From a virus, in the IMG/VR virus record IMGVR_UViG_3300025131_000257, positions 1-30,856 of that record: 30,856 nucleotides of DNA; one strand, 5' to 3'. The position numbers and the translations under genes were made by a program. Shown here piece after piece: positions 1 to 30,856 of this stretch (position 1 is the stretch's first letter; each line of letters starts with the position of its first letter). A model generated the notes under the pieces. The model saw only the letters and a list, made by a program, of their open reading frames with translations, was not told where the DNA came from and ran no database searches.

Positions 1-1
1 T

Positions 2-748
2 TCACAACAAGTTTATGATTTAGAAAATAATGCTACATTAGAAAAGACTGGAGATAGACTTGAAATACAAAGAGTATTTAATCAAGGTCCAGCAGCTGTA
101 TCAAGATTTTATGATCCATTTGCAGGAACATATGATAATATTGAATTATTAAATGCATTTGGAATGGGTAATGTATCACCAGCAGTTTCTTATATTTTAA
201 GACCAATATCTTATGATTTAGCTAGAGCAAATGCAATTGAAACAAATGATTTAATTAGAAAATCTGCATATTCATTTGAGTTAATTAATAATAAATTAAG
301 ATTATTTCCAAGACCTAAATCAACAGATAATGGTAACAAAATATACTTCCATTATTTTTTAAAAGATGATAAACAATCAACAACAAGAACTTATACAAAC
401 TCAAAAGTATCAGATCCATCTAATATACCATACAAATTTATAACTTATCAAGAAATAAATGCACCAGGTAGACAATGGATAAGAAAATTTACATTAGCAT
501 TATCAAAAGAATTACTTGGTATTATTAGAAGTAAATATGCTTCAATGCCATTACCTAATGGTGAAGTAACAATGGATGGTGAAGCATTAAAAGCAGAGGG
601 AAGAGAAGAAAAAGCTCTAGCATTAGACGAATTAAAAGAATTTTTAGAATCAGTTTCATTGTCAGAAGGAGCAAGAAAAGAACAAGAAGTGGCGGAATCA
701 CAACAAGCGGTGTTAAATAAAGCACCACTAAAAATATATATAGGATAA
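2..748 (+). CDS. virion structural protein, gp13-like neck candidate (5' partial)
   Basis: The reading frame is open from the first base of the window, so the true start lies upstream; the internal ATG at 164 is not the likely start because the protein sequence before it (SQQVYDLENNATLEK...) reads as normal coding sequence. About 248 residues are visible. The C-terminal third is helical and charged, with an 'ALSKELLGIIRSKY' helix, a short 'PLPNGEVTMDGEAL' turn and an acidic helix 'EEKALALDELKEFLE'. From memory this pattern resembles the C-terminal part of T4 gp13-type neck proteins. Synteny supports it: gp14-like (1269) and gp15-like (3639) genes follow, as in the T4 order 13-14-15. Such a protein would sit at the head-tail junction. 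Function is inferred from family pattern and gene order, not from a definitive motif; another head or neck structural role is possible. Confidence 0.6.
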   Translation, partial: SQQVYDLENNATLEKTGDRLEIQRVFNQGPAAVSRFYDPFAGTYDNIELLNAFGMGNVSPAVSYILRPISYDLARANAIETNDLIRKSAYSFELINNKLRLFPRPKSTDNGNKIYFHYFLKDDKQSTTRTYTNSKVSDPSNIPYKFITYQEINAPGRQWIRKFTLALSKELLGIIRSKYASMPLPNGEVTMDGEALKAEGREEKALALDELKEFLESVSLSEGARKEQEVAESQQAVLNKAPLKIYIG

Positions 749-760
749 TGGAGAATATAA

Positions 761-1258
761 ATGGCTAGTACAATAACAGCATCGACATTAAAAATTACCA
801 TAAGAGAAGATATCAAATTAAATGGAGTTAATCAAGGTGGGGTAACTACACTTAATATTGGTTCAATTGATGAAATAGTTAAAAGAATCGTAACAGTTTC
901 AACCTCTGAAACTGGACTTTTGGGTTTCGCAACAACATCTGCTACGGATTTAAGTAAAAGTTATTTGGCTGGATTATTTGATGAAGATGATGTTCGTTAT
1001 ATAAGAATAACAAATTTAGATGATACCAATCATGTGGGTTTGATATTTAAAAATGAAGATAGTGATGAGTTTGGAGTTAAACTTGATTATGGACAATCAT
1101 TTATATATAATGGTGATTTATCAGGAGGAGTTGTCGATACAATGGAAGCTTCTGGTTCAGCAGGTATAAGTACTAACACATATGCTGATTTGGTAGACAT
1201 AACCGCGATTGCTGATACAACTGCGTGTGATGTAGAAATATTTGTAGCGAGTACATAG
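761..1258 (+). CDS. hypothetical structural protein, 165 aa
   Basis: Begins 12 nt after the previous stop with a Shine-Dalgarno-like GGAG at 750-753. The protein is rich in Ser, Thr, Asp and Gly, alternates short hydrophobic and polar stretches as in an all-beta virion protein, and has no Cys-based metal site, signal peptide or membrane segment. Features include a central 'VRYITNLDD'-like strand run ('VRYIRITNLDDTNHVGLIF') and a Thr/Ala-rich C-terminus. Its position between neck genes suggests a head, neck or decoration component, but I do not recognise a named family. It is probably co-transcribed with the flanking genes, being followed by an 10-nt gap to the next ATG. It ends with TAG. Confidence 0.6.
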   Translation: MASTITASTLKITIREDIKLNGVNQGGVTTLNIGSIDEIVKRIVTVSTSETGLLGFATTSATDLSKSYLAGLFDEDDVRYIRITNLDDTNHVGLIFKNEDSDEFGVKLDYGQSFIYNGDLSGGVVDTMEASGSAGISTNTYADLVDITAIADTTACDVEIFVAST

Positions 1259-1268
1259 GAGCAATTAG

Positions 1269-1742
1269 ATGTCACAAGTAAAACCATTTTTTGTACCACA
1301 GAAAGAATTTGATTTGATTAATTCAATGAACGAAGAATTGATTGATGAGATAATTGGTCAATCAGTTGACATTTATAAAGTAAATATAGATAGAACTGAT
1401 GAAAACTTATATGGAGAATCAACAACAAAATACTATGATACAGGATTTAGAGTAAATTGTTTATTATTATACAACGAACCAGATATTATACATGATGAAT
1501 TTGGTACTGATTTAAATGCAAGTATAGAAATGTATTTTCAAAGAGAAAATCTTGCAAGTGGTTCACTTAATTTTTATCCTGAAACAGGAGATATAGTAGA
1601 TTGGAATGAATTTTATTGGGAAGTCAATGGAACATCAGAACCACAACTTTTTGCTGGACATCCTGCATATAAACATCAGATAAAAGCAACTGCTCATAGA
1701 AGTAGATTGTCATCGTTACAAATAGAAGAAAGGCCTAGATAA
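1269..1742 (+). CDS. gp14-like neck / head-closure protein candidate
   Basis: 157 residues, ATG preceded by GGAGCAATTAG. The C-terminal half has the pattern 'YPETGDIVDWNEFYWEV...HPAYKHQIKATAHRSR', a beta-rich 'profile then binding partner' pattern that I associate with gp14-like neck or head-closure proteins of T4-like marine phages: a statement of where data lie in the protein (FYPE.GD), followed by a strand and a final basic peptide. It overlaps the next gene by one base (TAATG), indicating translational coupling. The role would be closing the portal after DNA packaging and joining the tail. Assignment rests on recalled family pattern plus position between gp13-like and gp15-like genes; no catalytic residues are expected. 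A general virion protein is the alternative. Confidence 0.5.
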   Translation: MSQVKPFFVPQKEFDLINSMNEELIDEIIGQSVDIYKVNIDRTDENLYGESTTKYYDTGFRVNCLLLYNEPDIIHDEFGTDLNASIEMYFQRENLASGSLNFYPETGDIVDWNEFYWEVNGTSEPQLFAGHPAYKHQIKATAHRSRLSSLQIEERPR

Positions 1743-3157
1743 TGAGTTTAGATTTATTAAAAGAGAGATTTGGTAGTTATGCTAAAAAAGTGGAAGAAAC
1801 AGATAACAAAGAAAAAATCAATGAAACATTAAACATTAAGTTTAATTCTAATCCTATGGAAGATATAAAATCTTTTAAAGATCAACATCAAGAAGAATTA
1901 AAAGAAAAAGATGAGATTATTGAAAATTTAATGCAAGAATTGGGAAAACAAAGATTAGAAAATAAACTTGCGTTAAATACAAAAAAAATATATGAAGATA
2001 AAATTGAAAAAATAAGTATTTTAGATTTTAGTACAGAGTTAATTTCAATGTTAACAGAGGAATCAAGAAAAAAACAAGGAAACCAAATTTTAGATTGGTC
2101 AAATTGGTTAAAAATACCAGAGAATAAATATCTGTTACAGATAAATGAAGATGTTGCTAAAAAAGTATTTCAAAATACTAATGATTTAATAAAAAGATAT
2201 ATAAGTAATATAAATGATACATACAGATCAGAATTGATTGAAGCTGGTAGAACATCAAGAACAAGAGGTGGAGATGCACCTGCTACTGCTGTTGATACAG
2301 ATTATGTATTAACATTTACTGGTGATACTGCAGATGGTGCAAGAGAAGATTATGTATCAACTTTATTTAATCCTGATTCATATGATGGTGCAGGAACTGG
2401 ACTTAATCGTGGATTTACTGTTTCTTATTGGGTTAAACCACTTGAATTGACTCACGATACTTATTTTGCTTTTGGTAAAAGGTCTCAAACTCATGGCGCT
2501 TTCCAATTTGGTGTTAAAAATGCAAATAAGATTAAAGTCGGTATTGGCTCAGCAGATAAAGATGATAATACACATCTAGATGGTATTGGATGGGAAGCTG
2601 GAGATGACAATGTTGCTCACGGAGCTGAAGTAGGTAAGTGGAGTCATTGGGTTGTAACATATGGTGGTGATGACCATGCAACCATTGGTGGTGATAGACA
2701 AGTAAGGGTATGGATAGATGGAGTTGAAATTTTGAAAAATGGAGCTTCTGGTGGAGGTATGGGAACTGCAAATTGGACTCCTGGTTGGCAGAATTGTGAT
2801 GAGGGTTGTGATGATGCTGTTAATGCTGCAAGCTATATTTACTTCGGAGGTCGTAGTGCTTTTCAAGGACTTGATGAAGAACCTCCTACTCCATACAATC
2901 AAGGTTGGGCTTGTAGTCTTAGCGAAGTAGCTATTTATAATGTAGAAAAAGACGAAGATGGTACTTTTGCTAACGAAGTATATAGTGCTGGATGGGGTTA
3001 TAACCATAGTGGTAATAGTGGTCTTGTAGGATATTGGAAATTCAATGAAGGTAGCGGAACTACTGTTACAGATTATGGTCCATATGAAAAACACGGAACA
3101 TTAACTACGGATGTTACAGAACTTCCAACTTGGGAAAAAAATGGGAGCTATGAATAA
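1742..3157 (+). CDS. structural protein with C-terminal LamG/concanavalin A-like domain
   Basis: 471 residues in two unlike parts. Residues 1-175 are Lys/Glu/Asn-rich and largely helical, with a coiled-coil-like stretch near residues 45-90 (KDQHQEELKEKDEIIENLMQ). Residues from about 185 to the end form a LamG-type jelly roll: 'GFTVSYWVKP', 'GKWSHWVVTYGG', 'RQVRVWIDGVEI', then 'LVGYWKFNEGSGTTVTDYG' near the C-terminus, the usual signature of the fold. LamG domains bind carbohydrate or other surface ligands. In phage virions they occur on fibres and capsid decorations. The helical part probably anchors it to the virion and the lectin-like part is displayed. The DNA of the C-terminal half is visibly richer in G and GGT/GAT codons than the A-rich N-terminal half, suggesting domain acquisition. 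It starts on the previous stop (TAATG) and ends in another TAATG. Confidence 0.75.
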   Translation: MSLDLLKERFGSYAKKVEETDNKEKINETLNIKFNSNPMEDIKSFKDQHQEELKEKDEIIENLMQELGKQRLENKLALNTKKIYEDKIEKISILDFSTELISMLTEESRKKQGNQILDWSNWLKIPENKYLLQINEDVAKKVFQNTNDLIKRYISNINDTYRSELIEAGRTSRTRGGDAPATAVDTDYVLTFTGDTADGAREDYVSTLFNPDSYDGAGTGLNRGFTVSYWVKPLELTHDTYFAFGKRSQTHGAFQFGVKNANKIKVGIGSADKDDNTHLDGIGWEAGDDNVAHGAEVGKWSHWVVTYGGDDHATIGGDRQVRVWIDGVEILKNGASGGGMGTANWTPGWQNCDEGCDDAVNAASYIYFGGRSAFQGLDEEPPTPYNQGWACSLSEVAIYNVEKDEDGTFANEVYSAGWGYNHSGNSGLVGYWKFNEGSGTTVTDYGPYEKHGTLTTDVTELPTWEKNGSYE

Positions 3158-3291
3158 TGCCAAATAAAAAAGCAAAAGAACGAAAAAGAGAAAGAAGAAA
3201 AAAGAATGAATGGTTAAATAAACATGGAAGAACCAGAAAACAAATAGAACGAAATAGGAAAAAACATGGCAGTTCAACAAATAATAGGTAA
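3157..3291 (+). CDS. small basic protein, 44 aa
   Basis: A short ORF begins at the ATG embedded in the upstream stop (TAATG) and ends with TAA at 3289-3291, overlapping the next gene by 26 nt in another frame. The product begins MPNKKAKERKRERRKKNEW and is extremely basic (Lys and Arg make up about half of it), with a single Trp and a 'GRTRK' turn. No domain is recognisable. Such short Arg/Lys-rich proteins are plausible nucleic-acid-binding or virion-packaged peptides, but that is inference. The chain of overlaps with both neighbours argues that it is translated by coupling from the LamG gene. The alternative is a chance ORF in A-rich DNA, made less likely by its placement exactly bridging the two genes and by its supplying coupling to 3266. 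Confidence 0.6.
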   Translation: MPNKKAKERKRERRKKNEWLNKHGRTRKQIERNRKKHGSSTNNR

Positions 3292-3652
3292 ACGAATAAT
3301 TAAATATGATACAAGTAGTCCAAACTTTAAACCTGCTCCAGTACCAGAAAAAGAAGTAAATGGTAATGTAGTTGAGGAAGACATTTATGGTGAAACAAAA
3401 CATACTTATCAACCAGACAATGGTAATCTTCAGATGAATGAGTTTATGACTGGTGTTATGAATAAGTTAGATGGTTTGACTGTAAATCCAGATATAGTTC
3501 AAAAGAGTAGAGCTGTTGAAGTTGATATAAAGAGAGAGATTGCTATTGGAAAGGCTGATATGAGTTCTATAAAATCAGAAGAATTTAAAGGTAAGGTTAT
3601 GAATAAAAAAGATAAACTAAAGGCATTAAGAAAACGAAATGGCAGTAAATAG
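3266..3652 (+). CDS. hypothetical structural-region protein, 128 aa
   Basis: Starts inside the small basic ORF and overlaps the next gene by 14 nt. Upstream of the ATG is AATAGGAAAAAAC, a modest Shine-Dalgarno. The N-terminal half is Pro/Asn-rich and probably extended ('SSPNFKPAPVPEKEV'); the C-terminal half is helical and basic, ending in 'KKDKLKALRKRNGSK'. No membrane segment, cysteine or catalytic motif is visible. Its location between the neck genes and the gp15-like gene suggests a minor virion or assembly protein. I do not recognise a family. It ends with TAG. Confidence 0.6.
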   Translation: MAVQQIIGKRIIKYDTSSPNFKPAPVPEKEVNGNVVEEDIYGETKHTYQPDNGNLQMNEFMTGVMNKLDGLTVNPDIVQKSRAVEVDIKREIAIGKADMSSIKSEEFKGKVMNKKDKLKALRKRNGSK

Positions 3653-4502
3653 AATTACAAATAGACAAGTAGTAAATAAAGAATCTATAAATAGAGCTGA
3701 TCAGGTTTCTACTAAAAATAAGACTATAAGAGGAAATCGTGAAACTACCATTATACCTGGTAATAATTTTTCACAAAATTATTCAATTACCTTAAAAGAT
3801 ATTGACACGGCTATTTTAAATCATGTTAAAAGTATTATGAAACCAATAGTAAAAGAAGCTAATGAGACATTCAAAGTACCAGTTTATTATGGAAACGAGG
3901 AAAGGTGGAAATCTGCTAGAAAAAGAGGAGTATTAAGAGACAAAAATAATTCTTTAATCTTACCACTTATAATGTTAAAAAGGACAGAAATTACTAGAAA
4001 TGATTTATCCGGCCAGTCTTATTCACACGATTTACAAAATAAATTTGTTTCTGTGGTAAGGAATTCTAGTTGGGGTAAAGATAACCAATATGATAGGTTT
4101 TCAGTTCAACAAGGAGTAAAACCAACTTATGAAAATGTTGTAACTGGTATGCCAACCTATAATGACATAACATATGAGTTCATATTATGGACAAATTTTA
4201 TACAACAGATGAATCCATTAGTAGAATCATTTGTTGATCAAAGTCACACTTATTGGGGTAATTCTACAGATTTAAAATTTTTATCTACAATTGATAATAT
4301 ATCAGATGCATCAGAAATGTCTCAAGATGGAGAAAGATTTATAAAATCAACATTTACTGTTACAACAAAAGCATATCTATTACCAGAATATCTAAATTCA
4401 GTTGTTACAAATAAAATATCAAACATGAGAAAAGAGTTAACACCTTCAAGAGTTACATTTAGTTTTGAGGGTGACGCGACAGATAAACAAGTAGGAAAAT
4501 AA
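3639..4502 (+). CDS. 15: gp15-like tail sheath stabiliser / tail completion protein
   Basis: 287 residues. The segment 'FKVPVYYGNEERWKSARKRG' followed by 'LILPLIMLKRTEI' matches the recalled pattern of T4 gp15 family tail terminators, in which a 'VPv.yG...R' strand precedes a 'LPr.sfe' strand. A later 'YEFILWTNFIQQMNPLVESFV' helix-strand also fits that family. gp15 caps the finished tail tube and sheath and connects to the neck. T4 gp15 is of similar size (about 270 residues). The gene overlaps the preceding one by 14 nt and is the last of the neck cluster. Downstream is a T-rich stretch, then a late-type promoter motif. Confidence rests on pattern and synteny (neck genes before, sheath and tube after). 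Confidence 0.65.
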   Translation: MAVNRITNRQVVNKESINRADQVSTKNKTIRGNRETTIIPGNNFSQNYSITLKDIDTAILNHVKSIMKPIVKEANETFKVPVYYGNEERWKSARKRGVLRDKNNSLILPLIMLKRTEITRNDLSGQSYSHDLQNKFVSVVRNSSWGKDNQYDRFSVQQGVKPTYENVVTGMPTYNDITYEFILWTNFIQQMNPLVESFVDQSHTYWGNSTDLKFLSTIDNISDASEMSQDGERFIKSTFTVTTKAYLLPEYLNSVVTNKISNMRKELTPSRVTFSFEGDATDKQVGK

Positions 4503-4526
4503 ATCGTTTTTTTAAAAAGTTTATAT

Positions 4527-4540
4527 ATATTTATATATGA
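4527..4540 (+). promoter_or_regulatory. candidate late promoter motif (ATATTTATATATGA)
   Basis: One copy of a motif repeated upstream of several structural genes in this window (also near 4888, 9281, 9885, 11355 and 22348). It is preceded by a T-run and ends 18 nt before the ATG at 4559, with a GGAGG Shine-Dalgarno between. In its T4-like context the TATATATG core resembles, but does not equal, the T4 late element TATAAATA. Promoter function is inferred from recurrence and position. Confidence 0.5.
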
Positions 4541-4558
4541 AATTAATGGAGGTTATAA

Positions 4559-4852
4559 ATGTCAGAAGAAACAAAATTCACAGAAGAAGAACTTAAACAA
4601 GTTAAAGAAATTCAAGATAATTATTTTAACATTCAGAATCGATTTGGTCAAATAACTCTTGCAAAAATAAGACTTGAACAACAATTAGATGTTTTAGATA
4701 ATCAAGAAGAAGGATTACATAAAGAATTTAGTGATATTCAAGAAAAAGAGAAAACTTTTCTAAATGGTGTGACTGAAAAATATGGTGAAGGTTCTTTAAA
4801 TCCAGATACTGGTATTTTTACATCAAATAAATTAGAAAATAAATCAGAATAA
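4559..4852 (+). CDS. small coiled-coil protein upstream of sheath, 97 aa
   Basis: ATG is preceded by a strong GGAGG at 4548-4552. The 97-residue product is acidic and almost wholly helical, with heptad-like hydrophobic spacing from about residue 10 to 70 ('LKQVKEIQDNYFNIQNRF', 'LEQQLDVLDNQEEGLHKEF') followed by a short glycine-containing tail 'YGEGSLNPDTGIF'. It has its own late-type promoter motif just upstream and a second such motif downstream before the sheath gene, so it may form a one-gene unit. I recognise the general type (small coiled-coil proteins in T4-like phages near tail genes) but not a defined function. A chaperone or minor structural role is possible. Confidence 0.6.
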   Translation: MSEETKFTEEELKQVKEIQDNYFNIQNRFGQITLAKIRLEQQLDVLDNQEEGLHKEFSDIQEKEKTFLNGVTEKYGEGSLNPDTGIFTSNKLENKSE

Positions 4853-4881
4853 ATAAAATAAATGTAATCGTTTGAGATTTT

Positions 4882-4903
4882 TATCATATATTTATATATG
4901 ATA
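4882..4903 (+). promoter_or_regulatory. candidate late promoter in a perfect palindrome, upstream of sheath 1
   Basis: Contains the recurrent TATTTATATATGA motif. Here it is embedded in a perfect 10-bp inverted repeat (TATCATATAT, 2-nt centre, ATATATGATA). It lies 52 nt upstream of the first sheath ATG, with a GGAG at 4942-4945 serving as ribosome binding site. Sheath is among the most abundant virion proteins, so a strong late promoter is expected here. The palindrome may instead be a protein-binding site or a weak hairpin. Confidence 0.5.
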
Positions 4904-4955
4904 ATATACCTATGCACAAAAGGTACATCGCTCACCAAAATTTAGGAGAAACATA

Positions 4956-6803
4956 ATGGCCGAAAAAATTGTAAGTCCCGGCGTATTTACTAATGAAATA
5001 GACCAGACTTTTTTACCAGCTGCTATAGCAGACATAGGAGCAGCTCTCATTGGACCAACAGTCAAAGGTCCTGCTTTAATTCCAACAATCGTAACATCAT
5101 ACTCAGAATTTCAACAAATATTTGGAGATGTAATTAATACAGGTTCTCAATATCAATATTTAACATCACATGCAGCAGAACAATACTTGAAAAATTCAAA
5201 TACTCTAACAGTAGTCAGAATACTTGATGGAAGTTATAGTGGTGCAACCGCAGAAATTTCTGCTAGTGAATTTGAAACAGCTCTCTCATCAGCAACATCT
5301 ACAACACCTCTTGGTAATGCATTTAAACTTACCACTCTTGCAGATGGTTCAATAATGACCAATCGCGGTCATCCCGCAATTACTGATGCTACTACTACTT
5401 ATCAAGCTACAACGGGTTCAAACTTTGTTTTATTGAGTGGCTCAAAAGATAATGTAAGATGGGAAGTAACAAACAGAAATAAAAGTAAAGGTACATTTAC
5501 TCTTAATATTAGAAGAGGTGACGATTCAATAAAAAGAAAACAAGTATTAGAATCATACAGTAATATCAGTCTTGATCCAAATACAAATAATTATATTGGT
5601 AAAGTCATAGGTACTCAATATCAAAGTATATCTACTGATGAAAATAGTAAACCATTCTTAAAATTAAATGGTGATTATCCAAACAGATCTAAATATGTAA
5701 GAGTCAGTGATATTTTAGATACAGTAGATTATCTTGATGAAAATGGAAATATAAGAGTAACTAGTTCTGTAGATTATTTACCATCTATAGGAAGTGGTTC
5801 TGCTGCTGGTACATTCGGTGGTGGTTCAGATGGATATAGTGGATTTGACTCACTGGGTCATCAAAATGGTTCAAGTGGGGCGGTAGTAAACTTCTACGAA
5901 AATATTTCAGATACTAATACTCAAGGATTTAATCCAGACACAGCTGCTCAAGGACAATCTTCATATCAAGAGGCATTAGATTTACTTTCCAATCAAGATG
6001 AGTACGATATTAATTTAATACTTGCACCCGGAATAATTGGATCTGTACACACTAATATAACATCTAAAATTATAGATGTCTGTGAAGATAGAGGTGATTG
6101 TTTTGCAATAATTGATCCAGTATTATATGGTAAAAATGTAATTGATGCAACATCACAAGCAGAAACAAGAGATTCAAATTATGCTGGTATGTATTGGCCT
6201 TGGATTAAAATACCAGATAGTCAATTAGGAACTCAAAGATGGGTGCCACCATCAGTAGTTCTTGGTGGAATCTACGCATTTAACGATAAAGTGGCTCATC
6301 CATGGTTTGCACCTGCTGGTTTAAATCGTGGTGGAATTGATGTAGCTATTCAAGCAGAAAGAAAATTAACTCAAGCAGATAGAGATACTCTATATGACAG
6401 TAATGTTAATCCAATCGCAACATTCCCTGGCCAGGGTGTGACAGTATTTGGACAAAAAACATTACAGAAAAAGGCATCAGCACTTGATAGGATTAATGTA
6501 AGACGATTACTTATTAAAGTTAAGAAGTTTATCGCTGCTTCTTCAAGATTCCTTGTATTTGAACAAAATACTTCGGCAACACGAAGGAGATTCTTAGGAA
6601 TTGTAAATCCGTTCTTGGAACAAGTTCAATCACAAAGTGGATTGAATGCTTTTAGAGTAGTTATGGATGAAACAAACAATACACCAGATACAATTGATAG
6701 AAATCAATTAATTGGACAATTATTTTTACAACCAACAAGAACCGCTGAGTTTATTGTATTGGATTTTACAATACAACCAACTGGTGCTTCATTTCCTGAA
6801 TAG
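4956..6803 (+). CDS. 18: tail sheath protein, copy 1 (gp18-like)
   Basis: 615 residues; T4 gp18 is about 659. Sheath subunits polymerise around the tail tube and contract on infection. Family features are the N-terminal 'SPGVFTNEID' start, 'IADIGAALIGPTVKGPALIPT', the conserved C-terminal core with 'YWPWIKIPD', 'RWVPPSVVLGGIYAFNDKVAHPWFAPAG', 'TLYDSNVNPIATFPGQG', 'VFGQKTL', and the terminal 'PTRTAEFIVLDFTIQPTGASF' strand that exchanges between subunits. A Gly/Ser-rich loop lies near residues 275-310. It is preceded by a late-type promoter and a good GGAG site and followed by a strong hairpin terminator. It is clearly paralogous to the next gene along its entire length, apart from an insertion in the second copy. 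Confidence 0.93.
   Translation: MAEKIVSPGVFTNEIDQTFLPAAIADIGAALIGPTVKGPALIPTIVTSYSEFQQIFGDVINTGSQYQYLTSHAAEQYLKNSNTLTVVRILDGSYSGATAEISASEFETALSSATSTTPLGNAFKLTTLADGSIMTNRGHPAITDATTTYQATTGSNFVLLSGSKDNVRWEVTNRNKSKGTFTLNIRRGDDSIKRKQVLESYSNISLDPNTNNYIGKVIGTQYQSISTDENSKPFLKLNGDYPNRSKYVRVSDILDTVDYLDENGNIRVTSSVDYLPSIGSGSAAGTFGGGSDGYSGFDSLGHQNGSSGAVVNFYENISDTNTQGFNPDTAAQGQSSYQEALDLLSNQDEYDINLILAPGIIGSVHTNITSKIIDVCEDRGDCFAIIDPVLYGKNVIDATSQAETRDSNYAGMYWPWIKIPDSQLGTQRWVPPSVVLGGIYAFNDKVAHPWFAPAGLNRGGIDVAIQAERKLTQADRDTLYDSNVNPIATFPGQGVTVFGQKTLQKKASALDRINVRRLLIKVKKFIAASSRFLVFEQNTSATRRRFLGIVNPFLEQVQSQSGLNAFRVVMDETNNTPDTIDRNQLIGQLFLQPTRTAEFIVLDFTIQPTGASFPE
6594..6631 (+). repeat. 38-nt direct repeat shared by the two sheath genes (copy at 9017-9054)
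   Basis: These 38 bases are identical at 9017-9054, encoding the LGIVNPFLEQVQS stretch in both sheath copies. Neighbouring stretches of the 3' halves (about 6350-6800 and 8770-9220) are also close at the nucleotide level, while the middles of the genes are not. This fits a tandem gene duplication with later gene conversion or strong constraint at the 3' end, and offers a substrate for recombination. Confidence 0.85.
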
Positions 6804-6814
6804 GAATTAATAAT

Positions 6815-6848
6815 ATTGGGAGATTAAAACAATAATCTCCCAATTTTT
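6815..6848 (+). terminator. intrinsic terminator between the two sheath genes
   Basis: The perfect stem TTGGGAGATTA (6816-6826) / TAATCTCCCAA (6833-6843), extendable by an A-T pair at 6815/6844, has a 6-nt loop AAACAA and is followed by a T-run (6844-6848). It lies 12 nt after the sheath 1 stop and 18 nt before the sheath 2 ATG. No late-type motif follows it, so sheath 2 may depend on read-through. Confidence 0.85.
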
Positions 6849-6865
6849 AAACTTGGAGATTTTTA

Positions 6866-9226
6866 ATGGCAAAAAAAATAGTAAGTCCTGGTGTATTTAC
6901 TAATGAAATAGATCAAAGTTTTTTACCCGCGGCGATTGCAGATATAGGAGCTGTAGTCATTGGACCAACAGCTAAAGGTCCTGCTTTAATTCCAACAACT
7001 GTGACATCATATTCTGACTTTCAAAGAAAATTTGGTGACACATTTAAGAGTGGTAGTAGTTATTATCAATATTTAACATCACACACAGCAGAACAATATT
7101 TAAAACATAGTGATAAATTAACTGTAGTTAGAATTTTAGCTGGAAGTTATAGTGGTGCGACTGCTACTATTTCATCATCAATTGATCCAGCTATAGTTGG
7201 AACAGGAATTGGAGGTGTTAAAGCTTATGGTGAGATTAAGTTTAATAACTCAACTGCAATTGCAAGTTCTAGTGCAACTATAAGTCAACTAACTGCATCA
7301 ATGATAAATGAAAATGGTACTAAAATTGATTTTGTTTTTACAGGTTCTGTTGGATTATCAAATCATAGTACAGCTCAATCTTCAACACTCATATATGTTA
7401 ATACTGGAAGTGTAACACATACATCACCTAGTTCATCAGCTGATCCTAATATTGCTCAATCATGGGCAGAGGTTATAAACAATAGTTCATCATTACATGG
7501 TATACCAATAAGTGCTAGTGCATATTTAGTGGGAACAGCTCAACATGATATTTATGGTGTACTTCAAATTACTTCAAGTAAAATTGGGAATCATGCAGGT
7601 GAATCTGTTATTGGTGGATCAAGAATACTTGGGACAAGTACTAACTTAAGTGCATCTTTATTATTTACAACGGCAAGTTTCATGTCTGCTAGTGGTCACG
7701 CTGGATCTAATTTTTCAGGAACTCAGCGTGGAGCACTTGCAAATGAAACCACTTTACATTTAAATAATGGTCAAAATCCTTCTTTTAAAACTCCATTTAA
7801 ATTACATACTTTGGCAGATGGTAAAATTATGAATAGTACTGGACCAATTGATTCAAATAGTTTACTTAAATCTGGTTCGAAAGATAATCTAAGATATGAG
7901 ATATCTACCTTTAACAAAAGTAAAGGTTCATTTACCTTAACAATTAGAAGTGGTGATGATATTGAAGATAGAAAACAAATACTTGAAACATTTACAAATG
8001 TGGATTTGGATCCAAACTCAAAAAATTATATTGCAAAATCTATTGGTGATCAATATAATTCTATAAAAACTGATGAAAATAGTAACCCATTCTTACAATT
8101 AGTTGGTGATTATCCAAACAAATCTAAATATGTAAGAGTTGAAGTAATAGAAAAAACTATAAATTATATTGATGAAAATGGTGATATTAGAGTTGCAGAA
8201 ACTTCAGCATCACTTCCAATGTTTCATAGTGGTTCAAATAGTGGTTCTTTCGGTGGTTCATTTAGTGGTGGAACAGATGGAACTGTCCAACATCCTATAG
8301 GTGCTTTTACCTATGAGAATATATCAGAAAATAATTCTCAAGGATTGGATCCAAGTAATAATGGTGGAGCTAGTGGATATAATGAATATGTACAAGCTCT
8401 TGACTTATTATCTAATCAAGATGAATATGATGTAAATCTTATTTTAACACCTGGAATTATTGATAGTGTTCATACTGCAATATCCAAAAAAATTATGGAT
8501 GTCTGTCAAGATAGAGGTGATTGTTTTGCTTTAATTGATCCAGTAGAATATAATAAAAATGTTGGAGATGTAACAGAGAGAGCTGGAGCTAGAGATACAA
8601 GTTATGCAGCAATGTACTGGCCTTGGGTTAAAATACCAGATAATCAATTAGGAGTTCAACGATGGGTGCCACCATCTGTAGCTGTAGCTGGTGTATATGC
8701 TTTTAATGATAAAGTTACACATGCATGGTTTGCTCCGGCAGGTCTTAATAGAGGAACTATCAATGTAGCTAAACAGGCAGAAAGAAGATTAACTCAAGCA
8801 GATAGAGATACATTATACGATTCAAATGTTAATCCAATTGCTACTTTTCCTGGTCAAGGTGTAACAGTATTTGGTCAAAAGACTTTACAAAAGAAAGCAT
8901 CAGCACTCGATAGAGTTAATGTACGAAGGCTATTAATTAAAGTTAAGAAGTTTATTGCTTCATCATCAAGATTCTTAGTATTTGAACAAAACAATGCTGT
9001 AACACGTAGAAGGTTTTTAGGAATTGTAAATCCGTTCTTGGAACAAGTTCAATCTCAAAGTGGTTTAAGTGCATTCAGAGTTGTAATGGACGAAACAAAC
9101 AATACACCTGATCAAATTGATAGAAATCAGTTAGTTGGTCAGTTATTTTTACAACCAACAAGAACCGCCGAGTTTGTTGTATTGGATTTTACAATACAAC
9201 CAACAGGTGCTTCGTTTACTTCATAA
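6866..9226 (+). CDS. 18: tail sheath protein, copy 2, with extra domain (gp18-like)
   Basis: 786 residues. It aligns with sheath 1 from the start (SPGVFTNEIDQ, IADIGA, IGPT.KGPALIPT) to the C-terminal 'PTRTAEFVVLDFTIQPTGASF'. The difference is an additional segment of about 188 residues: FKL.TLADG lies at residue 123 in copy 1 but 311 here. The extra segment (residues about 104-305) is Ser/Thr/Ala/Asn-rich and beta-like ('INENGTKIDFVFTGS', 'YGVLQITSSKIGNHAG', 'LSASLLFTTASFMSASG'), as expected for a domain exposed on the outer surface of the tail. The ATG has a GGAG at 6855-6858. Followed by a terminator. Both copies keep the conserved C-terminal core, so both could assemble; whether they form mixed or alternative sheaths cannot be read from the sequence. 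Confidence 0.93.
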   Translation: MAKKIVSPGVFTNEIDQSFLPAAIADIGAVVIGPTAKGPALIPTTVTSYSDFQRKFGDTFKSGSSYYQYLTSHTAEQYLKHSDKLTVVRILAGSYSGATATISSSIDPAIVGTGIGGVKAYGEIKFNNSTAIASSSATISQLTASMINENGTKIDFVFTGSVGLSNHSTAQSSTLIYVNTGSVTHTSPSSSADPNIAQSWAEVINNSSSLHGIPISASAYLVGTAQHDIYGVLQITSSKIGNHAGESVIGGSRILGTSTNLSASLLFTTASFMSASGHAGSNFSGTQRGALANETTLHLNNGQNPSFKTPFKLHTLADGKIMNSTGPIDSNSLLKSGSKDNLRYEISTFNKSKGSFTLTIRSGDDIEDRKQILETFTNVDLDPNSKNYIAKSIGDQYNSIKTDENSNPFLQLVGDYPNKSKYVRVEVIEKTINYIDENGDIRVAETSASLPMFHSGSNSGSFGGSFSGGTDGTVQHPIGAFTYENISENNSQGLDPSNNGGASGYNEYVQALDLLSNQDEYDVNLILTPGIIDSVHTAISKKIMDVCQDRGDCFALIDPVEYNKNVGDVTERAGARDTSYAAMYWPWVKIPDNQLGVQRWVPPSVAVAGVYAFNDKVTHAWFAPAGLNRGTINVAKQAERRLTQADRDTLYDSNVNPIATFPGQGVTVFGQKTLQKKASALDRVNVRRLLIKVKKFIASSSRFLVFEQNNAVTRRRFLGIVNPFLEQVQSQSGLSAFRVVMDETNNTPDQIDRNQLVGQLFLQPTRTAEFVVLDFTIQPTGASFTS

Positions 9227-9233
9227 AGAAACT

Positions 9234-9269
9234 AAAAAGAGATTTGAAGAAATATAAATCCCTTTTTTT
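9234..9269 (+). terminator. intrinsic terminator after sheath 2
   Basis: The stem AAAAAGAGATTT (9234-9245) pairs with AAATCCCTTTTT (9256-9267) with a single internal mismatch and a 10-nt loop, running into a T-rich tail. It sits immediately after the sheath 2 stop and directly before the tail tube promoter motif, separating the sheath and tube transcription units. Confidence 0.7.
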
Positions 9270-9280
9270 ATCTTTTTTTA

Positions 9281-9294
9281 ATATTTATATATGA
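9281..9294 (+). promoter_or_regulatory. candidate late promoter upstream of tail tube
   Basis: The motif ATATTTATATATGA falls directly after the sheath 2 terminator, 37 nt before the tube ATG, which has an AGGAGA at 9318-9323. The terminator-then-motif arrangement is repeated at 9841-9898, the best evidence that the motif starts transcripts. Confidence 0.6.
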
Positions 9295-9331
9295 ATACAA
9301 AGGTATTTAAATGTAATTTAGGAGAAATTTA

Positions 9332-9820
9332 ATGGCAGAATTATTAGAACCTCAAGATATAATGTTTACACCGTTTGAACCGAAGTTAAAGAATCGGTTT
9401 ATAATGCAAGTGGATGGTATTAACGCTTATTTGGTTAAGGCAATAAATAGACCAAGTCTTGAATCAGATGAGGTAATATTAGAACATATGAATGTAACAA
9501 GATATGTAAAAGGAAAATCAAGGTGGCAACCACTTGATATAGTACTTTATGATCCAGTAGTTCCAAGTGCAGCTCAACAAGTAATGGAATGGATTAGATT
9601 ATCACATGAATCTGTAACTGGTAGAGATGGATATTCAGATTTTTATAAGAAAGACGTGACATTTAATCTTTTGGGACCTGTAGGTGATGTTGTTGAAGAA
9701 TGGGAATTAAAAGGTACTTACATTCAATCTGCTAATTTCGGTGATTTGGCATTTGACACAAGTGATCCAGTTGAAATCACTTGTACATTAAGATACGATT
9801 ACGCTATCCTTAAATTCTAA
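9332..9820 (+). CDS. 19: tail tube protein (gp19-like)
   Basis: 162 residues, almost the length of T4 gp19 (163). Tube proteins stack as hexameric rings to form the DNA conduit inside the sheath. The family pattern is visible: 'PKLKNRFIMQVDGINAYLVKAINRPSLE', the long beta-hairpin region 'KSRWQPLDIVLYDPVVPSAAQQVMEWI', 'DFYKKDVTFNLLGPVGDVVEEWELKGTYIQSANFG', and a C-terminal 'VEITCTLRYDYAIL' strand. It has its own late-type promoter and terminator, so it is a monocistronic unit, as expected for a very abundant protein. Synteny with the sheath genes upstream and the tape measure downstream is standard. Confidence 0.93.
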   Translation: MAELLEPQDIMFTPFEPKLKNRFIMQVDGINAYLVKAINRPSLESDEVILEHMNVTRYVKGKSRWQPLDIVLYDPVVPSAAQQVMEWIRLSHESVTGRDGYSDFYKKDVTFNLLGPVGDVVEEWELKGTYIQSANFGDLAFDTSDPVEITCTLRYDYAILKF

Positions 9821-9840
9821 ACTATAATATTTAATCTAAT

Positions 9841-9874
9841 AAAAAAACCTCTGATAAAAAATTAGAGGTTTTTT
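9841..9874 (+). terminator. intrinsic terminator after tail tube
   Basis: AAAAAACCTCT (9842-9852) pairs perfectly with AGAGGTTTTTT (9864-9874). Three further pairs, including a G-U, extend the stem towards a 5-nt A loop, and a T-rich tail follows. The A-run before the stem makes it potentially bidirectional. Confidence 0.88.
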
Positions 9875-9884
9875 ATTTTTATAT

Positions 9885-9898
9885 ATATTTATATACGA
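9885..9898 (+). promoter_or_regulatory. candidate late promoter abutting the muramidase start
   Basis: This copy reads ATATTTATATACGA, with C in place of T in the core. It directly follows the tube terminator and ends only 1 nt before the ATG at 9900. If it works like the other copies, the transcript would begin at or next to the start codon and be leaderless. Confidence 0.45.
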
Positions 9899-9899
9899 G

Positions 9900-10379
9900 A
9901 TGAAAATAACATTTGAAGAGATAATAGAGCAGGTTTTAGAACACGAAGGTGGTTATGTAAATGATCCTCATGATGCGGGTGGTGAAACAAATTTTGGTAT
10001 AGCTAAAAGGTTTTATCCAAATGTCGATATAAAAAATCTTACAATAGAACAAGCAAAAAAGATATATCATCAAGATTATTGGCGACCAGCTAAATGTGAT
10101 GAAGTACCACCTAAATTACGACATATTTATTTTGATATGTGTGTTAATTTTGGGAGAAGTGGGGCAGTGAGGGTGTTACAAAGAGCAGCAAATGCTAAAA
10201 ATAGAAACAAAATTGAAGTTGATGGTGGTATGGGACCTGCAACATTAAAAGCTATACAAAATTTAGAATTAGAAAGAGTTAGAGCATATCGAGTTTTACG
10301 ATTTGCTAATTTAGTTATTAAAAAACCAGAACAAGAGAGATTTTGGTTTGGTTGGTATAAAAGGGCAACGGAGGTTTAA
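9900..10379 (+). CDS. GH108-type N-acetylmuramidase (lysozyme), endolysin or tail lysin
   Basis: 159 residues, the usual length for this family. The N-terminal catalytic part has 'EHEGGYVNDPHDAGGETNFGI', where E16 of EGGY is the expected catalytic glutamate and GGxTNxGI is diagnostic. The C-terminal half has the matching peptidoglycan-binding 'YFDMCVNFGRSGAVRVLQRA...VDGGMGPATLKAI' segment. The enzyme cleaves the glycan chain of peptidoglycan. There is no signal peptide or membrane segment, so export would need a holin, not seen in this window, or assembly into the tail. Its place between tube and tape-measure genes favours a virion-associated role, but host lysis remains possible. The ATG fits the family's N-terminus but lacks a Shine-Dalgarno sequence; only GAG directly precedes it. 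The next gene starts 2 nt after the stop. Confidence 0.88.
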   Translation: MKITFEEIIEQVLEHEGGYVNDPHDAGGETNFGIAKRFYPNVDIKNLTIEQAKKIYHQDYWRPAKCDEVPPKLRHIYFDMCVNFGRSGAVRVLQRAANAKNRNKIEVDGGMGPATLKAIQNLELERVRAYRVLRFANLVIKKPEQERFWFGWYKRATEV

Positions 10380-10381
10380 TT

Positions 10382-11125
10382 ATGTCAGAAAACAAGTTTC
10401 CAAGTGAAGTTATAGATTTACCAAGTGAAGGTAAATTATATCCAAAAGATTCACCATTATCATCAGGTAAAATAGAAGTTAAATATATGACTGCAAGAGA
10501 AGAAGATATACTTACATCACAAAATCTTATTAAAAAAGGTGTAGTTATTGATAAACTTATTAATTCACTCATCTTAACAGAAGGTGTTAGTGGAGATGAT
10601 TTAATTTTAGGTGATAAAAATGCAGTTATGGTAGCAGCTCGTATTCTAGCTTATGGTCCAGAATATACTTGTGAAGTATCACATCCTGTCACTGGTGAAA
10701 CCACAGAACAAACATTTAATTTAGCAGATTGTCCATTTAAAAAATTATCAAAAGATATAACTGAAAATAAGTTTGAAACTGTCTTACCTATTTCTAAAAA
10801 GAAAGTAACATTTAAATTATTGACTGGTAAAGAGGAAACTCAAATAGCAGAAGAGTTAAAAAGTTCACAAAAAATAGGAACAGAAGTTATACCTGAATTA
10901 ACAACTCGTCTAAGATACACACTTATTTCAGTTGATGGTGATGATTCACAAAAAACAATAAGTGATTTTGTTAATAACCTACTAGCAAGAGATTCAATAC
11001 ATTTAAGAAAAGAAATTTCATCAATTTCACCAGATATTGAACTTCAACAAGAAGTACTGATAGGAGAGGAGACCGTCAAGGTAAACATACCAATGACGGT
11101 AAACTTTTTTTGGCCTGACTCCTAA
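10382..11125 (+). CDS. 26: gp26-like baseplate hub / tail assembly protein (T4_baseplate family)
   Basis: 247 residues, ATG preceded by ACGGAGGTTTAATT. The N-terminus 'IDLPSEGKLYPKDSPLSSGKIEVKYMTAREEDILTS' matches the recalled signature of the T4_baseplate/gp26 family, followed by 'DKLINSLIL', 'LILGDKNAVMVAARILAYGPEY', and a cysteine-containing 'EVSHPVTGETTEQTFNLADCPF' strand region. It ends in 'NFFWPDS', a terminus reminiscent of tail assembly chaperones that bind the tape measure. The position, after the tube and just before the tape measure, is where Caudoviricetes encode the chaperone pair. The end of the gene contains seven T's (11105-11111), and a conserved-looking ORF without a start codon continues in another frame, so a minor longer product is likely. 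Confidence 0.8.
   Translation: MSENKFPSEVIDLPSEGKLYPKDSPLSSGKIEVKYMTAREEDILTSQNLIKKGVVIDKLINSLILTEGVSGDDLILGDKNAVMVAARILAYGPEYTCEVSHPVTGETTEQTFNLADCPFKKLSKDITENKFETVLPISKKKVTFKLLTGKEETQIAEELKSSQKIGTEVIPELTTRLRYTLISVDGDDSQKTISDFVNNLLARDSIHLRKEISSISPDIELQQEVLIGEETVKVNIPMTVNFFWPDS
11105..11111 (+). other. candidate programmed frameshift site (T7 run)
   Basis: The zero frame reads AAC TTT TTT TGG. Re-pairing of the second Phe-tRNA one base forward (TTT at 11109-11111), or two bases back, enters the frame of the downstream ORF, continuing GGC CTG ACT. The zero frame stops 12 nt further on (TAA 11123-11125). Tail assembly chaperone genes commonly use such slips on homopolymeric runs. Confidence 0.55.
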
Positions 11126-11336
11126 ACACAAACCAGAAATACACAAAGAAATATTTCAACTAATATATTTTGGAAAGGGATTTATACATTCCGATGTTTA
11201 TGATATGCCTATATATTTAAGAAGATTTTATTATAAACAACTAATTGATGTCAAGAAAAAAGAAAACGATGAGATTAAAAAAGCTAATCAAAACTCAAAG
11301 ATATCAAGACCTGCTATAAATCCAAGATTCAAATAA
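11106..11336 (+). CDS. frameshift extension of the gp26-like protein (gp51/T-domain-like), no own start
   Basis: This frame is open from 11103 to the TAA at 11334-11336. From the T-run it encodes about 74 residues beginning GLTPKHKPEIHKEIFQLIYF, then 'GKGFIHSDVYDMPIYLRRFYYKQL' and a Lys-rich tail. It does not look random: 'y.mPiylRrFYykqL' resembles the small protein annotated gp51 (baseplate hub assembly) in T4-like phages and the T-type extension of tail chaperones. No ATG/GTG/TTG with a ribosome binding site precedes the conserved part; the only in-frame ATG (11205) would cut it. Expression as a fusion of about 317 residues through the T-run is the simplest reading. A sequencing indel in the homopolymer joining two parts of one gene is the main alternative. 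Confidence 0.6.
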   Translation, partial: FFGLTPKHKPEIHKEIFQLIYFGKGFIHSDVYDMPIYLRRFYYKQLIDVKKKENDEIKKANQNSKISRPAINPRFK

Positions 11337-11354
11337 CTTTTTTTTACATATTTG

Positions 11355-11368
11355 ATATTTATATATGA
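11355..11368 (+). promoter_or_regulatory. candidate late promoter before the tape-measure cluster
   Basis: The motif GATATTTATATATGA lies 26 nt before the ATG at 11395, with TTGGAGA between as ribosome binding site. It follows a T-run after the frameshift ORF and opens the block of tape measure and baseplate genes. Confidence 0.55.
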
Positions 11369-11394
11369 ATTGGTACGTCTAATTGGAGAAAACC

Positions 11395-11637
11395 ATGTCA
11401 AAGAAAAAATCATATATGAATGAAAAAAATATCTTATCAGAAGGTCTTTTTGATAAACTTATGCGTATTATCACAAAATCTAAATTAAGAAAAGATAAAA
11501 AAATACAAAATGATTTATCTGATTTAAATAAAAATGTTCTCGAATTAGAAAAAGAATTAAATAAAAGATTTAAAGAATTAAATCCCAACCATAAATCAAT
11601 AAAATTAAGTAAATACAAACTATCAAGTTTTTTATAG
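11395..11637 (+). CDS. small conserved phage protein, 80 aa
   Basis: The start is taken at the ATG 11395, not the in-frame TTG at 11383, because TTGGAGA at 11383-11389 is itself the Shine-Dalgarno sequence, 5-6 nt from the ATG. The product is Lys-rich and helical. It has an 'ILSEGLFDKLMRIITKSKL' N-terminal amphipathic helix, a coiled-coil segment 'DLNKNVLELEKELNKRF', and ends 'LSKYKLSSFL'. I recall similar small proteins with an 'ILSEG.FDK' start in marine T4-like phages, of unknown function. It lies 7 nt before the tape measure gene, so it may act in tail assembly, but that is only context. It ends with TAG. Confidence 0.65.
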   Translation: MSKKKSYMNEKNILSEGLFDKLMRIITKSKLRKDKKIQNDLSDLNKNVLELEKELNKRFKELNPNHKSIKLSKYKLSSFL

Positions 11638-11644
11638 GAAACAC

Positions 11645-13402
11645 ATGGCAAAAGAAAATTTTAAAGAACAATTAAATTACGCTAAACAATTAAATGAAGA
11701 GACTCGTAAACAAATAGAATATGAGGGTCTACTTGATGCTACATTAGAAGACAGAGTTGATACTTTAAATAAGATTAAAAAAGGTAGTAAAGATAATACT
11801 GAACTTAGTGGTATACAACGAGATATTGAACAAGAAATAAAAAAACATGTAAAAAGTGGTCATACTGCATTAGCAGATAAGTGGAAAACAGAATTAAAAC
11901 TTGTAAAAACAAAAATACAAGAAAATAAACTTCATGAAAAAACCATTAAATCCTTAAAACAAACTGCTGATACTGCTAAAGGTATATTAGCAACGGTTGG
12001 TTTAGGTGCTGGATTAACTGGAATATTTACAAAGTTTGCTGAGATTACAGGTGTTATTGGAAAAGAGTTTGGTGCTCTTGGGATGACAAATAAAGAATTT
12101 AAAAGTGATATGATAACTGCTGCAACAGAAGCAGCATCATTAGGTAAAAGTATTGAAGATGTATCAGCAACTGTAAAAACTCTAACAACAAATTTTGGAT
12201 TTTCAAGAGATGAAGCTGCTAAAATGACAGTTTCAGTAATTGATACTTCGATGGCATTGGGATTATCTGTTGACGAGGGTGCACAATTACTTGGTAGTTT
12301 AACTCAAATAGCAGGAATGTCTTTCGATACGGCAACCAATTTTGCAAAACAAACTGCATTACTTGCTGATGCTGAAGGTGTAGCTCCAAATGTTGTGATG
12401 AGAGATATAGCTAATTCATCAGAAGCTATTGCTAAGTTTAGTGGTATGACCCCTGAACATATAGCGAAAGCAGCAATTCATGCTACAAAACTTGGACTTA
12501 GTTTAACTACAATTGCAGGTTCTATGGAAGGAATGTTAGATTTTCAAGGTTCACTTAATGCCGAAATAGAAGCTTCAATAATGTTAGGTAGAAATGTTAA
12601 TCTACTAAAAGCAAGAGAACTTGCATTGGCTGGTAAGGCCGACCAATTTGCAGTAGAATTAACAAAACAAGTTGGAAGTCAGGCCGAATTTGAAAAAATG
12701 AATTTACTTCAAAGACAATCATTGGCCAAAGCACTTGGTATATCTGTTGAACAAATGGCGAAGATGGTTAATAACCAAGATAAAATTAAAACACTTGGAG
12801 ATGCAATTTCAGAACAACCCGGTTTAGAAAAAATGTTTGCCAGAGAATCATTAGATGCCATTGCTGGGATAACAAATGATATGAAAAGAATTGGTATGGA
12901 ATTAGTTGAAAGTATAGGACCTTCTGTTAGTTTCATTGTTGGTGGTTTCGCAAAATTTACACAATCATTAAGTAAAAGTAAATTGTTATTACCTGCAATT
13001 GGAGCTTTACTTGCTGCCATGGCTACTAAATCTCTTGTTGTAGCTTATGCTAATTTAACTGCAGCAATGGCTCAACTTAGTATAACAACTGGTGGAATTG
13101 GATTATTAGCAATACCTGCAGCTTTAGGTGCAGCTGGTGTTGCAATAGCAGCGGGTGTATCAAGGGGTGCATCCCTGCAGGGTGGTGGTATAACAACACA
13201 AGAAGGATTAGTAAATGTTCACCCACAAGAAGCAATTATTCCAATCGAAAAATTAGGTGGAATGGTTGAAAGTGCTATGAAACCAGTTCATCAAGAAATA
13301 TCAAATTTACGAAAAGATATGCAAGGTTATTTTGGATTCGGTGGAACAGCATCAAAACAAATTGGAAGTCAACTTGGTTCAAGACTTGAACAATTAAGAT
13401 AA
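11645..13402 (+). CDS. 29: tail tape measure protein
   Basis: 585 residues, nearly the size of T4 gp29 (590), which sets tail length; by that rule the tail should be about T4 length, near 100 nm. The N-terminal 110 residues are a charged coiled coil ('EQLNYAKQLNEETRKQ'). Then follow Ala/Gly-rich hydrophobic stretches ('GILATVGLGAGLTGIFTKFA', near residues 112-131) and long helical repeats with Thr/Ala/Ser. A second hydrophobic block ('LLAIPAALGAAGVAIAAGVS', near residues 495-515) precedes the C-terminal 'GGGITTQEGLVNVHPQEAIIPIEKLG' segment, typical of phage tape measures. The hydrophobic blocks would contact the host membrane on ejection. Gene position after the chaperone-like gene and before the baseplate genes is canonical. 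Divergence from T4 gp29 is large, so the number is used for function only. Confidence 0.85.
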   Translation: MAKENFKEQLNYAKQLNEETRKQIEYEGLLDATLEDRVDTLNKIKKGSKDNTELSGIQRDIEQEIKKHVKSGHTALADKWKTELKLVKTKIQENKLHEKTIKSLKQTADTAKGILATVGLGAGLTGIFTKFAEITGVIGKEFGALGMTNKEFKSDMITAATEAASLGKSIEDVSATVKTLTTNFGFSRDEAAKMTVSVIDTSMALGLSVDEGAQLLGSLTQIAGMSFDTATNFAKQTALLADAEGVAPNVVMRDIANSSEAIAKFSGMTPEHIAKAAIHATKLGLSLTTIAGSMEGMLDFQGSLNAEIEASIMLGRNVNLLKARELALAGKADQFAVELTKQVGSQAEFEKMNLLQRQSLAKALGISVEQMAKMVNNQDKIKTLGDAISEQPGLEKMFARESLDAIAGITNDMKRIGMELVESIGPSVSFIVGGFAKFTQSLSKSKLLLPAIGALLAAMATKSLVVAYANLTAAMAQLSITTGGIGLLAIPAALGAAGVAIAAGVSRGASLQGGGITTQEGLVNVHPQEAIIPIEKLGGMVESAMKPVHQEISNLRKDMQGYFGFGGTASKQIGSQLGSRLEQLR

Positions 13403-13414
13403 TGGAGAAATAGA

Positions 13415-15250
13415 TTGGGTTTAGAAAATTTAAGAAGTGTATTTCAAGCAGATATCGAAGGTAGAATCAGTGATTATCAGACAAATCAACCTTTACCTGG
13501 TGGTAATCCGGAATCTACACTTACTTCTATTGCAGGTACACATTTTGAACCATCTCCAAATAATTCTATAATACTTGATACATTTTTGAGAGAACCTTCA
13601 GCTTTTGTCAGTGAAGATTTAATCACAAAATTCTATACAGAACAAAATTTTGATTCAAGAACACCAAAAGCAGGTACAACTATATCAAATATAAATACAT
13701 ATAAGGGAACTCGATTTGTAGCTACAAGTCCAACAGATTATTCTTCTGCTGGAATTGGTGAACTTCCATTTACACCAACTTCTCAGTTAGGATTAGATTT
13801 ATATCATAATCAAAGCTGGCAAAATTTATATAGTTCAGATCACACACCATTGGATGAACCAACATTTGGAAATATAACACCAATAAGTTATCCCAATGTC
13901 GACAGAGATAATCTTAATATCAGAAGTGGTGGTGCAGTGGGTAGTTTATTCAGTTTTCCAAGAACAGAAGATCTTGGTGATGGACTTGGAGAACCTTATA
14001 TTGTAAGTTCAATACCAGAAAGTGGAACAGATTCACTCAGCGGTAGGTCAACAAATTCAGGTAATCGTTCATTTCCAATAGGTAGAGTAGAATCAGATAC
14101 ATTAAGATTAACAAAATATTTATCATCACCTGCGGGTATAGCATTCATTGCAAAACAAAATTTATTGGGTATGAATTCTCAAGTTCAATATGTTGATAAT
14201 GATGGTCAACTTGTACAATCAAAACAAAGATTTAAATCAACTTATAATCCAACTTCAACCTTAACACAAACTTTAGGGAGAGTAGGAACAACTCCAATAG
14301 CATTACTTGATAGAACAGAACCTGGGTTACAAAGTTTATTTGGTACAGATGAATATCCTAATTTAATTCCATTTGTAGGAAATGTACCTTATAGTATAAA
14401 TGATACTTTTGTCAATGGATCAGCTGAAGATGGTGGTTTTGGTTTACTAGAATCTTTAGGTAGATTTGCAAATCGAGTGATAAGTAATGTAGCAGGTACA
14501 CCCACTGTCATAAAGACAGGTGGTGGTGATAAAATGACATTAGCTAAAATGATTCAAGGTGAACAATTAGTACCTGATGCATCAACAACTGTTGCACTAA
14601 ATAACGATTTGAAAGCAGGAACAAATTCTGGTCCTGTACCTTTGGATATAGAATCACCAAAAAATGGAATGCCATTTTATTTTAAAGATTTAAGAAGTAA
14701 TAGTTATATATTTTTTAGAGCATATATAGAAGGACTCACAGAAAATGTGTCACCATCTTGGTCATCACATAATTATATTGGGAGAAGTGAACCTGTATAT
14801 GTCTATGAAAGAGGAGAAAGAGAAATTAATTTCACATTGAAGTTAGTAGCACAAACAAAACATGAATTATCTTTTCTTAGATCAAAAATTAATCATTTAA
14901 CATCATTGTGTTATCCAGAATATAAAAAAGATGAACCTTTAAGTAAACTCTCAAGAATGAAACCACCATTAACAAAACTTAGAATGGGTGAATTATATGG
15001 TTCATTAAATAATGAATTACTTGGATTTATAAAATCATTATCTTATACGGTAGATGAATCTAGTCCGTGGGAGACAAAACAAGGTGAAAGAGTACCAAGA
15101 CATATTAGTGTTAATATAGCATATCAAATAATTCATTCTGAAGTTCCTAGAGATTCCTCACAATTTTATGGGTATGGAAAAGAAGGATTACAATTTTCCA
15201 CAACAAATATATCTTCAATTGATTTAGGTAATAGGATTGTAAAACTGTAA
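13415..15250 (+). CDS. baseplate / tail-tube-initiator-like structural protein, 611 aa
   Basis: Starts at TTG (13415), chosen because GGAG at 13404-13407 lies 7 nt upstream and no ATG is near. The first 400 residues are Ser/Thr/Asn/Pro-rich with few repeats and probably form extended decoration loops. The C-terminal 200 residues look like a tube-type beta barrel: 'MPFYFKDLRSNSYIFFRAYIEGLTENVSPSW', 'YIGRSEPVYVYERGEREINFTLKLVA', 'LSFLRSKINHLTSLCYPEY', then 'RMGELYGSLNNELLGFIKSLSYTVDESSPWE'. This pattern belongs to baseplate proteins that template tube assembly, the role of T4 gp48/gp54. It lies between the tape measure and the LysM wedge protein. The exact T4 counterpart is uncertain. Confidence 0.7.
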   Translation: MGLENLRSVFQADIEGRISDYQTNQPLPGGNPESTLTSIAGTHFEPSPNNSIILDTFLREPSAFVSEDLITKFYTEQNFDSRTPKAGTTISNINTYKGTRFVATSPTDYSSAGIGELPFTPTSQLGLDLYHNQSWQNLYSSDHTPLDEPTFGNITPISYPNVDRDNLNIRSGGAVGSLFSFPRTEDLGDGLGEPYIVSSIPESGTDSLSGRSTNSGNRSFPIGRVESDTLRLTKYLSSPAGIAFIAKQNLLGMNSQVQYVDNDGQLVQSKQRFKSTYNPTSTLTQTLGRVGTTPIALLDRTEPGLQSLFGTDEYPNLIPFVGNVPYSINDTFVNGSAEDGGFGLLESLGRFANRVISNVAGTPTVIKTGGGDKMTLAKMIQGEQLVPDASTTVALNNDLKAGTNSGPVPLDIESPKNGMPFYFKDLRSNSYIFFRAYIEGLTENVSPSWSSHNYIGRSEPVYVYERGEREINFTLKLVAQTKHELSFLRSKINHLTSLCYPEYKKDEPLSKLSRMKPPLTKLRMGELYGSLNNELLGFIKSLSYTVDESSPWETKQGERVPRHISVNIAYQIIHSEVPRDSSQFYGYGKEGLQFSTTNISSIDLGNRIVKL

Positions 15251-15262
15251 TAGGAGTATAAG

Positions 15263-15538
15263 ATGGCAAGATATGAGAACACAAAACGTAAAAGAAATAC
15301 AAAATCTAAAAAAACTTATTATAGAACAACTATATATGATAAAGTACCTGAAAGAAATGATGATATGTATTTTATAGCACAAGAAGGTGATAGATGTGAT
15401 AATTTAGCAAATAGATTTTATGGAAATTCTCAATTATGGTGGTTTATAGCTAGAGTAAATAATTTAAAAACTAATAATATTCCAGCAGGAACATCATTAA
15501 GGATACCAATATCAATAGATAATGCCAAAGGGTTATAA
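15263..15538 (+). CDS. LysM-like baseplate protein (gp53-type), 91 aa
   Basis: ATG preceded by AGGAG at 15252-15256. After a basic N-terminus ('KRKRNTKSKKTYYR'), residues 30-85 form a LysM-like module: 'DMYFIAQEGDRCDNLANRFYGNSQLWWFIARVNNL...IPAGTSLRIP'. The 'GDr.d.lA..fYG...lWW.Ia..N' pattern is that of small baseplate proteins with a LysM fold (T4 gp53 class, also the gpX-type of P2-like phages). It would lie at the baseplate, joining tube-initiator and hub; peptidoglycan binding is not required. The gene is followed after 3 nt by the large hub gene. Confidence 0.8.
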   Translation: MARYENTKRKRNTKSKKTYYRTTIYDKVPERNDDMYFIAQEGDRCDNLANRFYGNSQLWWFIARVNNLKTNNIPAGTSLRIPISIDNAKGL

Positions 15539-15541
15539 GAA

Positions 15542-18500
15542 ATGATAAATAAAAGATTATTTGGTTCTGACATCCCAAAAAAAGTTAAACAAAAATTAGA
15601 ACTTAGACAGGCTGTGGCTGGAGAAGCCAATCCCCTAGAATCAATAAAGAAAATTTTGGACAAATGGGGTGATGATATGGAGTATAAATCTATACACGAC
15701 TATGATCCAGAATTTTATGATGGTCATCAACATAAAACTTTAGGTGAATTATCTTCGAGAACAGCTATTACAAGAATGTGGACTGCAGTTTCACTTAGAG
15801 ATAAAGAGACTGTTATAGAAACCTTAGAAGAAGTTACTCCAGATGATGTAGGAGATCCAATGTTAAACGAAGCAATATATAAGGCTGCCCAAAAGAAGGC
15901 AAACCAGTTAGCTATTAAACATCCAGGATCTTATGTTATAGAAATAGATGGAAAATGGTATGTAAAACGAGATGTAGAAAAATATGAAACAGAATTTGCA
16001 TCTAAAATATATACTATTGGAAATAATAACATAAATTATAGTATAAATCCAAACGAATCTTTAGGTAGGACAATAGGAGGAGAATCGGAAATTGAACAAA
16101 TAGAGGTTTCAACAGAAATTCAAGGTTTATTCCCACAAGAACAAAAATCAAATACATATTTAAAACCACAAGCTGGCATAACATCAGTCACATCAACAAC
16201 AGAAGGAATACTTGGAACAATTAAAAAAACAACTGTTAACTTTGAAGTTCATAATTTTAATGATTACGATAAAATATATAACAGATATTTTTTAAAACCA
16301 GGTGCACAAATTTTTGTAGATTTTGGGTGGAGTTCATCAACTTTATATGATCCTCAAGAGTTAATTGATAGTGAAAATATTAAGGAATTTTTATATGGAG
16401 AACCTAACAAAGGGGATAACTCTGAAGGTGTAATTACTAAAAATCAAGGTGATTTTGAAACTATTATGGGAATAGTTACAAATTTTGATGCAAAAATTAT
16501 AGAAAATGGTAGTGTACAATGTATGTTAGAATTAACTTCAGGAAATAGTGCATTATTAGGATTTAAAACTGATACCTCATTAACAAGAAATATACAAAAC
16601 ATATTAGATCACGGAGTTTTATATTTGGGGGTTTATAAAACATTATCTGCAGAAGGTGATGTAACGACTGATCCATTATCTGATGCTGATCAAATTTTAA
16701 AAATACCTAATGCTGACACAAGTGCTGAGGATCTTAACACGTTTAACAAAAATTTAGATGCTTTAGCTCAAAGGACATTAACTAAGGTTAGATTAACTCC
16801 AGATGACAATAGCATTAGAACCGGTATTTATATGAGTAATTTAAATACTGATCATGTATATATATCTTGGGGATTGTTTGAAGATTTAGTTATAAACTCA
16901 CAATTTGGTTTTGGAAAAGATAATAAAGACATAAATACAGGAAATAATTTACAAGTAAGGATGGATTCTTCAAATTCATTTACGACTTGGAGTAAAAGTT
17001 TTTTACTTAAACAAAGAACATTATCGACAGTTCCAGAAGAACCACCAACATTTCTAATACCAGAGTGGTGGGGAAAAGACCCTAATAAATCAGACAATAA
17101 AGAACTTGCTTCATACAGCACACAAATGGGTAAAAGTCCAGATATCACCACACAATATTCGAATCCTGGTATATCCGAGGCTCATATGAATCTAATGACT
17201 GAGTTTTCTTGGGATAAACATTTAGGAAGAATACCAATTCGAGAAGTTTTTATAAATACTGATGTTATAATAAGTGCATTTAAAAATAATGACAGTGTTA
17301 AAAAAGCATTAGAAGATATTCTTAAAAAAATAAATGATGAATCCGATAGTACACTTGCTTGGACTTTAAAATTAGGTGAAACTGATTCAGAATTAACTAT
17401 AGTTGATAATAATAAATTAGATGTACAAGAAAAAATAGATAAGAGTCCCACTTTTTATGATGACTTATTTATATTTAAAGTGACATCACCAAACTCAATA
17501 GTTAAAAACTATGATATTAGTTTTAATTTAGGTTCAGGAAATATCGGTAACATGTATGCAATTCAAGCAATGAGTCATGAAAATAAAATATTTCCTAAAA
17601 GTGATTTTATTGACGAGGCATTATCTTTAAGTGCACTTGATGGTGATAATAAATCAATCGTGTATAAACCATATTATGGTTCATACAGAGTAAATCAAAT
17701 AGATGCTTCAGATGATAGAGATGCCAGTTTATCACAAATATATCAAAATGCACAAAACTTGTTATCAGAAAATGGCCTATATAGTATATCTGCACAAAGA
17801 AGTTCAGAAGATTTTATAGACACAACTTTGTTTGGACCACTAAAATCAACAGAGACATCAGTAACTAAAAGAGAACTACCATCAGAAGATGAAATAAGAA
17901 ATGAATTAATTGATTTAGAGATAGAAAGAGCACAGGCAAATGGTCATAAAGTTGTAGATACATTCAAAAATTATTTTAAATTAAAAGTAAGACAAGACGA
18001 AAAAATGAAAAAAACACCAACTCTAATGCCTATGACTTTAAGTTTAAACATATATGGTATAGCATCACTACAACCAGGTGATATATTTAGAGTTGATTAT
18101 TTACCAAATACCTATAAAGAAAGAGTTTATTTTCAAACTATGAAAGTTACACATAATATACAATCAGATGGTTGGTATACTACTTTAGATACACAATATA
18201 GAATAAGACCAGAGTTTAAACAAGATTATTATAGTACTATTGAACCAAATAAAATAATTCTTTCACCAAGAGTTTTAGAGAATTTAAAGTTAGATACACA
18301 AGAGCATAAACCCTATCCTATACAAAATCTTTTTACTTGTATACGAAATCTTAGAATTGAAGAAAATAACTCTACCTATTTTGATTTTATATTTAGATTT
18401 ACATCTCTTAAAGACGAAAAAGATGTAAGGTTTCCATACGATTTGTTCAATGCATATGATGATTATGGGATGCACACAGAGATCACCGTTACATGGATCG

Positions 18501-18730
18501 GATATGGTGCACCATCAGATAAAAAATTTAACTGGTCTGCTGTCTTACCTGGAGGTGAGCCTTTTTATGAGGAAGTAAAACAAGGATATATAGATTTAGA
18601 ACAAGGTAAAGAATATAATTTACTTATTCATCAAAGAAATAATTATTGGATAATTATACCAACAGCTGAAGGTAAAGAACATTTTGGTGAACTTGATGTA
18701 CAATTTCCAGGAAATAAAGTTACTGATTAA
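15542..18730 (+). CDS. large baseplate hub protein (gp27-like fold), 1062 aa
   Basis: 1062 residues, the largest product here. Recognisable parts are 'TTVNFEVHNFNDYDKIYNRYFLKPGAQIFVDFGWSSSTLYDP' (residues about 227-270) and 'FETIMGIVTNFDAKIIENGSVQCMLELTSGNSALLGF' (about 300-345), both typical of hub proteins that wrap the spike and form the first ring under the tube. Later, 'LSLNIYGIASLQPGDIFRVDYLPNTYKERVYFQTMKVTHNIQSDGWYTTLDT' (about 835-885) is the hub-type barrel end seen in gp27/gpD-like proteins. Residues from about 930 on form an additional domain of unknown role. The central part (350-830) is poorly recognisable. The ribosome binding site is weak (AAAGGG 15 nt away), suggesting coupling to the preceding gene, which ends 3 nt upstream. 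Confidence 0.72.
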   Translation: MINKRLFGSDIPKKVKQKLELRQAVAGEANPLESIKKILDKWGDDMEYKSIHDYDPEFYDGHQHKTLGELSSRTAITRMWTAVSLRDKETVIETLEEVTPDDVGDPMLNEAIYKAAQKKANQLAIKHPGSYVIEIDGKWYVKRDVEKYETEFASKIYTIGNNNINYSINPNESLGRTIGGESEIEQIEVSTEIQGLFPQEQKSNTYLKPQAGITSVTSTTEGILGTIKKTTVNFEVHNFNDYDKIYNRYFLKPGAQIFVDFGWSSSTLYDPQELIDSENIKEFLYGEPNKGDNSEGVITKNQGDFETIMGIVTNFDAKIIENGSVQCMLELTSGNSALLGFKTDTSLTRNIQNILDHGVLYLGVYKTLSAEGDVTTDPLSDADQILKIPNADTSAEDLNTFNKNLDALAQRTLTKVRLTPDDNSIRTGIYMSNLNTDHVYISWGLFEDLVINSQFGFGKDNKDINTGNNLQVRMDSSNSFTTWSKSFLLKQRTLSTVPEEPPTFLIPEWWGKDPNKSDNKELASYSTQMGKSPDITTQYSNPGISEAHMNLMTEFSWDKHLGRIPIREVFINTDVIISAFKNNDSVKKALEDILKKINDESDSTLAWTLKLGETDSELTIVDNNKLDVQEKIDKSPTFYDDLFIFKVTSPNSIVKNYDISFNLGSGNIGNMYAIQAMSHENKIFPKSDFIDEALSLSALDGDNKSIVYKPYYGSYRVNQIDASDDRDASLSQIYQNAQNLLSENGLYSISAQRSSEDFIDTTLFGPLKSTETSVTKRELPSEDEIRNELIDLEIERAQANGHKVVDTFKNYFKLKVRQDEKMKKTPTLMPMTLSLNIYGIASLQPGDIFRVDYLPNTYKERVYFQTMKVTHNIQSDGWYTTLDTQYRIRPEFKQDYYSTIEPNKIILSPRVLENLKLDTQEHKPYPIQNLFTCIRNLRIEENNSTYFDFIFRFTSLKDEKDVRFPYDLFNAYDDYGMHTEITVTWIGYGAPSDKKFNWSAVLPGGEPFYEEVKQGYIDLEQGKEYNLLIHQRNNYWIIIPTAEGKEHFGELDVQFPGNKVTD

Positions 18731-18763
18731 GAAAATAGTTGTTTTTTAAATAAAAAGGTTGTA

Positions 18764-18776
18764 TATTAATATATGA
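18764..18776 (+). promoter_or_regulatory. divergent copy of the late-type motif overlapping the polymerase start
   Basis: TATTAATATATGA differs from the late-type motif at the centre (TTAATA for TTTATA) and contains the ATG of the next gene. With no Shine-Dalgarno sequence at normal distance, it may mark a leaderless start or be a chance AT-rich match. Confidence 0.25.
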
Positions 18777-20116
18777 TTTATATTGTGATACCCATATATT
18801 CAGACCCATTCTTACATCCATTACATAAGAATAACAAGTTATCTTTACTTTATGTTATGGAATGTGGTGATGAAAAAATTGATGATGATTTTAAAACAAA
18901 GAGTTATATCTTACCTCAATTACATCCAGATTCAAAGGAATATATGGTAGACTATTCCTTTTTAGAGGGTGATTGTCTTGTTGTCACACCTGATTCCAAA
19001 AAACTACAACCAATATTTCAAAATCATAGGAAAGTTCTTGATGTGAATATAGCTTATTGGTGGAAACATGGAAAACCTATGGACTTGGAAGTAAGGAATA
19101 ATGCAATAGATTTCTTGAGTAGTAAGTACTACAATGTTAAAAAACTCAACGAGATCATACCAATTTCGAAACATAAAGAGTATTGTGATGAGGTATCAGA
19201 AAGAATACTAAACTTCTTGAGAGAAGATTTAAATGAACTCATAAAAGATGAGGGGTGGTTTGATGGAGGTTCAACTGAAACTATTCAAGCTTTCCATGGT
19301 ATAGAAAAGAATGGTGTAAAAGTGTCAGACGATGTATGTGATATATTTGACATAAGAGTTAAGAAACATATATCAGATGGTAAACTATATAGTAATTACA
19401 ATCTAACCACAACAACAGGTCGTCCAAGTAATTCATTTGGTACAGTTAATTTTGCAGCTCTTCCACAAGAAAAACGAAAGGCCATTATTCCTGAAAATGA
19501 CTATCTTGTTGACTTTGATTTTGATGCTTATCATTTAAGATTAATTGGTAATTTAGTTGGATTTGATTTTAATAGTGGTAATTGGGGTGGTAAATCAGTA
19601 CACGAATACTTTGCATATAGATATAGTGATTTAGAAGGTAAAGAAATATCATATGATGAAGCTAAACAGAAAACATTCCAAATATTATATGGTGGTATTC
19701 GTGAAGAACATGAGAAAATATCAGCTTTTTTCCCAAAAACATTAGATTATATAAATAAAAAATGGAATGAAATAAATACTCATAATTGTGTTTTTACTAA
19801 TATTTATAGACGGAAACTTATATACAATAATTATCAAGATTTGAATAGAAATAAAATATTCAATTATTTGATACAAGCATATGAAACAGAATCTAATATT
19901 AAGAAGATTTTATTAATTCAAGACTATTTATTAAATAAGAACACAAAATTGATATTATATGGATATGATAGTTTCTTGTTCGACTTTTCTAAACAAGATG
20001 GAGTAGAAACTTTGAGAGAAATAAAATCAATTTTAGAAGAAGGAAATCATTATACTACTAAATCCAAAATGGGTTTAAATTATGGTGAAATGACAGATAT
20101 CACAACGAGGTTATAA
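18773..20116 (+). CDS. compact family A DNA polymerase
   Basis: 447 residues with all polymerase I-type palm and finger motifs in order. These are 'TTTTGRPSN..GTVNFAALP' (215-231; TGRxSS...NLQNIP in Pol I), motif A 'VDFDFDAYHLRLIGNLVG' (247-264, catalytic Asp D248 or D250), motif B 'YDEAKQKTFQILYGG' (294-308), 'RNKIFNYLIQAYETES' (359-374; R..N...Q.T in Pol I) and motif C 'GYDSFLFDF' (397-405), ending in 'KMGLNYGEMTD'. It would synthesise phage DNA. There is no clear 3'-5' exonuclease in the first 200 residues, and no 5' nuclease domain; the 5' nuclease is a separate gene at 26115. T4 itself uses a family B polymerase. There is no good ribosome binding site (AAGG is 14 nt from the ATG) and an in-frame stop lies 2 codons upstream, so the start is limited to 18773 or an internal codon. 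Only 2 nt separate its stop from the next gene. Confidence 0.85.
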   Translation: MIYIVIPIYSDPFLHPLHKNNKLSLLYVMECGDEKIDDDFKTKSYILPQLHPDSKEYMVDYSFLEGDCLVVTPDSKKLQPIFQNHRKVLDVNIAYWWKHGKPMDLEVRNNAIDFLSSKYYNVKKLNEIIPISKHKEYCDEVSERILNFLREDLNELIKDEGWFDGGSTETIQAFHGIEKNGVKVSDDVCDIFDIRVKKHISDGKLYSNYNLTTTTGRPSNSFGTVNFAALPQEKRKAIIPENDYLVDFDFDAYHLRLIGNLVGFDFNSGNWGGKSVHEYFAYRYSDLEGKEISYDEAKQKTFQILYGGIREEHEKISAFFPKTLDYINKKWNEINTHNCVFTNIYRRKLIYNNYQDLNRNKIFNYLIQAYETESNIKKILLIQDYLLNKNTKLILYGYDSFLFDFSKQDGVETLREIKSILEEGNHYTTKSKMGLNYGEMTDITTRL

Positions 20117-20118
20117 TT

Positions 20119-21930
20119 ATGAAAAATTCAATAATAGATAAAATACTTACAGAGTGGTCATATCGTGTTCATGATGGAATGCCTAATCCAAAGAATCATT
20201 TACATTTAGTTCATCTTAAAGAAACATTACAACATCTTAAAATTGATAGGGAAGTTATAGATATAATGATGAATAAATTATATGAAGATAAGGATGATAA
20301 ATATGTATCTATTGGTTATGGTAGATATAAAGAAAAGGGTAAAGAAAAAAATCCAGATGCCCCAACATTTACAAAGGATGATAGGGGAAACTATATACCT
20401 ACAGAAAAAGATGTAGATAAAGAAAAATCTAAAGAACCTGAAGAAAAACCAACACCAAAACAAAAAATTGTTCAACCTTCAGACAACCCTTTTGCAGAAA
20501 AAGATAAAGGTGATAAAGAATCTGAAGTTGATACTTTAGATGATAATAGGAGTAAAGATCATAAAGATACAGATAGTGCATTAACTTATACAAAAACTCA
20601 AGAACAAAGAGATAAGGAAAGTGGAACATCTGATTTTGATAAGGGTGCTGGAACTCATGTTTCAAGGGCTGGTGAAGCTTCAACTCATAAAGCTTTAAGA
20701 ATGTTAAAAGATGGAGCTTCATATGATGATGTCAGAGAACAACTGATGTCTATTGCTAATGATAAAGATACATTTCTGACAAAAGAATGGGTTAATGCTT
20801 CCATAGCTGCTACTAAGTCGATTGAATCTACATTTGGTATAGATAATATTGATGAGGTTGTTTGGGATACTAAAAGTGGTCACAAAACTATAGGTGTTGA
20901 AAATCACGAAACATCAGCTGATATGTTTGTTAAGACAAAAAACGGAAATAGAGTTGGGATATCTCTTAAAAAGGATGGTAAAGTCTTTATAAGAAATGGT
21001 GGTCATAAACAAGTGTTTGACAAACTATCCAATGATTTAATAGAAAGAGGAGTTTCAGAAGCGGAAGTTGAAGAATTTAAAAAGAAAGCTGGTATTGAAA
21101 GTTTTCAAGAAGATTTAAAACAATCAATTGTTAGTGGGGTAGATAAATTAAGAATATCAAAAGCATATCCAGAAATTCTTAATAGGTTAAAAACAGACAA
21201 CGAGTATGGTAGAAAAGTTTTAGGTCCTAATTATGAAAAATATATCAATAGAATGGATGATGAACTTTTTGATAGGTTACAAGGTAAATCTGGTAAAATG
21301 ACAAAAGATGATATTAAAATTATAGCAAAAGTATCAGCTACTGAAGAAATAATGAATGAAGATTCATCAATTTATAATGATATGAGAAATTCTGATATTA
21401 GATTAACACAAAGATTTTTACAGGGTATACAAGATAGTGAACAAATAGAATCTGCTATAAAAGATGAAGTTTTAAAAGGTATTCATATTGAACAAATTTT
21501 TGGAACTGATGACAGTATGAATCTTGATAAGTTTATGACTGTATATGGAATTGAACCTGATGGTTCTCAATTAAGTGAAAGAACTTTATTAAATTTATTT
21601 GGTTCTGATGTTGAGAATACTCTCAAAGATTATAGAAATGTAAAATCAGCTGAAAATAAAAAAGTGTTACAAAAATCTTTAAGAGATAGATTAACTATTG
21701 ATTACAAGGATGGTGCAAAAGATGGTACAATTAAAATTAAATTAGATGATGGTAGTGAATTACCATTATTTACAATAAAGTCAAGGTCTAGAGGAATAGG
21801 AGCCTCACCAACATTTGAAATGGCACAGACTAACTTTATGTCAAATGCTCTCAAATTTGGAACAAATATGGATGAATGGCCAGAACCGCAAAGAAGTAAT
21901 TTTTTGAAAAAACAAAGTGAAGAAGAATAA
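20119..21930 (+). CDS. large protein with PD-(D/E)XK-like signature and low-complexity linker, 603 aa
   Basis: Residues 1-56 form a compact helical N-terminal module ('IIDKILTEWSYRVHDGMPNPKNHLHLVHLKETL') of a kind I recall at the start of several marine phage proteins. Residues 57-180 are a Lys/Glu/Asp/Pro-rich, probably disordered linker. Residues 180-300 contain 'RAGEASTHKALRML' (E186), 'HETSADMFVKTKNGN' (D268) and 'RVGISLKKDG' (S282-L-K284-K), which together resemble the E...D...(E/S)xK arrangement of PD-(D/E)XK nucleases. 'KVFIRNGGHKQVFDKL' follows. The last 300 residues are helical and charged with no recognised fold. A DNA-processing nuclease next to the polymerase is plausible; a virion-internal protein is the alternative. 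The Shine-Dalgarno is GAGG at 20108-20111, inside the previous gene. Confidence 0.55.
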   Translation: MKNSIIDKILTEWSYRVHDGMPNPKNHLHLVHLKETLQHLKIDREVIDIMMNKLYEDKDDKYVSIGYGRYKEKGKEKNPDAPTFTKDDRGNYIPTEKDVDKEKSKEPEEKPTPKQKIVQPSDNPFAEKDKGDKESEVDTLDDNRSKDHKDTDSALTYTKTQEQRDKESGTSDFDKGAGTHVSRAGEASTHKALRMLKDGASYDDVREQLMSIANDKDTFLTKEWVNASIAATKSIESTFGIDNIDEVVWDTKSGHKTIGVENHETSADMFVKTKNGNRVGISLKKDGKVFIRNGGHKQVFDKLSNDLIERGVSEAEVEEFKKKAGIESFQEDLKQSIVSGVDKLRISKAYPEILNRLKTDNEYGRKVLGPNYEKYINRMDDELFDRLQGKSGKMTKDDIKIIAKVSATEEIMNEDSSIYNDMRNSDIRLTQRFLQGIQDSEQIESAIKDEVLKGIHIEQIFGTDDSMNLDKFMTVYGIEPDGSQLSERTLLNLFGSDVENTLKDYRNVKSAENKKVLQKSLRDRLTIDYKDGAKDGTIKIKLDDGSELPLFTIKSRSRGIGASPTFEMAQTNFMSNALKFGTNMDEWPEPQRSNFLKKQSEEE

Positions 21931-22328
21931 TGAAAACACAACTACTATGTACATTCACAACTAAAAAAGATGTAGAATCTACTATAAGTAAAATTACTTC
22001 TGCGTATAAAATTGTATTCAATAAAATCTATATTTTACAGAATGAAAATAATATAAATGAATTAATATGTACATATAATGTTGATAATGAAAATGGTGTT
22101 GATTATAATGTGGTAGAGGGGACTATATCATTACATAGAAAAAAACATTCAAACACTTTATACACAATAAATGCATTAAATGAATGTATAAAGAATTTAA
22201 ATAATGGTGTATCAGATAATAATTTTGTTGTACCATGGGAAAATTTTAAGAACATGTTACTCGTTACAAATGCAACGGGATTAAATAAAATAAACACAAG
22301 AATATATAAAATTGTAAATTTAAATTAA
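21930..22328 (+). CDS. conserved hypothetical phage protein, 132 aa
   Basis: The ATG shares a base with the previous stop (TAATG), so it is translationally coupled. The product starts 'MKTQLLCTFTTKKDVESTISKI' and continues 'IYILQNENNINELICTYNVDN', 'ISLHRKKHSNTLYTINALNECI', then 'WENFKNMLLVTNATGLNKINTRIYKI'. It is an alternating alpha/beta protein with no catalytic motif I can name. I recall very similar small proteins in T4-like marine phages, always annotated as hypothetical. It is the last gene before a T-run and a late-type promoter motif, so it probably ends a transcription unit. Confidence 0.65.
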   Translation: MKTQLLCTFTTKKDVESTISKITSAYKIVFNKIYILQNENNINELICTYNVDNENGVDYNVVEGTISLHRKKHSNTLYTINALNECIKNLNNGVSDNNFVVPWENFKNMLLVTNATGLNKINTRIYKIVNLN

Positions 22329-22347
22329 GTTTTTTTAATTTTAATAT

Positions 22348-22361
22348 ATATTTATATATGT
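22348..22361 (+). promoter_or_regulatory. candidate late promoter before the redox cassette
   Basis: This copy reads ATATATTTATATATGT, differing only at the last base. It lies 31 nt before the ATG at 22393, with AGGAGA at 22379-22384 as ribosome binding site, and after a T-run that may act as a weak terminator. Confidence 0.5.
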
Positions 22362-22392
22362 ATAAGAATTTCAATCATAGGAGAAATAGGTT

Positions 22393-23199
22393 ATGTCAAA
22401 ACTAAACAAAAAAGATTCTAAAGTTACAGAATCAACTCAAAATACAGATGTAGTAGTTTCAGAAGAACAATCATCGCCATGGTATGTTTTTTGTTCAACG
22501 GGATGTGGTTTTTGTAAAAAAGCGGAACCAATTATTGAGGAACTTAATAAGGAAGGTTACAACATTTTAAAACTTGATGTAACTGAAGGTGATAATCAAA
22601 AGTTAAGTGAAGAACTTAAAAAAGAATATAATGTTCAATGTGGAACACCATGGTTTATAAATGCAGAAACTGGTAAAGGTGTATGTGGTTTTAGAGAAAA
22701 AGATGTTCTTGAAAAATGGTTAAATGGTGAAGATATACCAACTCCACCTAGACCAAAAGGTCCAATACCTAAACCACCATTTCATGGTGCTTCTAAAAAA
22801 GAAGAAAATACTTGGAAAAAAGAATATAAAAAATGGACTAAAGAAAATTCACATCTCCCAAAGATACAAACAGCTGAAGAAATTCTTACAAGACCAAGAC
22901 CGAAAACTCAACCACCCATGCCACCTCAACCAAATTCAACAGATGCACAATTTGAAGAGTGGGGTAAAACATGGGATGAATGGACTAAAGAAAATTCACA
23001 TTTACCTAACTTACAACCGGCGAGTGTTATTATAGAAAATTTCAAAAAAAGAGCATCTCAAGTACCACCAGGAGCACCAACACCACAATCAGGTCAACAA
23101 TTTCCTGTAAATGATACTAAAATTAACACTTTAGAAGCTAAAGTTACAGCTCTTGAAGTTAAAATTGATAAAATAATGAGTCATTTCGGAGTGAAGTGA
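22393..23199 (+). CDS. thioredoxin/glutaredoxin-fold protein with CGFC site and proline-rich repeats
   Basis: 268 residues. The redox domain covers about residues 28-110: 'WYVFCSTGCGFCKKAEPII' with the CGFC motif at 38-41, and a cis-proline turn 'CGTPWF' (P85), as in thioredoxin-fold oxidoreductases. It is followed by 'PTPPRPKGPIPKPPF' and a tandem repeat of about 45-49 residues (about 120-164 and 169-213), each ending in a near-identical 'WTKENSHLP.(I/L)Q' peptide (148-159 and 197-208). The C-terminus ('INTLEAKVTALEVKIDKIMSHF') is a coiled coil that could trimerise. There is no signal peptide. The fused Pro-rich region suggests docking to a partner or a virion-associated redox protein. It ends in GTGA, overlapping the GTG start of the next gene by 4 nt. 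Confidence 0.75.
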   Translation: MSKLNKKDSKVTESTQNTDVVVSEEQSSPWYVFCSTGCGFCKKAEPIIEELNKEGYNILKLDVTEGDNQKLSEELKKEYNVQCGTPWFINAETGKGVCGFREKDVLEKWLNGEDIPTPPRPKGPIPKPPFHGASKKEENTWKKEYKKWTKENSHLPKIQTAEEILTRPRPKTQPPMPPQPNSTDAQFEEWGKTWDEWTKENSHLPNLQPASVIIENFKKRASQVPPGAPTPQSGQQFPVNDTKINTLEAKVTALEVKIDKIMSHFGVK

Positions 23200-23618
23200 A
23201 ATTCAAATTTAAACCAACAATTTCAAAAGATAGAGAAGCTACCAAAGAAGAATTAGATTGTATTAAAGAAACTGAAGAGATGTTAAAGGAAGAAAAGAAA
23301 CTTCCACCAACATCTCAGATGGTTCGTAATATAGCTACAGATCACTGGCGTTCTCTAAAGGCATTTGTTAAAGGTAAACAAACAATTACAACACAAGAAG
23401 AAGCCGAACGAAGATGGGAAATCTGTAAAGTTTGTCCTCATCTTAAATACGATGAAACTAATCCAGACACAAATAAAAAAGATGGTAGATGTACACATTG
23501 TGGATGTTTTATGAATGTGAAAGTACATTATGCTATTGCTGAATGTCCTATAAATAAATGGAAAAAACATTGTGGTTGTAATTGTGATTGTGAACATGAT
23601 GGAGATTGTGATGAATAA
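23196..23618 (+). CDS. zinc-ribbon protein, Cys-rich C-terminus, 140 aa
   Basis: The start is GTG at 23196 (GTGA overlap with the previous stop), served by CGGAG at 23187-23191. The first 70 residues are charged and helical. Then comes a four-cysteine ribbon: C77-x2-C80 ... C99-x2-C102 with C104 and C117 ('EICKVCPHL', 'RCTHCGCFMNVKVHYAIAECPINKW'), a pattern found in small phage proteins annotated as DUF6171-like. The tail 'KKHCGCNCDCEHDGDCDE' adds five more cysteines and an acidic end. It most likely binds zinc. The extra cysteines could hold another metal or be redox-active, which would fit its position between two thioredoxin-type genes. It overlaps the thioredoxin ATG by 8 nt (ATGAATAA). 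Confidence 0.7.
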   Translation: MKFKFKPTISKDREATKEELDCIKETEEMLKEEKKLPPTSQMVRNIATDHWRSLKAFVKGKQTITTQEEAERRWEICKVCPHLKYDETNPDTNKKDGRCTHCGCFMNVKVHYAIAECPINKWKKHCGCNCDCEHDGDCDE

Positions 23619-23946
23619 TTTAACAAAATCAGAGTTTATGAACATCTATAATAAGGGAGAAAATCTTACAGATAAACCTATATTCATAGATTTTTATGCA
23701 ACTTGGTGAGGACCCTGTAAAATGTATGAGCAGGTGCTCAACGAAATCACACCAAGATATAAAGATAAGATAAACTTATACAAAGTGAATATTGAAGATG
23801 AACCTGAAATTGCAGGTTTATTTGGAGTGATGAGTGTTCCTAACACAACAACTATTTCAAAGAGTGGTGACACATTTTCAATGCCTGGAGCATTAAACGA
23901 GGCGACACTTGAATATTTCCTCGAAGGATTACTTAAAAAAAAATAA
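23611..23946 (+). CDS. trxA: candidate selenocysteine-containing thioredoxin (WUGPC, in-frame UGA)
   Basis: Translated through one UGA (23707-23709) this gives a full-length 111-residue thioredoxin. The start ATG (23611) overlaps the previous stop by 8 nt and has GGAG at 23601-23604, 6 nt upstream. The sequence is 'KPIFIDFYATW' (22-32), UGA at residue 33, then 'GPCKMYEQVLNEI', so the UGA replaces the first (nucleophilic) cysteine of WCGPCK. 'LYKVNIEDEPEIAGLFGVMSVP' supplies the cis-proline turn and 'GALNEATLEYFLEGLL' the last helix. Length and spacing match ordinary thioredoxins (about 105-110). No other in-frame stop occurs before TAA at 23944-23946. UGA serves as a normal stop in other genes here (23197, 28912), so the code is standard. 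A SECIS-like hairpin follows at 23727-23740. Selenocysteine fits; a nonsense mutation or read error is the alternative. Conventional gene calling would report only the fragment 23722-23946. Confidence 0.75.
23727..23740 (+). promoter_or_regulatory. candidate bacterial-type SECIS hairpin
   Basis: TGAGC (23727-23731) pairs with GCTCA (23736-23740), with loop AGGT (23732-23735) presenting GG. The loop starts 22 nt after the UGA, inside the 16-37 nt range accepted for bacterial SECIS elements, and a G lies in the first two loop bases, as SelB recognition requires. The E. coli fdhF loop also contains AGGU. The codons forming it (GAG CAG GTG CTC AAC, 23728-23742) all end in G or C, against the strong A/T bias of this genome. 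Confidence 0.65.
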
Positions 23947-23955
23947 AAAAAAGCG

Positions 23956-23985
23956 TTGACTTATATGGTCAAAAAGATATATATT
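23956..23985 (+). promoter_or_regulatory. sigma-70-like promoter upstream of the SSB gene
   Basis: TTGACT (23956-23961) and TATATT (23980-23985) are separated by 18 nt; an alternative -10 TATATA (23978-23983) gives 16 nt. It lacks the late-type motif, which suggests early or middle expression by host-type RNA polymerase. A leader of about 80 nt results. Confidence 0.6.
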
Positions 23986-24009
23986 ATAGTAATGTATAAA
24001 AATAGGTTA

Positions 24010-24072
24010 TATGGTTATAGAATTTAACCATAAATAATAAACGATAAACAATAAAACACAGGAGAAAACAGC
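24010..24072 (+). promoter_or_regulatory. SSB mRNA leader: hairpin plus A-rich region, possible autoregulatory operator
   Basis: TATGGTTA (24010-24017) pairs perfectly with TAACCATA (24025-24032) over a 7-nt loop. An unstructured A-rich stretch follows with AATAAACG/ATAAACAA/TAAAACAC-like 8-nt units, then the AGGAG ribosome binding site at 24060-24064. In T4, gp32 represses its own translation by binding cooperatively from a leader pseudoknot into an A/U-rich unstructured region. The layout here is analogous; no second stem for a pseudoknot was found. Confidence 0.4.
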
Positions 24073-24861
24073 ATGGATATAGATGCAATTAAATCTAAAC
24101 TAACTCAACTACAATCAACAACTTCAACAAAAGAAAACTTTTGGAAACCCGTACCGGGTAAACAAGTAGTTCGTATTGTTCCTTATAAACATAATAAAGA
24201 AAATCCTTTCATAGAATTATTCTTTCATTATAATTTGGGTAATAATAAAACTTATATGTCACCAGTTTCATTTGGTAGACCAGATCCAGTTGAAGAATTT
24301 TCCAATAAACTTAAATCTACTGGTAATAAAGACGAATGGATTCAAGGTAAAAGACTTGAACCTAAAATGAGAACTTTTGCACCTGTAATAGTTCGTGGTA
24401 AAGAATCTGAAGGTGTTAAATTCTGGGGATTCGGTAAGACTGTATATCAAGAATTACTTGGTGTAATTGCTGACCCTGACTATGGTGATATTACAGACCC
24501 AACAACAGGTCGTGATATTATGATTGAAAGACAAACACCTGCTGAAGCTGGTAATCAATATGGTAAAACTACTGTAAGAGTTAAACCTAATCAAATGCCG
24601 ATTACTGAAGACGCCGACTTATTACAAAAAGTATTTGATAACCAACCAAATCTAACTGAGTTATATACAGAACCAACTTATGATGAATTAAAAGAAGCTT
24701 TAAGTAATTTCTTGAATCCATCTGATGATAATACAGAAACCACTACTACAAGTAATGGTGTAGCTGCTAGTACAACTCCAACTACAAACACTGGAACTAC
24801 TACAACTACTACAAAAACATCAGATGTATCAGATGCATTTGACGATTTGTTCAATAACTAA
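24073..24861 (+). CDS. 32: single-stranded DNA-binding protein (gp32-like)
   Basis: 262 residues. It coats single-stranded DNA during replication, recombination and repair, working with UvsX and the helicase encoded downstream. Visible features are the N-terminal 'MDIDAIKSKLTQLQ' helix, 'FWKPVPGKQVVRIVPYKHNKENPFIELFFHYN' (the entry strand of the OB-fold core), 'FAPVIVRGKESEGVKFWGFGKTVYQEL', and a Thr-rich linker (about 219-250) leading to the acidic tip 'DVSDAFDDLFNN', the protein-interaction tail typical of SSBs. No cysteine occurs in the whole protein, so the zinc site of T4 gp32 is absent. It has its own sigma-70-like promoter and a structured leader. The gene is followed by a structured intergenic region. 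Confidence 0.85.
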   Translation: MDIDAIKSKLTQLQSTTSTKENFWKPVPGKQVVRIVPYKHNKENPFIELFFHYNLGNNKTYMSPVSFGRPDPVEEFSNKLKSTGNKDEWIQGKRLEPKMRTFAPVIVRGKESEGVKFWGFGKTVYQELLGVIADPDYGDITDPTTGRDIMIERQTPAEAGNQYGKTTVRVKPNQMPITEDADLLQKVFDNQPNLTELYTEPTYDELKEALSNFLNPSDDNTETTTTSNGVAASTTPTTNTGTTTTTTKTSDVSDAFDDLFNN

Positions 24862-24880
24862 TAAATAAATGAATAAGTTT

Positions 24881-24981
24881 GGGGATGTCTGGCGATAGAT
24901 GTACATTTCACACAAGAAACTTGACACATTGATTAGAGTATTCTTAGCATCACTCTCTATCTAGATTAACTGTTCATCCCC
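24881..24981 (+). ncRNA. candidate structured RNA between SSB and uvsX
   Basis: This 101-nt segment can fold into a closed multi-stem structure: GGGGATG (24881-24887) with CATCCCC (24975-24981), GATAG (24894-24898) with CTATC (24957-24961), ATGT (24899-24902) with ACAT (24926-24929) enclosing CAAG/CTTG (24913-24916/24920-24923), and AGAGT (24935-24939) with ACTCT (24952-24956). The stretch is also richer in G and C than its surroundings. It is not a tRNA because no T-arm precedes the 3' strand. It could be a terminator-like or regulatory leader for uvsX, or a small RNA. The short stems may be chance, but the 7-bp G/C-rich closing stem is unusual here. Confidence 0.35.
24921..24950 (+). promoter_or_regulatory. 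sigma-70-like promoter upstream of uvsX
   Basis: TTGACA (24921-24926), a perfect -35, is followed after 18 nt by TAGCAT (24945-24950), a 4 of 6 match to the -10. It would give a leader of about 45 nt before the ATG at 25004, with AGGAG at 24994-24998. It overlaps the proposed structured RNA, so both readings may not hold together. Confidence 0.45.
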
Positions 24982-25003
24982 TCTTATCATCATAGGAGAA
25001 AAT

Positions 25004-26125
25004 ATGTCAGAAAAAGACAAATTGGCTAGTATAATAGCTGATGAACTAAATAAACAATTCAAACATCAGAAGGTTGCTTATTTTCTTGATGAAGATTCCA
25101 ATCCAACTGATGTAACAGATTGGATTTCAACAGGTTCAACAATGTTAGATATAGCTATTTCCAATAAACCGAATGGTGGTGTTGCCGTAGGTAAAATCAC
25201 GGAATTAAATGGTTTAGAAGGTAGTGGTAAATCTCTCATTGGTTCTCATTTATTAGCTTCAACTCAAAGAAAAGATGGTGTGGCTGTCTATATAGATACA
25301 GAGAGTGCAGTATCACCAGAGTTTCTTGAAGCGATTGGTGTGGATACAAAAAGTATGTTATATGTACACCTTGAAACAGTTGAAGAAATATTTGATACTA
25401 TTGAAACAATTGTTACAAAGATTAGAGAATCAGATAAAGATAGATTAGTTACAATTCTTGTTGATAGTTTGGCAGCTGCTTCTACGAAAGTAGAAATGGA
25501 TGCTGACTTTGATAAAGATGGTTGGGCAACAGCCAAAGCAATCATCATATCAAAAGCAATGAGAAAGATTACTCAAATGATTGCTAGACAAAAGGTTGCA
25601 CTTGTATTTACAAATCAATTACGACAAAAGTTAGGTGTAATGTTTGGAGACCCTTGGACTACAAGTGGTGGAAAGGCATTACCATTTCATGCTTCAACAC
25701 GAATCAGATTCAAAAATGCTGGACAAATCAAAGATACAAGTAAGAAGAATACAATTGGTATTAAAATAAAAGGACAAGTAATCAAAAATAGATTAGGTCC
25801 CCCAATGAGAACTGCGGAGTTTCCATTATATTTTGATACTGGTATTGATGATTATGGTAGTTGGTTGAATGTAATGAAAGAACATAAACTTGTAAAAGTT
25901 GGCGGTTCTTGGTATACTTTACCAGAAACAGATATAGATACAGGTGAATTGATTAAAGAACATAAGTTTCAATCAAAAGATTTTGAAAATCTTATGAATA
26001 CAAATTCTACATTAAGACAATATTGTTATGATAGAATTTGTGAAGCTTGTATCTTAAAGTATGATTCAAAACAACTTGGTGTTGATGATGTTGTAGAAAC
26101 TGATGAGGTAGTGGATGAACTCTAA
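25004..26125 (+). CDS. uvsX: UvsX/RecA-like recombinase
   Basis: 373 residues (T4 UvsX 391). It forms filaments on single-stranded DNA and catalyses strand exchange in recombination-dependent replication and repair. Walker A 'GLEGSGKSL' is at 70-78, the catalytic glutamate lies in 'YIDTESA' (E100), Walker B 'VTILVDSLAAAS' at 149-160, and loop 2 'TNQLRQKLGVMFGDPWTTSGGKALPFHASTRIRF' at about 203-236, which is the DNA-binding loop of RecA family proteins. Preceded by AGGAG and a sigma-70-like promoter. It overlaps the next gene by 11 nt, indicating an operon with the nuclease and helicase genes. Partner genes uvsY and a clamp loader are not in this window. Confidence 0.93.
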   Translation: MSEKDKLASIIADELNKQFKHQKVAYFLDEDSNPTDVTDWISTGSTMLDIAISNKPNGGVAVGKITELNGLEGSGKSLIGSHLLASTQRKDGVAVYIDTESAVSPEFLEAIGVDTKSMLYVHLETVEEIFDTIETIVTKIRESDKDRLVTILVDSLAAASTKVEMDADFDKDGWATAKAIIISKAMRKITQMIARQKVALVFTNQLRQKLGVMFGDPWTTSGGKALPFHASTRIRFKNAGQIKDTSKKNTIGIKIKGQVIKNRLGPPMRTAEFPLYFDTGIDDYGSWLNVMKEHKLVKVGGSWYTLPETDIDTGELIKEHKFQSKDFENLMNTNSTLRQYCYDRICEACILKYDSKQLGVDDVVETDEVVDEL

Positions 26126-27182
26126 AACTGATTTAAATGAAAAATTTATATCTTTTTTAGAACAAACCAAAGACGAAAAACACAAATCAGTAACACATTT
26201 AAATGATAGAGTTTTAATTGTGGATGGTTTGAACACATTTATCAGGTCGTTCGCAGTTAATCCTTCTATTAATGATGATGGAATACATATTGGTGGTGTT
26301 GTTGGATTTTTAAGATCAATACGATATACTTGTGATATTTTAAAACCATCTCGTTGTATTATTGTTTTTGATGGTAAAGGTGGTTCGGTAAAAAGAAGAA
26401 AGTTATATCCAGAATACAAGGCCAATCGTAAAGTTAAGAGAAGATTAAATAGAAATGTCGAGTGGGGAACTACCCCTCAAGATGAAGAAGAATCAATGAA
26501 ACAACAGATGGGTAGATTGATTGATTATTTAGAACAACTACCACTTACTTTGATTTCAATTGATAATGTAGAAGCTGACGATGTGATGGCTTACATATCA
26601 CAACAAATTCTTACAGAAAGTGATATATTCTTAATGAGTACAGATAAAGACTTTCTTCAACTTGTAGATGATAGAGTAAAAGTATGGAGTCCAACAAAAA
26701 AGAAACTTTACAACAAGAAAGAAGTTTTTGAAGAATATGGTGTACATTCTCATAATATGTTAACATATAGAATATTAGATGGTGATAAGTCAGATAATAT
26801 AGGGGGAATTAAAGGTGCTGGCCTTAAGAGTCTAAAAAAATTCTGTCCCAAAATTTCGTCTATAGAAAAATTTGATGTGAAAGATTTGATAGAATTTGTA
26901 GAAAATTCAGATAAAAAAATAAAACTCTTGGAAAATATAAAAAATAGTATTAACTTAGTGAAAAGAAATTATTTACTAATGCAATTACAAAAGGTAGATA
27001 TCCCAGGACATGTCAAATTGAAAATACAAGGAGCAGTTAATAGGAAAGTACCACAACTTATTAAACATAAATTTCAAGTGATGTTTTTAAAAGATAAACT
27101 GTCAAATCAGATAAAGAATTTGGACACTTGGATTATGGAGTTTACAAGGTTAAGTAGATTTAGAGGGATAAATGACAGATAA
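26115..27182 (+). CDS. rnh: 5'-3' exonuclease / flap endonuclease (T4 RNase H-like)
   Basis: 355 residues; T4 RNase H has 305. It removes RNA primers and flaps from Okazaki fragments. The FEN/PIN acidic residues are in place: D37 in 'RVLIVDGLNTFIR', D86 in 'IIVFDGKGGS', the 'NVEADDVMA' cluster (E153, D155, D156), 'STDKDFLQLV' (D177, D179), and the H3TH segment 'LDGDKSDNIGGIKGAGLKSL' (221-240). The arch region 'SVKRRKLYPEYKANRK' is present. Because the polymerase lacks a 5' nuclease domain, this separate enzyme fits. The start overlaps uvsX by 11 nt. The last 11 nt overlap the helicase gene. A longer C-terminus than T4 is noted. Confidence 0.9.
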   Translation: MNSKTDLNEKFISFLEQTKDEKHKSVTHLNDRVLIVDGLNTFIRSFAVNPSINDDGIHIGGVVGFLRSIRYTCDILKPSRCIIVFDGKGGSVKRRKLYPEYKANRKVKRRLNRNVEWGTTPQDEEESMKQQMGRLIDYLEQLPLTLISIDNVEADDVMAYISQQILTESDIFLMSTDKDFLQLVDDRVKVWSPTKKKLYNKKEVFEEYGVHSHNMLTYRILDGDKSDNIGGIKGAGLKSLKKFCPKISSIEKFDVKDLIEFVENSDKKIKLLENIKNSINLVKRNYLLMQLQKVDIPGHVKLKIQGAVNRKVPQLIKHKFQVMFLKDKLSNQIKNLDTWIMEFTRLSRFRGINDR

Positions 27183-28530
27183 GTTAACAGATTTTGGACA
27201 CACATTTCAAATAAAGTCGGTTGTTTGTTTAATGACAAATCAAACATTTCTTGAACAAATTCATGATATACTTGATGAAAAACATTATGATAGCGATAGT
27301 TTAAAATGGATTGTGAAAGAGTGTCAAAAGTATTTTGATGAATATAAAAAACCAATAACTCTTGATGTTTTTAAAGTCAGAGTAAATGATGTTACAAATG
27401 ACATCCTTAAAACATCAATTGTTGAAACTTTGAAAGAGATATTTAGACATTTTGAGGCACCAGATTTAGAATTTATACAAGATAGGTGTCTTGACTTTTT
27501 TAAGAATCAAACATTGAAAAATGCTATTCTACAATCAGTTGAAATATTAGAATCAAAAGGTGATTATGAACACATAAAGAAACTTGTTGATGATGCTTTA
27601 AATGCTGGAACTGAAAGAAATATAGGACATGAATATGTAGAACATATCGAAGATAGATATTCAGAAACAGCTAGAACAACTGTTGAAACGGGTTGGGAAG
27701 TAATTGATGAATTAACTCAAGGTGGTTTAGGTGGTGGTGAACTTGGTGTGATTGTAGCACCAGCTGGTGTTGGTAAGACTTGGGTGTTGGCTGCAATTGG
27801 AGCTAATGCTATGAAAAAAGGAAAACATATAGTTCACTATTCATTAGAATTAAATGAGGCTTATGTTGGTTTAAGATACGATAGTATATTTACGGGTATC
27901 GCTAACCAAAACTTAAAGTATCATAAAGAAGATGTTCAAGGTGAAATGGATAAACTTAAAGGTGATTTGGTTATCAAGTATTATCCAACTAAAACAGCTA
28001 GTGTAAATACAATATCAGCTCATTTAAAAAGAATTACAAATTTAGGAACACAAGTTGATATGGTTATTGTAGATTATGGTGATATATTAAAAGATACTCA
28101 ATTTGCAAAAGAAGTAAGACACGCACTTGGAAATATTTATGAAGATTTAAGAGGATTGGCTGGTGAATTTCAGATTCCAATATGGACTGCATCGCAAGCA
28201 AATAGAAGTGCTCTTGACGAAGATGTGATTGAAGCTCAAAAGGTTTCTGAATCATATCAAAAAGTAATGACAGCAGATTTTGTGATGTCATTAAGTAGAA
28301 AAGTAGAAGATAAGATAGGTAATACAGGTCGATTTCATGTGATTAAAAACAGATTCGGTCCTGATGGAATTACTTATCCTGCTAAAGTAAACACCAATAC
28401 TGGTAAAATGGAAATATATGAAAGTACATCAGTTGGTGGTAAAGAACAACAACAAAAGATTGATAACAGAGATAATCTTATGAGAAAAATGTTAGCAAAT
28501 AAATATGATGACTTAATGGGAAATGAATAA
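27172..28530 (+). CDS. 41: DnaB-like replicative helicase (gp41-like)
   Basis: 452 residues (T4 gp41 475). It unwinds the replication fork as a ring hexamer. The N-terminal 150 residues are helical, as in the DnaB N-domain and linker. The RecA-type core has Walker A 'APAGVGKT' (196-203), 'HIVHYSLELNE' with the catalytic Glu, Walker B 'DMVIVDYGDIL' (296-306), the 'PIWTASQANRSALDEDV' segment (motif H3, containing the Q), and 'GRFHVIKNRFGPDG', which ends in the arginine-finger region. The C-terminal tail is charged. It starts within the nuclease gene (11-nt overlap) and shares a base with the next start (TAATG). A primase is not found nearby. Confidence 0.92.
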   Translation: MTDKLTDFGHTFQIKSVVCLMTNQTFLEQIHDILDEKHYDSDSLKWIVKECQKYFDEYKKPITLDVFKVRVNDVTNDILKTSIVETLKEIFRHFEAPDLEFIQDRCLDFFKNQTLKNAILQSVEILESKGDYEHIKKLVDDALNAGTERNIGHEYVEHIEDRYSETARTTVETGWEVIDELTQGGLGGGELGVIVAPAGVGKTWVLAAIGANAMKKGKHIVHYSLELNEAYVGLRYDSIFTGIANQNLKYHKEDVQGEMDKLKGDLVIKYYPTKTASVNTISAHLKRITNLGTQVDMVIVDYGDILKDTQFAKEVRHALGNIYEDLRGLAGEFQIPIWTASQANRSALDEDVIEAQKVSESYQKVMTADFVMSLSRKVEDKIGNTGRFHVIKNRFGPDGITYPAKVNTNTGKMEIYESTSVGGKEQQQKIDNRDNLMRKMLANKYDDLMGNE

Positions 28531-28799
28531 TGAAAAAAGAAAAAGAAATGACAATAGGTGAAGTAACTAGAAATGTATTAAAAGAAATTCGTGATGCAAT
28601 TTTTGATTCAATATCATTTGATAATAAACCAGAAATACCTGATCATTTGAAATATGGTATGATGGAAAAACCAAAACGAGCAAGAACTAAAGGTAGATAC
28701 AGAGCAGATGACAAATCTACTAAAGATGTAAATGAAGCTTGGGTTGGTGGTAAAGCACCTAAAAAGAAATCTAGGAGAAAAAAAGATGCAAGTAACTAA
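28530..28799 (+). CDS. small basic hypothetical protein, 89 aa
   Basis: Coupled to the helicase gene by TAATG. The first 50 residues are helical ('MTIGEVTRNVLKEIRDAIFDSI'); the rest is basic and probably disordered ('KPKRARTKGRYRADDKSTKDVN', 'GGKAPKKKSRRKKDASN'). The basic tail suggests nucleic-acid binding, and the context (directly after the replicative helicase) suggests a replication accessory factor; neither is shown by a motif. It has no cysteine or membrane segment. It overlaps the next ORF by 14 nt. Confidence 0.6.
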   Translation: MKKEKEMTIGEVTRNVLKEIRDAIFDSISFDNKPEIPDHLKYGMMEKPKRARTKGRYRADDKSTKDVNEAWVGGKAPKKKSRRKKDASN

Positions 28800-28914
28800 T
28801 GGGGAAAATGTATCAACTACATATGATGTGTGGTATAATGTAAAAAAAATAGAATATTACAATGACGGTGATATTATGATTTATTATAAGGAAAAAAATG
28901 AAAAATCAAGTTGA
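28786..28914 (+). CDS. small hypothetical protein, 42 aa
   Basis: The start is taken at ATG 28786, served by AGGAGA (28773-28778), rather than the in-frame ATG 28732, which lies inside the previous gene without a ribosome binding site. The product (MQVTNGENVSTTYDVWYNV...) is a short beta-like peptide rich in Tyr, Asn and Asp, with no recognised fold. It ends with TGA, one of only two TGA stops in the window. It overlaps the methyltransferase gene by 17 nt. Translation is plausible from the good ribosome binding site and tight packing. Confidence 0.5.
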   Translation: MQVTNGENVSTTYDVWYNVKKIEYYNDGDIMIYYKEKNEKSS

Positions 28915-29989
28915 TTATAAGACATTAGGAGAATTTGTTGATTACGATGATTTGTATCTTGAATTTGAACGAGTAACAAATGATATAAAAAATGTTGATA
29001 TAGAATACGGAGTTGATATTATTTTTCAATATTACAGAAAATATGGTTTTCCTCATTATACAATTCGTGAAGAAGAAAAACATCAACATATGAGAAAATT
29101 AAAAAAGTTTGATGTGAATACTATATTTGAAGATGATAAAATAATTCAAACAATGCATGCTTTAAGATTGGCATGGTCGTACTTTCCTCATTTTTGGGAA
29201 GTTAAATGTGGTAATTCCATGAACTCACCAATGGAAACTTATTTGGATGACAATAAGTTTAAGTCGACAATTAGGAAGACATGGAAATGGGAATTAAAAC
29301 ATTGGACTAGTGATAATCCATCTGAACCTCAAAAATTCCACGAAAATAGATTAAGACAATCAATTAAAATATACACAGGTACACAATCAGTGTCAAATTT
29401 TAGACCAACAGCAGCTAAATGTATATATGAAATGTATGGTGGAGATGGTGTAACTTGGGATATGTCTTGTGGGTGGGGTGGTAGATTGTTAGGTGCACTT
29501 TCATCACAAAGGATAAAAAAATATATTGGAACTGAACCAGCATCAGAAACATTTAAGGGTTTAAAACAAATTCAAAAAGAATTTAATTATATTGACACAA
29601 AAGTGGAATTACATAAACTTGGTAGTGAAGTATTTAGACCAAAAGAAAAAGTTGACTTGTGTTTTACATCACCACCTTATTTTGACACGGAAAAATATAG
29701 TGATGAAGACACACAAAGTTATATAAAATATCCAACAGAGAAAGAATGGACAGCTGGATTTTTATATTTAACAATTGAAAATTGTTATGAAAGTTTAAAG
29801 AAAAATGGATACTTATTACTGAACATTGCAAACACAACTCGTGGTAAAAATATTGAAAAGGCCACTTTAGATATCACTAAAGGTTTCGGTTTAACCCATG
29901 AAAAAACATTACAATTAACTCTCTCATCAGTTATGGGTGCGGGACATAAATACGAACCAATATTTGTATTTAAAAAGGTAGGAGAATAA
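28898..29989 (+). CDS. DNA methyltransferase-like protein, 363 aa
   Basis: The ATG is preceded by AAGGAAAAAA. The catalytic half shows SAM-binding motif I 'TWDMSCGWGGRLLGAL' (186-201) and motif IV 'CFTSPPYFDTEKYSD' (255-269), the SPPY form used by amino (N4-cytosine or N6-adenine) methyltransferases. 'CYESLKKNGYLLLNIANTTRG' is the typical motif VI-VIII region. The order I then IV suggests a gamma/beta-like class. The N-terminal 170 residues ('HALRLAWSYFPHFWEVKCGNS', 'NFRPTAAKCIYEMYGG') are distinct and may supply target recognition. No restriction enzyme is next to it, so a role in protecting phage DNA or marking it is inferred. A tRNA or RNA methyltransferase cannot be excluded. The RNR gene starts 5 nt downstream. 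Confidence 0.72.
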   Translation: MKNQVDYKTLGEFVDYDDLYLEFERVTNDIKNVDIEYGVDIIFQYYRKYGFPHYTIREEEKHQHMRKLKKFDVNTIFEDDKIIQTMHALRLAWSYFPHFWEVKCGNSMNSPMETYLDDNKFKSTIRKTWKWELKHWTSDNPSEPQKFHENRLRQSIKIYTGTQSVSNFRPTAAKCIYEMYGGDGVTWDMSCGWGGRLLGALSSQRIKKYIGTEPASETFKGLKQIQKEFNYIDTKVELHKLGSEVFRPKEKVDLCFTSPPYFDTEKYSDEDTQSYIKYPTEKEWTAGFLYLTIENCYESLKKNGYLLLNIANTTRGKNIEKATLDITKGFGLTHEKTLQLTLSSVMGAGHKYEPIFVFKKVGE

Positions 29990-29994
29990 TTAAG

Positions 29995-30856
29995 ATGGAC
30001 TATAAAAAATTTAGTTTGTCAGATAATTTTATAGACAAATATAAAAGAAAACGAGCACCATTTGGGTTCAATGGTCTTGGTGAGTTAGTATATATGAGAA
30101 CCTATTCTCGACTTAAAGAGGATGGAAAGAATGAAATGTGGTGGGAAACCTGTAAACGAGTAGTTGAAGGTACTTACAACATGCAAAAGAAATGGATAGA
30201 TTCACATCAATTAGGGTGGAACGCGTGGCAGGCACAAAGAAGTGCGCAGGAGATGTATGATAGAATCTTCAATATGAAGTTTCTTCCACCAGGCCGAGGT
30301 CTTTGGGCAATGGGAACTCCAATAACCGAAGAGAGAAGTTTATATGCTGCCCTTAATAATTGTGCATTTGTATCAACAAATAATCTTAAAGAAGATTTAG
30401 CAAAACCATTTTGTTTCTTAATGGATGCAAGTATGGTTGGAGTTGGTGTAGGATTTGATACAAAAGGTGCAGAGTCATTTGTAGTAAGAGGTCCAAAAGA
30501 AGATAGAGAATCCGAATTGTATATAATACCAGATACAAGAGAAGGCTGGGTTGAATCAGTTAGACGATTATTAGATTCATATTTTCTTGGTATAACTCCT
30601 GTTGTATTTGATTACACAAAAATTAGAGATGAGGGTGCACCAATCAAAGGTTTTGGTGGAGTTTCAAGTGGACATAAACCATTACAAGAAGTTCATAAAT
30701 CTGTTTCTGAATGTTTGGATAAAAATGTGGGAGAACCAATATCAATAACTACAATTGTAGATATAATGAATTTGATTGGCAAGTGTGTTGTAGCTGGTAA
30801 TGTTAGACGAACTGCTGAGATTGTATTTGGTGATCCCCAATCAGAAGAATATATCA
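29995..30856 (+). CDS. nrdJ: class II (adenosylcobalamin-dependent) ribonucleotide reductase, 3' partial
   Basis: Starts at ATG 29995 with GGAGA at 29981-29985 and runs off the window; 287 codons are visible. 'FLPPGRGLWAMGTPITEE' (97-113) followed by 'ALNNCAFVST' (C123) corresponds to the substrate-site loop and first redox cysteine (C119) of the Lactobacillus-type ribonucleoside-triphosphate reductase. 'FCFLMDASMVGVGVGFDTKG' and 'VVAGNVRRTAEIVFGDP' also match that class. It reduces nucleoside triphosphates with B12, needing no separate beta subunit and no oxygen, and it is regenerated by thioredoxin. The phage thioredoxin at 23611 is the obvious partner. The C-terminal swinging cysteines lie outside the window. 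Confidence 0.88.
   Translation, partial: MDYKKFSLSDNFIDKYKRKRAPFGFNGLGELVYMRTYSRLKEDGKNEMWWETCKRVVEGTYNMQKKWIDSHQLGWNAWQAQRSAQEMYDRIFNMKFLPPGRGLWAMGTPITEERSLYAALNNCAFVSTNNLKEDLAKPFCFLMDASMVGVGVGFDTKGAESFVVRGPKEDRESELYIIPDTREGWVESVRRLLDSYFLGITPVVFDYTKIRDEGAPIKGFGGVSSGHKPLQEVHKSVSECLDKNVGEPISITTIVDIMNLIGKCVVAGNVRRTAEIVFGDPQSEEYI

Follow-up and report, generated by a model that had tools for sequence, protein, structure and literature searches.

A conserved in-frame UGA in the thioredoxin of a T4-like phage family very likely encodes an active-site selenocysteine

The window analyzed here is the whole 30,856-nucleotide stretch of IMG/VR virus record IMGVR_UViG_3300025131_000257, a 31-kb record that is possibly a fragment. 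It carries a thioredoxin gene containing one in-frame UGA, near genes for gp32, UvsX, an exonuclease and a helicase. The features at this locus are as follows.

22393..23199, + strand: further thioredoxin/glutaredoxin-like protein whose CGFC motif is an ordinary Cys site without UGA; conserved neighbor
23196..23618, + strand: Cys-rich small protein of unknown function (PHROG 13558); conserved upstream neighbor, overlapping the thioredoxin start by 8 bases
23601..23604, + strand: GGAG, the likely ribosome-binding site of the thioredoxin gene (from sequence), within the 3' end of the upstream gene
23611..23946, + strand: thioredoxin gene with one UGA read through, 111 residues (...FYATW-U-GPCKMYEQ...)
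23707..23709, + strand: UGA codon at residue 33, the nucleophilic Cys position of WCGPC; selenocysteine (Sec) inferred
23716..23718, + strand: TGT, the resolving Cys (residue 36), invariant in all homologues
23727..23740, + strand: SECIS-like hairpin UGAGC-AGGU-GCUCA, beginning 17 nt past the UGA
24073..24861, + strand: gp32-type single-strand DNA-binding protein; conserved downstream neighbor

The thioredoxin frame opens with ATG at 23611, runs 32 codons to TGA at 23707-23709, and continues through GPCKMYEQ... to TAA at 23944-23946, giving 111 residues when the UGA is taken as one residue. An earlier note, made from the sequence alone, had described this arrangement from the GGAG to the TAA, and all of it held. 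It had also claimed that gene callers truncate the thioredoxin to 74 residues, which held as well: translation table 11 lists only a 74-residue ORF (23722-23946) for this frame. The read-through protein matched Pfam Thioredoxin PF00085 (8.1e-19, residues 3-104, 68 bits against a curated cut-off of 23.5) and also matched PDB thioredoxins. An AlphaFold2 model, for which residue 33 was entered as Cys, had a mean pLDDT of 94.5 and a thioredoxin-type order of helices and strands. Against NCBIfam TIGR01068, the thioredoxin equivalog, the protein scored 77 bits, below the curated cut-off of 96.8, and it is therefore a divergent thioredoxin outside that equivalog. Across the family, W32, G34, P35, C36 and the cis-proline P77 are invariant, and the first Cys position of WCGPC is the UGA.

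Elsewhere in the window, 4956-6803 and 6866-9226 encode tandem tail sheath-like proteins with long stretches in common; the comparison with PHROG tail sheath covered the second only. The 447-residue protein at 18773-20116 resembles a family A DNA polymerase by eye (VDFDFDAYHLRLIG); no Pfam or PHROG model matched it, and it is conserved in all syntenic relatives compared.

We then asked how the UGA fares in related phages. A protein search of IMG/VR returned a first set of relatives in which 13/13 had TGA at codon 33, with the frame open on both sides. Scanning IMG/VR for A-x-W-UGA-G-P-C-K/R, and removing chance matches and near copies, yielded 24 distinct phage genes, the window's included, all with UGA at codon 33 and intact frames, the genes being divergent and drawn from many samples. 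Median dN/dS was 0.34 over codons 2-32 and, with the hairpin block excluded, 0.36 in the part past the UGA. Because TGA recurs across these 24 genes, sequencing error is ruled out as its source. The dN/dS of about 0.35 before and after it excludes pseudogene decay and means that the 74-residue ORF cannot be the entire product. The criterion used for bacterial selenoproteins, an in-frame UGA that aligns with the Cys of homologues and is kept in relatives, is met. In the inspected part of a scan for further conserved in-frame UGA genes in seven syntenic phage contigs, we found the thioredoxin plus apparent shadow or antisense frames of known genes.

Three orthologues (L021, L022 and L024) have TGT at the position of the UGA codon. 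Their loci run in the order Cys-rich gene, thioredoxin, gp32 and UvsX (L022 stops within gp32), and the UGA versions in G000, G001, G008, G012, G014, G016 and G017 share this gene order as far as the contigs extend. The earlier note had proposed looking for homologues in which residue 33 is Cys or UGA, with both kinds intact, and this check was passed by the 24 UGA genes and the three syntenic Cys genes. TGA and TGT at one syntenic locus very probably represent Sec/Cys pairs, with Sec itself inferred. In a tree of 38 rows, the 24 phage UGA genes cluster with support of 83/89; L021 and L022 are adjacent and L024 lies outside. The tree places L188 and L141, both cellular Sec thioredoxins, far from the phage genes and requires two changes of the Sec/Cys label. 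On this placement, Cys phage thioredoxins seem to be the source of the phage Sec genes, rather than a cellular Sec gene acquired recently by transfer; the rooting and the order of changes are inferred. The Cys thioredoxin at L021:6067-6387 (site WCAPC, TGT) retains a perfect SECIS-like stem, UCAAGC-AGGU-GCUUGA. Remnant SECIS elements are known in Cys genes descended from Sec genes (PMC1794560), and L021 probably reflects a recent change from Sec to Cys, its hairpin looking like such a remnant. In Microcystis phage Mel-JY01, the closest phage with a name (46-52% in three replication proteins), no thioredoxin stands directly upstream of gp32.

The strongest additional evidence is the hairpin behind the UGA, which the earlier note had missed. 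Its loop (23732-23735) starts 22 nt past the UGA, and a stem with this spacing is present in 23 of the 24 UGA genes, the exception (L111) having one mismatch in the usual stem. Many of the genes carry the form UUGAGC-AGGU-GCUCAA; the hairpin is UCGGGC-AGGU-GCUCGA in L104 and GAGC-GGUC-GCUC in L117. In the clade of L119, L113, L095 and L105, an unrelated stem of 8-9 bp stands at the same position, with GUUUAGUA-GUG-UACUAGAC in three of the four, and the protein at the hairpin block reads FSSVLD or FSSILD as against FEQVLN. Published rules for bacterial SECIS elements call for a loop of 3-9 nt, a stem of 4-16 bp, a G in the first two loop positions and a distance of 16-37 nt from the UGA (PMC13188914). 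With loops of 4 nt (3 in one clade), stems of 4-9 bp and a G within the first two loop positions, the family hairpins meet the rules for loop, stem, G and spacing. For the further rule of a minimum free energy of -7.5 kcal/mol or lower, the window gives -7.4 over 45 nt, and the family ranges from about -6 to -12.5 over the same stretch. The energy of the window's hairpin is ordinary (z -0.26), and a 58-nt fold of the window favors an alternative pairing that takes in the UGA.

Codon choice in the hairpin block is distinctive. Codons 40-43 are GAG CAG GTG CTC in most UGA genes, where the window usually has GAA, CAA, GTT/GTA and TTA, and in these AT-rich genes GC3 is 0.82 in the block versus 0.14 in the remainder. 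When we resampled synonymous codons at the frequencies of the window, with the protein unchanged, hairpins of this quality were expected in 0.6 of 24 genes and were seen in 22 of 24; the cut-off was chosen with the data in view and the genes are related, so we attach no formal probability to this result. For 22 of the 24 genes, an untuned hairpin score gave individual p values between about 0.001 and 0.08. Of nine Cys phage thioredoxins tested, eight lack the hairpin and L021 alone has one; two of the three syntenic Cys orthologues are without it. Strict covariation is weak, with both partners altered in one of six pairs, since the stem hardly varies or, in one clade, sits in a different register. 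A search of 23400-24100 against Rfam returned chance matches only. The case for a SECIS is built on where the hairpin lies, on the choice of codons and on its replacement in one clade by an unrelated stem, not on energy or covariation.

One relative also carries part of the decoding apparatus, evidence beyond what the earlier note could have known. The 113-kb contig G014 is syntenic with the window (UvsX 90% identical) and has the UGA thioredoxin at 35091-35420 and a tRNA-Sec gene at 103633-103727, with a UCA anticodon, a long extra arm and an encoded CCA. This gene scored 69.4 bits against RF01852 (gathering cut-off 47) and was called tRNA-SeC by ARAGORN, which found only a tRNA-Arg and a tmRNA as other RNA genes of the contig. 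No tRNA-Sec above the cut-off was found in the other family fragments, leaving G014 as the one record with it; a weak match in G005 is a tRNA-Met according to ARAGORN. Contigs covering the gene that neighbors the G014 tRNA-Sec have no tRNA-Sec there, and they show no thioredoxin near this family, so the association of tRNA-Sec with the Sec gene cannot be judged from them. SelA, SelB and SelD were found in none of the 12 virus records searched, the window included, most of which are fragments. Since none was found there, these proteins would be supplied by the host, which is unknown, and a Sec-decoding host has not been shown. We searched for a host by tRNA-Sec similarity in 12 cellular genomes with UGA thioredoxin-like genes and obtained short matches only.

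Other RNA genes were recorded in passing. The tmRNA of G014 (G014:C1:91967-92387, equal to L267:11967-12387) has the tag GNEYQYMAVA and directly follows the tRNA-Arg, and tmRNA genes also occur in L393 and L392. Among IMG/VR loci L271-L346, ARAGORN called tRNA-Sec in 44 of 80 viral-contig loci, several of them in large contigs, grouped with 7-22 further tRNAs, and some at the ends of contigs. The contig-end cases are what would be expected for prophages integrated in selC, which is a possibility.

Taken together, the intact frame, the conservation of the UGA, the Sec/Cys exchange, purifying selection on both sides, the hairpin and the tRNA-Sec of a syntenic phage form the basis of the Sec reading. 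Four other explanations can be put forward. In the first, the phage or its host uses a variant code in which UGA means Trp, Gly or Cys, with no selenium involved. UGA is indeed rare as a stop in the window (TAA 18, TAG 3 and UGA 1 in the 22 genes counted), and the earlier note's claim that it serves as a normal stop elsewhere has few cases behind it in the window. Even so, the gene at 22393-23199 is still terminated by UGA. The aligned residue of the orthologues is Cys, and Trp or Gly would remove an active site that is otherwise invariant. A general reassignment needs no conserved hairpin behind this single UGA, and the syntenic phage has tRNA-Sec, not tRNA-Trp(UCA). Beyond shadow frames, in-frame UGA at conserved Trp, Gly or Cys codons was not recognized in the inspected part of the scan of the window. 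We consider a variant code very unlikely.

The second alternative, also very unlikely, is a switch in which a near-cognate tRNA reads through the UGA at a low level, inserting Trp or Cys and leaving the product mostly truncated. A hairpin 3' of a stop codon can boost read-through, which speaks for this idea. Against it, the hairpin fits the form and spacing of a bacterial SECIS, the residue placed first in the active site would in most cases be incorrect, and Cys orthologues occupy the same locus. A third possibility, all but excluded, is that the UGA is a true stop after a 32-residue peptide and that the product is the 74-residue ORF from 23722. The table 11 ORF does exist, but the stretch upstream of the UGA shows thioredoxin homology and purifying selection, neither active-site residue lies in the 74-residue part, and the Cys orthologues are single unbroken proteins. 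Finally, an error of sequencing or assembly, or a pseudogene in decay, has nothing in its favor but the in-frame stop itself and is all but excluded by the recurrence and selection described above.

We conclude that the thioredoxin of this T4-like phage family very likely has Sec as its attacking residue, in W-Sec-G-P-C. The WUGPC reading of the earlier note is thus supported; Sec insertion, the use of host SelA, SelB and SelD, and the redox target remain inferred, as there is no selenium or peptide evidence. In the proposed mechanism, a ribosome would arrive at the UGA of codon 33, and the hairpin at 23727-23740 would act as a bacterial SECIS, binding host SelB that carries Sec-tRNA-Sec. The UGA would then be decoded as Sec rather than as a stop. 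The predicted 111-residue product would be a cytosolic thioredoxin, probably faster or more oxidation-resistant than the Cys form; Sec at an attacking position usually brings faster exchange and better recovery from oxidation. It may keep disulfide targets of the host or phage reduced during infection, possible candidates being ribonucleotide reductase and oxidized phage or host proteins. In a bolder version, which could as easily be wrong as right, a T4-like phage lineage gained Sec in its own Cys thioredoxin, retains Sec and SECIS together in members as little as about 50% identical in protein, returns to Cys in some cases, and in part has a tRNA-Sec of its own that would raise Sec decoding in infected cells.

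Several known systems resemble this one. Cellular Sec thioredoxins (UxxC, PF00085; Geobacter, Carboxydothermus, Treponema; PMC1794560, PMC13188914) likewise place Sec first in the active site and have a SECIS in the coding region past the UGA, but the phage genes are nearest to Cys phage thioredoxins, with the cellular genes falling outside. The Cys phage thioredoxins (phrog_22, IMG/VR loci L021-L031) share the fold and are related in sequence, and three of them occupy the syntenic locus within this phage group; they differ in having TGT/TGC for UGA and, mostly, in missing the hairpin. Basilisk-like Bacillus phages (PMC6145125) have, like G014, a tRNA-Sec gene in a phage genome, reported there as the first in phages; that paper names no phage selenoprotein in the section bearing on it, whereas G014 combines tRNA-Sec and a Sec gene with SECIS in one phage genome. 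Poxvirus glutathione peroxidase is a virus-encoded selenoprotein, and in this it is alike, but it belongs to an animal virus, has its SECIS in the 3'-UTR and is another enzyme. The SECIS of E. coli fdhF has a GGUC-type loop. The phage hairpins share with it GG(U) in a 4-nt loop and a short stem about 20 nt past the UGA, and the L117 loop is GGUC; they show no sign of a bulged U and are otherwise unlike in sequence.

Outside the family, L116 (IMGVR_UViG_3300030104_005320, 115.9 kb), a contig not confirmed as phage, has a second, unrelated UGA thioredoxin-like gene (UGA at 4789) with a lipoprotein-like start and the site ATWUGPCKK; its hairpin, UGAAAC-AGUU-GUUUCA, again has a spacing of 22 nt. 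Loci L123-L239 of the genome_contigs set include, among chance matches, many cellular UGA thioredoxin-fold genes with the same pattern (Planctomycetota, Melainabacteria, Verrucomicrobia, Marinimicrobia and others).

In the open-access literature searched, which left out most subscription papers and all preprints, we found no phage selenoproteins, and the words phage, virus and viral are absent from a 2026 review of prokaryotic selenoproteomes. Cellular Sec thioredoxins were already known; within that literature, a phage family of them, one with a phage tRNA-Sec, is likely to be new. If the reading is true, this would be, in the literature searched, the first clear case of a selenoprotein family with SECIS encoded by phages, and a class of viral genes is being truncated by gene callers with loss of the active site. 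These phages would be bound to hosts that decode Sec and have access to selenium, unless Cys-like termination is tolerated, and phage tRNA-Sec genes would gain a purpose. The family would also provide a locus where Cys and Sec naturally replace each other, useful for asking why Sec is chosen.
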